From Myxococcales bacterium (GTDB lineage: Bacteria; Myxococcota_A; Polyangia; Polyangiales; Houyiibacteriaceae), in the NCBI GenBank assembly GCA_029863605.1, contig JAOTVB010000001.1, forward strand, positions 224,187-288,186: DNA of 64,000 nt, in the 5' to 3' direction. The stretch's first letter is position 1. Each line of letters begins with the position of its first letter. The notes below the pieces were generated by a model that had not been told where the DNA came from, ran no database searches, and was given only the letters and a program-made list of their open reading frames with translations. The position numbers and the translations under genes are program-made. Shown here in pieces: positions 1 through 64,000 of the stretch.

Positions 1-490
1 CGAGAATCACGTTTTCCGGTTTGACGTCGCGGTGAATGATCCCCGCATCGTGGGCATAATCGAGAGCGCTGAGCAGGTGACGGCCGATGTGAAGCGCGCG
101 TTTCCAGTCGACCCTCGTCTCCCGCTCGAGCAAGTCGAAAAGCAGCACGCCATCCAACAGCTCGAGCACCATGTAGAAGGTGCCATCGCTGAGCTTTCCG
201 AAGTCCGAGACGTTCACGCAGTTCGGGTGATCCATACGCCCGATGGCAAACGCCTCTCGCTCGAAGCGCTTGATCATCTCGTCGATGTCCTCGACCTCCG
301 GATGCAGCAGCTTTAGTGCCAATGGCCGCTGAATCGAGACGTGCTCCGCGAGATAGACGCACCCCATACCGCCGGAGCCGAGAACCCCGGTGATACGGTA
401 ACGGGAATCCAAAATGTCCCCGATCTGCGGTGTCTGAGAATCCCGGGTCGCCAGTAGCCCTTGCGCCCCAGCCCCCCCTAAAATGCCCAC
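1..490 (-). CDS. Ser/Thr protein kinase, N-terminal part (runs off left edge)
   Basis: Reading leftward, the frame encodes the N-lobe and early C-lobe of a PknB-type eukaryotic-like kinase. In order it shows a short leader, ILDSRYRITGVLG leading into the glycine loop GSGGMG, the ATP-binding lysine in LALKLL, the alpha-C glutamate in FEREAFAIGRM, a hinge region (MVLELLDG), and the catalytic loop HRDVKPEN about 10 codons before the window edge. The activation loop and any C-terminal sensor domain are outside the window. No ATG is available. The frame opens after a TGA; GTG at 490 is the longest start and TTG at 412 an alternative that begins just before the conserved domain. Kinases of this class phosphorylate cytoplasmic substrates and are especially numerous in Myxococcota. 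The gene is divergent from the GH92 gene. Kinase identity is sure, the start is not. Confidence 0.9.
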   Translation of the reverse strand, partial: MGILGGAGAQGLLATRDSQTPQIGDILDSRYRITGVLGSGGMGCVYLAEHVSIQRPLALKLLHPEVEDIDEMIKRFEREAFAIGRMDHPNCVNVSDFGKLSDGTFYMVLELLDGVLLFDLLERETRVDWKRALHIGRHLLSALDYAHDAGIIHRDVKPENVIL

Positions 491-604
491 TCATCCATTA
501 TTGCGAAAAAATTGAGCCCCCGCCGGTGCGTTTGGCACCTACCTGTTGCAGGCGCGAAAAATGGGGCAAAGACCACAAGAACCTACTGGAATCCGTGGTC
601 GGCC

Positions 605-2875
605 ATGAAGAATCCTACAGCCGTCGGGCTCAACCCCTCACCCCTGCCTGCCTGCCTTGCACTCTTCGCGTGCCTCGCGCTCCCGGCATGCACTGGCTCG
701 ACGAACACCGATCGCAACCTACCAGCCCCGCCCGCCGACGCCCCCTTAGCGGTCCTGGTCGATCCATTCATCGGCACCGCCGGCGACGGGATGACTTTCC
801 CGGGCGCGATCGTGCCTTGGGGCATGGCATCGCCAAGCCCGCACACCGTGCTCACCACGGCGGCCGATGCGCTTGAGGGGCTCTTCGTGAACGGCGGGTA
901 TCGCTACGGAGAGCCGAAGATCCATGGCTTTGGGCTGACGCATCTGAGCGGGGTAGGCTGCCCGGATCTCGGCTTGCCCGTCGTCGCGCCAACGACGGGT
1001 GACGTTCCATTGAGCTTCGACGACTACGGTGCTTCGTATCGCAACGAGGTCGCCTGGGCCGGCTACTATGGCGTCGAGCTCGGTAGCGAGACCGACGGCG
1101 ACTCGACAATCCGTGCCGGGCTCACGGCCACCCCGCGAACCGGGGTTCTCCGCTTCGAGTTCCCCTCAGGCGAGCCCGCAAACATTACGCTCGATGCCGC
1201 GCGCGGCATCAGCTGGCGCCGCAACGACGCCCAGATCGACGCGGTCAGTGAAACCGAGATCGTAGGCTCCGCCGGGTTCGGCGGGTTTTGTGCGCAGCAG
1301 GGCGGGGGCCGCATCTACTTCGTGGCGCGCGTCGATCGGGCCGCCGACGCATTCGGCGTGGTCGTGTCAGGCACCCGAAGTCCTGCCGTCCAAGCTTCCG
1401 GCGACGCCATGGCCTTCCTCCGTTACGACGTCGCTCCCACATCCCCGGTCACCCTCTGGGTCGGCCTCTCCTGGGTGAGCACCGACGCGGCCCGCGCCAA
1501 CTTAGACGCCGAGCAGCTCCCCTTCGACCAGGCCCGCGACGGTGCCGCACTCGCCTGGCAAGACCGCCTCGGCCGCATCGAAGTGACGGGCGGCTTCGAA
1601 GACGACCGCGTTCGCTTCTACACTGCGCTCTACCACGCCTTGATCCACCCCAGCATCGCCCACGATGTCGATGGCACCTACCCGAGGTTTTCGCGCGACG
1701 AGGTGGGTAACGCGGGCGGCGCGTCCCGGTTCACGGTGTTCTCGCTTTGGGATACGTATCGCACCGTGCACCCGCTGCTGACCTTGGTGTACCCCGAAAT
1801 GCAGCTCGCCATCCTCCGCTCCCTGCAAGACATGACCCTCGGCGCCGATGCCCCACCCAAGTGGGAGCTCATCGGCGATGAAGTGCAGATGATGGTGGGC
1901 GACCCGGCCAACATCGTCGTTGCCGACTCCTTTGCCAAGGGCCTCACCGACTTCGATGCCGAGGGCCTCTACGACGTGATGAAGAACGCAGCGGACCGCG
2001 CCACCCACCGCCCGGGCAACGATACGTACCTCGAGCTCGGCTACGTCCCGATGGAGCGTTCCCGAGAGGTCTGGGGCCCCGTGTCGACTACGCTCGAGTA
2101 CGGGTTGGCCGACTGGTCGCTCGCACAGTTGGCGGGCGCTCTCGACCGTAACGCCGACGTTGCCGCGCTCGAGGCGCGCGCCGCTTCCTACCGCACTCTT
2201 TTCGATGCCGACACGGGCACTCTCCGCCCGAAGAACGTCGACGGGACGTTCCTCGACCCGTTCGACCCCGATGCATTCGAAGACCAAGGGTCGATCCGGC
2301 TTGGAGGCCCTGGCTACGTCGAAGGCACCGCCTGGCAGTATGCCTTCTTCGTCCCCCACGACGTGCCTGGCCTCATTGCGCTTCACGGCGAACAAGCGTT
2401 CGTCGATCGCCTGCGCTGGGTGTTCGATACCGATCGCTTCGTCATGTGGAATGAGCCCGACATGCACTACCCGTACCTCTTTACGTTTGTCGAAGGGGCG
2501 GCGTCGAACACGCAGCGGGAGGTGCGCCGGGCGATCAATCGGTACTTTGGTGCGGGGCCGGATGGGCTTCCTGGCAACGACGACGCCGGTGCGCTTAGCG
2601 CATGGTTCGTCTTTTCGGCGATGGGGTTTTATCCAGTGACGCCTGGACTCGCGGAGTATCGCCTTGGGAGTCCGTTGTTTGAGCGGGTGCTGATTCATTT
2701 GACTGCGGCGCATCACGCGGGGGAGTCGTTCGTGATCGAGGCCGTCGGAAATGACGCGGAGTCGGTGTTCGTTCGGAGCGCGACGTTGAATGGAGAAGCG
2801 TTGACAACGCCCGTGCTTTCACACGGGGCGGTGACGGCGGGTGGCGTGCTGACGCTGGAGATGAGCGGGGGGTGA
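605..2875 (+). CDS. GH92 family alpha-mannosidase, lipoprotein
   Basis: A 756-residue predicted exported glycoside hydrolase of family 92, Ca2+-dependent exo-acting enzymes that remove alpha-linked mannose (usually alpha-1,2). The start at 605 is chosen because it gives a signal peptide with lipobox LPAC (Cys about residue 27); an in-frame ATG at 512 would add a non-signal-like leader. Family signatures include VDPFIGTAGDG near the mature N-terminus, HGFGLTHLSGVGC, WDTYRTVHPLL at about 381, NEPDMHYPYL at about 615, and the conserved GLPGNDDAGALSAWFVFSAM block at about 654. The length fits the family. The stop overlaps the GTG start of the rhodanese gene (GTGA), so the two are probably co-translated. 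A surface or periplasmic enzyme that trims mannose from glycans or glycoproteins is inferred; linkage specificity cannot be read from sequence. Confidence 0.93.
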   Translation: MKNPTAVGLNPSPLPACLALFACLALPACTGSTNTDRNLPAPPADAPLAVLVDPFIGTAGDGMTFPGAIVPWGMASPSPHTVLTTAADALEGLFVNGGYRYGEPKIHGFGLTHLSGVGCPDLGLPVVAPTTGDVPLSFDDYGASYRNEVAWAGYYGVELGSETDGDSTIRAGLTATPRTGVLRFEFPSGEPANITLDAARGISWRRNDAQIDAVSETEIVGSAGFGGFCAQQGGGRIYFVARVDRAADAFGVVVSGTRSPAVQASGDAMAFLRYDVAPTSPVTLWVGLSWVSTDAARANLDAEQLPFDQARDGAALAWQDRLGRIEVTGGFEDDRVRFYTALYHALIHPSIAHDVDGTYPRFSRDEVGNAGGASRFTVFSLWDTYRTVHPLLTLVYPEMQLAILRSLQDMTLGADAPPKWELIGDEVQMMVGDPANIVVADSFAKGLTDFDAEGLYDVMKNAADRATHRPGNDTYLELGYVPMERSREVWGPVSTTLEYGLADWSLAQLAGALDRNADVAALEARAASYRTLFDADTGTLRPKNVDGTFLDPFDPDAFEDQGSIRLGGPGYVEGTAWQYAFFVPHDVPGLIALHGEQAFVDRLRWVFDTDRFVMWNEPDMHYPYLFTFVEGAASNTQREVRRAINRYFGAGPDGLPGNDDAGALSAWFVFSAMGFYPVTPGLAEYRLGSPLFERVLIHLTAAHHAGESFVIEAVGNDAESVFVRSATLNGEALTTPVLSHGAVTAGGVLTLEMSGG

Positions 2876-3393
2876 AGCTCTGGGTTTGGATCGCGGGGAT
2901 CAGCCTCGCGCTCGGGATGCTGCTGTCCGTCGTTGCGCGGAGCCCCGCTTCGCTCAAGCCTGTAATTGCCGTTTGGTTTCCCGAGATCGCGTGGGTCGAT
3001 GCGCAGACGCTCTCCGGGTGGATGAACCGCGAACCGTCGGAGCGGCCGGTCATCCTCGATGTTCGCACGAAGGAAGAGTTCGAGGTGAGTCACCTCGAGA
3101 GCGCCGTGCGCGCGGAACCGGGGCGCCCTGATATCGCGGCGCTGAATCTCCGGGCGGACTCGACGGTCGTCGTCTACTGCTCGCTGGGCGTCCGGAGTGC
3201 CGCGATCGTCGACGAGCTCGAAGCCGCAGGCGTCGCGAAGGTCTACAACTTGGAAGGGGGGATTTTCGATTGGGCGAACGAGGGCCGTCCGATCTTCCGC
3301 GACGGCAAGCCCGCTCACCAGGTCCATCCCTACGGCGAACCATGGCGGCTCTACTTGAAGAGCGAGCTGCGCGCGCCGCTGAGCGCCGACTGA
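2872..3393 (+). CDS. Membrane-anchored rhodanese-like protein
   Basis: A 173-residue protein with an N-terminal hydrophobic segment (about residues 3-22, signal anchor) and one rhodanese domain. It shows the LDVRTKEEF substrate-side motif, the active-site loop YCSLGVRSA with catalytic Cys about 103, and the C-terminal LEGGIFDW motif. Rhodaneses transfer sulfur through a cysteine persulfide; single-domain exported forms are poorly defined. It starts with GTG overlapping the GH92 stop by 4 bases, suggesting translational coupling, although no functional link between mannosidase and sulfurtransferase is known to me. Domain call is firm, substrate unknown. Confidence 0.88.
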   Translation: MKLWVWIAGISLALGMLLSVVARSPASLKPVIAVWFPEIAWVDAQTLSGWMNREPSERPVILDVRTKEEFEVSHLESAVRAEPGRPDIAALNLRADSTVVVYCSLGVRSAAIVDELEAAGVAKVYNLEGGIFDWANEGRPIFRDGKPAHQVHPYGEPWRLYLKSELRAPLSAD

Positions 3394-3448
3394 GCGCTTC
3401 CGTATTTCCGGCCGATTTGTTATCAGCGGTGATGATAGGAGAGGAACG

Positions 3449-3769
3449 ATGGCGAGAATCACGATTTGGTGTTTGGCTGCATTGGTGATGGCACTCGGAG
3501 CGGTCGGGTGCGGGGGAGATGACGGAGCGAGCGGCGGTGGTGGTGATTGCGCCCGCATTTGCGGGAGCTCTTGCGTCGCCGAGTTCCTGCCCGCGCAGTC
3601 GGGCGATGACTGCGTGCGCGCATGCGAGATGGACACAGGTATCCTAAGCGGTTGCCTGTCCGAAACCGTGTCGGTGCTGGCTTGCCTCGAAACCATCGAC
3701 TGCGGGCGATCCGGGTCGACCGCGTGCCTCGATCAATCGCTAGCCTTTAGCGACTGCATTTCTCCCTAG
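3449..3769 (+). CDS. Small cysteine-rich lipoprotein, unknown function
   Basis: A 106-residue predicted lipoprotein preceded by a clear ribosome binding site (AGGAGAGGAACG directly before the ATG). The signal peptide ends in a lipobox-like GAVGC (Cys21), followed by a Gly/Asp linker and a compact domain with about ten cysteines, including CARICGSSC and CLETIDC. These are probably disulfide-bonded in the periplasm or on the cell surface. I do not recognise the family. Small Cys-rich lipoproteins like this are frequent in myxobacterial genomes. It lies 11 bases before the M48/VWD gene and may be in one transcript with it. Confidence 0.75.
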   Translation: MARITIWCLAALVMALGAVGCGGDDGASGGGGDCARICGSSCVAEFLPAQSGDDCVRACEMDTGILSGCLSETVSVLACLETIDCGRSGSTACLDQSLAFSDCISP

Positions 3770-3780
3770 CGAGCAGAGTC

Positions 3781-6459
3781 ATGGCTGGCCCATCGAGGAT
3801 GCGTCTCGCAGTGTTGATAGCTATCGTTGGTGGGGCCGGGCTTGCCTGCAAGTCCTCGGGCGGCTCGTCCAAGGCCAGCGTGGTGAACGACGCGGCGCTC
3901 AGCGCATACTTGCAGTCGGTTTCGGACGAGGTCGCGGGTGGGTCCGACTCTACGTATCGCGTCGTGGTGTACGACGCGGATTTCGCGCAGGCGTTCGCCC
4001 TGCCGGGCGACGAGATCGCGGTCACGCTCGGCATGTTGGGGTTCATCCAGACCCAGGCGGAGCTCGCCTGTGTGCTCGGTCACGAGATTGCGCACCACCA
4101 GCTCGGGCATGTGACTGATTTCTTCGGGGGCGACGCTTCACCTCCGATCGGTGAGTCCCATCCGCTCGCGCGAGGCTGGCCCGAAGCGCAGGAGCAGGCT
4201 GCAGACGATCTGGGGCTTTCGCTATGCGCTGCGGCGGGTTATGAGGCGTTGAGCCTTCCGCATTTGCTGTTTCGGGCAGCTCAGGTCGAGTCCGGCGAAT
4301 CCGTGGACGAGCTCCTCGACGCTGCACCATCAGCAAACTCAGGAGTAGACCGAACGCTCCTCGCCGTGGAGACGATCGGTGATGGCGAGCTCGACGGTGG
4401 ACGAATCGGCTACCCGGAGTACGACTTCGTGCGCGACTGGCTCGCTGAATCGGATTTCCTGAAGGCAGGGCTGTCACCCCAACACGAAGGACCCAACTTC
4501 TTCCCATTCGTGGGCTTGGAAGGCGTGGTTGCCGTTGGGCTGAACTATGAAGAGTTCATGCGAGACAACGCCCGCGCAACATTCGACTGGATCGATCGAG
4601 AGTGCGGGCGAGAAGGTGTGACGGTCATCCCAACCAACCATCTCGATGCTTTTGGTCACTGCTGGGCTGGGTGCAGGGCGCAAGAGCTCTGCGGGGGCTG
4701 CCAGAACCCCGGGGTGTTTTACGAAATCGCGCGAGAGGCGGGCTACGGCGGAGACGAGCACGACAGCTTCGCGGAGGACTGGCGCAACCAAGAGATAGGA
4801 GCGCGTGGCGCGGTGACGGACCAGTCCTGCGAGGACTATTGCACCGACAAGATCGAATCGGGCGGCCTCGACCTCACGGCACCGCAACGCAAGTGGTGGG
4901 ACTGCGCTTCACGTGACCTGCTCGATACGCGACCGAACGGCGGCGAGTACACCGACTACGGCGCTCTTGGGTCACCTGACATTTTCGGCGACCCTCACAT
5001 GCGAACCATCGACGGCTTGCGCTACGATTTTCACGGGGTCGGCGAGTTCATCGCGGTGAAGTCGACCGTCGACGACCTGATGGTCCAGGTCCGGCTCGCG
5101 GAAGTTGCTGCGCTTCAAGCCAGCAAGACGAGCGCCGTGGCAGCCAACGTTGCGGGCGATCGGGTTGGAGCGTACCTCGGGCCGAGCAGCTTTGTGGTGA
5201 GGGTCAACGGTGAAGCCTTGGATCCGAAAGGCTCGTGGGTGCAGTTACCCAACGGCGGTCAAGCCCAAGTGGAGAGCGACGAGGTGGTGTTTCAGTGGCC
5301 CGACGACACGCGGCTGTGGGTGTATTACTGGGGTGACGTTCTCGACCTGGCAATGACGCTGCCAGCTCAAAGGCAAGCCGCTCTCTCTGGCCTACTCGGC
5401 AACGCAGACGGGGACCCGACCAACGAGTACATCACACGAGAGGGCGTGCCGGTCGATGTTCCAGACGAAAGCGGCGAGGCGCGCCGCGAGGCGCTCTATT
5501 CCGAGTTTGGGGAGAGCTGGAGGATCGACGCTGCCGAGTCTCTCTTCGACTACGAGCCTGGTGAGTCGAGCGACGATTTTCAGGCGCCTGGCTTTCCTGC
5601 ATCGGACTTGACCATCGACGACCTCGACGAGGTCACCCGACGAGAAGCTCGTGAGGACTGCATTTCGTTGGGCGTCACCGAATCGCCGTGGCTCGAGGAC
5701 TGCATCTTCGATGTCGGATTCACCGGTGAGCTCTCTTGGGTCAGCTCGGCGCGCAATGCGGCCGACCCGAACAGTCTGACCTGGAACGAGATGTACGAAG
5801 TGGAGGGCGAGATCGAGGGCGATGGCGTCTTCATCCTGGAGCAGTTCATCGGCAAAGCGGGCGACGAGCAGTTCTTCCGATTCACCCAAACGATGTCGAG
5901 CCTCGGGCTAGCCAATTGGGAGGTCCGCACCCCCAGCGGAGACCTCTTGTTTCTGAACTGCGTGTTCAGATGTGGTCAGCCGGGCGCATTCGTGCTGCCC
6001 GAAAGCGGGCTCTACGTGTCGCGCGTGGTGGCCGATCCAGGAGAGCGTGGAGTGCTCACAGTGGCTCGGAATGTGGTTCCCGAGCCTCAACTGTTTGACA
6101 TCGGCAGTGCGACGGGCGTCGCCTTGGAATCGCTCGGAGAGGGTGCCGGGTCGATCGAAATACCGGGCAGCGAGGACATCTATCGGATCGACGGGCGTGC
6201 GGGGACAACGATCACACTCACGCCCGTCGATATCGACGGCGCAATTCAGTTTGGTCAGTGGAAGCTCACGGCTCCGACCGGGACGGTGTTGTTTGATCAG
6301 ATCCTGCCGCTCACGGGAGGCACTCCCCGCACCCAAGATCTGGTGCTCGACGGCCCCTACGAACTGTCGATCACCGGCGGAAACTCATGGCCTTCGGAAT
6401 GGAACTTCGGCTATGGCGAATACCGTATCCAGTTCCAGGTCACCCCAACACCGGGCTGA
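3781..6459 (+). CDS. M48-like metalloprotease fused to von Willebrand D domain, lipoprotein
   Basis: An 892-residue exported multidomain protein. The signal peptide has lipobox GLAC (Cys about 23). Residues about 40-170 resemble M48 peptidases: zinc motif HEIAHH (about 101) and the third-ligand motif EQAADDLGLS (about 137). Residues about 280-370 form a Cys-rich segment (FGHCWAGC, CGGC). At about 403, GDPHMRTIDGLRYDFHGVGEF is the hallmark start of a von Willebrand factor type D domain, continuing to about 560 with the LLGNADGDPTNE motif. The C-terminal 250 residues look like beta-sandwich (PPC-like) secretion modules. M48 proteases usually act on misfolded envelope proteins; VWD domains mediate adhesion or multimerisation. 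Joining the two on one lipoprotein is unusual and suggests a cell-surface or matrix role, which is inference. Confidence 0.82.
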   Translation: MAGPSRMRLAVLIAIVGGAGLACKSSGGSSKASVVNDAALSAYLQSVSDEVAGGSDSTYRVVVYDADFAQAFALPGDEIAVTLGMLGFIQTQAELACVLGHEIAHHQLGHVTDFFGGDASPPIGESHPLARGWPEAQEQAADDLGLSLCAAAGYEALSLPHLLFRAAQVESGESVDELLDAAPSANSGVDRTLLAVETIGDGELDGGRIGYPEYDFVRDWLAESDFLKAGLSPQHEGPNFFPFVGLEGVVAVGLNYEEFMRDNARATFDWIDRECGREGVTVIPTNHLDAFGHCWAGCRAQELCGGCQNPGVFYEIAREAGYGGDEHDSFAEDWRNQEIGARGAVTDQSCEDYCTDKIESGGLDLTAPQRKWWDCASRDLLDTRPNGGEYTDYGALGSPDIFGDPHMRTIDGLRYDFHGVGEFIAVKSTVDDLMVQVRLAEVAALQASKTSAVAANVAGDRVGAYLGPSSFVVRVNGEALDPKGSWVQLPNGGQAQVESDEVVFQWPDDTRLWVYYWGDVLDLAMTLPAQRQAALSGLLGNADGDPTNEYITREGVPVDVPDESGEARREALYSEFGESWRIDAAESLFDYEPGESSDDFQAPGFPASDLTIDDLDEVTRREAREDCISLGVTESPWLEDCIFDVGFTGELSWVSSARNAADPNSLTWNEMYEVEGEIEGDGVFILEQFIGKAGDEQFFRFTQTMSSLGLANWEVRTPSGDLLFLNCVFRCGQPGAFVLPESGLYVSRVVADPGERGVLTVARNVVPEPQLFDIGSATGVALESLGEGAGSIEIPGSEDIYRIDGRAGTTITLTPVDIDGAIQFGQWKLTAPTGTVLFDQILPLTGGTPRTQDLVLDGPYELSITGGNSWPSEWNFGYGEYRIQFQVTPTPG

Positions 6460-6550
6460 GGGTCGGACCCATAGGCCGCGCGGCCTGCTCCTTTAGCGTC
6501 CCTCGTAACGACTCGCGCGAGGTTGCCGATCGTACTACTCTCCCACGTCT

Positions 6551-7750
6551 ATGCGCAGTCTCTCTTCGTTGGGCGCGACCGCCGGCGCGGTCGTTTCGGT
6601 CTTCACTTTGTTTGTCGTTGGATGCGATGGCGACTCGGGCCCGACCGCTTCTGCGGACGAGCTGTTCGAGCAAGGGCCGTACGAGGTCGGCTACCGAGAG
6701 ATGACGATGACGTACAGCGCGGCGGCTTCGATGGAGCCGCGCGAGCTGGTGTTACGGGTGTGGTATCCGGCGCAGGACGAGTCGGGTGCGGCACCTGCGC
6801 GATACGCGGTGGCGGGTGTCGTCGACCTGGCTGCTGGGTCTGCGCTCGAAGCACCGCCGGTGACCGACGACACGAATCTGCCGCTCGTAATCTATTCGCA
6901 CGGCAACGGCGGGGAAGGGTTGCTGGCCTATCCGTATGGTGAGCTGATGGCGTCGCACGGGTGGGTGCTCGTTGCGCCGAACCACACCGGCAACACGGCG
7001 CTGGATCTCGCCTTTGGTCCGGCGGACCCTCCGGCGCTGGTGGCGCTCAATCGTCCCACTGACATCACCGCCATCATCGACGAGTTCGATACGGGTTTGA
7101 GCGGTGACGACCTCGAGAGGAAGGCCGACGTCGATCTGGGCGTCTTCCTTTTTGGCCACAGCTTTGGCGGCTACACGTCGTTCACCGCGGGCGGTGCCGA
7201 TGTCGACTACGATGTCGCCGCGGCTGACTGTGAAGGAGTGATGAGCGAAAACTGTGACGTGCTCACCGATCCAAACGTCGAGGCGGCCTACCGTGCCGGG
7301 TTCGGCGACCCGCGCATCGTGGCCATCGCGCCGCAGGCGCCGGCCCTCGTCGCAATTGCGGACGGCGAGCTCGGCAGTCTCGGCATTCCCACCCTGCTGA
7401 TGACCGGGCGTCTCGACCAGACGACTACGCAGGAAGAATCAGCGGACCCGTCGTGGGCAGGCATCGACGACCCGAACGACATCTGGGTCGAAATGCCACT
7501 CGGCGCTCACTACAGCTTCATCACGGTTTGCCATGACCTCACCCCTGAGATTCTCGGGCTGTTCATCAGCGGCGCCGATCAGGACGGTTGCAGTCCCACC
7601 TTCATCGATACGAGAGAAGCGGTTCCCGTGCTCGCCGCGTACTTGCTCGCCTTTGGCCGGCGCCACCTGCTCGGGCAAACCGAATGGAACGCCATCCTGA
7701 CCGGTCCGCCGCTGGGCAACCAAGGCGACTTCGTCGTGACGGCGAATTAG
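6551..7750 (+). CDS. Platelet-activating-factor acetylhydrolase-like lipoprotein (alpha/beta hydrolase)
   Basis: A 399-residue exported alpha/beta hydrolase. The N-terminus is a lipoprotein signal ending FVVGC (Cys25). The fold is marked by YSHGNGGEG (oxyanion side, about residue 116), APNHTGN, and the nucleophile elbow GHSFGGYTS with Ser about 204. A late GAHYSF may carry the catalytic His. The arrangement resembles PAF-acetylhydrolase/dienelactone hydrolase-like bacterial lipoproteins, which hydrolyse esters of phospholipids or polyesters. Cysteines around AADCEGVMSENCDV probably form a disulfide, in keeping with export. It is monocistronic in appearance, with a convergent neighbour 43 bases downstream. 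Substrate unknown. Confidence 0.85.
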   Translation: MRSLSSLGATAGAVVSVFTLFVVGCDGDSGPTASADELFEQGPYEVGYREMTMTYSAAASMEPRELVLRVWYPAQDESGAAPARYAVAGVVDLAAGSALEAPPVTDDTNLPLVIYSHGNGGEGLLAYPYGELMASHGWVLVAPNHTGNTALDLAFGPADPPALVALNRPTDITAIIDEFDTGLSGDDLERKADVDLGVFLFGHSFGGYTSFTAGGADVDYDVAAADCEGVMSENCDVLTDPNVEAAYRAGFGDPRIVAIAPQAPALVAIADGELGSLGIPTLLMTGRLDQTTTQEESADPSWAGIDDPNDIWVEMPLGAHYSFITVCHDLTPEILGLFISGADQDGCSPTFIDTREAVPVLAAYLLAFGRRHLLGQTEWNAILTGPPLGNQGDFVVTAN

Positions 7751-7793
7751 GGGCTTCGACCCTAGCGAGATCACCTGGCGGCTGTGCTCGTCG

Positions 7794-8678
7794 TCAAGGT
7801 CGCTTCAAAAACCCGAGGATCGCCTCGTTGACGGCCTGCGGGTTATCTTCGTGCATGATGTGCGATGCGCCGGGGATCTCGACCCGGTCGACGCGCGGCA
7901 GGAGCTCCTCCAGGCGGTCTGTGAGTAATCGAAGGAAGGCAGGGCTTCGCTCGCCATGCATCAGCAAGGTCGGTAGTCGAACGCCGCGGACTTCGTCGTC
8001 GCTCAGCGGCGGGAAGCCCTTGCCGAGAAGCTGCGCCTTATCGACTGCGACATTTTCCCAAGCCTGCTCTCTGCGTGCCGGGGAGAGCCGGTCGAACGCC
8101 TCTTCGCCGAGCACCCCGCGGCCGAATGCCTCGAATCCTGCTTCGTCGTCACCTCGCCGGTAGGCCTTCTCGGCGGGCCCGGCTGTCGAGATACCAAACC
8201 GCATGATCGCGAGTGCTGTTCGGGGGCGTCGCACCAGGGTCCGGAGTAGCTCAACGGGGCGAGGGGGCGTGCTGACGAAGAGCGAGAGCACGGGAGGCTC
8301 CAAGAGCACGAGGCTACGGACCACCTCCGGATGTCGAATCGCCGCAAGCAAGCAGACGAAACCGCCCCACGAATGACCGACCACAGTTGCGGGCACTGCA
8401 TCGAGGCGCTCGAGCAACGCGACCAGGTCGTCGACGTGCGCGAGCATCGGGTCATCAGCGTCCTCGGGGATCGCCTCATTGGGCCGCGCGTAACGTCGAC
8501 TGTAAACGATTGCTCGATACGCGGCCCCGACGGCTGGAAGCTGGTACTCCCAAGTGCGGAGATCGGATGCGCTGCCGTGCACGAAGACGACAGGCTCGCC
8601 TTGGCCCTGCTCGCGATATGCGAGCGACACTGTGTCGATGACCGCGGTCCGGACTCCCTCGAAGGGGTGCTCACTCAT
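7794..8678 (-). CDS. Alpha/beta hydrolase
   Basis: A cytoplasmic alpha/beta hydrolase of 294 residues. Motifs are VVFVHGSASD (oxyanion loop), GHSWGGF (nucleophile Ser about 103), and a C-terminal ASHIMHEDNP region with the likely catalytic His. The start at 8678 has a strong Shine-Dalgarno sequence (GGGAGG, 7 bases upstream). An alternative ATG at 8711 overlaps the methyltransferase stop as ATGA but lacks a good ribosome site. Either way the gene is coupled to the upstream methyltransferase. The family covers haloalkane dehalogenases, epoxide hydrolases and esterases; nothing here fixes the reaction. Confidence 0.88.
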   Translation of the reverse strand: MSEHPFEGVRTAVIDTVSLAYREQGQGEPVVFVHGSASDLRTWEYQLPAVGAAYRAIVYSRRYARPNEAIPEDADDPMLAHVDDLVALLERLDAVPATVVGHSWGGFVCLLAAIRHPEVVRSLVLLEPPVLSLFVSTPPRPVELLRTLVRRPRTALAIMRFGISTAGPAEKAYRRGDDEAGFEAFGRGVLGEEAFDRLSPARREQAWENVAVDKAQLLGKGFPPLSDDEVRGVRLPTLLMHGERSPAFLRLLTDRLEELLPRVDRVEIPGASHIMHEDNPQAVNEAILGFLKRP

Positions 8679-8707
8679 CCGTCTACCTCCCGTTACATCG
8701 CGACGAC

Positions 8708-9325
8708 TCATGCAGTCCCGCGGCGCAGCCTATACCAGTGCTCATCGGGTCGAAGCAGGAGCTGCATGGGCTTCGGCAACCGGAAGTGCGAGGGCTCCAC
8801 GTGGGTGATCTCCCAACCAGGGAATGCTTCCTCCACCTCGTCTCGGCTCGCGCCGCGTATCAACGGCCTCCTGCGCTTGGGCCAAACGAGTAATAGGACG
8901 GTTGCGTCCGGGGAAGCGATGGCGGTGACTCCCCGGCCCATCGCCTTGCGCTGCTTTTCGTTGAAATCGTGGAAGGTCCCCGTGTCGAGCACCAAGCGAA
9001 AGGAGCCGCCGACATCGGCCCGCTCTAGCGCGGTCACATCGCCGCGAACGAACCTCATGTCGACGCCCGCTTCGTGTGCCCGTGCGCGGCCGCGTCGAAG
9101 AGCCGTGTCGACGAAGTCGATCCCGGTGACCTGCCAGCCACGCGTGGCAAGCTCAGTCCCCCAGATGCCGCTTCCCGTGCCGATATCGAGCGCCGTCCCA
9201 TACGGAGGCTCGCGGCCGCGCTCCTCGCGGTCGAACATCTCCGAGATCTTCTGGACGAACGGCGGATCGCTGGCGGCATCCTCCCAAGGGTGGAAGCCGA
9301 CCGAATAAGCGAGCCGATAGTTCAT
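8708..9325 (-). CDS. Class I SAM-dependent methyltransferase
   Basis: A 205-residue Rossmann-fold methyltransferase. SAM-binding motif I is LDIGTGSGIWG (about residues 45-55), followed by an acidic motif II (GIDFVDTAL) and motif VRGDVTAL. The C-terminus has a basic, aromatic-rich tail. It resembles thiopurine S-methyltransferase/UbiE-like small-molecule methyltransferases more than RNA enzymes. It is the first gene of a two-gene unit with the alpha/beta hydrolase and diverges from the diiron/MBL gene. Substrate unknown. Confidence 0.88.
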   Translation of the reverse strand: MNYRLAYSVGFHPWEDAASDPPFVQKISEMFDREERGREPPYGTALDIGTGSGIWGTELATRGWQVTGIDFVDTALRRGRARAHEAGVDMRFVRGDVTALERADVGGSFRLVLDTGTFHDFNEKQRKAMGRGVTAIASPDATVLLLVWPKRRRPLIRGASRDEVEEAFPGWEITHVEPSHFRLPKPMQLLLRPDEHWYRLRRGTA

Positions 9326-9404
9326 GGTGCCCTCCGCTGGGCGCTTAGGATACTCTCGTTGATGGATTTCGGTCTAGGGGCCAAGCCACAGCAGAGGAGG
9401 AACC

Positions 9405-10136
9405 ATGGACACCGCGACTCACGAGATTGCGTCCGATATCTTCCGCATCAGCACGTTCGTGCCCGAGATTGGGCCGACCGGGTTTACGTTCAACCAGTTC
9501 CTGATCCGCGCCGATGAGCCACTGCTGTTCCACACCGGACCGCGCGCGATGTTTCCTGCCGTTCATGCAGCCGTGGCGAAGCTGCTTCCCGCCGAGTCGC
9601 TCAAGTGGATCACATTTGGGCACGTCGAATCCGATGAATGCGGTTCGATGAACCAGTGGCTCGAAGCTGCTCCGCAAGCCGTGGTGGCTCACGGCGAAGT
9701 CGGCTGCATGGTCTCGCTCAACGATCTAGCAGACCGACCTCCGAGGGCGCTCCAACACGACGAAGTGTTGGACCTCGGGGGCAAACGCGTGCGTCATCTC
9801 GATACACCGCACGTGCCCCATTGCTGGGAAGCGCGACTGCTTTTCGAAGAGACGACACGAACGCTTCTATGCGGGGACCTCTTCACACAAGTGGGCAACG
9901 TCCCCGCGTTAACGTCAAACGACATCGTCGAACCTGCGAAAGAAGCCGAACTGCTCTTCAAGGCGAGCTGTCTGACCCCGACGACCGGAAGCACGATCCG
10001 CTCACTCGCGAGCCTCGAGCCCGCCGTGTTGGGGGTCATGCATGGGTCCTCTTTCAACGGAGACTGCGTCAAAGCGCTCCACGACTTGGCGACCGTCTAC
10101 GACGGCCTACTCGCCACCGCGGGGCCGACACCATAG
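9405..10136 (+). CDS. Stand-alone flavodiiron-like (ODP/MBL-fold) protein
   Basis: A 243-residue metallo-beta-lactamase-fold protein with the metal signature of flavodiiron proteins: HVESDE at about residue 72 (H-x-E-x-D instead of the H-x-H-x-D-H of hydrolases), H in TPHVPH, D in LLCGDLFT, and H in VMHGSS. In flavodiiron proteins this domain binds two irons and reduces O2 or NO, receiving electrons from a fused flavodoxin domain. Here there is no flavodoxin extension, and none is encoded next door. Such stand-alone ODP domains also serve as O2 sensors in signalling. The ribosome site AGGAGGAA precedes the ATG closely. Metal-site reading is direct; enzymatic or sensor role is inferred. Confidence 0.82.
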   Translation: MDTATHEIASDIFRISTFVPEIGPTGFTFNQFLIRADEPLLFHTGPRAMFPAVHAAVAKLLPAESLKWITFGHVESDECGSMNQWLEAAPQAVVAHGEVGCMVSLNDLADRPPRALQHDEVLDLGGKRVRHLDTPHVPHCWEARLLFEETTRTLLCGDLFTQVGNVPALTSNDIVEPAKEAELLFKASCLTPTTGSTIRSLASLEPAVLGVMHGSSFNGDCVKALHDLATVYDGLLATAGPTP

Positions 10137-10152
10137 AAGAGCTAGTGCGTCA

Positions 10153-10647
10153 TTACCGACCGAGATAATCCCAAATCTCCGGGCCGTAGTGGACGCCGAA
10201 GTAGAATACGGCGGCCAGCGGCACGATGATGCTGAGTATGGCGAGGATTAGGCCGAGGACAATGATGGCGTAGTCCCATGCGCCGGGTTTCGAGTCGGGG
10301 CTTTCGTGTTGGCGGATGAGCTCGAGGTTTCGGCGGTTCGATTTCCAGGCAGCGTCGAAGATGTCTCCGACGACGGGAAGTGCGCCGAGGACGACATCGA
10401 CCAGGATGTTGAGAAGCATTCGTCCCAAAATCACGCGTGGTACGCCCCGACGGAGCGCGAGCGTCAAGAGCCCGATCGAGCCTACCCCCGTGACTGCGTC
10501 GCCGATGCCCGGAAAGAGCAGCCCGATGATCGGATCGATCCCAAAACGAAACTCGGTGCCCGGGATGCGAAACCGGTCGTCGAGCAACGAGACCAACGTG
10601 TCGGCCCACCTTTTGAGCTTGGTCTCCGAACGCTGAGGGTCAACCAT
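10153..10647 (-). CDS. DUF4112 domain membrane protein
   Basis: A 164-residue protein matching the DUF4112 family as I recall it: an N-terminal helix (WADTLVSLLDDRFRIPGTEFRFG), then the signature DPIIGLLFPGIGDAVTGVGS, a second hydrophobic segment with LLNILVDVVLGALPVVGDIFD, and a conserved KSNRRNLEL. A third hydrophobic segment near the C-terminus (YAIIVLGLILAILSIIVPLAAVFYFG, split here by position about 128-153) suggests an inner-membrane protein. Function unknown. It lies 33 bases after the TPR gene in the same direction and may be its operon partner. Confidence 0.85.
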   Translation of the reverse strand: MVDPQRSETKLKRWADTLVSLLDDRFRIPGTEFRFGIDPIIGLLFPGIGDAVTGVGSIGLLTLALRRGVPRVILGRMLLNILVDVVLGALPVVGDIFDAAWKSNRRNLELIRQHESPDSKPGAWDYAIIVLGLILAILSIIVPLAAVFYFGVHYGPEIWDYLGR

Positions 10648-10680
10648 CGCGCGGATCCTGACCGCGCTAGCCCCCTACGT

Positions 10681-11619
10681 CTACTTGCGTACGCGAACGA
10701 CTAAGATACCGAGCGCGACCAGGATTGCGAGCGCGAGTCCTTGCCCCCCGAGATCGGTGGGGAATCCGGATGCGGCCTCGGTCGATAGGCTTGGTGCGAG
10801 CGTCTCGAGGCGGCTGGTGAGCTGAGCACGCATCGCCACCATCGCTTCGGTGCCCTGGCGTGCCTGCGGGAGCGCATCGATGGCGGCAAGCCCTTTGCGG
10901 TATTCATCCTCCGCGCGCGAGGCTTGTCCCAGTTGGTGAGCGAGGTTACCCGCGATCGCACGCCATCGTGGCGAGTGTCGAAGGGTAGGGCTGAGTAGAT
11001 CGGCCCAGCGGAGCGCCTCCTCGCAGTGCCCTCGTTTCTCTTCCTCTTCGACGGCAAGCTCGACGAGCGATGCAAGCGGACCGAGATCGGCCACGGCCTC
11101 TCGAAGGCCCGCGAGCGCCTCGTCTACCCGCCCTGCATCGATCAGCGCTCGTGCGCGCTCGAGATAATACCGGGGTGCAGGCCGTTCGAAGAGGGCGATC
11201 GCACGAGAGTAGTCATCGGTCCCCTCGTCGATTTGACCCAGAGCTACGTGCGCGCGCGCTCGAACCAAGTATCCATCCGCGCGCTCCGGCTCGCTCGACA
11301 AAAACGAATCGAGAAGCACTGCGGCGCGTTCGTTCTCTTCGAGCTCGACCAAGACCCTGGCTTTCAGGAAATCGATGTTGGACAACCTCGGATCGATTCG
11401 ATCTGCCGATTCATAGTCCGCGAGCGCCTGCGCCCAGCTTTCGTCGAGCGCGTACAGTGACCCCCGACGGACATAGAGTGCTGCGTCGCTCGGGTGTTGC
11501 TCGATTTCTTCATTCAGCTCCGCGATGCGCTCGTGCACGTCCCCGTGGCCGAGCGCGATCGAGGCCGGGACCAGCACAGCGAGAAACGTCGTAACGCCGA
11601 TCTGCCACGTCGTGCGCAT
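10681..11619 (-). CDS. TPR-repeat protein with signal peptide and C-terminal membrane anchor
   Basis: A 312-residue protein with a cleavable-type signal (about residues 1-24, ending ALGHG) and at least five tetratricopeptide-like units between about 30 and 240, for example ALYVRRGSLYALDESWAQALADYESADRIDP in spaced form. The C-terminal hydrophobic segment (about 291-308) is followed by basic RVRK, so the TPR domain probably faces the periplasm, anchored by its C-terminus. A strong ribosome site (GGAGGGG) precedes the ATG. It begins 11 bases after the stop of the purple acid phosphatase gene. TPRs are protein-binding scaffolds, and an accessory role to the phosphatase is possible but only positional. 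Confidence 0.82.
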   Translation of the reverse strand: MRTTWQIGVTTFLAVLVPASIALGHGDVHERIAELNEEIEQHPSDAALYVRRGSLYALDESWAQALADYESADRIDPRLSNIDFLKARVLVELEENERAAVLLDSFLSSEPERADGYLVRARAHVALGQIDEGTDDYSRAIALFERPAPRYYLERARALIDAGRVDEALAGLREAVADLGPLASLVELAVEEEEKRGHCEEALRWADLLSPTLRHSPRWRAIAGNLAHQLGQASRAEDEYRKGLAAIDALPQARQGTEAMVAMRAQLTSRLETLAPSLSTEAASGFPTDLGGQGLALAILVALGILVVRVRK

Positions 11620-11630
11620 GACCCCTCCGC

Positions 11631-13280
11631 TCAGTCCTTTCGAATGGTGAATGTGTCCCGTTCGCTCCCCGCATCGTCGAGGAAGGTCGCTTCCAAGCGC
11701 GCATCATCGACGTCGAGCACTACGGAGCCGAGCTCGAGCAAGGAGATGTACATGGCGGGATGGTCGAGAGGCGCGCTGCTGGTCTTTCCCGAGCTTCCGG
11801 CCACGATGTACACCGCTCCCTCGGTCGTCGAGCCAGGCTTCAAGTAGGCGCCGTCTCCGCCTTCGCGTCCATCTCCGCTGTCGATCATCATCGAGCCGGT
11901 CAAGGTACCGGACCGGCCGTAGTGACCGTTGAGCAGCATCGATCGCTCATACGAATGACTGTGCCCAGAAAGGACTAGGTCGACGCCGTACGATTCCAAG
12001 ATCGGCAACGCAAACTCGCGCATGTCTTCCAAGCCGCCTTCCGAGTCCGAATCGTGCGACCCCTTCGAGTAGGGCGGGTGGTGCCAGAACGCGACGATCC
12101 AAGGCTGAGTGGTGGCGGCGAGGTCGTTTTCCATCCACGTCATCATCGGGCCGTTTGGATCAGGATTCGAATCGTACGAGTCGAGACAGACAAAGTGAAC
12201 GTTGGCGTAGTCGAACGCGTAATAGGCCTCGGTGCCAGACGGCACCCCGCCGGCTTCCGCGGCGGTTGGGAGAGTGAAGATGTCGTAGTAGGGGCCGGTC
12301 TGCGTCGCGGAGTCGGCGCTATGCCCGTCGTGGTTCCCGAGCGTTGGCCAAAGCACCGCATTTCGGAGCGTGTCGGGATACATGTCAAACACCGCCCGCT
12401 GATATTCGTCATCGGTTCCATCGGAATAGGCGTTATCCCCGAGCATCAACCACAGGTCCGTTCCTCGCGATCCAGTGAAGGATTCATAGGCGTCGCGAAC
12501 CGACCGCGCATTGTCGTTGGCGGTACCGGAGTCGCCAAGCACCCAGATCCGGGTCGGCCGTGCGGCTCCGGCCTGCGGGGCGGTCGTGAAAAAGTGGTCG
12601 TCATCGGCGCCGACGAGCGCTGCGGTGGAGGACCCGATCGCATAGTAGTAACGCGTCTCGGCTGCGAGCCCGTCGATGCGAACCGCGTGCTCTCCGGTCG
12701 TCGTCGAAGACGCAGCGACGTTGGTGAGAGAAGTCGGATCGTCGCCATACGCCACGACCGAATCGGTGTTCTCGTTAGTGCGCCAGCGGACTACCACCCC
12801 GCTGCTCGACCCGCTCTGAAGATACGGACCACGTGTGACGGTGACCGGAGTGTCAGGGCAGATTCCGCAATCGGCGTCACACGTGCTGCAAAGCTCGGAG
12901 GCATCGCAAGTACCGTCGCCGCACAGATCGGGACATAGACCGCAGTCGTTCGCGCACGACGCGCAGGTCTCGTCCGCGGCGCAAACCTCATCACCGCAGC
13001 CCATGGGACAAGCACCACAATCGCTCGGGCACGAGGCGCAGCTCTCCTCGGCGGCGCAGACCTCGTCACCGCAGCCGGTGGGACATGCACCGCAATCGGT
13101 TGCGCACGACGCGCACGTCTCCTCCGCACTGCAAAGGCCGTCACCGCACGAAGCGCTAGGACTGCCCTCGATGGCGCCGCCCTGGCATGAAGCGAGCAGG
13201 AACGAAAATATCAGTGCGGCGCTCGCAGCGACCAAACGCCGCGCCTGCCCGCGCTTCACCGAAGCAGGACTTTCACCCAC
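11631..13280 (-). CDS. Purple acid phosphatase-like metallophosphoesterase with four Cys-rich repeats
   Basis: A 549-residue exported phosphoesterase. The signal peptide has a lipobox-like LLASC (Cys32). Residues 45-144 are four 25-residue cysteine-rich repeats. Residues about 148-240 form a purple acid phosphatase N-terminal fibronectin-like domain (VTRGPYLQSG). The metallophosphatase core follows: GDSGTAND, MLGDNAYSDG, LGNHDGH, WHHPPYSKGSHDSD and the C-terminal LSGHSHSYERS, supplying the dinuclear metal ligands. The family hydrolyses phosphomonoesters outside the cytoplasm. The start is a GTG with no good ribosome site, so the exact N-terminus is uncertain (GTG at 13259 is an alternative). 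It heads a leftward operon with the TPR and DUF4112 genes. Phosphate scavenging is likely, though no Pho box was recognised. Confidence 0.9.
   Translation of the reverse strand: MGESPASVKRGQARRLVAASAALIFSFLLASCQGGAIEGSPSASCGDGLCSAEETCASCATDCGACPTGCGDEVCAAEESCASCPSDCGACPMGCGDEVCAADETCASCANDCGLCPDLCGDGTCDASELCSTCDADCGICPDTPVTVTRGPYLQSGSSSGVVVRWRTNENTDSVVAYGDDPTSLTNVAASSTTTGEHAVRIDGLAAETRYYYAIGSSTAALVGADDDHFFTTAPQAGAARPTRIWVLGDSGTANDNARSVRDAYESFTGSRGTDLWLMLGDNAYSDGTDDEYQRAVFDMYPDTLRNAVLWPTLGNHDGHSADSATQTGPYYDIFTLPTAAEAGGVPSGTEAYYAFDYANVHFVCLDSYDSNPDPNGPMMTWMENDLAATTQPWIVAFWHHPPYSKGSHDSDSEGGLEDMREFALPILESYGVDLVLSGHSHSYERSMLLNGHYGRSGTLTGSMMIDSGDGREGGDGAYLKPGSTTEGAVYIVAGSSGKTSSAPLDHPAMYISLLELGSVVLDVDDARLEATFLDDAGSERDTFTIRKD
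12849..13148 (-). repeat. Four tandem 75-bp repeats (25-residue Cys-rich modules)
   Basis: In-frame tandem repeats inside the purple acid phosphatase gene. Each unit reads CGDGxCxxxExCxxCxxDCGxCP plus two residues, six cysteines per unit and 24 in total. The two central copies are nearly identical and both begin CGDEVCAA, suggesting recent duplication. The spacing suggests disulfide or metal-bound knots serving as a wall-spanning or binding stalk. This is protein-coding repetition, not a CRISPR array. Confidence 0.9.
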
Positions 13281-13363
13281 AGGGATTAAGATAGCAAGAT
13301 CGCGGGGAGGCGTCGAGCCTCCGGAGCCAGGCGTAATTCGAAGCGAAAACGGTATGCAGGGGG

Positions 13364-13951
13364 CTACTCGAGGGAGAACGACAAAACCCCGATGGGATCC
13401 GATTGGAAGATCGACGCGACCTCCAGTCGCCGGGCGATCTCGATCGCCGACAACCCGCGCTGCTCAAAGTCCCGTGCGAGCCTCGTGAGGTCGAACTCGA
13501 GCTGGGGGAAGCGTTCGGTGCAGACGAAGCGGGCACCCGTAGGGTCGGCACTACAGGATGCCGACCCGAGATCGCCTACAAGCTCAATCGAGCCGTCCGG
13601 CTGCGCTTGACCTTCGAATGACACGCGCTGCGAAAGGCCCGTGAGCTCTACGGGGAAGTCATAGTCCAATCGGTACTCTCCATTCCTTGCGCGCCAATCC
13701 AAGAGGACAGGCTGGGTCGCGAATGGCGAGAGCGAAGCGTCATCGACCGGAACCGTGTAAAGACCGTCAACGGTGACAAATCCGTCTTCGCCGCCACCGG
13801 TACCCCCGTCCCCAACAGATGCCGTGGCATCCGGGATCGCGCCATCACCTCCGCCGGCTCCCGTGGCCGAAAGGCTTGGATCACCGCTCTCGCCGCAAGC
13901 AACCGCGAGCGAAAGCAACATCACAACGATAAAGCATTCTTTGCGCATCAT
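13364..13951 (-). CDS. Lipoprotein of unknown function coupled to regulator
   Basis: A 195-residue predicted lipoprotein: signal peptide ending LAVAC (Cys19), a Gly/Asp-rich linker (about residues 20-55), and a beta-rich domain with two cysteines (SCSADPTG, FVCTERFP) that could pair. No family recognised. Its ATG overlaps the stop of the upstream HTH regulator (ATGATG, with the regulator TGA inside), and a purine-rich ribosome site (GGAAGAGAG) precedes it, so expression is probably coupled to the regulator. A lipoprotein target or sensor for that regulator is an inference. Confidence 0.75.
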   Translation of the reverse strand: MMRKECFIVVMLLSLAVACGESGDPSLSATGAGGGDGAIPDATASVGDGGTGGGEDGFVTVDGLYTVPVDDASLSPFATQPVLLDWRARNGEYRLDYDFPVELTGLSQRVSFEGQAQPDGSIELVGDLGSASCSADPTGARFVCTERFPQLEFDLTRLARDFEQRGLSAIEIARRLEVASIFQSDPIGVLSFSLE

Positions 13952-15732
13952 GATCTCTCTTCCCTGACCGGCGACTCCTCCGGTATGAGTGAATAGCGAG
14001 TGCCCTTGCCACGGCCCGTTCGGTGGAGCTTTCCGGTCGCGACGAGCGAACGGAGCGAACGGAGCGCGGTGGCATCCGAGACGCGTAGGTCTTCGGCGAG
14101 CTCGGTCGAGCTTGCCGCCCTTCGGCGTCCGAGGATTTCGAGGATGTGGGATTCCCGTTCGGACACGGGCTCGGCTTCTTCCCCCACACTACCCATGGCA
14201 TGCACCTGAACATCGTTGCCGATGAGAACGAGCTCCACGTCCGACGCCAACTGATAACCGCGATCGGTCGTCAGGATCCACTCGCCGTTTGGCGCGAGGC
14301 CCGCACGAAGCCGGGCCACCGCGGTGTGTAATGTCGGGTCGTGCCGAGATGGGGAGTACAAGCTCAGGTTCCAGACGGAGCTCATGAGCTCTGCGTTCGT
14401 CTTGGGCCCGGCTGCAAGCTCGCGAAGCACCCGAACGGAAGGACCAGAGGGGTGCTTATGAACCGAGAGGCGCCCGTGATCTTCGGTGAGCAACGAGGTT
14501 TCGGTGAGATAGATGCGTCGGCCGGGGCTCAAGCCGAGGGACCAGGGCACGAGACCCGCCAGTTGCTCGTGGACCAGGTGCACCACGCGCATCTCCGGCG
14601 GCATCGAGGGGAGATTCAGGAGGAGCTCGCCGAGGCGATCCTCGAGCGGTAGGCGTGTCGATCGAAATCCGAGGGCGAGCTCTTGTGCGATTCGTGCGCG
14701 GTCGATTCCAGTCCGATGCGCGAGGTGCTCGAGCTCGGATGCAACCTCGGGGCGTCCGGCTCGCAACACTGCGGCCTCGACGAAGAGCGCCTCGACGCGA
14801 AGGGAGGGGTCTTCGTGCGCGAGCCGACGTGCTTCCTCCAGATACGGGACCGCGGCGACGCGCCCTTCAGAGAGCATCAGCAAGACCGCGCGCGCCAGCA
14901 ATCCGCGAACTCGACCGCGGCGATCTTCGTCCGGCAAGGCGATGCGGGTCGCTTCGTTCAAGCATTGTTCGGCGGCCCGGACGTCGCTCCGGAACGCATG
15001 TTGCCAGACGAGCTCCAGCAAGGCGTTTCGCCGAGCAAAGAAACTCACGGTCGGGGAACGAGCCAGCTGCTCGAGCCGCGTGAGCAGGTCGCCGGGGCTC
15101 GGCACGCGGTACCGCAAACGGTAAATGTGCTCGGAGACTTGAATCGTCTGCGCGTTTGCCACGAACCCGAGGTCGGCGGCCAGGTGCCCTGCCTGCTGCA
15201 GGAGTCGAAGGCCCGAAAAAACCTGACCGGTCTGCACGAGGGCGTGCCCTCGCAAGTCCAAGGCCAGGAGCCGACCGTACGGGAAGTGCGCCTCGATCGC
15301 CGCGGACAGTGCGCGGAGCGTGAAGCGTCGACTGCGGGCCATTCGGCCCTCGAAGTAACGAACCAAACCGAGGCCTTGGTAGGCAAAGAAGCGACTCCGC
15401 GGGTCGGAAGCACCAAGTGCTGCTAGGTTCGACTTCGCCCACTTCAAGGCTTTTCCGAGAAGGCCCGCGTGGCACGCCCCCGCGCAAAGAAAAAACCGAA
15501 CAGCCACGGCATCGACCTCGTCACGGGTGTCGTCCGAAGTGATCAGACGGCCGGTGATCTCGGCTTCGTCCAGCCTTCCCGTGAACGCGAGCGCCCCCAC
15601 GACAAACGGATCCAAGTTGCCAGTCTGCGTCCGAAGCGTCTTTGCGAGAATCCGGTCGTAACAGCCCTCGTAGAAGAGACGTTCGAGATCGGGTGGGCTC
15701 ATCATCGCTAAGGGGATACCGAACGGGGTCAT
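13948..15732 (-). CDS. TPR-like transcriptional regulator with two HTH-type domains
   Basis: A 594-residue protein. The N-terminal ~400 residues are helical and repetitive (TPR-like, AlcR/MalT-style scaffold). Residues about 440-510 resemble the winged-helix DNA-binding domain of OmpR/SARP regulators: LHTAVARLRAGL, then WILTTDRGYQL matching the recognition helix and wing. The last 65 residues form a second winged helix (SSTELAEDLRVSDATALRSL, then LVATGKLHRTGRGKGTRYSL). The start at 15732 (MTPFGIPLAM) is preferred because a longer frame to 15822 lacks a protein-like leader and crosses an inverted repeat. It is divergent from the Asp/His-rich protein gene and coupled to the lipoprotein gene downstream. 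DNA binding is well supported; target genes are inferred from position. Confidence 0.75.
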   Translation of the reverse strand: MTPFGIPLAMMSPPDLERLFYEGCYDRILAKTLRTQTGNLDPFVVGALAFTGRLDEAEITGRLITSDDTRDEVDAVAVRFFLCAGACHAGLLGKALKWAKSNLAALGASDPRSRFFAYQGLGLVRYFEGRMARSRRFTLRALSAAIEAHFPYGRLLALDLRGHALVQTGQVFSGLRLLQQAGHLAADLGFVANAQTIQVSEHIYRLRYRVPSPGDLLTRLEQLARSPTVSFFARRNALLELVWQHAFRSDVRAAEQCLNEATRIALPDEDRRGRVRGLLARAVLLMLSEGRVAAVPYLEEARRLAHEDPSLRVEALFVEAAVLRAGRPEVASELEHLAHRTGIDRARIAQELALGFRSTRLPLEDRLGELLLNLPSMPPEMRVVHLVHEQLAGLVPWSLGLSPGRRIYLTETSLLTEDHGRLSVHKHPSGPSVRVLRELAAGPKTNAELMSSVWNLSLYSPSRHDPTLHTAVARLRAGLAPNGEWILTTDRGYQLASDVELVLIGNDVQVHAMGSVGEEAEPVSERESHILEILGRRRAASSTELAEDLRVSDATALRSLRSLVATGKLHRTGRGKGTRYSLIPEESPVREERS

Positions 15733-15753
15733 TGCGCAAGGCCTCGGAAGGTG

Positions 15754-15783
15754 CCCGTCAGCGGCTGTTGGGTGAGTGACGGG
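15754..15783. promoter_or_regulatory. Inverted repeat CCCGTCA-N16-TGACGGG, candidate operator
   Basis: A perfect 7-bp inverted repeat with a 16-base spacer in the 102-base divergent region between the two-HTH regulator and the Asp/His-rich protein. Half-site spacing of about two helical turns (23 bases centre to centre) suits a dimeric winged-helix regulator, so autoregulation and control of the divergent gene are plausible. No consensus is known for comparison. Confidence 0.45.
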
Positions 15784-15834
15784 AATCCGGCGGTAGGGTC
15801 GTCTCTCATGTACTGGATACAAAGGAGCAGCACC

Positions 15835-16299
15835 ATGAATTCAAAGACAATTGGGTCATTTCTGGCGGCCATGTGTTGCCTTGCTTACGGTTGCGGCGAT
15901 GCCGGCGTTAGCGCGGCAGAGCTTTCGACGCGGCCCACAGGCGCCGGCGGCTCGGAGACGGTTCCCTGTCAGTCCGACGACGACTGCCCACGGGGCGAGG
16001 AGTGCGAATTCGAGCACGATATGTCGTTCTGCAAACCCCACGGAGGCGACGACGCTGGACCGGCGGACAAGCCAGACCCGAACGCGATGGAGTGCGACTC
16101 GGATTACGACTGCCCACAAGGCGAGGAGTGCGAATTCGAACACGACACGTCGTTCTGCAAGCCTCATGGCGGCGATGACGATGACGACTGCGACCATGAT
16201 GACGATGACGACGATCACCACGACGACGATGACAACGACTGCGACGATTACTGCGACGATTACGATGATCGCAGCGGCAGCAATAGCGGAAAGGGCTAG
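15835..16299 (+). CDS. Asp/His-rich exported protein with two Cys-rich repeats
   Basis: A 154-residue protein. The start at 15835 is fixed by AAAGGAG nine bases upstream. The signal peptide ends CLAYGCGD, which looks lipoprotein-like although Tyr at -2 is atypical. Residues about 45-73 and 87-115 are two near-identical repeats, CxSDxDCPxGEECEFEHD followed by SFCKPHGGDD, a pattern common in myxobacterial secreted proteins. The last 40 residues are almost only Asp, His and scattered Cys/Tyr, a strong candidate for metal binding (Ca2+, Zn2+ or Ni2+). It is divergent from the two-HTH regulator across an inverted repeat. Function unknown; metal binding is inferred from composition. Confidence 0.78.
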   Translation: MNSKTIGSFLAAMCCLAYGCGDAGVSAAELSTRPTGAGGSETVPCQSDDDCPRGEECEFEHDMSFCKPHGGDDAGPADKPDPNAMECDSDYDCPQGEECEFEHDTSFCKPHGGDDDDDCDHDDDDDDHHDDDDNDCDDYCDDYDDRSGSNSGKG

Positions 16300-16364
16300 C
16301 GGACGGAAAAATCTGAATGGCGTTTTCCAGAGTCGCGGGCATAGTACGGTTAGAAGGAGCCGAT

Positions 16365-16679
16365 ATGCCCGCGATTGAAACAGACGGCCTTCGATTTGAA
16401 GTCGAAGAGAACCCGCCCCGCGGGCGCTTCAAGTTGGTGAACGATGAAGGTCAGATGCTCGGGGAGATGATCTTCAGCCGCGCTCGCGATGACTTGGTCA
16501 ACATCGAGCACACCGAGGTCGATGATTCACTGCGTGGCAAAAAAGGAGGGCTTCGGCTCTTTCAAGGCATGGTCGCCTGGGCCCGAGAGACAAAGACGGG
16601 GATCACGTCGACTTGCCCGTTCGTCGATAGGATGTTCGATCGCGACCCTTCGAGCCGCGACGTGCTCGAGCCCTCATGA
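16365..16679 (+). CDS. GNAT-type N-acetyltransferase (YjdJ-like)
   Basis: A 104-residue minimal GNAT of the YjdJ type. The start at 16365 follows AGAAGGAG at optimal distance. Conserved points are FEVEENPPRGRF (N-terminal strand), IEHTEVDDSLRGKKGGLRLFQGMVAWAR (the acetyl-CoA pyrophosphate loop region, with RGKKGG in place of the usual GxG), and a late ITSTCPFVDRMF. These small proteins transfer acetyl groups, probably from acetyl-CoA; acceptors are unknown. The 3' end overlaps the convergent remnant by six bases. Confidence 0.85.
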   Translation: MPAIETDGLRFEVEENPPRGRFKLVNDEGQMLGEMIFSRARDDLVNIEHTEVDDSLRGKKGGLRLFQGMVAWARETKTGITSTCPFVDRMFDRDPSSRDVLEPS

Positions 16680-16970
16680 GCCGACCAACTCCCGTAGTTT
16701 CGATATAGCCCCCTCCAACATCGGAAACCCATCCCCGACGATCAGCGCAGGGACACCGACGACGGTGAAGGGGCCGACGCGTTGTCCGACCTCGAGCGCT
16801 GCGTCGATGTGCGTGCCCTGCTCCCGTGCATGAGCCGCGTCGGCCGGGTGGATGGCGACATGTGCGCCGGTCCGCTCGGCGATGCAGCTGGACGCGCGGG
16901 TGTGCCACGACCCGGTGAGGACATCAGGGAGCAGTTGGCGCACGGAGGGAGGGTAACCGATGTGCCACAT
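16674..16970 (-). pseudogene. Decayed MBL-fold hydrolase fragment
   Basis: A 98-codon frame reads like pieces of a metallo-beta-lactamase-fold hydrolase: ERTGAHVAIHPADAA with GQRVGPFTVVGVP (the middle of such proteins), then directly LIVGDGFPMLEGAISKLREL (normally 30-40 residues further on). The metal motif expected as THxHxDH is replaced by LTGSWHTRASS, and the second His motif is missing at the GVP-to-LIVGD junction. This pattern indicates internal deletion and loss of the active site. No convincing ribosome site was seen. It could instead be a real small protein of unknown fold, but the family-like fragments argue for decay. Confidence 0.5.
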
Positions 16971-17027
16971 CAGGGGGAATCCGGGATGCGGTCGCTTGTT
17001 GCATCGCCTCGTGGGAGATCAAAGAAG

Positions 17028-17050
17028 ACGCTCCGGCGGAAACCGGAGCG
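17028..17050 (-). terminator. Hairpin downstream of the Cys-rich secreted protein gene
   Basis: Perfect 8-bp inverted repeat CGCTCCGG / CCGGAGCG with a six-base loop, 47 bases past the stop of the leftward gene at 17098. On the minus strand it is followed by TCTTCTTT, a modest U-rich tract, consistent with an intrinsic terminator. Confidence 0.6.
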
Positions 17051-17097
17051 CCTCCTTCACGATGCGTTGTCCCCGCCTCAGCGGGTTCGCTACTCCT

Positions 17098-17505
17098 TTA
17101 CATGGGGACGGGGCAGAACCCTGCGCATTCCCCGAGGGGGCCTTGCCCGTCCATGCAGAGACCGCACTCGGCAACGGCGTTACAAATCACCTCTGCGATG
17201 TGCTTCGCTTCGCCAGCGTTTGGTGCGCCCTCGGGCTGTAGCGCGGCGCTGTTTGTCAGACCTTCGAGCTCGCCGCTCGTAAATCCCGCAGCGCAATCGT
17301 CGTTTCCGAAGAAGGCGCCCGCGGCCATTGCCACGTCCATGCACGCGTCGGAGTCGCATCCGAAGTTCCAACACACTTGTGAGGCATTCATGGCGTTAGC
17401 CACGATCCGGTTGCAAGAGCCATTTGCGTTGTCTGCGTGAGCCCCTGATGCCGAGACGGCTACCGCAGCGACCGCTACGAATGCAATCGAGAGTAGAGTT
17501 TTCAT
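17098..17505 (-). CDS. Small secreted cysteine-rich protein
   Basis: A 135-residue protein with a textbook Sec signal (residues 1-24, cleavage after AHA) and an excellent ribosome site (AAAGGAG, 7 bases before the ATG). The mature part has about ten cysteines in pairs (CNRI, VCWNFGCDSDAC, DDCAAG, VICNAVAECGLCMDG, CAGFC), probably all disulfide-bonded. No family recognised. A hairpin terminator follows, so it looks monocistronic and well expressed. Confidence 0.8.
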   Translation of the reverse strand: MKTLLSIAFVAVAAVAVSASGAHADNANGSCNRIVANAMNASQVCWNFGCDSDACMDVAMAAGAFFGNDDCAAGFTSGELEGLTNSAALQPEGAPNAGEAKHIAEVICNAVAECGLCMDGQGPLGECAGFCPVPM

Positions 17506-17837
17506 GATGTGCTCCTTTTGTAGATTTGGAAAAGAGAGCGAAGCGCCTTCGTGTGCCGCAGCGCTCTCGGACTGACGAGGTTGTCGCCGGGACCTACGGG
17601 TGTCTATACGTAATTCTTCAGCGTTCCCGGCACGACTTCGCGCCGAAGACTTTGCGCGAAGTGACTAGGGGAAACGAAAGGACTGCGTCCGATTGGCAAG
17701 AGACTTTACTACCGCGCACCGAACGACACGATCAATTGACACTCGATCCGCAGAAGTGACGCGTCAGTACAATACTGGTGGTGCACAACACTCGCCCCGC
17801 ACACCTCGAGCTGAGAAGCTAAGCTACCTCGAGCCGG
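17506..17837. other. 332-base intergenic region
   Basis: No convincing gene. It carries the promoter region of the Cys-rich secreted protein and a perfect 10-bp palindrome TGACGCGTCA at 17757-17766. A TTGACA at 17736 and TACAAT at 17768 are 26 bases apart, too far for a normal promoter. A 77-codon frame on the plus strand has no protein-like features. Confidence 0.5.
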
Positions 17838-18308
17838 CTAGCCGCTCTCGCCACCGATGTCGTCCCAATACGCGTCCATTGTAACCTTGGTTTCGGCGCG
17901 TTCGTGGGCGTGGACCATCTCGAGGGCGGATCGGACTCGCTCTTTGAGCGATCGCAGCTCGCTTCGCTCCATCACTTCGTGCGCAGGAAAGTGGGCAGCT
18001 AGCTCCTTTAGCGCGGCGAGGATGCGTGGGTGGTCGAACATCAGTCGTTGAAGCCGAAACGCGAGCCGTGGAGAGTGTTCGCGTAGTTGGTGGTGAAGCC
18101 CAACCTCTTCGTCTCTGAAGTGGGCTCGGCATTCCTCGGCGAGATCATGGAGCGCCTCCCGAAGGATCAGGAGCCACTCGCCAACTGAGTCGACAGGCTG
18201 CCGAAGATACTCTTCGAGCCCCTGCAGCCTTTCTCTCAAATTTCCGTGATCGGAGAGGATCTGGTCTGTGGCACCATCGGGGGTGCCTTGGAGAGGTTCG
18301 ACGTTCAT
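17838..18308 (-). CDS. Hemerythrin HHE-type cation-binding protein
   Basis: A 156-residue four-helix protein of the hemerythrin HHE family. Candidate iron ligands fall in the usual order: His in SDHGNLRERL (helix 1), HFRDEEVGLHHQL (H-x4-E-x2-H-like, helix 2), FDHPRIL (helix 3), and VHAHERAETKV (helix 4). Family members bind a diiron centre and sense or store O2, NO or iron. It stands alone between unrelated genes; together with the flavodiiron-like protein at 9.4 kb it adds to the O2/NO-related genes in this window, but no shared regulation is visible. Confidence 0.85.
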   Translation of the reverse strand: MNVEPLQGTPDGATDQILSDHGNLRERLQGLEEYLRQPVDSVGEWLLILREALHDLAEECRAHFRDEEVGLHHQLREHSPRLAFRLQRLMFDHPRILAALKELAAHFPAHEVMERSELRSLKERVRSALEMVHAHERAETKVTMDAYWDDIGGESG

Positions 18309-18502
18309 GCCCGCCCCCGCGAATGATCACAGAATACACCCTGAGAGCCAAGAACACCAGAGATGCCGAAAGTGGCGCTATACGGCGATCGTCCTCGGCC
18401 TCCTGACGCCAAGAAGAGTTTCAGCCACTGTGTCCGCAACGTCCTAGCTGGAGGGGAGCGGGCGCTTTAGAAGACGCACTTTTCGAGTTAGGGTCTCTTC
18501 GA

Positions 18503-19633
18503 ATGGCACGGGAGCGGCACGCTGTGCGTATGGAACACGGGATGATTCTCGAAGCGGGCGTCGGCACTCTCGCGGATGGGAGTCCGGCGATCCCGACACG
18601 CATCGAAAGCATCGGTTGGAAGATCCCCGAGCGTATCCTGACCACGCAGGAGTTGATGCAGAGCACTCGTCATCATACTCACATCGAGCTCGAGCGGCTG
18701 ACGGGGATCCACCAGCGGCACGTCTGCTCGGAGGGCGAGGATTCATATACTCTGGCCGTTGGGGCGGCCAGGGATTGCCTCGAGCACTCGCGCCACGGCC
18801 CCGAGGACATCGAGATGCTGATCAACTGCAGCATCAGTCGGTACAAGGGGGGGCTTCGCCACCAGTGGGAGGCGCCGCTGAGCTTGAGCATCAAGGACGC
18901 CATCGGCGCGCACCGGGCGATCAGCTTCGACATCTCGAATGCATGCGCAGGGATGATGACCGGCGTCTTCATTCTGCACGATTTCATCCGACGAGGTGTC
19001 ATCAAGCGGGGCATGGCCGTGAGTGGCGAATGCATCTCCAACCTGGGCCAGAACGCCGCGACGCAGGTCCGCTGGGTACTCAGCGATCAACTCGCCTCCC
19101 TTACACTCGGGGACGCTGGCACCGCCGTGATCGTCGAGCGAACAGAAAGCGAGACCGATCACATCGCGGTAGCCGGCTTCACTACGCTGTCCGAACATAG
19201 TCGCCTCTGCCTCGGAGCGCCCAGCAAGGTTGGGCCTGGCGCTTCGATGTTCACGAAGGCACGGCAGATTCACAAGGTCGCGATTTCCGAATCCCCGCAA
19301 CTGCTCAAAGAGGCGCTCGACGCGGCAGGTTTCAGCTTTGGCGACATCGATTACATCATCCCTCACCAGACCTCGGCACGTGCCATCGAGCGCGGTGCAA
19401 GAGAGATCGGTGAGCGTCTCGGTGTGCAGCCAAAGCGCGTGGTGGTCACGGTCAATGAGTTTGGCAACACGTCGTCGACCACTCACTTCGTAGCGCTGCG
19501 GAAGTACCTCGGTGAGAAGCGCTTCAAGAAAGGCGATACCATCATGCTGATCTCGTTTGCATCGGGGCTCGAAGTTGGCGTCATGATCTTCCCCGTCGAA
19601 GAGATCTTGGATCGCTATGGGAACGAAGATTGA
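18503..19633 (+). CDS. 3-oxoacyl-ACP synthase III family (KAS III), catalytically intact
   Basis: A 376-residue thiolase-fold condensing enzyme of the FabH type. The triad is present: Cys in FDISNACAGMM (about 148), His in IIPHQTSAR (about 287) and Asn in NEFGNTSST (about 320). KAS III enzymes condense an acyl-CoA with malonyl-ACP (or a second acyl chain in OleA/PqsC-like members) using a Cys acyl-enzyme. ATGs at 18503, 18530 and 18542 are all possible starts and none has a strong ribosome site. The last codons overlap the ATG of a second, degenerate KAS III gene by 17 bases, implying co-translation and probably a heterodimer. Primary fatty-acid FabH is less likely because no fab genes are nearby. 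Confidence 0.87.
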   Translation: MARERHAVRMEHGMILEAGVGTLADGSPAIPTRIESIGWKIPERILTTQELMQSTRHHTHIELERLTGIHQRHVCSEGEDSYTLAVGAARDCLEHSRHGPEDIEMLINCSISRYKGGLRHQWEAPLSLSIKDAIGAHRAISFDISNACAGMMTGVFILHDFIRRGVIKRGMAVSGECISNLGQNAATQVRWVLSDQLASLTLGDAGTAVIVERTESETDHIAVAGFTTLSEHSRLCLGAPSKVGPGASMFTKARQIHKVAISESPQLLKEALDAAGFSFGDIDYIIPHQTSARAIERGAREIGERLGVQPKRVVVTVNEFGNTSSTTHFVALRKYLGEKRFKKGDTIMLISFASGLEVGVMIFPVEEILDRYGNED

Positions 19634-20609
19634 GGCCGCCAGCACGTCTCGCCCCCGTCCGCGCCTCGGAGGGACCGGTGCGATCAAGCTTGCCGATGAC
19701 GCCGCCCGAGCGTGCCTCGAGCGTGCAGGTCGCACCGCAGCCGACATCGACTTTCTGATCAACGCCGGCATCTATCGGGATAACAACATCGGTGAGCCGG
19801 CGGTGGCCTCGATCATCCAAGAGGACATCGGTGCAAACCCGGATCCCCCTTTGGAGGGCGGTCACGGGACGTTCTCCTTCGATGTCGTCAATGGTGCGGT
19901 CGGCGTTCTGACAGGCATCCACATCCTCGATGGGTTCCTGAACTCGGGTGCGATCGACGTCGGCATCGTGGTGACCTCGGATGCGGATCCAGAGCGCGGC
20001 AGCAACTGGGACTTCCCCTTCGGCCTAGTCGGTAGCGCTGGTCGAGTGTCGCGAAGCGGAGACTCCAGGTTTCCGTTTGCCGCGTTCGGGGGCGCGGTGC
20101 TGCTCTCGCGGAGCGAGGACGAAAATCAGGGCTTCTCGCGGTTCGCCTTTGCGACCTTCTCCGAGTTCAAGCATCTGCTCAAGGCCGAAATGAGTTGGGA
20201 AGAAGGGCCGATTCCGCGGGTTGTGGCCGACGTAGTTCCCGGGTTGGAGCCCGGCAGGAACGTCTTGCAGGTCGACCAAGGGGAGGGCTACGCGGCGCGG
20301 TGTGCAGAGTGTGCGCTGACTTCCACCGGCCCGTTCCTCGAGAGCGCCGGGCTCAATGTGAAGGACATCGACCTTCTCGTTCCGAGCCCGACCCCCGCGG
20401 GGTTCGCCGACACATTCAGTCAGGCGCTCGGCATGCCCGCCGATCGGGTCGCGCTGGTCGACGAGAGCTTTGCCCGCGTGCATACGGCTGGTCCGATTGC
20501 CGCGCTCGAAAGCAGCATGCGAACCGGTCAGTTTGGCGATGCTCGTAACGTGTTGTTCGTCATGGTCGGGGCGGGGATCACGGTCGGGCTTGCCCTGTAC
20601 CATCCGTAG
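19617..20609 (+). CDS. Degenerate KAS III-like partner lacking catalytic residues
   Basis: A 330-residue thiolase-fold protein in direct overlap with the KAS III gene. Alignment by eye of the nucleophile region gives FDVVNGAVGVLTG here against FDISNACAGMMTG in its neighbour: Cys has become Ala (about 93). The catalytic His motif PHQTS reads PSPTP, and the NEFGNTSS Asn motif reads DESFARVHTAG. All three catalytic positions are therefore lost while the fold framework is kept (VMVGAGITVGLALYHP at the C-terminus). The N-terminal ~70 residues of KAS III are absent. Inactive partners of this kind are known in the PqsB/PqsC heterodimer. A structural or regulatory subunit is the best inference. Confidence 0.78.
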   Translation: MGTKIEAASTSRPRPRLGGTGAIKLADDAARACLERAGRTAADIDFLINAGIYRDNNIGEPAVASIIQEDIGANPDPPLEGGHGTFSFDVVNGAVGVLTGIHILDGFLNSGAIDVGIVVTSDADPERGSNWDFPFGLVGSAGRVSRSGDSRFPFAAFGGAVLLSRSEDENQGFSRFAFATFSEFKHLLKAEMSWEEGPIPRVVADVVPGLEPGRNVLQVDQGEGYAARCAECALTSTGPFLESAGLNVKDIDLLVPSPTPAGFADTFSQALGMPADRVALVDESFARVHTAGPIAALESSMRTGQFGDARNVLFVMVGAGITVGLALYHP

Positions 20610-21054
20610 GTGCAACGCCGGCGGTCTGGAAGCGATGCTCTGCAACGTCTTTGAGAGCGCGATTGAAGGTGTCGAAGACCGGGACCTGGTCGCGGAACAA
20701 AAAGCTCATGGGCCCTGCCAATAGCCCGCGGAACACCTCGCCGTGCACGAAGTGCGTCCTCGAGCCTTCGGGCATCAGTTGGAAATAGTGCTCGCCGCTG
20801 ACGCCGAGCCGCGAGCCGACCCAGCGAAGCTCTCGTTCGGCGTCGGAACGCGTGATGCGGACCCGAAAACGAAGGTGGAGGCCGATGTTCGATCGGTAGT
20901 GAAGCCTTGCTGTGCTTCCCTCGGTGGCCGGCCCCTCGGCAGCGACGACCATCGGATTCCACTCGTGGAACCCGGAGAAGTCAGTCAGCACCGCCCACAC
21001 CACTGAAGGCGGGGCGTCGATGTCGATCTCGGTGCGTATGTGGGTCTCGCCCAT
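20578..21054 (-). CDS. SRPBCC family protein (polyketide cyclase/dehydrase-like)
   Basis: A 158-residue START/SRPBCC helix-grip protein. It shows the typical N-terminus (EIDIDAPPSVVWAVLTDFSGFHEWNPMV), a charged strand (LRFRVRITRSDAERELRW), and a C-terminal helix with FNRALKDVAEHR. The family binds hydrophobic ligands and includes polyketide cyclases and lipid-transfer proteins. Its start lies 74 bases inside the 3' end of the monooxygenase gene, and its 3' end overlaps the degenerate KAS gene by 32 bases. Ligand unknown, but the company of KAS, BVMO and SDR genes suggests a lipid or polyketide-like compound. Confidence 0.85.
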   Translation of the reverse strand: MGETHIRTEIDIDAPPSVVWAVLTDFSGFHEWNPMVVAAEGPATEGSTARLHYRSNIGLHLRFRVRITRSDAERELRWVGSRLGVSGEHYFQLMPEGSRTHFVHGEVFRGLLAGPMSFLFRDQVPVFDTFNRALKDVAEHRFQTAGVAPTDGTGQARP

Positions 21055-22561
21055 AGCTTTGGACGGTAGTCCTTTGGAGGTGCGGCGTCCATACGTAATG
21101 GTCTACTTCGACGGCTCGGGTACGGGCGCGATACCGGAACGAAAAGCCTGGCCAAATGGCGATGTTCTTGCCGTCTTCCTGCGTGTACCAGCTCTTGCAA
21201 CCCGAGGTCCACACGGTGTTCTCGAGCCTTTGCTCGAGCTCCTCGTTGTAGCGCCGGAGCGCGGGAGTGCGGACGTTCATGTACTTGGCCTTCTTCTTTT
21301 GCAAGAGCTTCAAGCATTGGACGATGTAATGCACCTGCGACTCGATCATGAAGAGTAGCGAGTTGTGCCCGAGACCCGTATTTGGCCCGACGAGCTCAAA
21401 CATGTTCGGAAAGCCCGCCACCGTGATGCCGAGATAGGCCTCCGCGCCGTTTTCCCAGCATGAGAGCAGGTCGCGCCCACCCAAGCCTTTGATCGTCAGC
21501 TTATCCAGGTAGTTTCGGGGGTCCGCCTCAAAGCCGGTGCCAAGGATGATCGCGTCGACCGGCCGCTCCACACCGTCGCTCGTCACCACGCTGTTCTCTT
21601 TGACCTCAGTGAGGGCGTCGGTGACCAGCTCGACGTTCGGGCGATTGAACGTCTGGTAGTAGTTGTTGGAGAGAAGCACCCGCTTGCAGCCGATTGTGTA
21701 GTCGGGTGTGAGCTGTTCGACGATCGCCGGGTCGTCGACGCAGCGTTTGATGTAGAGCGTGGCGAGTTTCTCGAGAGGCCTCGTGAGGACGGGGTTCATG
21801 ATCGGCAAGACACGAAGCTCGTTGCGCACGTAAAGCCACCCTCGATGGAGCTTTCGAAGCTGGGGCGAGAGGCGGAACAAGAGCTTCTCGATCTTCGAGT
21901 ACTCGCGGTCGGGCTTTGGTAGGATCCAGGGCGCCGTTCGTTGAAAGACATGGACCTGTTTCACTTGGGGAGCGATCTCGGGGACGTACTGAATGGCGCT
22001 TCCGCCCGTCCCGATCGAGGCCACCGTCTTCCCCTCGAAGTCGAAATTGTGGTCCCACTGCGAGGAATGAAAGATCTTGCCTTGGAAAGTTTCGAGCCCA
22101 GGCACGTCAGGGCTCAGCGGGACGTGTAGCGGCCCGGTACCCAGCACGAAAGCCCGTGCAGTGACCGTGCTGCCGTTCGTCGTCCGGATGTGCCAATGCC
22201 CTGGGCCTGCGTCGAAAACCGCTTCGTCGACTTCGTGGCCGAATCGAATGTGCGTTCGGAGCCCGTGCTCGTCCGTGCACCGAAGGATGTAATCGTAGAT
22301 TTCGTTCCACGGTGCGAACTTCCGGGACCAGTTTGGGTTCCCCTCAAACGAATAGGAGTAGAGATGGGATTGCACGTCGCATGCGCAACCAGGGTACGTA
22401 TTCTGTCTCCACGTCCCGCCCACCTCTTCGGCTTTTTCGAGCACGACGAACGAATCAATGCCGGCCTCTTTCAGCTTGATGGCCATGCAGAGGCCCGAGA
22501 AACCCGCTCCAACGATGGCGACGTCGAAATCTGCTTCGGTACGTTGGGCGCTCGCAGCCAT
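20981..22561 (-). CDS. Baeyer-Villiger-type flavin monooxygenase
   Basis: A 526-residue FAD/NADPH monooxygenase. It has an N-terminal FAD motif VAIVGAGFSGLCMA (about 14-27), the class B/BVMO-type central motif FQGKIFHSSQWDHNF (about 156), an NADPH motif ASIGTGGSAIQ (about 178), and HVFQRTAPWILP. The C-terminal SWYTQEDGKNIAIWPGFSFRYRARTR block is typical of actinobacterial and myxobacterial ketone monooxygenases. These insert O2-derived oxygen into ketones, including steroid or long-chain ones. The frame runs about 25 residues past the normal end and overlaps the SRPBCC gene by 74 bases, so a small frameshift near the 3' end is possible. Divergent from the SDR gene. Confidence 0.92.
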   Translation of the reverse strand: MAASAQRTEADFDVAIVGAGFSGLCMAIKLKEAGIDSFVVLEKAEEVGGTWRQNTYPGCACDVQSHLYSYSFEGNPNWSRKFAPWNEIYDYILRCTDEHGLRTHIRFGHEVDEAVFDAGPGHWHIRTTNGSTVTARAFVLGTGPLHVPLSPDVPGLETFQGKIFHSSQWDHNFDFEGKTVASIGTGGSAIQYVPEIAPQVKQVHVFQRTAPWILPKPDREYSKIEKLLFRLSPQLRKLHRGWLYVRNELRVLPIMNPVLTRPLEKLATLYIKRCVDDPAIVEQLTPDYTIGCKRVLLSNNYYQTFNRPNVELVTDALTEVKENSVVTSDGVERPVDAIILGTGFEADPRNYLDKLTIKGLGGRDLLSCWENGAEAYLGITVAGFPNMFELVGPNTGLGHNSLLFMIESQVHYIVQCLKLLQKKKAKYMNVRTPALRRYNEELEQRLENTVWTSGCKSWYTQEDGKNIAIWPGFSFRYRARTRAVEVDHYVWTPHLQRTTVQSYGRDPHTHRDRHRRPAFSGVGGAD

Positions 22562-22735
22562 GCCAATTTAATAACCACTAGAGCATGGTTGTGCCCGATG
22601 CTCCGCCGCAATTCGGGGCTTGCGCAAAGAATGCGCGGCGCCCGTCCCGGACCCGCGCATCTTCTGCATCACGCAGCTCTTGCGTCTGGTAAGGTTGCAA
22701 TCGATACCACACATCGGGTGAGTGGAGGGCGAGTC

Positions 22736-23575
22736 ATGGCCGACAAAGTTGCGTTCATCACCGGCGGCGCTTCCGGAATAGGGGCGGCTTTTGCGAAGCA
22801 GCTCGCAGGGCGAAACACCGAGGTGATCCTAGCCGATCGTCAGCTCGGCCTCGCCGAAGAGATCGCCGCGGCGATTCGGCAGAGCGGAGCCGAGGCGACC
22901 GCAGTGGAGCTCGATGTGCGCGACGCATCGCAGTTCGAACAGGTCGTCGACGACACCATCGGGCGCACGGGTCGCATCGACTACCTGTTCAACAATGCGG
23001 GCATCGGAGTCGGAGGCGCCATCCTCGGCTACACGCTGCCCGATTGGTACGACGTGTTCGATGTCAATCTGCGCGGCGTCGCGCATGGCATACAGGCGGT
23101 GTATCCGGTCATGTGCCGGCAGGGGTCGGGACACATCATCAATACGGCATCGATGGCGGGGCTGTTGCCGACAGGAGAGGCGGCCAGCTACGCGGCGACC
23201 AAGCACGCGGTCGTCGGGCTCAGCAAGTCGCTTCGGATCGAAGCCAAAGAGCACGGTGTGAAGGTGTCTGCACTCTGCCCAGGGGCGATTCGCACACCGA
23301 TCCTCACGACCGGGAAGTACGGACGCCTCAATCTGAAGGAAGGCGCCGAGACCAAAGTAATGGAGCTCTGGGAGCACGTGCGGCCGATGAACGTCGACGT
23401 GTTTGCGCGCAAAGCATTACGCGACATCGAGCGCAACAAGCCGATCATCATCGTGCCCTCGTTTTGGAAGGCTTTCTGGTGGCTCGAACGTTTTTCGCCA
23501 AACGTCAGTCTATGGCTGTGGGGCAAAGTGTACGGGCACTTCCGCGACGAGCTGGAGCCGTACCGGTTGCCGTGA
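22736..23575 (+). CDS. Short-chain dehydrogenase/reductase
   Basis: A 279-residue classical SDR. It shows the cofactor motif TGGASGIG (about 9-16), NNAG (about 86), catalytic Ser in NTASMAG (about 139) and YAATK (Tyr/Lys about 153/157). The start at 22736 follows GGAGGG at good distance; a much longer upstream frame antisense to the BVMO is not used. SDRs interconvert alcohols and ketones with NAD(P)H. Placed back-to-back with a BVMO, it plausibly supplies the ketone substrate. The C-terminal aromatic segment (SFWKAFWWLERFSPNVSLW) suggests membrane association. Confidence 0.9.
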   Translation: MADKVAFITGGASGIGAAFAKQLAGRNTEVILADRQLGLAEEIAAAIRQSGAEATAVELDVRDASQFEQVVDDTIGRTGRIDYLFNNAGIGVGGAILGYTLPDWYDVFDVNLRGVAHGIQAVYPVMCRQGSGHIINTASMAGLLPTGEAASYAATKHAVVGLSKSLRIEAKEHGVKVSALCPGAIRTPILTTGKYGRLNLKEGAETKVMELWEHVRPMNVDVFARKALRDIERNKPIIIVPSFWKAFWWLERFSPNVSLWLWGKVYGHFRDELEPYRLP

Positions 23576-23607
23576 TCGGCGGCCTCGCCTCGTCTATTCC
23601 GGCTACG

Positions 23608-24492
23608 TCAGTCGAGCTTCAGGCCGCAGAGCGGGTCGTCGGGGGCGCAGGTCTCGCTCTTTTTCCTGGTCGAAGATTGCGTAGACCCGGCCTTGGCTCG
23701 CTCTTTTTGACGAGCCTCCCGCTCCTTTTCCCGTTGCTCCCGCGCCTCGAGCGTCTGTTCGAGCTGCGCCGTCGCCTGCTCGGCTTCCTCGGCACGCCGC
23801 TGCGCGTCGATCAGACCTTCCTGGGCGCGCTCTTTGTCTTCGAGCGCGAGCTGTTGGGCTTGGCGTGCTCGCTCGGCTTCGAGTGCCTTGTTTTCGAGGG
23901 CAGGCTTGACTCCGAACAAGTAACCCGCGGCGCTGCCGAAGATCACAACAGCCAGACCGCCCACCAGAATACGTCGATTGCGAATCTTTCGTTTCTCCAT
24001 CGTTTGGATGGCGGCCATCTCTCGGTCGTGTGCGAGCAAGCGCTCTTGCTCCGCCGCACGCGCCTTCGCCTCCTCTTGGAGCTGCACGCGAAGCTCGGCG
24101 TCTTTCTCGACCTGTAGTCGGCGCGCCTCTTCCTCGCGGCGCGCCTGCTCCTCGGCCATCCGGGCTTGTTCCTCGGCGCGGCGTTGCGCTTCTTCTTCTT
24201 CGAGCTTGCGTCGGGTCGCTTCCTCCTGGCGGCGCCGTGCATCCTCGGCCGCCTGGATTCGGGCTTCCTCTTCCTCGCGAACTCGAGTCTCCTGAAGACT
24301 ATCGAGCTCCCGCAATTGTGTCGTGAGGGAATCAGACCTCGTCGGTTCCGGCATAGTTGCTTCCCGCCTCCTCACTGATTCTGGCAAATCCGGGGGACCG
24401 CTGCCTATGGGTTTCGTCCGCATTTCATCAAAGACGCGCGAAACCTCACGAGGATCTGCGGTGAGCTCCCACAAAGTTGTGAGCTGGGACAC
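23608..24492 (-). CDS. Long coiled-coil protein with one transmembrane segment
   Basis: A 294-residue protein dominated by charged heptad sequence (Glu/Arg/Ala-rich, about 70-165 and 205-260) flanking one hydrophobic segment (about 174-196). The tail carries CAPDDPLCGLKLD with two cysteines. It is probably a bitopic membrane protein with coiled coils on both sides. GTG at 24492 gives the longest form; ATG at 24354 (after GGAGG/GGGAAG) is an alternative. It starts 24 bases after the outer-membrane barrel gene and is therefore probably the fourth gene of the RND/LolA-like/barrel operon. No family recognised; a structural envelope-spanning role is speculation. Confidence 0.7.
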   Translation of the reverse strand: MSQLTTLWELTADPREVSRVFDEMRTKPIGSGPPDLPESVRRREATMPEPTRSDSLTTQLRELDSLQETRVREEEEARIQAAEDARRRQEEATRRKLEEEEAQRRAEEQARMAEEQARREEEARRLQVEKDAELRVQLQEEAKARAAEQERLLAHDREMAAIQTMEKRKIRNRRILVGGLAVVIFGSAAGYLFGVKPALENKALEAERARQAQQLALEDKERAQEGLIDAQRRAEEAEQATAQLEQTLEAREQREKEREARQKERAKAGSTQSSTRKKSETCAPDDPLCGLKLD

Positions 24493-24516
24493 GAACTCGC
24501 AGGATTTCCGGGCTTG

Positions 24517-25968
24517 TCAGTAGCGGAACTCGATATCGACTTGGATCTGGGAGTCGTTGCGAAAAAACTCGAGGACGTTGTCGCCCTGGGGGATATAACC
24601 TCGGCCCTCGAGTAAGATTTTCCAGTTCTCGCCGAAGCGACGTGCAGCCTCGGCCGCGATGAAGACCGTTCCGTCCTCGGTGTCGATGAACGCGCCGATC
24701 AAAAACTCGGTGCTTCCCACATCGTTCAGTGTCAAGCGCATCCCAGTGAAGAAGTCGTTGTTGAACAGGATGAACGTGTTGTTGTCGCGGCCGTCGTAGT
24801 TGTACTCGAGGATCACGCCGACATCGACGACGCTCCCGTTGGCCTGAAAGAAGGTGTATTCAAAGCCCCCGGTGATCGCGCCAAACGTCGGGCCTTGGCC
24901 CCCTCGCACGATCGACTCGACTTTGAGCAACCAGCCCTCGATGGTGTACTGCGCGTCGAGGCCGCCTTGGTGGATCAGCGCGTAAACGGGTTGGAAGACC
25001 GGTACACCCGCGCCGGTTGCAGCCAGGAAGAGCTGGGGCTCGCGGGCTGTGCCGAAGAAGTAACTCAGGCCCAAGTCGAGGCCGGCGACGGCGTACGACC
25101 AGCGGAAGGCGGTACTGATCTGGCCTTGTTTGAGGCGCGATTCGTAGACGCGGATGCCGTTGTCGACCGGCAATGGAAGGGTGGGGCGGCCGAGCGGCCC
25201 CGGGAACACCAACGGCCGCGCCCAGCTCATGACGAACAGGCTGAATGTGCCGGCCTTTTCATGGGTATACGAAGTGGTGATCATCGCCTGACCAAGCTTG
25301 ATGTCGGTGTCGAAGTCTTCGACCAAATCGGTCTGGTTGATGATGTCGACCAAGTGGCGCGACTCGGTGACGCCCCAGAAAACCTTGTGCACCCCGAACC
25401 CGAACGTCCACTCGTTGAAAAACAGCTCGAAGAACCCCTCACGGATGTCGCCGTGGGTGCGGTTGCGATCGTGTTGGTCGACTCGGCCAAACAAGATCAG
25501 CTCGAAGTTCATGTTGTCCGTGACGTTCATGAAGAACCCCGGCTCCCAGGCAAGCGAGCCGTTGAACCAGTAGTCGTTCAGCACGGGAGATCCGGGCGGC
25601 GGGGAAAGCGCCGGTTGCGGGAAGAACCGCCCTTGGACGTCGAAGAACCCGAAAAGATCTCCGCGTTTGAAGCGGTCGCCGAAGGTCTCGCGCTCTTCTT
25701 CCTGCTCCTGCTCCCCCTCTGGCTCCTGGTCGGCGGTAGCCTCTTCCTCGGTCGGTTCTTCCTCGTCCTTCCACTCCGCTTCCTTTTCGGTGGTCGTAGG
25801 AGTGGTGAGCTCGAGCTCGACGCCTTCGGGTGCCGGCTCTTGAAGCTCGCGCACTTTTTCGTCGGCTTCTTCCATGCGCTCCGCCGGCGTCTCTTGGGCA
25901 CTCGCCCGCGTCGAGCCCCCGAGGCAAAGCAGGGCCGTCAGCAACCATAAGAGGGTCGAAACAGGCAT
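24517..25968 (-). CDS. Outer-membrane beta-barrel protein of RND/LolA-like operon
   Basis: A 483-residue protein with a signal peptide (MPVSTLLWLLTALL then ASA-Q), an acidic Glu/Pro/Thr linker (about 35-105), then a barrel-like region with alternating aromatic strands (FFDVQGRFFP, GFFELFFNEWTFGFG, GVILEYNYDG) and a terminal IQVDIEFRY ending in aromatic Tyr, as required for BAM insertion. The start at 25968 is chosen for its signal peptide; a TTG at 25998 would overlap the upstream gene by 4 bases. It resembles DUF1302-type porins found beside RND lipid exporters. Probable outer-membrane exit or receptor for the cargo of the upstream genes. Confidence 0.83.
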   Translation of the reverse strand: MPVSTLLWLLTALLCLGGSTRASAQETPAERMEEADEKVRELQEPAPEGVELELTTPTTTEKEAEWKDEEEPTEEEATADQEPEGEQEQEEERETFGDRFKRGDLFGFFDVQGRFFPQPALSPPPGSPVLNDYWFNGSLAWEPGFFMNVTDNMNFELILFGRVDQHDRNRTHGDIREGFFELFFNEWTFGFGVHKVFWGVTESRHLVDIINQTDLVEDFDTDIKLGQAMITTSYTHEKAGTFSLFVMSWARPLVFPGPLGRPTLPLPVDNGIRVYESRLKQGQISTAFRWSYAVAGLDLGLSYFFGTAREPQLFLAATGAGVPVFQPVYALIHQGGLDAQYTIEGWLLKVESIVRGGQGPTFGAITGGFEYTFFQANGSVVDVGVILEYNYDGRDNNTFILFNNDFFTGMRLTLNDVGSTEFLIGAFIDTEDGTVFIAAEAARRFGENWKILLEGRGYIPQGDNVLEFFRNDSQIQVDIEFRY

Positions 25969-25994
25969 GCGTTGTCCGTCGCAGCCGTTCGAGC

Positions 25995-26777
25995 TCAAAG
26001 CACCTGGGTCAAGCGCGTACGGGTAAAGTCGCTATCTTTGAGGCCGCTCTTGAACTTGAAGTTGCTCCAGATGAGCTCGGTGCTCTTTCCGTTTTGATGA
26101 TTCACCATGACCATTTTGTGCGCGCGCCAATACTTACCTAGAAATTTCTCGTACTCGGTAGGCGTGAACGTCTTGAGTAGCTGCCCTTTGCGGTCGTAGT
26201 AATCGATCTTTCGGGCGCGGTATTCGTCTTTGTCGATCCACACCTGTTGTCTGGTGTAGCCCGAGTCCTTGTCGACCGGATAGCGCTCGATGAGGAAGCA
26301 AGCGACGCCTTCGACCTCGTCGTCCTTGATGTACTTGTATTTGTACTTTTCGACCTCTTGCGATGAAAGGTCTTCGTACGCGAACTCCGAGCCCATGAAC
26401 GGGCCTGACTTGTTGTTCGAGGCGATGCGTTTGACCCGCCGAAGGGCGGGAAGGTAGAGCCATTGATCATCCGGCTTCACCCCGTGTGAGTAGGTCAAGA
26501 GGGCCGTTCCACGAACGTCGCGCGGGCTGTGGAATACGGTCAGCGATTTGTCGCCGTCACCTTTGACCTCGAGGGTTCGGATCTCGATCTCCCGCTTGCT
26601 CTCCTGCCCCCTTTTATTGCGGAGAGTCATGATCATGTCGGCTGTGGTGTCGCCGAACCCAGTGTCGCGGCGGTCCGCCTCCTTGGCGATCTCCAACCCT
26701 TTGTCTTCGGCGGGGCCGGCCACGGCGAGGGCGGGGGCGAGCATCACAACCAGCACTAATGCAACGAAACGATTCAT
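25995..26777 (-). CDS. LolA-like outer membrane lipoprotein-sorting protein
   Basis: A 260-residue periplasmic protein. The ATG at 26777 has AAGGAG 8 bases upstream, followed by a signal peptide (MNRFVALVLVVMLAPALAVAG). The body matches LolA-like sorting proteins associated with RND exporters: MTLRNKRGQ, FHSPRDVRGTALLTYSHG, DDQWLYLPALRRVKRI, GSEFAYEDLSSQEVEKYKYKY and WIDKDEYRARKIDYYDRKG. Such proteins have an open hydrophobic beta-cup that carries lipids. This is a paralogue type distinct from the housekeeping LolA at 59904. It sits between RND and barrel genes with a 4-base overlap frame on the RND side. Confidence 0.88.
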   Translation of the reverse strand: MNRFVALVLVVMLAPALAVAGPAEDKGLEIAKEADRRDTGFGDTTADMIMTLRNKRGQESKREIEIRTLEVKGDGDKSLTVFHSPRDVRGTALLTYSHGVKPDDQWLYLPALRRVKRIASNNKSGPFMGSEFAYEDLSSQEVEKYKYKYIKDDEVEGVACFLIERYPVDKDSGYTRQQVWIDKDEYRARKIDYYDRKGQLLKTFTPTEYEKFLGKYWRAHKMVMVNHQNGKSTELIWSNFKFKSGLKDSDFTRTRLTQVL

Positions 26778-26794
26778 GGGTTGTCTCCTTATCG

Positions 26795-29164
26795 TCATTG
26801 GGCGGGTGCCTCGGCAGGCGAGGACAGTTGTGACTCGGACGGTAAACGTGGAGCCTTGTCGATTTCCATCAACAACGGCGGAAGGAATAGGAGGTCTGCG
26901 CCGAGCGCAACAAAGAGCACGATGGCCGTTAGGAGCCCCATGCCGGCGTTGAGACCGAATGGTGAAAGCGTGAGCACGAGGAAGCCGGCCACCAAAATGA
27001 ACGAAGTCACGATCAGGGCGGAACCAACGGTGGAGAATGCATAGCGAACGGCTCCCTGTGTATCCATGCCTCCCTCACGCCGCGCGCGGAGGTACTTGCT
27101 CAAGAAGTGGACGCTGTCATCGACGATGATGCCAAGCGCCATGGTGGTCACGATCGCGTTCCCGACGTCGATTCTACCGGCCGTCATTCCCCAGATACCA
27201 AAGGCCATCATGGCGGGCGCGAGGTTTGGCAAGAGGCTGATCGCACCAAACTTCACGCTGCGGAAAGCGATTCCGAGAATGACGGCGATCAGGGCAAGAG
27301 CAATGAATGCCCCGAGCAGCGAGCTCTTGATGTTGCGCTCGGAGATGTGAGAAAACATGAGATTGGTCGACGCGGGGACGGTCCACATGTGCTCGGGTGT
27401 GTTGGCGCGGAGCCAGGCCTCGGACTGCGCCTGAAGCTCGCGCATGCGAACCGCTGTCACGTTGTCGCAGGTGACGATCATTCGCGTAGACGATTTATCG
27501 ACGTTGATCGTGTCGTTGAGGTCGAGCCCGTATGGGAGAGACATCTCGTACAACAACAGGTACTGCGCGGCGAGCTCACGTTCCTTGGGAAGGGCGTACC
27601 ACTCGGGGTCGTCCGCGTGCATGTTCTTGTTCAAACGCTTGAACGTGTCGGTGAGCGTGAAGACATGGTGCACATCGGGCTGCTCTCTGAGCCATACGGC
27701 GAATGCGTCGACGTCCTCGAGAAAGCTCGGGTTTGAAATGCCACCTTCCTCACCGGAGTCGAGCGAGAACTCCATGGTGTAAATTCCAGAGAGATTCTCG
27801 CTGGCAAAGTCCGTGTCCGTGCGAAAGGCAAAGCTTTCATCGAAGTACTTGACGAACTCGTCGTTGAGCTCGTTGCGGGCGACCATCGCGCTCAGAAAAA
27901 CGATCGCGATCGCGCCGAACCACAAGAGACCTTTTCGTCTGTAGATGACGAACTCGCCGAGGCTGACGACTGCATTGGAGCGCTCGCTTACCGACTTCTT
28001 CCCGGCGCGAATGGGGAAAATCGCGACCAACGGAGGCAACACGACGAGCGTGTAGATGAAGGCCGCGGTCACACCGATGGTCGAAATGTTCCCGAGATCA
28101 TTGAACGGTCGAACATCGCTCAGATTGAGCGCCAAGAGGCCGATCGCGGTGGTGAGGCTCGTGAGAAACACCGGGCCCAAATTGATGCGAAGGCTCTCCG
28201 TCATCGCTTCCTTTTTGGACAGGCCTCTGTGCATCGATTGAAAGAGCGTGACTAGGAGGTGAATGCTGTCGGCGACCGCAAGAGTCATGATGACGGTCGG
28301 TGCAGACGAGCTCGGCGGGGTAATTGGGATACCGAGCCAGCCGGCGATCCCCATCGCGCTGGACGCCGAAAGCACGATGATCACCAATGTGATCAGCATT
28401 CCCCAAAACGATCTCAGGAACAGCACCGCTGTCACCAAGAGAACCACGTACATGAGCGGTACCAGTCTCGAGAGATCTTGAACGGAGGCTTCGAAGAACG
28501 AGTTCGAGAGCATCACGCTGCCCGTCAGGTGGAGCACGTGACCCGGATACTTGTTCTCGATGTCTGCTGTGAGCTCGCGGACGGCCACCGCAGCCTCCGT
28601 TGCTTCGTCGGAGCGCTTTCGGGGAAGAGTGTGTCGGACGTAGACGGCGCTGACGTGGGCTTCGTCCGAGACAAGGCGGCGTTTCAGAAGCGGCTCTGCG
28701 AGCGCGATCGCACGTAACTCATCGAGCTCGTTGGGCTCGTAGTCTCGCTCGAGGTCGACCAGGTCGTCGACGATCAGGTCGTCCTCCTCGGCGTGCGAGT
28801 ATTGGAAATTGGTGATCGAGTCGACCCGCGTTGCAAACGGGAGCTGCCATGCGCGCTCGGTGATCTCACCGATGGTGGCGAGCGTGTCTGGTTCGAACAC
28901 TCTGCCCGATTCGGGCGCGACGACGATCAGGGTGTTGTCGTTCTTGGTGTAGATCTCCTGCAGGTCTTCGAAGGCTCGCAGTTGGGGATTGTCCTCGCGG
29001 AAGAAGTATTGATAGTCGTTTTTGAACTCGATGAATCGCCCCCCGCTTGCCGCGAGCGCCGCGATGCCGAGCGTGCCGACGAGAACTAGCCATCTCCACT
29101 TGAAGAGAAAGTCTACGTAAGCGCTGACACGGCGGCCGTTGCTCGGCGTAGTCGGCTCGGTCAT
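26795..29164 (-). CDS. RND family (MMPL/HpnN-like) lipid exporter
   Basis: A 789-residue inner-membrane transporter. The layout is TM1 (WLVLVGTLGIAALAAS, about 25-40), a periplasmic domain, a block of five TM segments (about 235-400, sterol-sensing-domain-like, with TLAVADSIHLLVTLF), a second periplasmic domain, and a second block of five (about 630-775, with MALGIIVDDSVHFLSKYLRARR, whose Asp pair suits proton relay). Length and topology match single-chain HpnN/MMPL-type RND proteins that move hydrophobic lipids across the inner membrane. It is the first gene of a unit with the LolA-like protein and barrel. Cargo unknown; hopanoid, sterol or other apolar lipids are typical. Confidence 0.92.
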   Translation of the reverse strand: MTEPTTPSNGRRVSAYVDFLFKWRWLVLVGTLGIAALAASGGRFIEFKNDYQYFFREDNPQLRAFEDLQEIYTKNDNTLIVVAPESGRVFEPDTLATIGEITERAWQLPFATRVDSITNFQYSHAEEDDLIVDDLVDLERDYEPNELDELRAIALAEPLLKRRLVSDEAHVSAVYVRHTLPRKRSDEATEAAVAVRELTADIENKYPGHVLHLTGSVMLSNSFFEASVQDLSRLVPLMYVVLLVTAVLFLRSFWGMLITLVIIVLSASSAMGIAGWLGIPITPPSSSAPTVIMTLAVADSIHLLVTLFQSMHRGLSKKEAMTESLRINLGPVFLTSLTTAIGLLALNLSDVRPFNDLGNISTIGVTAAFIYTLVVLPPLVAIFPIRAGKKSVSERSNAVVSLGEFVIYRRKGLLWFGAIAIVFLSAMVARNELNDEFVKYFDESFAFRTDTDFASENLSGIYTMEFSLDSGEEGGISNPSFLEDVDAFAVWLREQPDVHHVFTLTDTFKRLNKNMHADDPEWYALPKERELAAQYLLLYEMSLPYGLDLNDTINVDKSSTRMIVTCDNVTAVRMRELQAQSEAWLRANTPEHMWTVPASTNLMFSHISERNIKSSLLGAFIALALIAVILGIAFRSVKFGAISLLPNLAPAMMAFGIWGMTAGRIDVGNAIVTTMALGIIVDDSVHFLSKYLRARREGGMDTQGAVRYAFSTVGSALIVTSFILVAGFLVLTLSPFGLNAGMGLLTAIVLFVALGADLLFLPPLLMEIDKAPRLPSESQLSSPAEAPAQ

Positions 29165-29206
29165 GACGATCTCTTGCGTTGGGGTTGGTGCCGCATGGCT
29201 TTCGAA

Positions 29207-30265
29207 TCAGCTCGCGTCGGCGTAGTGGACATGGGGCTCCGTGAAGCTCGCTTTGATGCTTCGCACGCGCGCGAGGATGTCGCGGGCAAAGTCGATGTCG
29301 GTGTCCTCTTCGAAGCCGAGCTCGACGGTGTCCGATACGCCGCCAAAGCGCGCCTCGATCGCTTTTGGAAGTCGATCATAGGTGGCGTAGACGCCAAATT
29401 CGTCGAGCACTTCGTCCGGGACTTCCGCCGCCATCTGTTTCCACTGACCGGTCTTGGACATGTGGTGGAGCTTGGCGGCGAGGTCGTTCCAGCCATGGAG
29501 CGCCATGACAGGCTCGTAAGTGCGTGTCGATCCGTAGAAAGCGACACGATAGCGTACCCATTCACGATTCCTGGCGACCGTTTCTTCGTCGGGGCCCGTC
29601 ATGATGAACCCACCGCCGCAGATGTCGATCTCATTTCGGGAACGTCCGCTCGACTCGAGGCCACGGTCGATCGCTGGCATGACCACTTCCTGTAGGTACC
29701 TCTTGGTGCAAAAGCCGTGCAGCCGTAGCCCGTCGGCGATGCTGGCTGCTGACTCGATCATCTTTGGCCGAACCGCCGCAAGATAAACCGGCGTCATCGG
29801 AAGGTTGGACTTCGGGGGCGTGAACTCGGGGGTCATCAGGGTGAGCTGGTAGTGCTCGCCACGATAGTCGAGCTTCTCACCGAGCTCCCAGCACCGCCAA
29901 ACCGCGCGGAGGGCTTTGACGTATTCGACCATGCGGCTGCGCGGAGCCTTCCACGGTGTGCTGAATCGACGCTCGTTGTGGCCTTTGACCTGCGTGCCCA
30001 AGCCCACCGCGAACCGGCCGCCCGAGTTGACCTGGATTGCCCAAGACTGACTCGCGACGACCATTGGGCTCCGCGGAAACGCCAACGCGATCGCAGTACG
30101 CGCCTGGATGTGCTCGGTGGCGTTGCAGGCGATGGCCGCATGAATGAACGGATCGCCCGTGATCTCGGGGATGGCGAAGCCATCAAAGCCGATCGCCTCG
30201 GCGCGCTGTGCCTGCGCTGCCAGCTTCTTCCAGTGGGTCTCTCCACAAAAGGTATCGATTCTCAT
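29207..30265 (-). CDS. F420-dependent-type LLM class oxidoreductase
   Basis: A 352-residue TIM-barrel flavin/F420 enzyme of the luciferase-like monooxygenase class. Recognisable segments are AEAIGFDGFAIPEI, ARTAIALAFPRSPMV, GGRFAVGLGTQVKGHNERRF (cofactor-binding loop), PVYLAAVRPKMIESA and ADGLRLHGF. The pattern is close to the actinobacterial F420-dependent subfamily (TIGR03617-like from memory). It probably oxidises or reduces a lipid or secondary alcohol using F420. It is 22 bases downstream of an acyl-CoA dehydrogenase, likely the same transcript, consistent with degradation or modification of an acyl or steroid-like substrate. Whether this organism makes F420 cannot be seen in the window. 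Confidence 0.88.
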   Translation of the reverse strand: MRIDTFCGETHWKKLAAQAQRAEAIGFDGFAIPEITGDPFIHAAIACNATEHIQARTAIALAFPRSPMVVASQSWAIQVNSGGRFAVGLGTQVKGHNERRFSTPWKAPRSRMVEYVKALRAVWRCWELGEKLDYRGEHYQLTLMTPEFTPPKSNLPMTPVYLAAVRPKMIESAASIADGLRLHGFCTKRYLQEVVMPAIDRGLESSGRSRNEIDICGGGFIMTGPDEETVARNREWVRYRVAFYGSTRTYEPVMALHGWNDLAAKLHHMSKTGQWKQMAAEVPDEVLDEFGVYATYDRLPKAIEARFGGVSDTVELGFEEDTDIDFARDILARVRSIKASFTEPHVHYADAS

Positions 30266-30287
30266 TCGTACTCCCGTTTGAACTGTT

Positions 30288-31439
30288 TTAGTACGACTTG
30301 GGCAACCCGAGCGAGTGTTGCGCCACGAAGTTCAGGATCATCTCACGGCTCACCGGCGCGATCCGCAGCGTCCGGGCCATTCCCCACAACAACGCGATCC
30401 CATATTCCTCGGACATGCCGTTGCCACCATGGACTTGGATGGCGTTGTCGATCGCAGCCAAGCAAGCTTCGGCCGCGGCGTACTTGGCCATGTTGGCGGC
30501 TTCGCCAGCATCTTGACCTTGGTCGAACAACCACGCCGCCTTCATCGTCATCAAGCGAGCAAGCTCGACTTCAATCTTGGCCTGCGCCATCGGGTGCGCG
30601 ATCCCTTGGTGGGTTGCGATCGGTTTGCCCCACACCGCGCGTTCCTTGGCGTATCGGGCTGCGGCCTCGATCGCGTACCGTGCAGAGCCGTTGGCAAGCG
30701 CGGCTCCAAGAATCCGTTCGGGGTTGAGGCCGACGAAGATCTGCGAGAGGCCTTGGCCTTCGTTCCCGAGTAACCGGTCACCGCCTACCCGTACTTTGTC
30801 GAAGAAGAGGGTGAACTGCCGGTCGGGCCCAGGGAGCTGCATCGGGATGAGTGCCTTGTCGAGCCCGGGTGCCTTGCCGTCGACGATGAAGAGCGACAAA
30901 CGCGCACGTCCGCCTTTGGCGCCTCCGGTTCGCGCGACGACCAGGATTGCGTCTGCATCGTCGGCGCCGGAAATGTAATACTTCGTTCCCGAAATCAACC
31001 AGTCGTTGCCGTCCCGACTCCCTTCAGTCGCGATGCGATGCGAGTTCGAGCCGGCGTCGGGCTCGGTGATCGCGAACGCCATCGTCATTTCGCCCGACGC
31101 GAGCTTGGGTAGCCAGTGCTCCTTTTGTGTATCGGTTCCGAAGCGCGCGATCACCGTGGCGCAGATCGCCGGCGAGACCAGCAGCAGAAGCAGGGGGCAA
31201 CCCGCCGCCGCCAGCTCTTCACCCACGATCTGAAGCTCGTAAATGCCGAGCCCGCCCCCGCCATACTCTTCCGGCGTATTGACCCCGATGAAACCGTGCC
31301 GCGCGACCTCGTCCCAGAGCTCTTTTGGAGGCTCACCCGCCCTGCATTTGTCGGCGTAGTACTTCTGCCCGTACTTCCGTCCGATTTCGCTCACCTGCTT
31401 GCGGAGCATCTGCTGTTCTTCGGTTTCCACGTAAGACAT
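30288..31439 (-). CDS. Acyl-CoA dehydrogenase
   Basis: A 383-residue flavin acyl-CoA dehydrogenase of normal length. Landmarks are FAITEPDAGSNSHR (FAD/substrate motif, about 120), ISGTKYYISGADDADAILV, the middle beta-domain, and the C-terminal GGNGMSEEYGIALLWGMARTLRI with the FAD-pyrophosphate loop. It catalyses alpha,beta-desaturation of an acyl-CoA, passing electrons to ETF. The ATG at 31439 (MSYVETEEQQ) is chosen because it matches the family N-terminus; the frame stays open 350 bases further without protein-like content. It is upstream of and probably co-transcribed with the LLM gene. Confidence 0.93.
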   Translation of the reverse strand: MSYVETEEQQMLRKQVSEIGRKYGQKYYADKCRAGEPPKELWDEVARHGFIGVNTPEEYGGGGLGIYELQIVGEELAAAGCPLLLLLVSPAICATVIARFGTDTQKEHWLPKLASGEMTMAFAITEPDAGSNSHRIATEGSRDGNDWLISGTKYYISGADDADAILVVARTGGAKGGRARLSLFIVDGKAPGLDKALIPMQLPGPDRQFTLFFDKVRVGGDRLLGNEGQGLSQIFVGLNPERILGAALANGSARYAIEAAARYAKERAVWGKPIATHQGIAHPMAQAKIEVELARLMTMKAAWLFDQGQDAGEAANMAKYAAAEACLAAIDNAIQVHGGNGMSEEYGIALLWGMARTLRIAPVSREMILNFVAQHSLGLPKSY

Positions 31440-31776
31440 ACCGGTTTCGTACCACGTAGGACCCGTTGACGGAACGCTAGAGTCCAATCTTGGGCGTCCG
31501 CGAACCTGGACATTTCCGCTTCCTTTACCTTCGCTCGCTGAAGTGGGATCATCCTCGCAAGCCATCCGTGTTGGCCCGCGAAAGGGGGTAGACATCCGGT
31601 ACGTGCTTTTTCTTCTCGTTCTCGCGCTCGTCGGGTTGAGCACCGATCTGGGCACGGGCGAGCGTGCTGACGATACGCAGCTCCAGCCTGTGATTTTCGC
31701 AGCGGCGTTTGGGTCGCACTGAGCCGCGAGGGCGCCTTTTTCGGACCGGCATTCCTGCTGACGTACTCTCGTCCGG
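31440..31776. other. 337-base divergent intergenic region
   Basis: Between the leftward acyl-CoA dehydrogenase and the rightward PLD-like gene. It probably holds both promoters, none clear enough to mark. A short plus-strand frame ending in TGA near 31723 encodes a hydrophobic stretch (YVLFLLVLALVGLS) resembling a signal peptide followed by about 30 residues, but its GTG start lacks a well-placed ribosome site, so I do not call it a gene. Confidence 0.4.
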
Positions 31777-32358
31777 ATGCAGGACCTCACCGACCGGCAT
31801 GTTCCGCTGCGCGTCGTCGCCGATCGCGAGCACTACGATCAGGTGATGAGCGCAGTGCTCGAGGCGCGGCAGAGCGTGTGGATCGCGACGGCGAATCTGA
31901 AAGACGTGATGGTCGAAGACCCGCGCGCGATCCCTGGGCGCCGTCGCGGGCGTCGCGGCAACTACCGAAGCGTCTTGGACATGCTTGCAGAGCTCGCGTC
32001 GCGAGGGGTCGAGCTTCGGCTGTTGCACGCAGCGCCTCCGTCGCGAGCATTTCGTCGAAGCTTCGATGCCCGATCCGAGCTCGTCGAAGGCGGCCTCGAA
32101 ATGCGCAAGTGTCCGCGCGTGCATCTGAAGACCGTCGTAGTCGACGCTCGTCTCCTCTATTTAGGAAGCGCCAATTGGACGGGTGCAGGCTTAGGGGCAA
32201 AAGGCGACGGCCGCCGAAACTTCGAAATGGGCATCCTCACGTCGGACGAGCAGACGGTCGATCAGGTGCAAGATCGCTACGACCGCATCTGGCGCGGTGC
32301 TGAGTGCAGAGACTGTCGCCTCCGCGACGAATGCGAGATGCCCCTCGACCAGATGTGA
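31777..32358 (+). CDS. Single-domain phospholipase D-like protein with C-terminal Cys cluster
   Basis: A 193-residue PLD-superfamily protein. One HKD motif is visible: HLKTVVVDARLLYLGSANWTGAG (H-x-K-x4-D with downstream GSANWT), at about 118-140. N-terminal ARQSVWIATANLKD is the usual first strand of a PLDc half. Single-HKD proteins dimerise to form the active site (Nuc-type nucleases) and cleave nucleic acid or phospholipid. The tail has CRDCRLRDEC (C-x2-C-x4-C), unusual for Nuc-type enzymes and possibly metal-binding. No signal peptide. No operon partner is evident. Nuclease is somewhat likelier than lipase given the size. Confidence 0.83.
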   Translation: MQDLTDRHVPLRVVADREHYDQVMSAVLEARQSVWIATANLKDVMVEDPRAIPGRRRGRRGNYRSVLDMLAELASRGVELRLLHAAPPSRAFRRSFDARSELVEGGLEMRKCPRVHLKTVVVDARLLYLGSANWTGAGLGAKGDGRRNFEMGILTSDEQTVDQVQDRYDRIWRGAECRDCRLRDECEMPLDQM

Positions 32359-32423
32359 GCGCTCCTCGTTTTCGGGCTCAACTCCCGAACACGGTGTAGA
32401 GTTCGCCTCATGCGGGTGAAACG

Positions 32424-33368
32424 GTGAAGACGCGCATCGTCGTCTACTCGCTTGTGGCGCTGATCGCAGCGTTGGGATGGACGTTCGTGAAGCGTCCCCT
32501 CGCTGTGCCGGATACTCCTGGTGTTCCGCTACCGCCTTTACCCAACGTGCAAGGGGTCTCCGTGTCGGTGGTCTCGACCGCCGAGATCGCGAGCCTCGAA
32601 GCGTTCAGCGTCCGGGGCGGGTCGTTCATGAATGGGTTTACCAGCGCGATCGCTGCGTTTCTGGTCGAGCACCCGCGCGGGAAGGTGCTCATCGACGCAG
32701 GCGCCGCCAGAGAGATCGACGCACACATGAAGACAATCCCGTTCTTGATGCGGGCCGTGTCGAGTCTCACAGTGCACCAGCCTATCGTCGATGCGTTGAA
32801 GGCGGGTGGGCTCGACCCACGTCGTCTCTCGGCGGTGTGGTTGACCCACAGTCATTGGGATCATATCAGCGGTCTTGCAGACCTGGGCGACGAAGTCCCC
32901 GTGTGGCTCACCGACGAAGAGATCGAGTACGCGTGGCGCGACGAAGGCGGCGGGCGTCTCTTCCGCGAGCTCCAAGCGCAGGCCAAGCCGCGGCTCCGGG
33001 AGCACCGATTCACCGATGGCGCGTATGGTCCCTTTCCGTGGAGCAAGGACTACTTCGGAGACGGCAGCGTCGTGTTGGTCCCGTTGGAAGGACACACTCC
33101 CGGCTCTTTGGGCATTCTGGTCAATCTCGCGTCGGGCAAGCGCTATCTCTTCATCGGGGACACCGCCTGGGCCCGAGAAGGGGTCGAGTGGCCGGCCGAA
33201 AAACCCTTAGTCACCCGCAACATGGTCGACGACGATGCGGCGATGGTGCGTGACCAACTCGTCTTTCTCCACAAGCTTCAGACGACGAATCCCGAGCTCG
33301 TGATCGTTCCCGCCCACGACGCACGCGTGCATGCACAAATGGCCCAGTTTCCCAATCGGGAGAAGTAA
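32424..33368 (+). CDS. Membrane-anchored MBL-fold hydrolase
   Basis: A 314-residue metallo-beta-lactamase-fold hydrolase with an N-terminal signal anchor (about 5-22). The metal motif THSHWDHISG is at about 140 (H-x-H-x-D-H), with GHTPGSLG at about 226 and GDTAW at about 249 plus a late AHDARVH. This arrangement fits AHL-lactonase/quorum-quenching-like and related esterases, which cleave lactones or esters with two Zn. GTG at 32424 is used, as an earlier ATG at 32410 is closed by a stop. Exported location and substrate remain inference. Confidence 0.87.
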   Translation: MKTRIVVYSLVALIAALGWTFVKRPLAVPDTPGVPLPPLPNVQGVSVSVVSTAEIASLEAFSVRGGSFMNGFTSAIAAFLVEHPRGKVLIDAGAAREIDAHMKTIPFLMRAVSSLTVHQPIVDALKAGGLDPRRLSAVWLTHSHWDHISGLADLGDEVPVWLTDEEIEYAWRDEGGGRLFRELQAQAKPRLREHRFTDGAYGPFPWSKDYFGDGSVVLVPLEGHTPGSLGILVNLASGKRYLFIGDTAWAREGVEWPAEKPLVTRNMVDDDAAMVRDQLVFLHKLQTTNPELVIVPAHDARVHAQMAQFPNREK

Positions 33369-33384
33369 GCTCACGGCAACGAAC

Positions 33385-34335
33385 TCAGCTCAGCTCCGAC
33401 GCGCACGCCACGTAATCGTCGATGCGCTTCCACCATTCGAACAACCATTGCCGCCTCTCTTCACCCTTGGGAATCTCGGCAGCGGGCACTCGCCAGATCT
33501 GAATCTGCACTTTCTTGCCGACGACTTCGCCGCTCATGAGGTCGGGGATTTCAGCGAGGCCTTCGAGGCCACGGTGAGCTACGAAGAGGACATCGGCGTC
33601 GGGAGCGGCATCCATGAGTGTGAGGGCGCCCCCTGGCTTGGGGGGAAGGCAGTGCTTGAACGACTTGGCGATCGGGACGAGATCGGGGTGCGTGCGGGCC
33701 AGCCTTTCGATGGCGATCGCCTTTTTTCGCTCGGTAAAGCGGGTGCCTTCGGGGTAGAGTAGGACGCCTTCGTCGCCAAGGTCCTCGGCGAGCTTTCGAA
33801 CTCCGGCCAGCTCCTCTTGCGGGTCGCCGCCGCGGTCGATGAAGTAGTTGGGCCACACGTGGCCGGCAACGTCGATGCAAGGATCGACCAAGAGCTCTCG
33901 CTTGAAGACGTAGCGAAGTCGCAAGCCCTTGGCGTCGGAGAGAAACACCAACGGCAATGCGGTGTCGATGATGCTCGCATGTCGAATGAACACCAGAACG
34001 TGCCCGGGCAGCGCCAACTCTTGACCTTTGACTTCCACCGACAGGGACAGCATTCGGGCGATCGCCGAGAAAAGCGCTGTGCCCCACCAGCAATAGAGTG
34101 GGAAAAAGAGGTCCTGCCTCTTGGGGATATTCCCCAGCGTCACGAGGTAGATCGCCGCCGCGGCAGCGAGGCCCATGAGCTCAATCGTCAGGTACGACCA
34201 AAGAAACAGCGACAACCGGAGCAAGATGAATGAGCGCCTCCGAAACAGACCCGCTATCGTCATGACCGGGAGCCATACCGGAACGAGCAAAGTCACCAGC
34301 ACCCAGGCGATGAAATACGTGGTGACGGTCATCAT
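33385..34335 (-). CDS. PlsC-type lysophospholipid/acyl acyltransferase
   Basis: A 316-residue membrane acyltransferase. Two or three N-terminal TM segments (about 1-85) precede the acyltransferase core: motif I IRHASIIDT (H-x4-D), a motif II region FIDRGG, motif III LLYPEGTRFT and motif IV-like VPIAKSF. The layout resembles AGPAT4/LCLAT-like long-chain acyltransferases rather than the short housekeeping PlsC. The family transfers acyl-CoA/ACP to lysophosphatidic acid or related glycerolipids. ATG at 34335 begins at the first TM; ATG at 34461 would add an Arg-rich unconserved leader. Divergent from the thiolase gene. Confidence 0.85.
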   Translation of the reverse strand: MMTVTTYFIAWVLVTLLVPVWLPVMTIAGLFRRRSFILLRLSLFLWSYLTIELMGLAAAAAIYLVTLGNIPKRQDLFFPLYCWWGTALFSAIARMLSLSVEVKGQELALPGHVLVFIRHASIIDTALPLVFLSDAKGLRLRYVFKRELLVDPCIDVAGHVWPNYFIDRGGDPQEELAGVRKLAEDLGDEGVLLYPEGTRFTERKKAIAIERLARTHPDLVPIAKSFKHCLPPKPGGALTLMDAAPDADVLFVAHRGLEGLAEIPDLMSGEVVGKKVQIQIWRVPAAEIPKGEERRQWLFEWWKRIDDYVACASELS

Positions 34336-34538
34336 CCTTCGGAGCGTCGAAGTGGTCGAGACCGAATGCGAGAAGGCGATCGCTTGCACGAGGCGTGAGC
34401 GCCTACGAAGGTCAGTGGGTCGCACCGCATCGCGTTGGCGCCTGGTCTCCGCCGTGGTCATGGGACGAACCTACACCGAAGCGGTGCGCCTTGCGACTGC
34501 CCGCCGAGCAACCTAGGGATCGGCCCTGGAGGTGACCC

Positions 34539-35795
34539 ATGGCCGATTCCCCCCCTCGTGTCGCGATCGTTGCCGGTGCGCGTACACCCTTCGCCAAAGC
34601 CGGAACCAAGCTCAAGGAGCACTCGGCGCTTGATCTCGCCTGCCATGCCGTGGACGGCCTGCTCGAGAAACACAGCCTCGATCCCTCCACGATCGACGAG
34701 CTGGTGCACGGGATCGTGGTGCTCGACCCGCGGAGGCCTCAGTTCGCGCGCGAAGTGGCTTTCGCGAGCCGGTTGCCTTCGAGCACCCGCGCATGGACCG
34801 TCACCGATAATTGTATAACCGGCACTACAGCCATGATGGCGATCGCGGACTCGATCCGCGCTGGCCGCGCGGAGGTTGGGATCGCCGGCGGCGTCGAGTC
34901 GATGTCGAATCCGGCCGTCCTGTTCTCTCCCGCCGCCAGCCGCATCTTCGTCGACCTTTCCAACACCCGCACGCTCAAGGACCGCATCGAGATTCTGTCC
35001 TCGCTCCGTCCTCGAGATCTCAAGCCAAACGCGCCGGGCGTCGTCGAACCCTCGACCGGGCTTTCGATGGGCGAGCACACCGAGATTACCGTCAAGGAAT
35101 GGGACATCGCCCGCGAACCCCAAGACGAGCTCGCCCTCGCCAGCCACAAGAACGCGGCGGCGGCGACTGACGACGGCCGACTCAAAGCCGAGATCATCCC
35201 GCTCGACGGCATCGATCACGACACGATCATTCGCCCAGACACTACTCTCGAAAAACTCGCGTCACTGAAGCCTGCCTTCGACACGACGGGCAGCGGCACC
35301 ATCACCGCAGGTAATTCGAGCCCACTGACCGACGGCGCGGCAGCGATTGCCTTGGTGAGCGAAGACCGCGCGAGAAAGGAAGGGCGGGAACCCCTGGCTT
35401 TCATTCGCGGCTACAAGAAGGTAGCGATCGACCCCGGCGATGGGTTGCTGATGGGCCCTGGGATCGCAGTACCCGATTTGCTCGCCGAGACGGGTCTGAC
35501 CCTCGACGACATAGACCTCATCGAAATGCACGAGGCGTTCGCCGGTCAGGTGCTGAGTAACATCGCAGCGTGGGAGCGGGGCTGGAAGCGCGATCCGATA
35601 GGCACGGTCGACCGCTCGAAGCTGAATCAGCTCGGGAGCTCGGTCGCTATCGGCCATCCGTTCTCTGCTACCGGCGTCCGGATCGCGACCACCCTTGCAA
35701 ACGAAATGAAGCGCCGAAACTCCCGCTATGGATTGATCAGCATATGTGCCGCGGGCGCGACGGCGCAGGCGATGATCCTCGAGCGGGACGTATAG
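34539..35795 (+). CDS. Thiolase (FadI-like acetyl-CoA acyltransferase)
   Basis: A 418-residue degradative thiolase. Nucleophile Cys is in TVTDNCITGTT (about 90), His in EMHEAFAGQVLSN (about 330), and the second Cys/His pair in GHPFSATG (about 374) and ISICAAGA (about 406). The GTITAGNSSPLTDGAAA block is diagnostic. FadI-type thiolases perform the last step of long-chain beta-oxidation, releasing acetyl-CoA. The ribosome site GGAGGTG lies just before the ATG. The usual FadJ partner is not adjacent; two acyl-CoA dehydrogenases lie within 4 kb, so beta-oxidation of a special acyl chain is a reasonable inference. Confidence 0.92.
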   Translation: MADSPPRVAIVAGARTPFAKAGTKLKEHSALDLACHAVDGLLEKHSLDPSTIDELVHGIVVLDPRRPQFAREVAFASRLPSSTRAWTVTDNCITGTTAMMAIADSIRAGRAEVGIAGGVESMSNPAVLFSPAASRIFVDLSNTRTLKDRIEILSSLRPRDLKPNAPGVVEPSTGLSMGEHTEITVKEWDIAREPQDELALASHKNAAAATDDGRLKAEIIPLDGIDHDTIIRPDTTLEKLASLKPAFDTTGSGTITAGNSSPLTDGAAAIALVSEDRARKEGREPLAFIRGYKKVAIDPGDGLLMGPGIAVPDLLAETGLTLDDIDLIEMHEAFAGQVLSNIAAWERGWKRDPIGTVDRSKLNQLGSSVAIGHPFSATGVRIATTLANEMKRRNSRYGLISICAAGATAQAMILERDV

Positions 35796-35797
35796 CG

Positions 35798-36484
35798 CTA
35801 GGGTGTCGGCTTTATCGATGCGATCATGTCGTCGAAGACCTTGCGGTTTTCGGCGACGGTCGCAGTTGGGCCGAGGAGCTTGATGTAGTACGGGCCCTTG
35901 GACGTGCTGACGATGGCAGCGATCAAGCGTTGCTCCGACGTGGCCTGGCCTGGTTGGCCACCCGGAGTCATGCCTCCGTCGTACTCGCCGGCGACCTCGA
36001 TTTGGGTCACCTCGAACCCGGACACCTTCTTTTCAACCGGTGTTACGTCGACGATACGGCTGCCGTCTTTGTTGGTGAATTGGGCGATCCAGCGATCGAT
36101 GTTTGCCTGCTCAGAGCCGGCGCCTGCCGTGCCCATGAAGAACACGACCGACTCTGCCTCACCACCGGGTCCCGGCACTTTGAACTGCGCCCGCCGCATG
36201 AGTGCGCGCGGCTTCTGAAACGTCCAAGCCTCAGGGACCTGCATGGTGACGGCGCCGAGGTCGATCTTGCCAGAGGCATCCGGCTCCGGTCTCGGAATCT
36301 TGTCGACGGCGGTTTGCTGCTGGGGTGACAGGTCCAGGCCAGCATGGGGGTCGGCTGTGGGCTTCTGCGTTTCAGTCGCCGCGGCAGCGCCTTCGTTGGG
36401 GGTGGGTCCTTTGCTTTGGCACGCGGTCAGTAGCAGCGCGCCGAGGATGATCGCTTTGCGATTGAGCTTGTTCTTCACGGGCAT
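35798..36484 (-). CDS. Lipoprotein of unknown function
   Basis: A 228-residue predicted lipoprotein: signal MPVKNKLNRKAIILGALLLTACQ with lipobox LTAC, an Ala/Thr/Pro linker, then a globular domain (DLGAVTMQVPEAWTFQKPRALMRRAQF, SRIVDVTPVEKKVSGFEVTQIEV). This resembles periplasmic proteins with one beta-alpha-beta domain seen in many Myxococcota and Planctomycetes, but I cannot name the family. An in-frame ATG at 36499 is an alternative. Convergent with the thiolase gene, only two bases apart. No regulation visible. Confidence 0.75.
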   Translation of the reverse strand: MPVKNKLNRKAIILGALLLTACQSKGPTPNEGAAAATETQKPTADPHAGLDLSPQQQTAVDKIPRPEPDASGKIDLGAVTMQVPEAWTFQKPRALMRRAQFKVPGPGGEAESVVFFMGTAGAGSEQANIDRWIAQFTNKDGSRIVDVTPVEKKVSGFEVTQIEVAGEYDGGMTPGGQPGQATSEQRLIAAIVSTSKGPYYIKLLGPTATVAENRKVFDDMIASIKPTP

Positions 36485-36554
36485 CCCAGTAGCACACATC
36501 CGTGCCCCCGACAGCCAACGCGCCCCAAACGTGATTATCTGATACCGTCAACCC

Positions 36555-37886
36555 ATGAGACGGGCCAGGGGATTCGTGGATTTGGTGTTCGACGTGGTCG
36601 AAGAAACCACCAACCTCGTCGAGCGCACCCACGACGCCGCGGTCCAACGAACGGTCCGGCGCTTCGCCCCGGTGGAGCCTGTCAAGTCGACCGCCGCGCT
36701 GGTCACGACGATTCAGACCGCGATCTCGTCTGGCGTCTTCGAGTCGATTCGCGTCGTCAACCGGATCGTACGTTTTGGTGTCAATACCGCGGCCGACGCA
36801 GCAGAGACCCAGCTAGGTCGGGCCGTCGACTTCGAGGCATCCGAGCTCGTGACGCCGATCGACGCGACCGCCGCAGGCACCACCAGTTGGGTCGTGGACC
36901 ACGCGCAGGCCTCGATCAACGGTTTTTGGGGCGACCATTTGAGGCGGCGCAACCACCAGCTCGCCCTTGACATGACCTTTCGTCACGATGGCCGGCGGCT
37001 GCCAACGAACCGCGAAGCGTTCATGGCCGCGTTCCCCGACCCGACGCCAAGGGTGTGTGTTTTCGTCCACGGTCTCGCTGCAACCGAGTGGCTTTGGAGC
37101 CTGGCCTCCGATCGATACTACGACGCGCCCGACATCACGTTCGGCACCCGTCTCCAAGAAGATCTCGGATACACTCCGGTCTACATGCGTTACAACAGCG
37201 GGCGCCACGTTTCCGAGAACGGGCGCTTGCTCGCGGCGCGCCTCACCGAGATGCTGGACGCGTACCCGGTGCCGGTCGAAGAGATCGCGTTGGTCGGACA
37301 CAGCATGGGAGGTCTCGTTGCGCGAAGCGCCGCCCACTATGCGCGAGAGCACGACGAGCCCTGGGTCGGCCTTCTTCGTCACGTCGCTTGCATTGGTTCT
37401 CCGCATCTAGGCGCACCGCTCGAGAAAGCGGTCAACCTGTTGACGGGAATCCTGCGAAAAGTCGACGCCGCAGGTGCCGATGTGCCGGCGGACCTCCTAA
37501 ATGCACGGAGCTCCGGTATCAAGGATCTGCGCCACGGTTATACCCTCGACGAAGAGTGGACAGGGAAACATCCAGACGCGGTGTTTGCCGACGCGCGCCG
37601 CAACGTGCCTTTGGTCAACGGTGTCGGGTACTACTTCGTCGCTGCGACGATCTCGCGTGACCCGGGACACCCGGTCGGCGAGCTTCTCGGCGACCTGTTG
37701 GTGCGGCTTCCAAGCGCATCCGGCCACGCCCCCGAGCCGGCTCGACGCATCCCGTTTCGAGGCGGCGCGTTCGTTCCCGGCATGGATCACGTCCACTTGG
37801 TCAATCATCCCGACGTGTATGCGGCGCTCCGTGGCCTCCTCGACGCCCAACCCGCCCAGCGAGCTCCGAGCGTACCAATTCATTGA
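36555..37886 (+). CDS. PGAP1/lipase-like alpha/beta hydrolase
   Basis: A 443-residue cytosolic or peripherally bound hydrolase. An N-terminal helical region (about 1-150, perhaps membrane-binding) precedes the hydrolase core: CVFVHGLAATEWLW (oxyanion), the nucleophile elbow VGHSMGGLVARSAA (Ser about 251), VACIGSPHLGAPLEK, which is characteristic of PGAP1/lipase class 2 proteins, and late GMDHVHLVNHPDVY with the likely His. It probably hydrolyses long-chain esters or acylglycerols. It is 32 bases upstream of an acyl-CoA dehydrogenase gene and probably feeds it released acyl chains. Confidence 0.88.
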   Translation: MRRARGFVDLVFDVVEETTNLVERTHDAAVQRTVRRFAPVEPVKSTAALVTTIQTAISSGVFESIRVVNRIVRFGVNTAADAAETQLGRAVDFEASELVTPIDATAAGTTSWVVDHAQASINGFWGDHLRRRNHQLALDMTFRHDGRRLPTNREAFMAAFPDPTPRVCVFVHGLAATEWLWSLASDRYYDAPDITFGTRLQEDLGYTPVYMRYNSGRHVSENGRLLAARLTEMLDAYPVPVEEIALVGHSMGGLVARSAAHYAREHDEPWVGLLRHVACIGSPHLGAPLEKAVNLLTGILRKVDAAGADVPADLLNARSSGIKDLRHGYTLDEEWTGKHPDAVFADARRNVPLVNGVGYYFVAATISRDPGHPVGELLGDLLVRLPSASGHAPEPARRIPFRGGAFVPGMDHVHLVNHPDVYAALRGLLDAQPAQRAPSVPIH

Positions 37887-37918
37887 GGAGTCGGGCGTCG
37901 GATGCCAAGCTGAGGTCG

Positions 37919-39040
37919 ATGGCGCCCGACCGACCCTCCGACACCGCCGACGAAGTCCGCTCAGCGATTCGACCGACCCTAGAACGGTTCGGCCCCGACT
38001 ACTGGCGGGAACAAGACGCGAAAAAGACTTTCCCTACCGAGTTTTTCGAGACGATCGGGGGTGCCGGGTATTTCGGCACCTTCATCCCAGAGGCCCACGG
38101 TGGAGCCGACGCCGGCCCAACCGTTGCGAGTGTGCTCGTCGAAGCGGTCAACCGGGCGGGTGGCGACGCTGCTTGCGTCAACGCGCAGATGGCGATTTGC
38201 CGAACGCTGGTTCTTCATGGGACCGACGAACAGAAGGCGCGCTACCTTCCCGGCGTTGCAAGCGGCGCCATACGGTTTTTGACGGTCGCCGCCACCGAGC
38301 CCGACAGCGGCGCCAACATGACTGAGCTCGCGAGCACCGCGCGTCGCGATGGCGACGAGTGGGTGATCAATGCTCAAAAGGTGCTGATCTCGTTTGCAGA
38401 GGAAACCCGTCTGATGATTCTCTTGGCGAGGGCCGATCAAGGCACGACTTTGTTCTTGCTCGACCTCGACGAGGTTGGCGACAAAGTCGAAAGGCATCCG
38501 ATCGACCTGGTCGCCAACCGCATGACCGCGACGCTGTTCATCGACGAGCTACGGCTTTCCGACTCGACCCGGCTCGGTCCGGCCGGCGACGGGCTTGCTT
38601 GCCTGATGAAAGGGTTCGCGATTCGGCGTGTGCTGGCCGCCTCCGAGGCGATTGGAAACGCCCGGTTCTTGCTCGACCGAAGCGTCGAGTACGCGAAGAC
38701 CCGCAAGACCAACGATCGGCTGATCGGCGAACACCAAGGCATCCAGTACCCGCTCGTTCAGGCGTATTCCAAGGTCGAGGCGGCTGACCTGATGCGTTGG
38801 GATGCCCTCGGCCTCATCGAACGCGGTGAAGAAGCGAACGCCCGGTCTGCACTCGCGAAAGTGCTGGCCTCCGAGGCTGCTTGGGAGACCGCCCGTGCGG
38901 CTCTCACCACCTTTGGCGGCTGGGGCCTGGCCGGCGACTATCACGTCGAGCGCAAGCTTCGTGAGGGCACCGTGTACGTCTTCAACAATCTACTGATGAA
39001 CCTCATCGCCGACCGTGTCCTCGGCCTCCCGAAGGGATGA
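37919..39040 (+). CDS. Acyl-CoA dehydrogenase family protein
   Basis: A 373-residue acyl-CoA dehydrogenase. Motifs are TVAATEPDSGANMTELAS (about 123), VINAQKVLISFAEE, the FAD-binding C-terminal region with TFGGWGLAGDYHVERKLREGTVY, and RVLGLPKG at the end. The start at 37919 is preferred (GAGG upstream); a TTG at 37883 overlapping the lipase stop is possible. The 3' end overlaps the convergent radical SAM gene by 51 bases. Substrate chain unknown. It probably works with the neighbouring lipase and thiolase in acyl breakdown. Confidence 0.9.
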   Translation: MAPDRPSDTADEVRSAIRPTLERFGPDYWREQDAKKTFPTEFFETIGGAGYFGTFIPEAHGGADAGPTVASVLVEAVNRAGGDAACVNAQMAICRTLVLHGTDEQKARYLPGVASGAIRFLTVAATEPDSGANMTELASTARRDGDEWVINAQKVLISFAEETRLMILLARADQGTTLFLLDLDEVGDKVERHPIDLVANRMTATLFIDELRLSDSTRLGPAGDGLACLMKGFAIRRVLAASEAIGNARFLLDRSVEYAKTRKTNDRLIGEHQGIQYPLVQAYSKVEAADLMRWDALGLIERGEEANARSALAKVLASEAAWETARAALTTFGGWGLAGDYHVERKLREGTVYVFNNLLMNLIADRVLGLPKG

Positions 39041-40141
39041 CTCGGTCGGCCGTTCGCTCGGTTGATAGACGCAGAGCGGATCCTCCCCGAGGGCGTCTCC
39101 GGTCATCGCGTACGCCCGAGCACGCGATCCACCACACACCCACTTGAAGTCACAACGCCCACAGCGCCCTCGGTAATTGCCAGGGTCGCGAAGCGCTTGG
39201 AGCTCGGGCGAGTTGCGATAGATGTCGACCAACGACCGATCGCGCACGTTGCCGAGAAGCGGGTGGGGGAGAAAACCAGCTGGATAGACCTCCCCACGAT
39301 GGGAGACGAAGATCACGCCGTTGCCGTCGCGGATCCCGAACGCCATCTGCCGCGCACGCGCTTGCACGTCTTCCAGCGTCATGCCTTCGAGAAGCTTCTG
39401 CTGGATCCAAAAGCGCCGATAGTGCGGGGCCTCGGTGGTGCCGACGCGGAACGGAGCTTCCTCCGAGACCCCATAGACCCACTCGAAAAGCTTCTCGACC
39501 TCGTCTGCGGTCGGCGTGTCGAGCTCGCTCCCGCGACCGACGGGTACCAAGAGAAACAGGCTCCAGCGGCGTACCGGGGGTGCAGCGGTGTCACGAAGAA
39601 GCTCGTACATCGCTGGCACGTGCGGCAACGTGTGCGCAGTCACTGTGGTATTGACCTGCACGGGGATGTGGAATTCGCGAGCCCATTCGAGGGCACGCAT
39701 CGAGTAGTCGAACGTCCCTGGGACATTGCGAAACCCGTCGTGGATTTCTGCGGTGGGTCCGTCGAGGCTCACTCCCATGGCGGTGATGCCGAGCTCGCGG
39801 AACTTCGCCACGGTATCGCGTTGAAGCATCGGGGTCGTGCTTGGCGTGATCGACACATGAATCGGAAGACTGCGCCCGTACTCGATCAACTCTCGAATGT
39901 CCGGGCGCTTGAGCGGATCGCCGCCGGTGAGCACGAGCATGCTTCCGAGCTCTTGCACCTCACGCATGAGCGCCTTGCCCTCCTCGGTGGTGAGCTCGGC
40001 AGGATCGCGATGCGGGATGGCGCTCGCGCGGCAGTGCTGGCAAGCCAGATCACAGGCGATCGTCGTCTCCCAGTACACATTGCGCGGTTGACGATCGTAG
40101 ATGAACCCCTGGTACTTGGTGCCGACCGTGCGGAGCTCCAT
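38990..40141 (-). CDS. Radical SAM/SPASM protein (TIGR04053-like)
   Basis: A 383-residue radical SAM enzyme. The cluster motif CDLACQHC (C-x3-C-x2-C, about 27-34) is followed by the SAM motif LTGGDPLKRPD and VSLDGPTAEIHDGFR. The C-terminal SPASM-type Cys set RGRCGRCDFKWVCGGSRARAYAMTGD and ALGEDPLC should bind extra Fe-S clusters. The PVGRGSEL and GFLPHPLLGNVRD segments match the subfamily I know as TIGR04053, whose product is not established. Many SPASM enzymes modify peptides; no obvious precursor peptide lies adjacent. The start is ATG 40141, which shares its first base with the stop of the HELGH protein (TGATG), so the two are co-translated. Confidence 0.88.
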   Translation of the reverse strand: MELRTVGTKYQGFIYDRQPRNVYWETTIACDLACQHCRASAIPHRDPAELTTEEGKALMREVQELGSMLVLTGGDPLKRPDIRELIEYGRSLPIHVSITPSTTPMLQRDTVAKFRELGITAMGVSLDGPTAEIHDGFRNVPGTFDYSMRALEWAREFHIPVQVNTTVTAHTLPHVPAMYELLRDTAAPPVRRWSLFLLVPVGRGSELDTPTADEVEKLFEWVYGVSEEAPFRVGTTEAPHYRRFWIQQKLLEGMTLEDVQARARQMAFGIRDGNGVIFVSHRGEVYPAGFLPHPLLGNVRDRSLVDIYRNSPELQALRDPGNYRGRCGRCDFKWVCGGSRARAYAMTGDALGEDPLCVYQPSERPTESSLREAEDTVGDEVHQ

Positions 40142-40572
40142 CAGGCACGCTCCTCGTCGCGGACGACGCCACCCAAACGGTCGGCCCACTTTTCGGGATA
40201 GCCGTCGTAGTAGCGGGTCCACTCTCGCCCAGTGATCTCCCGATAAGCCAACGCATAGATGGCTCGAGAGATCGAAGGAATCCCGATGATCGGTAAGTAG
40301 AGCGGCCCGAAGAGGCGCGACTGCCTGGTGTGCCCGAGCTCATGAGCACGGTTTCGGTCATCGAGCTCGTGCCAACGACTGCTCTCGCGACTCCAGAACA
40401 CGATGTGCCCGAGGGATATCCCGGTGCCGCGCGATTCGACGACCATCCGGCCAGCCTCGACTTCGATGTTTCGGATCCGATTGCGCACGGCTTCGACGCC
40501 CAGCATGGCGACGCCAAGCGCGGTTTGCGGCGCCTCCCACAAGAGCGACAGGCCAGTGCGGAGCAGGGACAT
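40141..40572 (-). CDS. Putative membrane protein with HELGH motif
   Basis: A 143-residue protein with HELGHTRQSRLFGPLYLPIIGIPS (about 79-102): an HEXXH-type motif followed by a hydrophobic stretch, a pattern shared by a widespread uncharacterised family (HExGHTxQSxxxGPLYLxxIGxPS). The N-terminus is a short hydrophobic helix. The motif suggests a zinc metallopeptidase-like site facing the membrane, but family members are small and no activity is known to me. It is directly coupled to the downstream radical SAM gene by stop-start overlap. Function unknown. Confidence 0.7.
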   Translation of the reverse strand: MSLLRTGLSLLWEAPQTALGVAMLGVEAVRNRIRNIEVEAGRMVVESRGTGISLGHIVFWSRESSRWHELDDRNRAHELGHTRQSRLFGPLYLPIIGIPSISRAIYALAYREITGREWTRYYDGYPEKWADRLGGVVRDEERA

Positions 40573-40622
40573 ACCAAGATGCTAGCATCCGGGCACGCGA
40601 ACGTGACGCGAACTTTTTTCGC

Positions 40623-41237
40623 TCAGTTCTTCAAGGCGATGCCCCGATACAAGCTCGAAATGAGCCGGGGCCCTTTGCCGACGAACTCGTCGAGCGCGGT
40701 GAGGTTGAAGCCGCCTTCCTTCACCATTCGGTCGACGGGACGGTTGATGTTGCAGCCGTCGGTGAAGCGTCGCCACACGGGGTTGATGCGGTCTTGCCAA
40801 CGCATCGTGCCCGGGTCGCGACTTCGTCCGTGCTCGATGAACAGATAGCGGCCTCCCGGTTTGAGGACGCGACGCATCTCGGCAATGGCGGCCTCTGCGT
40901 CCGGGATGGAGCAAAGCGTCCAGGTCGTTACCACACAATCGAAGCGACCCGCGTCGAATGGGAGCTGGCCGTCGGCGCGCAATGCAACCCGCTCCACTGG
41001 GAAACGCGCCCGTTCGATCCGTCGTTCGACCTTCGGGATTCCTACCGTCTTCATCGGATCGATCCCCCACAGGCCGCGTACGTTCTCACCGTAGTGTCTC
41101 AGGTTGAGCCCGGTACCGAAACCGACCTCGAGCACGTCGCCGCGGGCCTCGATCAAGGTTTCCGGCCTAAGGTCATCCATGAACCGCATGGCCCAATCCT
41201 GCGCCCGCGGCTTGAGCCATTCGCGAACCCCCATCAC
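40623..41237 (-). CDS. SAM-dependent methyltransferase (UbiE/METTL7-like)
   Basis: A 204-residue methyltransferase. Motif I is [15 protein letters not shown], with Asp in GIDPMKT, then [39 protein letters not shown], and a helical tail with [16 protein letters not shown]. The tail and GRSRDPG segment resemble the METTL7/UbiE group acting on quinones or lipids. ATG at 41237 overlaps the MsrAB stop as ATGATG. Substrate not determined. Confidence 0.88.
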
Positions 41238-42427
41238 TCCGCCGCTTTGTTCTCGAAAAGCGCCAGGTACTCACCGTAGCCTTCTTTTTCGAGGTCTTCT
41301 TTCGCAATGAAACGAAGGGACGCGCTGTTGATGCAGTACCGAAGACCCGTGGGCGCGGGGCCATCTTTGAAGACGTGTCCGAGGTGACTGTCGCCGTGCT
41401 TGCTGCGCACCTCGGTGCGCGGCATCAGCAGCTTGTAGTCGACGTCGCGGGTGATGTTCTCATCTTCGAGAGGCTTGCTGAAACTCGGCCAACCCGTTCC
41501 GCTCTTGTACTTGTCTAAGGAGCTGAAGAGAGGCTCGCCGCTGACGACATCGACATAGATTCCCTCCTTGTCGTTGTCCCAATACTCATTGCGAAACGGC
41601 GGTTCCGTGCCTTCCTCTTGCGTCACCGTGTACTGCAGCGGAGTCAGCTCCTTGCGAAGCTCGGCTTTGGGTGGCTTCTCGTAGTGCTTGCTTTTATCGG
41701 ACATCGATTTCCCCTTTGTGTCTGCCTTTTGAGCTTCGGGCTTCTTGGGTGGTTCGAGCGGCCTCTTGCCCCAAACACTTTCGAGAAAACCCTCGCGGCC
41801 CGAACCGCGACGGTATCGCTTGTAGTGTGATGGGTTCTTTTTGTAGTAGTCCTGGTGATACTCTTCGGCGGGGTAAAACGCCCCCGCAGAGATAATCTGC
41901 GTCACGATCGGCTTTTTGAAAATACCACTCTTTTCGAGCTTTTGTTTCGAGGCCTCTGCGAGCTTCCTTTGCTCGCGGTCGTGCACGTAGATGCCGGTGC
42001 GATACTGTTTCCCGCGGTCGGCAAACTGGCCGCCGTCGTCGGTCGGGTTGATCTGTCGCCAGAACACCTCGAGGAGATAGGCGTAGGAGATCCTCGCGGG
42101 GTCGTACTTAACCTGAACCGCTTCGACGTGCCCGGTACGGCCGGAGCTGACCTCCTTATACGAGGGGCCGGTCTCCTTGCCGCCGGTGTACCCCGACGTG
42201 ACGCTCGCGACGCCATCGAGCTTCTCGAAGGGCGGCTCCATGCACCAAAAGCAGCCCCCTGCAAAGATCGCCTCGGCGAGTCCATCGGTTTGGGTCGTAG
42301 GCTTCGAGGCGTCATCAGACTGCCTCGCGGGCGGAGAATGGGGGCCGGTCGATCCGACGCCGATCGCGACCAAGATCGCAACCCCGAGGATCGGAAGGCC
42401 CAATACAAGCGTTCGTAAGCTACTCAT
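41234..42427 (-). CDS. msrAB: Membrane-anchored MsrA-MsrB methionine sulfoxide reductase fusion
   Basis: A 397-residue fusion. A signal anchor (about 5-25) is followed by MsrA (about 58-215) with catalytic [17 protein letters not shown] and [13 protein letters not shown], a Lys/Glu linker, then MsrB (about 260-390) with [33 protein letters not shown] carrying the catalytic Cys. The usual two CxxC zinc sites of MsrB are missing (one is read as VSGEPLF), i.e. the metal-free type. The enzyme reduces both sulfoxide stereoisomers of methionine, here probably facing the periplasm. The start at 42427 has GAGGAG 8 bases upstream; ATG at 42442 is weaker. First gene of a unit with the methyltransferase. 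Confidence 0.92.
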
Positions 42428-42590
42428 CTCGTCTCCTCTCATCTAAGGCTCTCCCCCACTAACGCCAACGGCCCTGGGAAGTTTCCAAAAAAGCGTGATG
42501 CCGTCCTGGCACGGCGGGGGAGGGCCCGCTCGGGCCTTCCGTTTCCGAGCGCTGAGCCCTAGGATCTGGCTTCCGCCAGAAAGGTTTCCC

Positions 42591-42965
42591 ATGTCTCACG
42601 ATGTTGCCGACCTCGACAGGAAGCTCAACGCGATGATCGCGTCGGGCCAAGTGATGGAAGCGTTCGAGAAATTCTATGCGGATGACTGCATCATGCAGGA
42701 AAACAGCGACAAGCCTCGCGAAGGCAAACCCGCTTGCCGACAGTACGAGATCGACTTCTTCGGAAGCGTCGAGGAGTTCCACGAAGGGACCTTGCTCGGA
42801 AGCGCGGTCGAGGGAGACCGGTCATTTTCCGAATGGGTCTTCGACGTGACGTTCAAAGACGGAAGCCGCATGCGAAACCACGAAGTCTCCGCCCGCCGCT
42901 GGGCCGATGGCAAAGTGGTGTTCGAGCAGTTCTTTTACCAACCCAACATTACCCCCGCCGATTAG
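42591..42965 (+). CDS. SnoaL-like / nuclear transport factor 2-like protein
   Basis: A 124-residue NTF2-fold protein. The start ATG at 42591 follows AAAGG. Typical features are LNAMIASGQVMEAFEKFYADDCIMQEN at the N-terminus, then KPACRQYEIDFFGSVEEFHEGTLLG, and a C-terminal EQFFYQP strand. SnoaL-like proteins are cyclases, isomerases or binding proteins in polyketide and catabolic pathways. The final codons overlap the convergent tag remnant by four bases (42962-42965). Function unknown. Confidence 0.8.
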   Translation: MSHDVADLDRKLNAMIASGQVMEAFEKFYADDCIMQENSDKPREGKPACRQYEIDFFGSVEEFHEGTLLGSAVEGDRSFSEWVFDVTFKDGSRMRNHEVSARRWADGKVVFEQFFYQPNITPAD

Positions 42966-43108
42966 GACAGAAGCTGGCGATCGTCGTGAACCGGCCACCC
43001 CCATTCCCGATCGTGGTAGACGCGGTAGTCCGGAGCATCTCCGCACCACAAGCAGCGGGCGGCATCGTCGTCGCCGCGCACGAGACCCTTGGGCAGCTTG
43101 GGCGCCAT
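42962..43108 (-). pseudogene. tag: Truncated DNA-3-methyladenine glycosylase I (tag) remnant
   Basis: A 48-codon frame: MAPKLPKGL leader, then RCLWCGDAPDYRVYHDREWGWPVHDDRQLLS and a stop. RCxWCG, YHDxEWGxPVHDDRxLxE is the invariant N-terminus of Tag, a base-excision enzyme removing 3-methyladenine. Here it breaks at the point where the family continues with another 140 or so residues (LLILEGFQAGLSW and so on in paralogues). The rest is replaced by the end of the SnoaL-like gene, which is in opposite orientation. It is most likely a deletion remnant. A very short functional product is improbable because the catalytic aspartate region is gone. Confidence 0.85.
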
Positions 43109-43142
43109 GCGGCACGCTAGCACGACCCGCGGCTCGGCCTCT

Positions 43143-44345
43143 TCAGCGAGGGTCGAGAATCGCCGGAAAAGTCTTCAGGCCGCGAATGAAGGATGACGAG
43201 AGGTATTCGACCTCTTTGTCTTCGGGGATCCGGATGCGCTTGACGCGCTTCGTCATCTCCTCGAGAGACAATCGGATTTCCAAGCGCGCGAGCGAGGCGC
43301 CCAGACAGAAGTGGGGCCCGAGGCCGAAGGCCAGATGCTTCGCCTCTTTCGTGAAATCCCTGAAAACATCGAACTTGTGGGGGTCGCTATACTTACGCGG
43401 GTCTCGATTGGCCGCCGGGTAAGTGAGACCGACCTGCTGGCCCGCTTTGATCACCTTGCCATGCAGTTCGTAGTCGCGGGCCGCGGTACGGTACATGTTG
43501 ACGAACGGCGTCACCCAGCGAAGGATCTCTTCGACGGCGTTCGGAATCAGATCGGGGTTGTCATAAAGCGCGTTGTACTGCTCCGGCGCGTTAGCCAGGC
43601 GCTCGAGCCCACCCGCGATCGCGTTCCGCGTAGTCTCCGCGCCGCCGGTGTTCAGCAGAAGGTGCTCGAACAACAGCTGTGACTCGTCGAGTTTCTCGCG
43701 GTTGATTTCGGCGTTCATCCATATCGTGAGGATGTCGCTACCCGTGCAACCAGCCGCGAGTCGAGCCGCATGCATTTCTTCGTGGAGCATGATGAACTCG
43801 TCAAACGAATCGTTGACCTCATCCGTGACGTAGTCAGGACCGTTTCCGCCTTGGATCATGGTGCTGATCCATTGCCGAACCGACTCGCGCTTCTCTTCCG
43901 GGGTGCCGAGCATGTCGGAGATGAGGCGCAACGGCAGAGGGGCGGCGAGATCTCGAACGATGTCGACTTCACTCATCTGAAGCATGGTGTCGACCAGCTC
44001 GACCGCGATTTCTCTGGCACGATGCTCCATCTTGCGCATCTGGCGCGGCGTGAAGGCGGAGGACACGAGCGCACGCTGCTTGTTGTGCTGCTCGCCGTCT
44101 TGGTAGATCATTGCGGGATCGCCGGGGATGTTCGGCCGGACGCCTTCACTGTTGATGAACGTTTCGGTGTCGCGCTCGATGGCGACGACGTCGTCGTAAC
44201 GGAATACCTCCCAGACCTCGTTCTTCTCGTCGAAGTAGATCGGCTCGTGCTCGAGGAAGTAGTCGTACATCTCGTACGGATTGTCGTGCGTGGAAGGCGC
44301 ACAAAAATCGACGTTCTGAAACATAACTGGGCACCTGGTCTTCAC
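43143..44345 (-). CDS. Cytochrome P450
   Basis: A 400-residue bacterial class I P450. It shows helix I LLLNTGGAETTRN (the conserved acidic/Thr pair is shifted to AETT), ExxR in EEILR, and the heme loop FGLGPHFCLGASLARLE with the ligand Cys about residue 345. GTG at 44345 is the start: GGAGG is placed 5 bases before it. The enzyme hydroxylates a hydrophobic substrate using an unlinked ferredoxin pair (not in window). The promoter and two inverted repeats are visible just upstream. The protein is nearest in look to the CYP families used by actinobacteria on steroids and terpenes, but the substrate is not knowable from this sequence. Confidence 0.93.
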   Translation of the reverse strand: MKTRCPVMFQNVDFCAPSTHDNPYEMYDYFLEHEPIYFDEKNEVWEVFRYDDVVAIERDTETFINSEGVRPNIPGDPAMIYQDGEQHNKQRALVSSAFTPRQMRKMEHRAREIAVELVDTMLQMSEVDIVRDLAAPLPLRLISDMLGTPEEKRESVRQWISTMIQGGNGPDYVTDEVNDSFDEFIMLHEEMHAARLAAGCTGSDILTIWMNAEINREKLDESQLLFEHLLLNTGGAETTRNAIAGGLERLANAPEQYNALYDNPDLIPNAVEEILRWVTPFVNMYRTAARDYELHGKVIKAGQQVGLTYPAANRDPRKYSDPHKFDVFRDFTKEAKHLAFGLGPHFCLGASLARLEIRLSLEEMTKRVKRIRIPEDKEVEYLSSSFIRGLKTFPAILDPR

Positions 44346-44374
44346 GCGTTCCTCCAAAAGTCCGGCCACATAAG

Positions 44375-44389
44375 TTTACACGTTGTAAA
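44375..44389. promoter_or_regulatory. Perfect inverted repeat TTTACA-CGT-TGTAAA
   Basis: A 15-base operator-like palindrome, half-sites TTTACA/TGTAAA, located about 30 bases upstream of the P450 GTG and just downstream of its predicted transcription start. A second related inverted repeat lies at 44399-44416. Likely a repressor site for a TetR-like or GntR-like regulator not present in the window. Confidence 0.6.
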
Positions 44390-44397
44390 GTATTCTC

Positions 44398-44425
44398 AGT
44401 GTAGAAGATGTTACACGACGGTCAA
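44398..44425 (-). promoter_or_regulatory. Sigma-70-type promoter of the P450 gene with overlapping inverted repeat
   Basis: On the minus strand: -35 TTGACC at 44425-44420 (5 of 6 to consensus), 16-base spacer, -10 TACACT at 44403-44398 (4 of 6). The imperfect dyad GTGTA-N8-TACAC (44399-44416) overlaps the -10 and spacer, the position expected for repressor blockage. The -35/-10 call is by eye; no consensus score was computed. Confidence 0.6.
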
Positions 44426-44492
44426 GGGCAATCGTCGTCGGGCACCGAGAGAAGACGTCACCGCCGACCGGGCTCCCGGTCGTCGACCAGGG

Positions 44493-44603
44493 TTAACCCC
44501 GGAGCCAAGCGATGAACATGGCGACCCCCGCCAGCAGGAGCAGCAACACGACGAGCGTAACCCAAAGGCGCCTCTCGATCGCATCCTTCGGCTGACGGGG
44601 CAC
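44493..44603 (-). CDS. Small single-pass membrane protein
   Basis: A 36-residue frame starting GTG five bases after the stop of the monooxygenase gene: a charged N-terminus (PRQPKDAIERR) and one transmembrane helix (LWVTLVVLLLLLAGVAMFIAWL) ending LRG. Composition is clearly membrane-like and the position suggests co-translation with the upstream gene. Ribosome site is weak (GAG a few bases upstream). Small proteins of this size are usually missed in annotation. No homologue known to me. Confidence 0.45.
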   Translation of the reverse strand: MPRQPKDAIERRLWVTLVVLLLLLAGVAMFIAWLRG

Positions 44604-44608
44604 CGGAC

Positions 44609-44968
44609 TCAGTCCGTGCCGTCGTCGGTGCTCAAGAAGACCTCGTGAATCTCGAGCACGTTCGGGCCGCGAAACATGTCCTTCGGCGGGCGATTCCGGT
44701 GCGCCTCGGCGAATGCGGGGCTCATGGTCCAGGCCGTGAAGTCGTCGAACGTCTTCCACCATGTCTTCACCTCGTAGTAACCCTCTTTGTCGGGGTCCGG
44801 TGACCAGGCGCCGGTTTGGTGGTCGAGCTTCATGGGTCGAGGGCGATGCACTTCGTTGCGAATGAAGCCCGGGGCTTGGTCGACGAGGTGAACACGTTTT
44901 CGAAATCGATCCTCGAAGTCGATTTCGTAGCCTTCGGCGACAGGAATTCGATTGGTGACGACGATCAT
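44609..44968 (-). CDS. Antibiotic biosynthesis monooxygenase (ABM/HmoA-like)
   Basis: A 119-residue ABM-superfamily ferredoxin-fold protein. It shows MIVVTNRIPVAEGYEIDFEDRF (N-terminal strand-helix), QAPGFIRNEVHRP and YYEVKTWWKTFDDFTAWTMSPAF, close to HmoA/IsdG heme-degrading monooxygenases. Family members degrade heme or oxidise quinones as dimers without added cofactor. It is the gene between the small membrane protein and the divergent gpmI gene; the P450 lies further on in the same direction, so heme economy for the P450 is a possible but unproved link. Confidence 0.85.
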   Translation of the reverse strand: MIVVTNRIPVAEGYEIDFEDRFRKRVHLVDQAPGFIRNEVHRPRPMKLDHQTGAWSPDPDKEGYYEVKTWWKTFDDFTAWTMSPAFAEAHRNRPPKDMFRGPNVLEIHEVFLSTDDGTD

Positions 44969-45030
44969 GCGGCAAGCATACGGCAGGGCGACGCCAGTGT
45001 CAGGATCAAGCTGCCGTGCTAGGAAGGGGC

Positions 45031-46689
45031 GTGACCGATTGGAAGCTGAAGAGGCATCCGACCTTTGCCGGGGTTGAGGGTCCTGTCCTGATCGTCGTGA
45101 TGGATGGCGTCGGTTGCGGCGCGTCTAACGAAGGCGATGCGGTTTGGCTCGCCCGAACACCGACGCTCCACCATCTGGGCCAGGTCGCGCTGACGACGCG
45201 ACTGAGGGCGCATGGGACCGCCGTGGGGCTTCCGAGTGACGACGACATGGGCAATAGCGAAGTCGGCCACAACGCTTTCGGTGCGGGACGGGTGTTCGAT
45301 CAGGGGGCCAAGCGGGTCCAGATGGCGATCGAAAGCGGCGAGATCTTCGAGGGTGAAGAGTGGAAGAAGCTCGTACGACGGGTGAAGGGGAGCGGCGAGC
45401 CGATGCACTTCATAGGGCTGCTGTCGGACGGCAACGTGCACAGCCACATCGAGCACCTTTTTGCGATGCTTCGCCGTTGTGACGAAGAGGATGTGCAACG
45501 CGCCCGTGTACACGTCTTGCTCGACGGTCGTGATGTGCCCGAGACAAGCGCGCTCGAGTATGTCGATGCGCTCGAGAAGTTGCTGCACGAGCTGAACGAA
45601 ACAGGAGGGCGCGACTATCGCATCGCGTCGGGCGGCGGACGGATGTTCATCACGATGGACAGATACAACGCCAACTGGGCGATGGTCGACCGTGGCTGGA
45701 AGCACCACGTGCTCGGCGAAGGCAGGGGCTTCAAGAGCGCCAGCGAGGCGATTCAGACGATCCGAGATGAGAATCCTGGCATGATCGATCAAGACCTCCT
45801 CGGTTTCGTGATCGTCGATGATGACGGCAAGCCCGTCGGGCCCATCCGAGATGGTGCTGCCGTCGTCCTCTACAACTTTCGCGGCGACCGCGCGCTCGAG
45901 CTCACGCGAGCCTTCACCGAGGCCGACTTCACGGAGTTCGATCGGGGTCCCATTCCAGACGTCGAGTTCGTGGGGATGATGGAGTATGACGGCGATCTCA
46001 GGCTGCCCCGGCACTACCTCGTGCAGCCCCCCGCGATCGATCGCACTTTCGGCGAATACCTCGCCCGCAACCGCGTCACTCAATTCGCATGCAGCGAGAC
46101 GCAGAAGTTCGGGCACGTAACCTATTTCTGGAATGGAAACCGGACGGGTAAGTTCGACGAAACCTACGAGGAGTATGTCGAAATCCCGAGCGACCTCGTT
46201 CCTTTCGAGCAGCGTCCCTGGATGAAGGCAGCAGAGATCACCGATGCGACGATCGAGGCCCTCCAGCGGGGCGAGTTCCGGCATGCCCGGATCAACTACG
46301 CGAACGGCGACATGGTCGGCCATACGGGTAACCTGGAAGCGGCCATCATCGCGGTGGAGGCGGTCGACCTGTCGCTCGGGCGAATCCTCCCCGTGATCGA
46401 AAAGCTCAACGGTGCCCTCATCGTGACAGCAGACCACGGCAACTGCGACGAGATGTTCGAAGTCGACGAGAAGTCTGGCGACTTCAAACGAGACGATGTC
46501 GGGCGTTTGAGGAACAAGACGAGTCACACGTTGAACGCGGTGCCCTGTTACATCTACGTTCCAGGCAACGAAACCCTGCGACTCGACCCTGCCGTGGCCA
46601 ACCCAGGCCTCGCGAATATCTCGGCGACCACGCTCGAGTTGCTTGGCTTCGAGCGGCCCGAGGGCTTCGAGCCCTCACTCCTGCAATGA
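45031..46689 (+). CDS. gpmI: 2,3-bisphosphoglycerate-independent phosphoglycerate mutase
   Basis: A 552-residue cofactor-independent mutase, interconverting 3- and 2-phosphoglycerate. The phosphatase-domain Asp in VVMDGVGCG and the phosphoserine nucleophile in GNSEVGHNAFGAG (about 78) are clear. Further metal and phosphate ligands appear in HVLLDGRD and in VTADHGNCDEMF with the late KTSHTLNAVPC His. The GTG at 45031 has AGGAAGG spaced 6 bases upstream; an earlier GTG at 45016 is not preferred. Single-gene unit. Mn2+-dependent glycolysis enzyme; identity is not in doubt. Confidence 0.96.
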   Translation: MTDWKLKRHPTFAGVEGPVLIVVMDGVGCGASNEGDAVWLARTPTLHHLGQVALTTRLRAHGTAVGLPSDDDMGNSEVGHNAFGAGRVFDQGAKRVQMAIESGEIFEGEEWKKLVRRVKGSGEPMHFIGLLSDGNVHSHIEHLFAMLRRCDEEDVQRARVHVLLDGRDVPETSALEYVDALEKLLHELNETGGRDYRIASGGGRMFITMDRYNANWAMVDRGWKHHVLGEGRGFKSASEAIQTIRDENPGMIDQDLLGFVIVDDDGKPVGPIRDGAAVVLYNFRGDRALELTRAFTEADFTEFDRGPIPDVEFVGMMEYDGDLRLPRHYLVQPPAIDRTFGEYLARNRVTQFACSETQKFGHVTYFWNGNRTGKFDETYEEYVEIPSDLVPFEQRPWMKAAEITDATIEALQRGEFRHARINYANGDMVGHTGNLEAAIIAVEAVDLSLGRILPVIEKLNGALIVTADHGNCDEMFEVDEKSGDFKRDDVGRLRNKTSHTLNAVPCYIYVPGNETLRLDPAVANPGLANISATTLELLGFERPEGFEPSLLQ

Positions 46690-46697
46690 GAGACCAC

Positions 46698-47363
46698 TCA
46701 GCGGTAGCGCAGCCGCAGCTTGATGCCGAGGAAGTCGGCGATCTGCTGTCCGTACGAACGCGGGATCAAGTTCAAACGCCCTTCCACGACGGCTCGTGCG
46801 CGCGCGTGGGGCTCGCCCTTCAGGGCAGGGAGGACGATCTGGGTCCAGGCGAGCAGCGTCTTCCCATCGGCGCCGTTGAGCGCGAGTGTCAGCACCGGCT
46901 CGAGGCGCTTCTGATACGCAACCGACGCGGTGCAGAGTGCGGCGAACGTCTTGACGAGCCCATCTTTGCCAACGTCGCTCGCGTTTTCGAAGGAGGCTTT
47001 AAGGACTTCGAGTTGCCGCGCAACCCGAGCTGGTGCGATTCGTGCAATTGCAGGTAGCGCTTCGGCAGAGGTTTGCACGACACGTTTGTTCGAGGACGAG
47101 ATCCCCTTCGCAAACTTGGCGACGAGGGGGACCACCAACTCTGGCTTTTCGGCGAGCACTTCGCTGAGGACACGCGCCGACTGAGTGGCGGCGGTCCGCG
47201 GTCCATCCATCATCGTCTCGCCGTGCTCGGCAATTTTGGACTGTGGATTTTCGTCGGCGAGGATCTTGCCCGCAACGGCACTGGCACCACCGGATTTCTT
47301 CGCGGGGGTCACCCGTGTCGAGTCAGCTTTCGTCGCCGACTTTGTGCTCTTCTTGGTCGTCAT
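46698..47363 (-). CDS. HEAT/ARM-like helical repeat protein
   Basis: A 221-residue protein with a Lys/Thr/Ala-rich, disordered N-terminus (KKSTKSATKADS and so on, about 1-30) and then HEAT-like helices (RVLSEVLAEKPELVVPLVAKFAKG, RVVQTSAEALPAIARIAPARVARQLEVLKASF). The basic N-terminus might bind nucleic acid or membrane. ATG 47363 has GAGG upstream; a longer frame to 47426 is less likely. Convergent with gpmI. Not recognised as any specific family; possibly a protein interaction scaffold. Confidence 0.72.
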   Translation of the reverse strand: MTTKKSTKSATKADSTRVTPAKKSGGASAVAGKILADENPQSKIAEHGETMMDGPRTAATQSARVLSEVLAEKPELVVPLVAKFAKGISSSNKRVVQTSAEALPAIARIAPARVARQLEVLKASFENASDVGKDGLVKTFAALCTASVAYQKRLEPVLTLALNGADGKTLLAWTQIVLPALKGEPHARARAVVEGRLNLIPRSYGQQIADFLGIKLRLRYR

Positions 47364-47426
47364 TCGAATCCTCGGATCGGGCGGCGGAGCATCGGTGGGA
47401 TAGGCGAAGCGTCGAACAGCATTCAA

Positions 47427-48437
47427 TCATTCCTTCCGAAGTGCGTGGATGATGTGCGGTAGCGATGTCTCGTACCGCCATGAGGTGCCACGATGGCCCC
47501 CTTCGAATTCATCGTAGTGTACGCGAAGTTGATGCGCGGAGAGCGCGCCTTCGAGCATCCGAGCGGCAAAGTGTAGCCCGTGCTCATCCCGGTTGCCGGC
47601 ATCCAAATAGATGAGCGACATCGTTTTCAAAGCGTCCACCGAGAGCTCGACGCGCGTTACTGGGTCCTCGGCGAGCCAATCGCGCCATACGTCTGCTCGC
47701 AGAGCGCCCGTCCGAGGCTCGAAGGGGAGCATCGCGTGGGGAAAGGCTTCAGGATCGGGCGAGTACGCACCGCTTGCGGCCAACACAAAAATTGCGTCGA
47801 ACTGCGAGGCGTTTTGAGGGCCAGCCGTCGGGACCTCCCGCGCGAATGCTTCGAGGCCTCCTGCCTGCTCGAATGCGATCGCCGCAGAGGTGAGCATAGG
47901 TCGCATGCTGAGCTCGAAAGCAGCGTCACCGGCGTGGCTCGCGATGACCGATACGACATCAGGGCGATCCATCCCCAATCGGAGCGCCCCAAAGCCACCC
48001 GAAGAACGGCCGGCTACGGCGCGTGCCTCCCGGTCGGGAATCGTCCTGAACTCAGCGTCGACGAACGGAATGACCTCGTCGGCGAGATAAGTTTGGTAAA
48101 GCCCGGTGCCCCGGGAATCAAGGAACTGTGAACCACCCCATCGGTTGAAGCAGTCGGGCAGCACGAGGATCGCAGGAGCGCACTGTTTTTCGGAGACGAG
48201 TCGGTCGAAGCGCTGGATGGTGTTGGGCTTCCAAGGGCTCCAAGCAGCGATCGAGTGGTTGGTCGATCCGAATCCCGCCAGCAGCATCACGATTGGAAAC
48301 CTTTGCTTGCCGTCGTACTCGGGCGGCAGGTAGACGTAGAGGTCCCGCACGTACGGATCGCCCAGCGGATTGTCTCGCAGGCAACGACTCTCATGCGATG
48401 TGCGAACGACCTCACCCAGCATCGGCGCGCTTCGCAT
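47427..48437 (-). CDS. Esterase-family alpha/beta hydrolase
   Basis: A 336-residue cytosolic esterase of the esterase D/feruloyl-esterase-like type (PF00756-like). It shows DLYVYLPPEYDGKQRFPIVMLLAGFGS (the usual opening), the nucleophile elbow AGRSSGGFGALRLGMDRPDVV (Ser about 144), and a catalytic His in EGGHRGTSWRYETSLPHII (about 317). Such enzymes hydrolyse short acyl esters, including S-formylglutathione; the substrate here is unclear. Next gene downstream of argS in the same direction, 42 bases apart. Confidence 0.88.
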   Translation of the reverse strand: MRSAPMLGEVVRTSHESRCLRDNPLGDPYVRDLYVYLPPEYDGKQRFPIVMLLAGFGSTNHSIAAWSPWKPNTIQRFDRLVSEKQCAPAILVLPDCFNRWGGSQFLDSRGTGLYQTYLADEVIPFVDAEFRTIPDREARAVAGRSSGGFGALRLGMDRPDVVSVIASHAGDAAFELSMRPMLTSAAIAFEQAGGLEAFAREVPTAGPQNASQFDAIFVLAASGAYSPDPEAFPHAMLPFEPRTGALRADVWRDWLAEDPVTRVELSVDALKTMSLIYLDAGNRDEHGLHFAARMLEGALSAHQLRVHYDEFEGGHRGTSWRYETSLPHIIHALRKE

Positions 48438-48479
48438 AGCACATTCGCGCCTTTGCGGGGGAAACTCCCATGATTGCCG

Positions 48480-50240
48480 CTACATTCGGTCGACGACGCC
48501 GATCCCCACAAGCCCGAGGCCTCGGCGGATCTGTCGGGCCGTGAGCGCCGTGAGCGCGAGCCGACTTCGTCTCGTAGCCCCTTCGGAGTCGAGCACAGGG
48601 CATTCGGTGTAAAAGCCGCTGAACGTGCGGGCGAGCTCGTAGACGTGCTCGCAAATCAGGTGGGGTTGGCTCGTCGCGCCCGCTTGATAGACGACGTCAG
48701 CGAAGCGCATGAGGCGTTTCCCGAGCGCTTCTTCGGCCGGCACGTCCAACAAGACTTCGGCGTTTTCGCCGATCGCTCCCATGTCGAGGCCGCCCTTGGC
48801 GAAGATCGATGCACAGCGGGCGTACGCGTACTGGAGGTACGGCGCCGCGTTGCCTTGGAAGGAGATCATCTTGTCCCAGTCGAACTGGTAGTCGCTCAGT
48901 CGGTTCTGTCGAAGGTCGGCGTACTTGACCGAGCCTATCCCCACGACCGCGGATACCTCGTCGATCTCTTCGAGCTGGACGCGGAGTCGGCCTTCGGCGA
49001 TCCCCTCTTCGATACGGTGGCGTGCGCGTTGTTTCGATTCTTCGAGGAGAGAGATGAGGGTGACCACTTGCCCGCTTGCGTCTCGAGTGCGGAGCGGCTT
49101 CCCGTCTTTGCCGAGCACCGTCCCGAAGCCGATGTGCTCGAGCTCCATCGCCACCCCGAGTAGCTTCATCAAGGCAAAGAGTTGTCGAAAATGCAGGCCT
49201 TGGCGGTTGTCGACGACGTAGAGCGCGCGATCCGCTGCAAAGTGATCGCGACGGTAGAGAACAGTGGCAATGTCCGTCGTCGAATAGAGAAAGGCACCGT
49301 CGTTCTTACGGACGATGAAGGGGGTCTTTTGCTTGCGGAGGGCTTTGGGTGCGTCATCGATTTCGTTCCAGAAGACGCACACCGCGCCGTCGTCTTCGCG
49401 CGCGATTCCGCGTGCAAGCAGATCATCGACCACGCCAGTAAGAGCGCCATGGTACGCGCTCTCTCCGAGCCAGACATCGAAGTCGACACCGAGCTCCGCA
49501 TACACGGTATCGAGCGCGCGTCGGCTGACCTCGACGAAATGCTCCCACAGGTCGCGATTGTCGGGGTCCCCCTCTTGCAGCTTCGCGAGCTCGGCTCGCG
49601 CCCGTTCGGCGAAGGCCTGCTCGCTCTCAGCGCGCTCGGAGGCCAGCTTGTACACTCGCTCTAGCTCTGCGATCGGCTCGCGCTCGAGGGCTTCTTCCGA
49701 GCCCCACTCTCGCATGCCCACGATGAGAAGCCCGAACTGGGTTCCCCAGTCGCCGAGGTGATTGTCGCGGATCACAGAGTGGCCCATGAAGGCCAAGATC
49801 CGTGAGATCGCGTCGCCGATGATCGTCGAGCGAAGGTGGCCGACATGCATTTGCTTCGCGATGTTGGGGCCGGAGAAGTCCACGATGGTCTTCAGCGGGC
49901 GGTCGACCGTGGGCACGCCGTCCCGTTCCGTGTCGTGAAGCACTTTGGTGAGGAGTTCGGCGATCCACTGGGGCGCCAGGTGGATGTTGACGAAGCCCGG
50001 GCCGGCGACTTCCGCTCGTTCGACGGCATCCAGCTCGCGAAGAGCGTTCGCGATCGGCTCAGCGATCTCGCGAGGAGGCTTCCCGAGCTCTTTGCCGAGG
50101 GCCATTGCGCCGTTGAGCTGAAACTCCCCGAACTTCGGGTCCTGTGTCGGACGCACGATCGCCCGCCGGGGCTCCCCTAGACGCAAGGCGGTTTCAATGG
50201 CCTGCGAGCCAAGAGACTCCAGGTACTGCTCGAGAAGCAT
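48480..50240 (-). CDS. argS: Arginyl-tRNA synthetase
   Basis: A 586-residue class I synthetase charging tRNA-Arg. N-terminal Add-1 domain (about 1-105), the ATP-site HVGHLRSTIIGD (HIGH motif, about 130), VIRDNHLGDWGTQFG, the KMSKS-equivalent region GKPLRTRDASGQVVTL, and a C-terminal DALR anticodon-binding domain ending in YELARTFSGFYTECPVL (about 535-586). ATG 50240 (MLLEQYLESLG) is chosen; a start at 50258 is six codons longer. Single-copy essential gene; complete. Confidence 0.96.
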   Translation of the reverse strand: MLLEQYLESLGSQAIETALRLGEPRRAIVRPTQDPKFGEFQLNGAMALGKELGKPPREIAEPIANALRELDAVERAEVAGPGFVNIHLAPQWIAELLTKVLHDTERDGVPTVDRPLKTIVDFSGPNIAKQMHVGHLRSTIIGDAISRILAFMGHSVIRDNHLGDWGTQFGLLIVGMREWGSEEALEREPIAELERVYKLASERAESEQAFAERARAELAKLQEGDPDNRDLWEHFVEVSRRALDTVYAELGVDFDVWLGESAYHGALTGVVDDLLARGIAREDDGAVCVFWNEIDDAPKALRKQKTPFIVRKNDGAFLYSTTDIATVLYRRDHFAADRALYVVDNRQGLHFRQLFALMKLLGVAMELEHIGFGTVLGKDGKPLRTRDASGQVVTLISLLEESKQRARHRIEEGIAEGRLRVQLEEIDEVSAVVGIGSVKYADLRQNRLSDYQFDWDKMISFQGNAAPYLQYAYARCASIFAKGGLDMGAIGENAEVLLDVPAEEALGKRLMRFADVVYQAGATSQPHLICEHVYELARTFSGFYTECPVLDSEGATRRSRLALTALTARQIRRGLGLVGIGVVDRM

Positions 50241-50304
50241 GGCGCAGGAATACGCCAAGCGCAGTGCTAGCGCCAGTGTGGCGTCGCCGCAGGCCTTGCG
50301 TAGC

Positions 50305-50766
50305 CTAGGCCTTTTTCGCCTGGCACTCGGGGCAAATGCCGTAGAGCTCGAGCTTGTGTCGAACGAGCTTGAAGCCGTACTTGTTCGCCACGTTTCGCTG
50401 GAGTTGCTCGATGTTGTCTTCCTCGAACTCGATGATCTTTTCGCATTCGGCGCAGATCAAGTGGTCGTGGTGCTCATCCTCCCAGGCGACTTCGTAGCGG
50501 GAAACCCCGTCCCCAAAGTGCCGCTCGTAGGCGAGCCCGCACTCCTTGAGGAGCTTGAGAGTCCGGTAGACTGTGGCGTAGCCGATCTTCGGCTCTTCCA
50601 GACGTACTTGTTCGAGCAAGTCCTCGATGGAGAGGTGGCCCCGACTCGAGAAAAACATCTCGGTAACCAGGCGCCGCTGCTCGGTCGACCGTAGCCCGTG
50701 ACGGGCCATGTAGTCGCTTAAACGAGCCCGGAGTTGCTCGACGTCCTGTTCGGCGTGGGCTTCCAT
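50305..50766 (-). CDS. Fur family transcriptional regulator
   Basis: A 153-residue Fur-family repressor. It has an N-terminal winged helix (RSTEQRRLVTEMFFSSRGHLSIEDLLEQVRLEEPKIGYATVYRTLKLLKECGL), metal sites around HHDHLICAECEKIIEFEE (regulatory), and a C-terminal C-x2-C zinc site GICPECQ. Iron-, zinc- and peroxide-sensing members cannot be told apart by eye. The Fur operator was not located in the window. It lies 38 bases past the divergent membrane protein gene and just upstream of argS. Confidence 0.93.
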   Translation of the reverse strand: MEAHAEQDVEQLRARLSDYMARHGLRSTEQRRLVTEMFFSSRGHLSIEDLLEQVRLEEPKIGYATVYRTLKLLKECGLAYERHFGDGVSRYEVAWEDEHHDHLICAECEKIIEFEEDNIEQLQRNVANKYGFKLVRHKLELYGICPECQAKKA

Positions 50767-50809
50767 ACGCGCTCTGTATCCCAGACAGTCCTAAGGTACC
50801 ATCCCGGCC

Positions 50810-52291
50810 TTGTCCATCCCCACTGAAAAACAACGCCGTGATTTCCCGCGTTTCGCGTGGCCCGTGCGTATCGCGCCTTCGGTGGTCGCGGGGATCCTTG
50901 CCGCGCTTTGGTTGAGCGAAGCTCCGGATCCTGCAATCGGGTTCTCACTCAGCGGTCCAAGCCTCGTCGCGCCGGGAACGAAGGTCGGACTTCGCGCGTG
51001 GCACTTGACCGACCAAGGCGTCGACGCGCCGCCGACGATCGCCGAGCTCAGGGACGAAAGCGGCGCGCTGATCTCGACGACCACCATGATGACCTCTCTC
51101 GTGCAGGGCTTGGAAGGTGAGGTTGCGTTGCCGGAGGACTTCGAAGGGACGGCATTCTTGGTTGCGCGAACAAAGATCGACGGAAACGAAGCGTCGGCGA
51201 CGTACAGCGTTTCCGTCGAGCCTGACGCTTTTGTCGCCTACCAGCCGGGACGCGAAACGAGCCCTTTTCAGGTGTACGAGCTCGGCCAGTTGCGCGTCAT
51301 CGACGCGGAAGCTGCGCCTCAAGAGCTCGACCCGAGGATTGAAGGGGGTGCCTGCGTTCCGGAGCTCCAATGTTGGCTTTCGGTCTGGGTTGGCGAAAAG
51401 GCGACCCGTGTGCGTGTCGTTTCGATCACCGGGGTGCGCTTCGAGAAGACCCTCCTCGGTCCAGCCAAAGGCTTCCTGCGATTTCCGTTGTTCGTCTTGG
51501 GGAACGAGGCGCGCATCGAGGTGCAGGCGCTCGGCCCGGTCGACCGAGTCGTGGCCTCGCGCGAAGTGCGGCTCCCGGTGGTTCCAGGGGGCGTCAGCGC
51601 GCGTGCATCGGTCGACGGGAGGCAGGTGCGTGTCGAGTGGGACGAGCTTGGAGGCAGTGGGCCCGTGCTGGTCGACGTGTACCGCGGCTCCCAGTGGAGC
51701 TACGCGTTCTCGCTGACGCCCGCCGAACCGTGGTTGCCGGTCCCGCTAGACCCCGGCGTCTGGCGGCTCCAGGTGCGCGTAGACCTCTTCTCCACCAATA
51801 CGGCGGGGGTCACTCACGTGGTGATTCCCAGCGACTCCGCGGGCACTGCGTTGGAGATCGCGGCCCGGGCGGTGCTTGCCGATGCGCAGCGCGAAGGCCT
51901 CGACCCGATTGCGATGGCCATCGTCGATGGCCGGGTGCCCTTGGATCAGACCCAAGATGCGATCGCTGCGCTTTTCGGCCCACGGAACTTCGGGGTCGTG
52001 TCCCTCGCTACGGTGGTATCTCATCTGGAGGCTGACTCGGGCTCGGGTCGGCGCGGGATCCTGCGTTGGATCGCCGCCGCAATCATCCTCGCCATCGGCG
52101 TGCTGGTCAGTCTTGTCCTCTTGCGCTTGGAGCTTCTCGCACAGGCACGTGCCCGAGAGCTGCTCGAAGGCTTCGAGGATGATGAACCGCCGCCTAGCCC
52201 CGCGCCGTCCTTGGAGCGCTGGCTATGGGCGTTCGTGTTCTTGGTGTTCGCGCTAATCGCTACGCTGGCCCTGTCGAAAGGCTGGTTTTGA
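50810..52291 (+). CDS. Bitopic membrane protein of unknown function
   Basis: A 493-residue protein. N-terminal TM helix (about 20-38), a large predicted periplasmic beta-rich domain (about 45-405), and two TM helices near the C-terminus (about 410-430 and 470-490). It has two cysteines (ACVPELQCW) likely to form a disulfide. Not assigned to a family. TTG at 50810 is the longest start; a GTG at 50864 would delete the leader before the first TM. It lies 40 bases upstream of secA and may share its transcript, but a functional link to secretion is only positional. Confidence 0.7.
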   Translation: MSIPTEKQRRDFPRFAWPVRIAPSVVAGILAALWLSEAPDPAIGFSLSGPSLVAPGTKVGLRAWHLTDQGVDAPPTIAELRDESGALISTTTMMTSLVQGLEGEVALPEDFEGTAFLVARTKIDGNEASATYSVSVEPDAFVAYQPGRETSPFQVYELGQLRVIDAEAAPQELDPRIEGGACVPELQCWLSVWVGEKATRVRVVSITGVRFEKTLLGPAKGFLRFPLFVLGNEARIEVQALGPVDRVVASREVRLPVVPGGVSARASVDGRQVRVEWDELGGSGPVLVDVYRGSQWSYAFSLTPAEPWLPVPLDPGVWRLQVRVDLFSTNTAGVTHVVIPSDSAGTALEIAARAVLADAQREGLDPIAMAIVDGRVPLDQTQDAIAALFGPRNFGVVSLATVVSHLEADSGSGRRGILRWIAAAIILAIGVLVSLVLLRLELLAQARARELLEGFEDDEPPPSPAPSLERWLWAFVFLVFALIATLALSKGWF

Positions 52292-52334
52292 CCCTTGTTT
52301 GCGCGCTTCGTCGGGCCGACTTAGATTGCATCAA

Positions 52335-55532
<3,198 letters not shown>

Positions 55533-55556
55533 CCCGAATTTGCTAATAGGGGCGCG

Positions 55557-56747
55557 ATGAGCCGGCCAGTGAAGGGGTTTCGCTTCTCGGGCATCCACGC
55601 AGGGATCAAGCCCGACGGCAAGCTCGACCTCGGGCTTCTTGTGGCTGACGAGCCTGCGGTAGCGGCCGGGGTCTTTACCCGGAATCGCGTGCGGGCTGCT
55701 CCCGTGGTCATCAGCGAACGCCGACTGAGGGCAGGGCTCTGCCAGGCGATTCTCGTCAACAGCGGCAATGCCAACGCATGCACGGGCAAAGAGGGTCAGG
55801 AGTCGGCCGTTGCATTGACCCGCGCAGCGGCAGGCGCCCTCGGAACAGCAGCCAAGTTGGTGGTGCCAGCATCGACCGGCGTCATCGGGGTTCAGCTTCC
55901 CCGCAAGGAGATCGAGGCGGCCATCCCGTCGCTGGTATCAAGATTGTCTCCCGGCGGCGCGAGTCTCTTTTCACGTGCGATCATGACCACGGACCGCATT
56001 CCCAAAATTGCCGAGGCGAAGCTCGCCGTGGGTAGGACGAGCTGCCGCGTGCTCGGAATCGCCAAGGGCGCTGGAATGATTCACCCAAACATGGCGACCA
56101 CGCTCGCATTCGTAACCACGGACGCGGCCATCGGGCAACGCGCACTTCAACACGTCCTAGGGCAGGCGACCGACCAGACGTTCAATCGCGCGACGGTCGA
56201 CGGGGACACCAGCACCAACGACTCGATCTACGCGCTGGCTTCGGGGGCGGCGACCGCTCGTCGGATCGACGCACGAGACGCTGCGGCAAAGCGCTTAGGC
56301 ACCGCGCTCGAGGAGGTTCTCGAGTCACTTGCGAAGATGATCGTCGCCGACGGAGAGGGGGCCGAGCACTTGGTTCGGATCCATGTCGAGGGAGCACGAA
56401 CCGACGCGGACGCGGTTCAAATAGCGCGCACGGTCGCCTGTTCCCAGTTGGTCAAGACCGCGATCCACGGGTGCGACCCGAATTGGGGCCGGATCCTGGC
56501 GGCAGCAGGGCGCTCGGGGGCACGTCTCAATCCTGATCACGTCTCCATGCGGATCGGCAAGGTAGAGATTTTCAGAGAGGGTCGCCCGACGATGACCGCC
56601 AAAAACGAGGCCAAGGCGGCGGCTACGATGAGGCGGCAAGAGTACGTCGTCTCGATCCGCGTCGGGCGCGGGCGGGGCCTTGGTCATTATTGGACCTGCG
56701 ACCTCGGTCACGAGTACGTTCGGATCAACGCCGATTACCGGACGTAA
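55557..56747 (+). CDS. argJ: Bifunctional ornithine acetyltransferase/N-acetylglutamate synthase
   Basis: A 396-residue ArgJ. The self-cleavage Thr lies in AKGAGMIHPNMATTLAFV (about 180), within the family motif KGxGMIxPxMATxL. Supporting blocks are VNSGNANACTG, GVIGVQLP and DPNWGRILAAAGRSGA. The enzyme makes N-acetylglutamate and transfers the acetyl group from N-acetylornithine to glutamate in arginine synthesis. It follows secA by 24 bases. If bifunctional, ArgJ would make a separate ArgE unnecessary, which cannot be tested here. Confidence 0.96.
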   Translation: MSRPVKGFRFSGIHAGIKPDGKLDLGLLVADEPAVAAGVFTRNRVRAAPVVISERRLRAGLCQAILVNSGNANACTGKEGQESAVALTRAAAGALGTAAKLVVPASTGVIGVQLPRKEIEAAIPSLVSRLSPGGASLFSRAIMTTDRIPKIAEAKLAVGRTSCRVLGIAKGAGMIHPNMATTLAFVTTDAAIGQRALQHVLGQATDQTFNRATVDGDTSTNDSIYALASGAATARRIDARDAAAKRLGTALEEVLESLAKMIVADGEGAEHLVRIHVEGARTDADAVQIARTVACSQLVKTAIHGCDPNWGRILAAAGRSGARLNPDHVSMRIGKVEIFREGRPTMTAKNEAKAAATMRRQEYVVSIRVGRGRGLGHYWTCDLGHEYVRINADYRT

Positions 56748-56755
56748 TTCAGAAG

Positions 56756-57802
56756 ATGAAGCGCCATTCGATTCTCATTTTCGCCGTGCTGTTCGCGCTC
56801 CACGCAACCGCCGGTGCCGAAAAGGAAAAGAACGACACGCCTGTCCCTCCCGGGGTTGCGGCTGTGGCTCCAAAGCCCAAGTCGGTTTGCCTGAAGGACA
56901 CGAAGCTGGTCGTCGTCGCCCAGCAACTGGCCGAGCGCCAAACCATTCCGCCATCGCCGGAGCTGATTCGAGCGGCGCGAGAGGCCGGAGTCGACGCGAA
57001 CCCGGTGTACGCAAAGTTCGGTGTCGTCGGCGAAATTGAAAGCTTCAAATCGTGGCTCCGAGACCTAGATGAGGCCGCCGACGCGCCTCTAATCTGTGGC
57101 CGCGCGCGCGTGGGGGAGCGCGTGGTTCTAGTTGCTGCCGTGCGGGCGGGTAGCCTCTCTGTGAATGGAAAGCACAGTCTTCACGCCGAGGTGATCGCGG
57201 ACTTCCGCGATCCGTATCTCGTCGTGCGCGACTCCAAAGGGATGTCTCGGCGCATTTCGGTGGAGGGTGAAGGCTTTGGCGCCACCGTGACGCTGCCTCT
57301 CGAGTGGAGCCGTCCTCTCTTCGTGCAGCTCGTAGCAACCGGTCCGAACGGCCCGCGTCCCGTCGCGGAGCGGTGGGTCGGGAAGATTCCGCAAGACGAA
57401 CCGACGCAACGGAGCTCAGAGTCACCACAAGCGTGGTTGATGCAGCTTCGGCGTGCAGCGGGCGCTCGGTCGCTGCGCTCGAACCGACTGTTGACGCAAG
57501 AGGCCACCAGTCACGCGCAGACCGTATGCGAGTCTGGCAAGCTCGGCCACGAGGTCGACCCGTGGGGCGATCCAGAAGCGCGCCTTCTCCAAAGGGGTAT
57601 CGAAGCCCGAGTCGTTGGTGAGGCGGTAGCCCGAGCCCAAACTCTGCGCGAGGCGCTGCACGCGATTGAAGACAGCCCGAGTCATCGGTTGACCGTGACC
57701 GATCCACGGTTCACCGACGCCGGCTACGGCAAGGCCAAAGACGAGAAGGGCCGAACGTGTGCGGTGGTCCTGCTCGCGTCCTGGCCCCGCAAGGTGCCCT
57801 GA
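56756..57802 (+). CDS. CAP/SCP-domain secreted protein
   Basis: A 348-residue protein with a signal peptide (MKRHSILIFAVLFALHATAGA) and a C-terminal CAP (SCP-like) domain from about 235 (WLMQLRRAAGARSLRSNRLLTQEATSHAQTVCESGKLGHEVD) to the end (SPSHRLTVTDPRFTDAGYGKAKDEKGRTCAVVLLA). The classical CAP Glu/His set is partly visible (LGHE, SPSHR). The N-terminal ~220 residues are a beta-rich domain not recognised. CAP proteins are exported and often ligand-binding. It starts 8 bases after argJ but the function is unrelated; co-transcription is likely from spacing. Confidence 0.83.
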   Translation: MKRHSILIFAVLFALHATAGAEKEKNDTPVPPGVAAVAPKPKSVCLKDTKLVVVAQQLAERQTIPPSPELIRAAREAGVDANPVYAKFGVVGEIESFKSWLRDLDEAADAPLICGRARVGERVVLVAAVRAGSLSVNGKHSLHAEVIADFRDPYLVVRDSKGMSRRISVEGEGFGATVTLPLEWSRPLFVQLVATGPNGPRPVAERWVGKIPQDEPTQRSSESPQAWLMQLRRAAGARSLRSNRLLTQEATSHAQTVCESGKLGHEVDPWGDPEARLLQRGIEARVVGEAVARAQTLREALHAIEDSPSHRLTVTDPRFTDAGYGKAKDEKGRTCAVVLLASWPRKVP

Positions 57803-57804
57803 GC

Positions 57805-59031
57805 TCAGTCTGCCGGCTCGTCGGTAGGAACCCTCGTGGAATTGTACGCAACCACCAACACCTGAGCGAGAGCGACGCCTGCGACGACCGTGCCGACCAT
57901 ACCCGTGATGATGGCGGCGACCGTCGGGCCCTCGATGGCCGAGCGGGCGCCGGGAATCGGCCACAGTTGGCTCGCGACAAGCAGTCCGATGTGGACGCCG
58001 TAGAGCGCCAGCAACGAGTAGGCCCACCAGTGTGCTCCAGCTCGCGTGCTGCTGTCCATGAAGGCCATCAGCGACAGCAGCGCCAACAGGCCGAAAGCCA
58101 TCTGGGACGATGCGGGCCCCCACGACTGCCAATACCCCTCGAGCCTGACGAGGCTCTCATGGCCACCTGACAGGAAGAACCAGGCTCCGAGGGCCAGTAC
58201 CCCCGCGGTGACGGCGACGCGAGCCAGGGTCGCCCCTCGGTAGTACGCTCGAAATAGCAGGCTCCCACTGAGCAGAATCGTGGCCATGGCAAGGATGATG
58301 CCGTCCGGAGCGATGCCTTGAAGAGTCTGCTGCCATAGGGCCACCCCTGTGGCCACGGCGCCCAGCAAGAAAAGCGAGATCGCGCGCCCTCCGTAAGACA
58401 TAGGCGTGAACGCGAGCGTGAGCATGCTGATAAGCAGAGCGACGGAGACGAACGTGAGGGGATGTGCCCCGCCGGTTGCCAGGGCGCCCACGATCCCGGC
58501 GGCGCTCAAGCCGACCGTGATGCGACGGAGGGCCGGTGCTCCTGGAGCGCGGGGCCGCATCCGTTCCCGCAAAAGCTTGGAAGCAAGAATTGGCGGACCC
58601 GGTGGTATGGGAATTTTGGGCAGGCTTTCGCTGGGCTGCGTCATCGACACGCTGGCCGATGTAGGCTCCGGGTCCTCGAAGGACTGGCGCTCGGTGCTAT
58701 CGGTGCGGTCGATCTTCTTGCGGTGAAGCGGCAAGACCGGCGCTGGCTCACTCTGCTCGCGCTCACGGATCGTGGTGCGGGACACCCCGGTTTCATTCAT
58801 TGCGGTCGGAACCGGACTGGAGAGATCCACGACCGCAACCGCTTGGGCCGCGACGGTCGCGGGTCGCTCGAATTGCCCGCTCGGAGGCTCGGGCGTGCTG
58901 TTCGTGTTGTCGGTCTTCGCCTCCCGCACGATCGGCACGACGGGCTTTCCCCCAGGGACAGGCTCTCCACAGATGCCACAAAAGGCGTCGGTTCGAAGCA
59001 CTTTACCATCACAGCTTTGGCACTTGGGCAT
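57805..59031 (-). CDS. Zinc-ribbon polytopic membrane protein
   Basis: A 408-residue protein. N-terminal zinc ribbon CQSCDGKVLRTDAFCGICGEP (C-x2-C and C-x2-C), a 140-residue low-complexity linker (Pro/Thr/Ser/Glu), then about eight TM helices from residue 175 to 395. The ribbon-plus-membrane layout is common in myxobacterial proteins, but I cannot place this family. Convergent with the CAP-domain gene (two bases apart). Confidence 0.72.
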   Translation of the reverse strand: MPKCQSCDGKVLRTDAFCGICGEPVPGGKPVVPIVREAKTDNTNSTPEPPSGQFERPATVAAQAVAVVDLSSPVPTAMNETGVSRTTIREREQSEPAPVLPLHRKKIDRTDSTERQSFEDPEPTSASVSMTQPSESLPKIPIPPGPPILASKLLRERMRPRAPGAPALRRITVGLSAAGIVGALATGGAHPLTFVSVALLISMLTLAFTPMSYGGRAISLFLLGAVATGVALWQQTLQGIAPDGIILAMATILLSGSLLFRAYYRGATLARVAVTAGVLALGAWFFLSGGHESLVRLEGYWQSWGPASSQMAFGLLALLSLMAFMDSSTRAGAHWWAYSLLALYGVHIGLLVASQLWPIPGARSAIEGPTVAAIITGMVGTVVAGVALAQVLVVAYNSTRVPTDEPAD

Positions 59032-59236
59032 CGCGTTCTAGCCAACCCGGTGCTGAGATCATACGCGTCAGGGCACGCCCACTTCAACCGGCGCGGTAGG
59101 GAGATGTGTGCCCCCCGAAGACAGACATCGCATCCCTGGTACCGCGGAGCAACAATCTCGCCGATGCCATGACAGAAATGTCCTAGCGCTGCGGGCGTGG
59201 GTCTCGAAAACACAGGGCTTTCGGCGTCTGACCGGT
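59032..59236. other. Upstream region of the small RNA, no gene seen
   Basis: No protein-like frame and no clear promoter for the leftward zinc-ribbon gene. It should contain the enhancer-binding site for the sigma-54 promoter; no inverted repeat of note was found by eye. Confidence 0.5.
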
Positions 59237-59252
59237 TGGCACCGCGATTGCA
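59237..59252 (+). promoter_or_regulatory. Sigma-54 -24/-12 promoter
   Basis: TGGCAC-N5-TTGCA, identical to the sigma-54 consensus core (TGGCAC N5 TTGC A/T). The GG/GC spacing places +1 at about 59263. It faces the gene-free interval that ends in an intrinsic terminator, so it most likely drives the small RNA below. No other feature in the window has such a promoter. An activator (EBP) site must exist upstream; none was recognised in 59032-59236. Confidence 0.8.
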
Positions 59253-59262
59253 GTGTACCCAG

Positions 59263-59423
59263 TCGCTTGCTTAAGACCCACGCCGTGCACCTTCCAGCTT
59301 GCCCGGCATCCGCGCGGCGATGGGTCGCACTTTAATCCGAAAACTTCCTTACCCTAGCTTTGTTCACTGTAGCATCGATTCTTGCGTTGGGAATGGGTCA
59401 CCGAATGGTGGCCCATTTGTTTT
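59263..59423 (+). ncRNA. Predicted sigma-54-dependent small RNA, about 161 nt
   Basis: The predicted transcript starts 12 bases past the sigma-54 -12 element. It has (1) a 5' stem-loop: GACCCA (59275-59280) with GCCG (59282-59285) pairing with CGGC (59315-59318) and TGGGTC (59321-59326), with a small internal bulge; (2) a less GC-rich central stretch (59327-59390) with a CCUUACCC-type C/U tract (ACTTCCTTACC) that could pair with ribosome binding sites; (3) a 10-bp terminator stem, ATGGGTCACC/GGTGGCCCAT with one G-U pair, loop GAAT, and TTGTTTT. No protein-like reading frame ends before the terminator. Myxococcus Pxr is a known sigma-54-driven sRNA, though no sequence similarity is claimed. 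Confidence 0.7.
59392..59423 (+). terminator. Intrinsic terminator of the predicted small RNA
   Basis: Stem 59393-59402 with 59407-59416 (10 pairs, one U-G), GAAT loop, followed by TTGTTTT on the plus strand. Distinct from the adjacent minus-strand terminator of the YdcH-type gene at 59441-59475. Confidence 0.78.
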
Positions 59424-59440
59424 AAAGGCCGCCGTTCGTA

Positions 59441-59475
59441 GAAAAACGGCCCGCCATTTTCGGGCGGGCCGCCTA
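59441..59475 (-). terminator. Intrinsic terminator of the YdcH-type gene
   Basis: Stem GGCCCGCC (59448-59455) with GGCGGGCC (59463-59470), seven-base loop, and on the minus strand the run GTTTTTC follows. It faces the small-RNA terminator, so the two transcripts converge and both end between them. Confidence 0.8.
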
Positions 59476-59510
59476 TGCGGGACGACTGGAGGGCAAGGGG
59501 AGGTGCGAGG

Positions 59511-59708
59511 TTATGGAAGGGCGTGTTGGATGGCGTCCTTCGTCCAGAGCTTCTCTTTCTTGAGGCGCTGGAGCTCCATCGCTTCGTTCGGGGTCAGACT
59601 AAGGCGGCTGTCGAGCTCTGCGACGCGCGCCGCCAGCTCTGCATGCTTTTCTGCCAGGCGCGTCACATCGCGCTCCGACGGGGTGGGTTGAGCATGGTGC
59701 TTCGGCAT
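59511..59708 (-). CDS. YdcH family (DUF465) small protein
   Basis: A 65-residue helical protein of the YdcH/DUF465 family: SERDVTRLAEKHAELAARVAELDSRLSLTPNEAMELQRLKKEKLWTKDAIQHAL, with the characteristic L-KKEKL-KD pattern. An ideal ribosome site (GGAGGTGA) precedes the ATG, so expression should be strong. Cytoplasmic; function not established. Ends before an intrinsic terminator. Confidence 0.88.
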   Translation of the reverse strand: MPKHHAQPTPSERDVTRLAEKHAELAARVAELDSRLSLTPNEAMELQRLKKEKLWTKDAIQHALP

Positions 59709-59903
59709 GTCACCTCCGGGGTGCTGCTAGAGTTCACAAGCTAACCCAAGCTCTGCAGGCCGCGGGCCGACCGCTCGGTACATCCTACGGATCCCCGGTT
59801 CAATGATCAATCCCACTTTGGGGGTTTTTGGGCGTTTTATCGACGCCTTGTGTGGGGGCCGCGAGGATGAATACTAGGCCCCCAGGAGCGTTCAACACAT
59901 CAG

Positions 59904-60605
59904 ATGACCTCTAGGGTTGGGGCGATAGGTCTGGTTTTGCTTGTGCTTGCGCTGGTTGGGGGTGCCGCTGCGGAGGCACGCGAACCCCTCAACGCGTCGG
60001 CGGTCGTGCGCCTCGTGCAGAGGTTCTACGACCAAACCAAGACCCTTCAGGCTGACTTCAGCCAGACGCGCTACACGCGGCTCTACGACCGTTACGATCG
60101 GGCGAAAGGCAAAGTGGTGTTCAAGAAGCCCGGTAAGATGCGTTGGGACTATGACCAGCCGAACGGGCAAGTCTTCGTGACGCAGGGCGACAAGCTCCTC
60201 ATCTATCAGCCCCCCGAAGAAGGCGAGAAAGGCGGCCAGTTGATCGAGCGCGCCCTGAGCGAGGATCAGCTGCCCGCTGCGTTTTCATTTCTGACCGGGG
60301 GCGGCAACCTCGAACGAGATTTCGACGTGCGATTACTCGAGCACGACAACGAGAAGTTCCAAGATGGTTACGTCCTGCAGCTCATTCCACGGAAGCCGAC
60401 CCCGAGCTACGAGCAACTCGTCTTCTACGTTCGTACGGTCGCGGCTGGCGACAAGAGCGCCGGCGTCGTCCAACGTGTGTTGATCATCGACTCCGCTGGC
60501 AATCGCAACCGCTTTGATTTTTCGAAGATCAAGTTCAACCGAGACATCCCCGACAAGCGTTTCACATTTCGTGCTCCTAAGGGCACCCACAAAGTCAATC
60601 CGTAG
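59904..60605 (+). CDS. lolA: Outer membrane lipoprotein carrier LolA
   Basis: A 233-residue periplasmic carrier. Signal peptide (about 1-26, ALVGGAAAEA), then LVQRFYDQTKTLQADFSQTRYTRLYDRYDRAKGKVVFKKPGKMRWDYDQPNGQVFVTQGDKLLIYQP, the LolA-specific LolA fold with ADFSQ and GKMRWDY blocks, and a C-terminal NRFDFSKIKFNRDIPDKRFTFRAPKGT typical of the family. LolA shuttles lipoproteins from LolCDE to the outer membrane. Single gene, separate from the RND-linked LolA-like paralogue at 26 kb. Ribosome site is weak. Confidence 0.94.
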   Translation: MTSRVGAIGLVLLVLALVGGAAAEAREPLNASAVVRLVQRFYDQTKTLQADFSQTRYTRLYDRYDRAKGKVVFKKPGKMRWDYDQPNGQVFVTQGDKLLIYQPPEEGEKGGQLIERALSEDQLPAAFSFLTGGGNLERDFDVRLLEHDNEKFQDGYVLQLIPRKPTPSYEQLVFYVRTVAAGDKSAGVVQRVLIIDSAGNRNRFDFSKIKFNRDIPDKRFTFRAPKGTHKVNP

Positions 60606-60725
60606 TGTGCGGATCTTTTCGCTTGTAGTCGGCTTAACTCCTCGTTCGCTTGGTGCTGGGTACAGACGTACCTCTCAGTCGCTCTCCATGGGGGCGCTCG
60701 ACCAGAAACGAAAATCTCTCGCACA

Positions 60726-61823
60726 CTACATGGTTGAGTTGGACTCAATAGTTCTTGAGACCAGGGCGTAGAGGGCGCGACTGAGAGCTTTTTGGTCGTT
60801 GGGCGGTATCAGGGCGTCTTTTGGGAGGTGTTGGGTAAGGCCATCGAGGTGGGTTGCGACGACCGGCAGGCCCCTTGCGCGCGCTTCGAAGATCACCGTC
60901 GGCACACCGTCATTCGGGCGCGACGGCACGATAAGGGCGTCGCAGCTTCGGAGCAGCTTCTCTTTTTGCACGCCGCAAACCCAGCCTTCGAAATGAGCGT
61001 TCACGCCGACTTGGCGTGCAAGTAACTCGAGCCGGCGTCGTTCGGGACCGTCGCCCGCGATTCGAATACTGACGTCGAAGGAAAGGTCTGCCACTGCCCG
61101 TATCAAGCGATCGACGCCCTTGACCGGCACCAAGCGACCCAAAAAAAGCACGGTAAAGGCTTCCATGCCAAGCTCGCGGCGCCACCGTTCCCGGTTGTCT
61201 CCGAGGGTTGGCGGCGGCTCGATCGGCATCGGCCCGATATGCGTAGTCTTCGAGCTGGGCTCGAGCTCCGCGATCGAAAAGAACCGGTTTCGCAATGCCT
61301 CGGTGAGAAACCACATCGAAGTAGCGCCACGCGCGATCCGCCGGGCGACCGCGCGGGCTCCTGGAAGTCGAGAAAGCCACCGCACGTCTGTGGCGTGACA
61401 GATGCTGAGATGAGGGCGGCCATCCGCACTCGCCGATGCGACCCACCCGCACGGCAGACACCAATGACTCACGAGCGCGTCGCAGTCATCGAGCAGCCGT
61501 ACCGCGACTGTCTGTGCGGCAGTGAAGCTCAGGGCGCCCAACCACGCTGCAGGTTGCATTCGCAGCGTGTCGGGCGCTCCACTTCCATAGAACGTCCGCT
61601 GCAGGCCACGCGGACGGGCATAAGGCACCCATCGAACCTCGATACCCGGCCATTGCGGCGCCCTGCGCTGGCGGGGTGGCTCGGGGGCCAAGACACGAAT
61701 CTCATGACCATGCGCCGCCCACGCACGCGCCATGGCGAGCACGAAGGCGCCGCTGCAATCGCCCTCGTAGCGCGGAAAGCTCGTCGTCAGTATTCCGATC
61801 TTCACGTTGGCGACCGAGCTCAC
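60726..61823 (-). CDS. Glycosyltransferase (GT4-like)
   Basis: A 365-residue GT-B fold enzyme. It has the start VKIGILTTSFPRYEGDCSGAFV, a typical GT4 N-terminus, FLGRLVPVKGVDRLIRAVADL in the C-terminal Rossmann domain, and IRIAGDGPERRRLE, the conserved nucleotide-sugar region DALIVPSRPNDGVPTVIFEARARGLPVVATHLDG with the E-x7-E pattern. GTG at 61823 overlaps the glmS stop by 4 bases (GTGA); GTG at 61805 is a shorter alternative. It probably uses a UDP- or GDP-sugar for a surface glycan. Coupling to glmS links it to amino-sugar supply. Confidence 0.87.
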   Translation of the reverse strand: MSSVANVKIGILTTSFPRYEGDCSGAFVLAMARAWAAHGHEIRVLAPEPPRQRRAPQWPGIEVRWVPYARPRGLQRTFYGSGAPDTLRMQPAAWLGALSFTAAQTVAVRLLDDCDALVSHWCLPCGWVASASADGRPHLSICHATDVRWLSRLPGARAVARRIARGATSMWFLTEALRNRFFSIAELEPSSKTTHIGPMPIEPPPTLGDNRERWRRELGMEAFTVLFLGRLVPVKGVDRLIRAVADLSFDVSIRIAGDGPERRRLELLARQVGVNAHFEGWVCGVQKEKLLRSCDALIVPSRPNDGVPTVIFEARARGLPVVATHLDGLTQHLPKDALIPPNDQKALSRALYALVSRTIESNSTM

Positions 61824-63652
61824 TCGACGGTAACGGTTTTCGCGAGGTTGCGAGGCTGATCCACGTCGGTGCCCTTGTGGTCGGCGACACAATACGCGTA
61901 GAGCTGGAGCGGAACCACCGAGACGAACGGCGTCAGAGCTTCGTGGGTGGGCGCGATCTCGACGAACGCATCGCACAAAGCCTGCGCCTGGGAATCACCC
62001 TCGACAGTGATCGCGATGATCTTGGCTTCGCGGGCGCGGGCTTCTTGTAGGTTACTGAGGGATCGATCGTAGTGACGATCGCGCGGCAAAAGGACGATCA
62101 CCGGGACATGCGCGTCGAGCAGAGCGATCGGGCCGTGCTTCATTTCCCCGGCCGCGTACCCCTCGGCGTGCACATAGGAAATCTCCTTGAGCTTGAGAGC
62201 CCCCTCGAGAGCCATCGGAAAGCTCAGTCCACGACCGAGAAACAAAACGTCATGCGCGTCGGCGAAGGTGCGCATGAGGTCCTTGATCGACTCGTGTGTG
62301 GACTGGAGGCGCTCTTCGATCAAGTGCGGCACCCGAGCCAGGCCCTCCACGATCTCGGTGGCCTGCGCATCATCGACGGCCCCTCGGCGGCGGCCGAGCC
62401 AAATACTGAACATCAAGAGGTTGGCGAGCTGGGCCATGAAGCACTTGGTCGAAGCAACGCCGATCTCGGGACCCGCGTGCGTGTAGAAGCTTGCATCCGC
62501 CATCCGGGGGATCGCACTTCCGATGACGTTCGCGATAGCCAGCACCTTGGCGCCTTTTTGCTTGGCTTCCCGCGCGGCCATCAAGGTGTCGATCGTCTCG
62601 CCAGACTGGCTCACCGCAATGACCAAATCCCCCTCACCGATGACGGCGTCGCGTCCTCGAAACTCGCTCGCAAGCTCGGCGATCGCCTGCAACCCAGTGA
62701 GCTCCTCGATCCAGTACCGGCCCGCGACCGTGGCGTGGTGACTCGTCCCACACGCCAAGAGGACCACGCGCTCGATCTTTTTGGCGTCTTCGTCGGTAAG
62801 TCCAATCTCGAGCGCATTCACGTCGGCGCTCTCGCGATCGAGACGTCCACGGAGCGTATCCTCGAGTGCCCGGGGTTGCTCGAAGATCTCCTTCAGCATG
62901 AAGTGCTTGTACCCGGCCTTCTCCGCCATGACCGGAGACCACGAAATCCGCTGCGTCTCGCGCTCGACCGGCGCTCCTTCGAGAGTCGACAACGAGAAAC
63001 GCGTCGCTTCGAGAACAGCGATCTCATCGTCTTCGAGGAAGAGCATCTCATCGGTGTATGGAAGCAGCGCAGGGATGTCGCTGGCGCAGTACATGGCCTC
63101 CCTCGATACCCCTATCACGAGTGGTGACGCGTTTTTGGCCACGATGACACGGTCGACCTGCTCGGTGGACAGGACGGCGATGGCGTACGTGCCCTCCACC
63201 TGCGCGAGTGCTCGGCGAACGGCATCCAAAAGATCGCGGCCAGCTTTGGTCTCTCGATGAACGAGGTGCGCGACGATCTCGGTGTCGGTGTCGCTGCTCA
63301 TTCCGAAACCGTCGGCCTCGAGCTCTTGGCGGAGCTCGAGATGGTTCTCGATGATGCCGTTGTGCACCACGGCAATCGGGCCCGCGATGTGTGGATGGGC
63401 GTTGATTTCCGAGGGACGGCCGTGGGTTGCCCATCGCGTGTGTCCGACCCCGACCGTGCCCGTGAGCGGATTCTCCGTGAGGGCCTTTTCGAGGTTTCGG
63501 AGCTTACCGACGGCTCGCACGAGCTCGATGCGACCATCATCGTGGACCGCAACTCCGGCCGAATCGTATCCGCGGTATTCGAGGCGCCGAAGCCCGTCGA
63601 GTAGGATCGGCGCTGCTTGCTCGTCCCCTACGTACCCGACGATTCCGCACAT
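61820..63652 (-). CDS. glmS: Glutamine-fructose-6-phosphate aminotransferase (isomerising)
   Basis: A 610-residue GlmS. The N-terminal Cys2 glutaminase (MCGIVGYVGDEQAAPILLDGL) with RRLEYRGYDSAG, then two SIS sugar-isomerase domains with LACGTSHHATVAGRYWIEEL, SQSGETIDTLMAAREAKQKGAKVLAI and LGRGLSFPMALEGALKLKEISYVHAEGYAAGEMKHGPIAL. It makes glucosamine-6-phosphate for peptidoglycan and LPS. Complete and normal. No glmS ribozyme is visible in the 9-base gap upstream, as expected outside Firmicutes. Confidence 0.97.
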   Translation of the reverse strand: MCGIVGYVGDEQAAPILLDGLRRLEYRGYDSAGVAVHDDGRIELVRAVGKLRNLEKALTENPLTGTVGVGHTRWATHGRPSEINAHPHIAGPIAVVHNGIIENHLELRQELEADGFGMSSDTDTEIVAHLVHRETKAGRDLLDAVRRALAQVEGTYAIAVLSTEQVDRVIVAKNASPLVIGVSREAMYCASDIPALLPYTDEMLFLEDDEIAVLEATRFSLSTLEGAPVERETQRISWSPVMAEKAGYKHFMLKEIFEQPRALEDTLRGRLDRESADVNALEIGLTDEDAKKIERVVLLACGTSHHATVAGRYWIEELTGLQAIAELASEFRGRDAVIGEGDLVIAVSQSGETIDTLMAAREAKQKGAKVLAIANVIGSAIPRMADASFYTHAGPEIGVASTKCFMAQLANLLMFSIWLGRRRGAVDDAQATEIVEGLARVPHLIEERLQSTHESIKDLMRTFADAHDVLFLGRGLSFPMALEGALKLKEISYVHAEGYAAGEMKHGPIALLDAHVPVIVLLPRDRHYDRSLSNLQEARAREAKIIAITVEGDSQAQALCDAFVEIAPTHEALTPFVSVVPLQLYAYCVADHKGTDVDQPRNLAKTVTVE

Positions 63653-63661
63653 AGAGCGAAT

Positions 63662-64000
63662 CTAGTGGATTGGAGCCGCAGGCGCATCTTTGGGGCTGGG
63701 CTCTGCAGGTTTGGAAGGGGGCTGTGGACTGAACTGGGCTTTTACCTCGCCCTCTGGCGAGACGACAGTGACGGGGCCGAACTCAGTGAGCGACTCCGCG
63801 AAGTCCGCCGCTTGTCCGACGATGACTACGAGCGCCTTGTCTGGTTTGATGTATTCACGGGCCGCGTAGAGCGCTTCTGAGCCACTCGTCGCGCGGATGG
63901 CTCTGCGATACCGGTCCCAATAGTCGTCGGGCAGCTCGAATGTCCTGAGCTCTACGACGAGGTCGGCGAGCTTCCCGGGCGTATCGACCCGGAGTGGGAA
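63662..64000 (-). CDS. M16 family peptidase, C-terminal end (runs off right edge)
   Basis: The frame, open to the right edge of the window, encodes the last 113 residues of an insulinase-type (M16) peptidase subunit: LRTFELPDDYWDRYRRAIRATSGSEALYAAREYIKPDKALVVIVGQAADFAESLTEFGPVTVV, then a Pro/Lys-rich tail ending AAPIH. The VIVGQ-x-FxxxL pattern is the final strand and helix of the M16C domain. Active-site HXXEH residues would lie upstream, off the window. It ends 9 bases before glmS, in the same direction. Confidence 0.85.
   Translation of the reverse strand, partial: FPLRVDTPGKLADLVVELRTFELPDDYWDRYRRAIRATSGSEALYAAREYIKPDKALVVIVGQAADFAESLTEFGPVTVVSPEGEVKAQFSPQPPSKPAEPSPKDAPAAPIH

Follow-up and report, generated by a model that had tools for sequence, protein, structure and literature searches.

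A putative sigma-54 dependent small RNA gene conserved within one genus of uncultured myxobacteria

The window, which is the whole stretch of 64,000 nucleotides analyzed here, almost certainly harbors the gene of a sigma-54 dependent small RNA (sRNA), as judged from its anatomy and conservation. The promoter, a 5' stem-loop and a terminator are conserved in 19 genomes, are restricted to one genus, contain no conserved reading frame and have a common enhancer and promoter architecture. From these observations we infer that the gene is transcribed, which protein activates it, and that the RNA works by base pairing. With moderate confidence we favor the reading that the RNA would be transcribed by sigma-54 RNA polymerase, activated by an FHA-GAF protein, and would act in trans and independently of Hfq via an invariant loop.

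The window belongs to a 4.2 Mb genome in 54 contigs (G000). The host genus consists of uncultured marine-sediment myxobacteria and is presumably SG8-38 in the Polyangiales (GTDB). SG8-38 originates from estuary sediment (PMC4411801).

Anatomy of the locus

The features of the locus and its neighbors are listed in Table 1. The promoter sequence fits TGGCAC-N5-TTGCW exactly, as no other place in the 64 kb does; with one mismatch allowed, 1.3 matches are expected by chance. Its -24 GG is located at 59238-59239 and its -12 GC at 59250-59251, with 10 bp between them. Since the -12 C is at 59251, the predicted transcription start is near 59261-59263. The RNA predicted from 59263 to 59423 folds at -54 kcal/mol, with a z of -2.5 against dinucleotide shuffles. 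The earlier note had proposed a full consensus -24/-12 element followed by an RNA of about 161 nt with a 5' stem-loop and a rho-independent terminator. The first is borne out by the single exact match and its presence in 19/19 genomes, including the 18 close relatives in which it was to be looked for, and the second by the fold and its conservation.

Table 1. Window positions of the predicted small RNA gene, its upstream sites and its neighbors (a dot where no strand is assigned).
Feature	Position	Strand	Remarks
408-aa protein with N-terminal zinc-ribbon-like motif (sub-threshold in Pfam)	57805..59031	-	divergent upstream neighbor; same position in 18/18 relatives
Putative enhancer (UAS) core GACAGAAATGTC, inverted repeat GACA-N4-TGTC	59171..59182	.	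19/19 genomes; predicted binding site
Second element, loosely palindromic AAAACCCnnGGGTTTT-like (here AAAACACAGGGCTTTC)	59207..59222	.	31-33 bp upstream of -24; conservation 0.82
Sigma-54 -24/-12 promoter TGGCACCGCGATTGCA	59237..59252	+	exact consensus; TTGGCAY-N4-[AT]TTGCA in 19/19
Predicted small RNA	59263..59423	+	~161 nt here, 150-201 nt in relatives; aligned in 19 genomes
5' stem-loop, 13 bp	59275..59326	+	100% of cells paired; 10/13 pairs never vary; one pair changed on both sides
Hairpin loop, 23 nt, invariant TTCCAGCTTGCCCGGCATC	59289..59311	+	20/24 positions of 59289-59312 invariant, 19 genomes
Variable linker between 5' and 3' modules	59329..59342	+	length differs by up to ~50 nt
3' conserved module incl. 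TAGCATCGATTCTT..GTTT	59343..59389	+	17 invariant positions
Rho-independent terminator	59391..59423	+	11-12 bp stem 59391-59418, then U-rich tail TTTGTTTT; stem 99.1% paired, 19 genomes
DUF465 gene	59511..59708	-	convergent downstream neighbor; Pfam PF04325, E 2.8e-9
lolA, lipoprotein carrier gene	59904..60605	+	Pfam PF03548, E 1.8e-22

The terminator has the layout AATGGGTCACC-GAAT-GGTGGCCCATT-TGTTTT. It was not listed by a simple terminator scan, though it is evident and kept in all relatives. The variable length of the linker suggests that the 5' and 3' parts are two separate modules. The motif CUUGC is present in the leader, the loop and the 3' module, the third copy being degenerate in several genomes. 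Targets or a protein may bind at the loop, which is the most likely contact point of the putative RNA.

Aligning the 19 loci revealed the enhancer motif GACAnnnnTGTC, which in every genome precedes the -24 GG by 66-68 bp. This putative enhancer site is new here and was absent from the earlier note. The sRNA promoters and most of the promoters downstream of the activator gene described below carry the second element at an equal distance from -24. It was unrecognizable at 31-33 bp in the activator promoter of G000 and its closest relative.

In the 18 other genomes of the genus the locus is found at the identical place (18/18), according to a DNA search and a comparison of neighbors. The setting is a divergent zinc-ribbon gene upstream and the DUF465 gene next to lolA downstream. 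A conserved stretch, CACTTCAACCGGCGCGGTAGGGAGATGT, is located at 59079-59110, between the promoter region of the divergent gene and the enhancer. At 59441-59475 on the negative strand there is a strong inverted repeat with a T run, kept in several relatives, with which transcription of the convergent DUF465 gene probably ends.

Conservation and distribution

Averaged over the alignment columns of the 19 copies, conservation is 0.98 in the enhancer, with about 0.70 in its surroundings, 0.94 in the -24/-12 element and 0.95 in the 5' leader. It is 0.91-0.93 in the 5' stem and 0.99 in the loop, falls to 0.53 in the linker, and is 0.88 in the 3' module, 0.93 in the terminator stem and 0.59 after the terminator. 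The -24/-12 element, the stems and the loop are far better kept than the linker and the flanks, and the element is thus well beyond chance. In the stems, 99.6% of the cells are paired, compared to 35-51% when the partners are slid along the alignment of the 19 genomes.

Two checks proposed in the earlier note bear on the stems. Both stems are kept in 19/19 genomes while the flanks diverge. A search for covariation gave a divided answer: the pairing is kept, but compensatory changes are scarce, with both sides changed in 1/25 pairs. The stems vary too little for more than weak covariation, and with so few compensatory changes conservation rests mostly on sequence.

In a DNA search each of the 18 other genomes of the genus matched strongly, and nothing outside it did. 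A covariance model of these 19 copies, run against 184 genomes of the order, found only the copies of the genus and one match in coding sequence; in the approximately 165 other genomes of the order the element was otherwise not found. The coding match (G021, E 0.003) is a chance match inside what we read as purB. A scan for the loop in 84,980 species recovered this genus again, for example in the MAG of Myxococcales bacterium SG8_38, and two matches in Rhizobiales. These two exact loop matches (L067 and L075) have no neighbors in common with the sRNA locus and are regarded as chance.

The suggestion that this may be an undescribed RNA agrees with the Rfam search, which gave no match to the RNA at the gathering score. 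Relaxing the score gave three sub-threshold chance matches, none of them GlmY or GlmZ, the best being to the terminator hairpin of the opposite strand. Membership in known RNA families is unsupported by Rfam, and we regard the predicted RNA as a new family within a known kind of sRNA.

A candidate activator and its apparent regulon

The composite of enhancer and promoter occurs essentially only twice per genome in the genus, at the sRNA and after the stop codon of an activator gene. In 14-15 genomes of the genus a related site, GACATTNNTGTCATA, is located at the stop codon of one orthologue of this activator. In brief, the activator is a 606 aa protein with FHA, GAF, sigma-54 AAA+ and Fis-type HTH domains, encoded at approximately 173.2-175.0 kb of contig C7 in G000. 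About 77 bp past GACATTNNTGTCATA is GGCATGGCCTTTGCTT, a -24/-12 element whose GG and GC are spaced as in the sRNA promoter, followed by a lipoprotein gene and a gene encoding a CarboxypepD_reg protein. Four of the genomes that carry the RNA gave no activator match; all four assemblies are fragmented or incomplete. Since only the composite sites at the sRNA and downstream of the activator gene recur in the genus, the FHA-GAF protein is the best candidate, and we hold with moderate confidence that it activates the sRNA.

Orthologues of the activator in the outgroups, including other families of the order, are 59-75% identical. Among 15 scorable outgroup loci, 9 have GACAnnnnTGTC shortly past the activator stop codon, and 8 of these 9 also a recognizable -24/-12 element. 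The distances from the enhancer to the GG are 69, 78, 78, 91, 101, 101, 102 and 109 bp, which are mostly near steps of one helical turn. A third class of enhancer-like site, GACATTTTTGTCATC, found in 7 genomes, was rejected; the three copies that were read are the start-codon region of another gene and have no -24/-12 element.

Across the 184 genomes of the order the composite pattern gave 108 matches, 74 of these outside the genus, compared to 1 when the pattern was reversed as a control. Related enhancer-binding proteins are numerous in the order, and GACAnnnnTGTC may be common to some of them. At position 1500 of each of five loci (L181, L182, L183, L203 and L206) the composite of GACAnnnnTGTC and sigma-54 promoter stands ahead of one apparent gene family, and a PilZ domain was confirmed by Pfam in both loci tested, L182 and L206. 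The occurrence of the composite ahead of PilZ-type genes in other genera suggests an undescribed, order-wide regulon, perhaps linked to c-di-GMP. The composite offers a handle on this apparent sigma-54 regulon across the order.

Single loci add to this picture. At L153 an FHA-GAF-sigma-54 activator gene (3217-5037) is directly followed by its apparent enhancer site and a lipoprotein operon (5080-7406), the mRNA of which would be nearly leaderless. At L209 (near 1043-1092) and L210 (near 2678-2728, negative strand) CGAAA..GGGCTTTCG stands ahead of a GG/GC-type site and of genes for secreted or lipoprotein-like products. As this sequence recurs at these two loci, each from a single genome, the second element could be part of further sigma-54 promoters as well.

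Proposed mechanism and alternatives

We suggest that sigma-54 RNA polymerase binds the -24/-12 element at 59237-59252, and that activation comes from an enhancer-binding protein at GACA-N4-TGTC (59171-59182), for which the FHA-GAF-AAA+-Fis-HTH protein is the most likely candidate. Transcription would run for approximately 161 nt, up to the intrinsic terminator. The lipoprotein operon beside the activator's own gene would be a second target of this protein, so that one signal would yield envelope lipoproteins directly and the RNA in parallel. A link to the envelope is hinted at by the neighboring genes: the activator gene adjoins lnt as well as the lipoprotein operon, and the sRNA gene has lolA nearby. 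The RNA would then probably pair in trans with mRNAs, without Hfq. For this it would use its invariant loop (UUCCAGCUUGCCCGGCAUC), perhaps together with the 3' module.

Hfq (PF17209) gave no match in the 19 genomes of the genus (0/19), while five control genomes do match. Pairing of the leader, loop and 3' module was tested against the starts of nine genes close to the RNA gene or the activator gene, namely those of the zinc-ribbon gene, DUF465, lolA, GT4, glmS, argJ, the activator, the lipoprotein gene and lnt. Mean z ranged from -1.2 to +1.2, with nothing convincing among these nine. An earlier, unnormalized duplex scan for targets gave noise.

If the conserved DNA were instead a regulatory region of the flanking genes, no RNA would have to be made. 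The promoter region of the divergent gene does lie upstream and is itself partly conserved, but conservation tracks the promoter, the two hairpins and the terminator in order and stops past the terminator, and the downstream gene is convergent; we find this reading very improbable. Slighter still is the chance that the transcript is a 5' leader or the mRNA of a tiny ORF, a reading that can be considered largely refuted already. Short TTG or GTG frames are present in individual genomes, but no reading frame is conserved across the 19 copies. Indels shift the frame over the invariant loop, which reads FPACPASARRW in some genomes and LSSLPGIRAA in others, and neither starts nor stops are kept; there is thus no conserved peptide. 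The earlier note had likewise seen no protein-like frame in this interval. In addition, the conserved terminator precedes the next gene, DUF465, which is encoded on the opposite strand.

The alternatives that accept a sigma-54 dependent RNA concern its activator and its mode of action. A different enhancer-binding protein with the same GACAnnnnTGTC site could activate the RNA, the motif beside the FHA-GAF gene then being a related site of the same class. G000 has 28 places matching the sigma-54 activator domain, of which about 22 are strong, and other genera have the composite motif ahead of various genes, those with a PilZ domain among them. This has to be set against the presence in the genus of two recurrent composite sites, one of them right after the FHA-GAF gene in 14-15 genomes, and against the persistence of the pairing of gene and site in other families. 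We consider another activator rather unlikely. A little less likely again is that the RNA sequesters a protein via its loop or 3' module, as CsrB/RsmZ and GlmY do, rather than pairing with mRNAs. GlmY is a sigma-54 sRNA and works by sequestering RapZ (PMC7073468). The near invariance in sequence of the loop and the 3' module would suit such a role, as would the absence of Hfq from 19/19 genomes and of a conserved target among the nine nearby gene starts. The RNA has, however, no repeated CsrA-type GGA motif, the third CUUGC copy is degenerate in several genomes, and the reading comes without a known candidate protein. We lean towards base pairing as the probable action of the RNA. A more far-reaching proposal, that in these Hfq-less myxobacteria the FHA-GAF activator drives lipoprotein genes directly and, in parallel, a genus-specific sRNA with an undescribed chaperone-free or protein-sequestering mechanism acting through the 23-nt loop, is speculative and on present evidence doubtful.

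Comparison with known sigma-54 dependent small RNAs

Sigma-54 dependent sRNAs were described as rare in the earlier note, but are less so than claimed, with GlmY, Qrr and CrcZ as examples. Qrr1-5 in Vibrio and CrcZ in Pseudomonas are stand-alone sigma-54 sRNAs with an upstream activator site and act with Hfq. GlmY needs QseF, the site of which is TGTC-N10-GACA. The RNA described here differs from Qrr1-5 and CrcZ in that Hfq is absent and Rfam gives no match.

The closest parallel is Pxr in Myxococcus xanthus, likewise a myxobacterial stand-alone sigma-54 sRNA with a functional 5' stem-loop and a 3' stem, from a lineage without Hfq. Pxr has a sigma-54 promoter, an essential 5' loop and the activator PxrR; it is 108 nt long with three stem-loops, its gene lies downstream of pxrR/nla19, which encodes a response regulator, and reports of it are confined to Cystobacterineae (PMC5568312, PMC5684412, PMC10217877). 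M. xanthus is reported to lack Hfq (PMC5684412). Unlike Pxr, the sRNA here is 150-201 nt long with two conserved stem-loops, its locus adjoins the DUF465 gene and lolA rather than following pxrR/nla19, and its candidate activator has no receiver domain.

The one Pxr segment compared, the 26-nt SL1 probe segment, did not align significantly to the RNA (shuffle p approximately 0.29). The same segment was not found in 379 genomes of the phylum, among which Myxococcus is possibly unrepresented. The lack of evidence for homology to Pxr noted earlier is repeated here for this segment, and by location and type of candidate activator the RNA is not Pxr. In the literature found, Pxr is the only characterized myxobacterial sigma-54 sRNA, and the RNA described here is a second, independent candidate from a different lineage. 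It bears on how sRNAs act in myxobacteria without Hfq. As a candidate activator can be named, and both an enhancer motif and an invariant loop are defined, its control and mechanism are directly testable.

GlmY in E. coli, a further analogue as regards the logic of control, is likewise a sigma-54 sRNA with an envelope-linked enhancer-binding protein and a lipoprotein in its circuit (PMC7073468). It acts through RapZ (PMC7073468). Unlike the QseF site of GlmY, the site here is GACA-N4-TGTC, and no pairing of the RNA with glmS was seen. The glmS gene is itself located in the window, at 61820-63652 on the negative strand and approximately 2.4 kb from the sRNA gene, a setting that recalls the enterobacterial control of glmS by GlmY and GlmZ.
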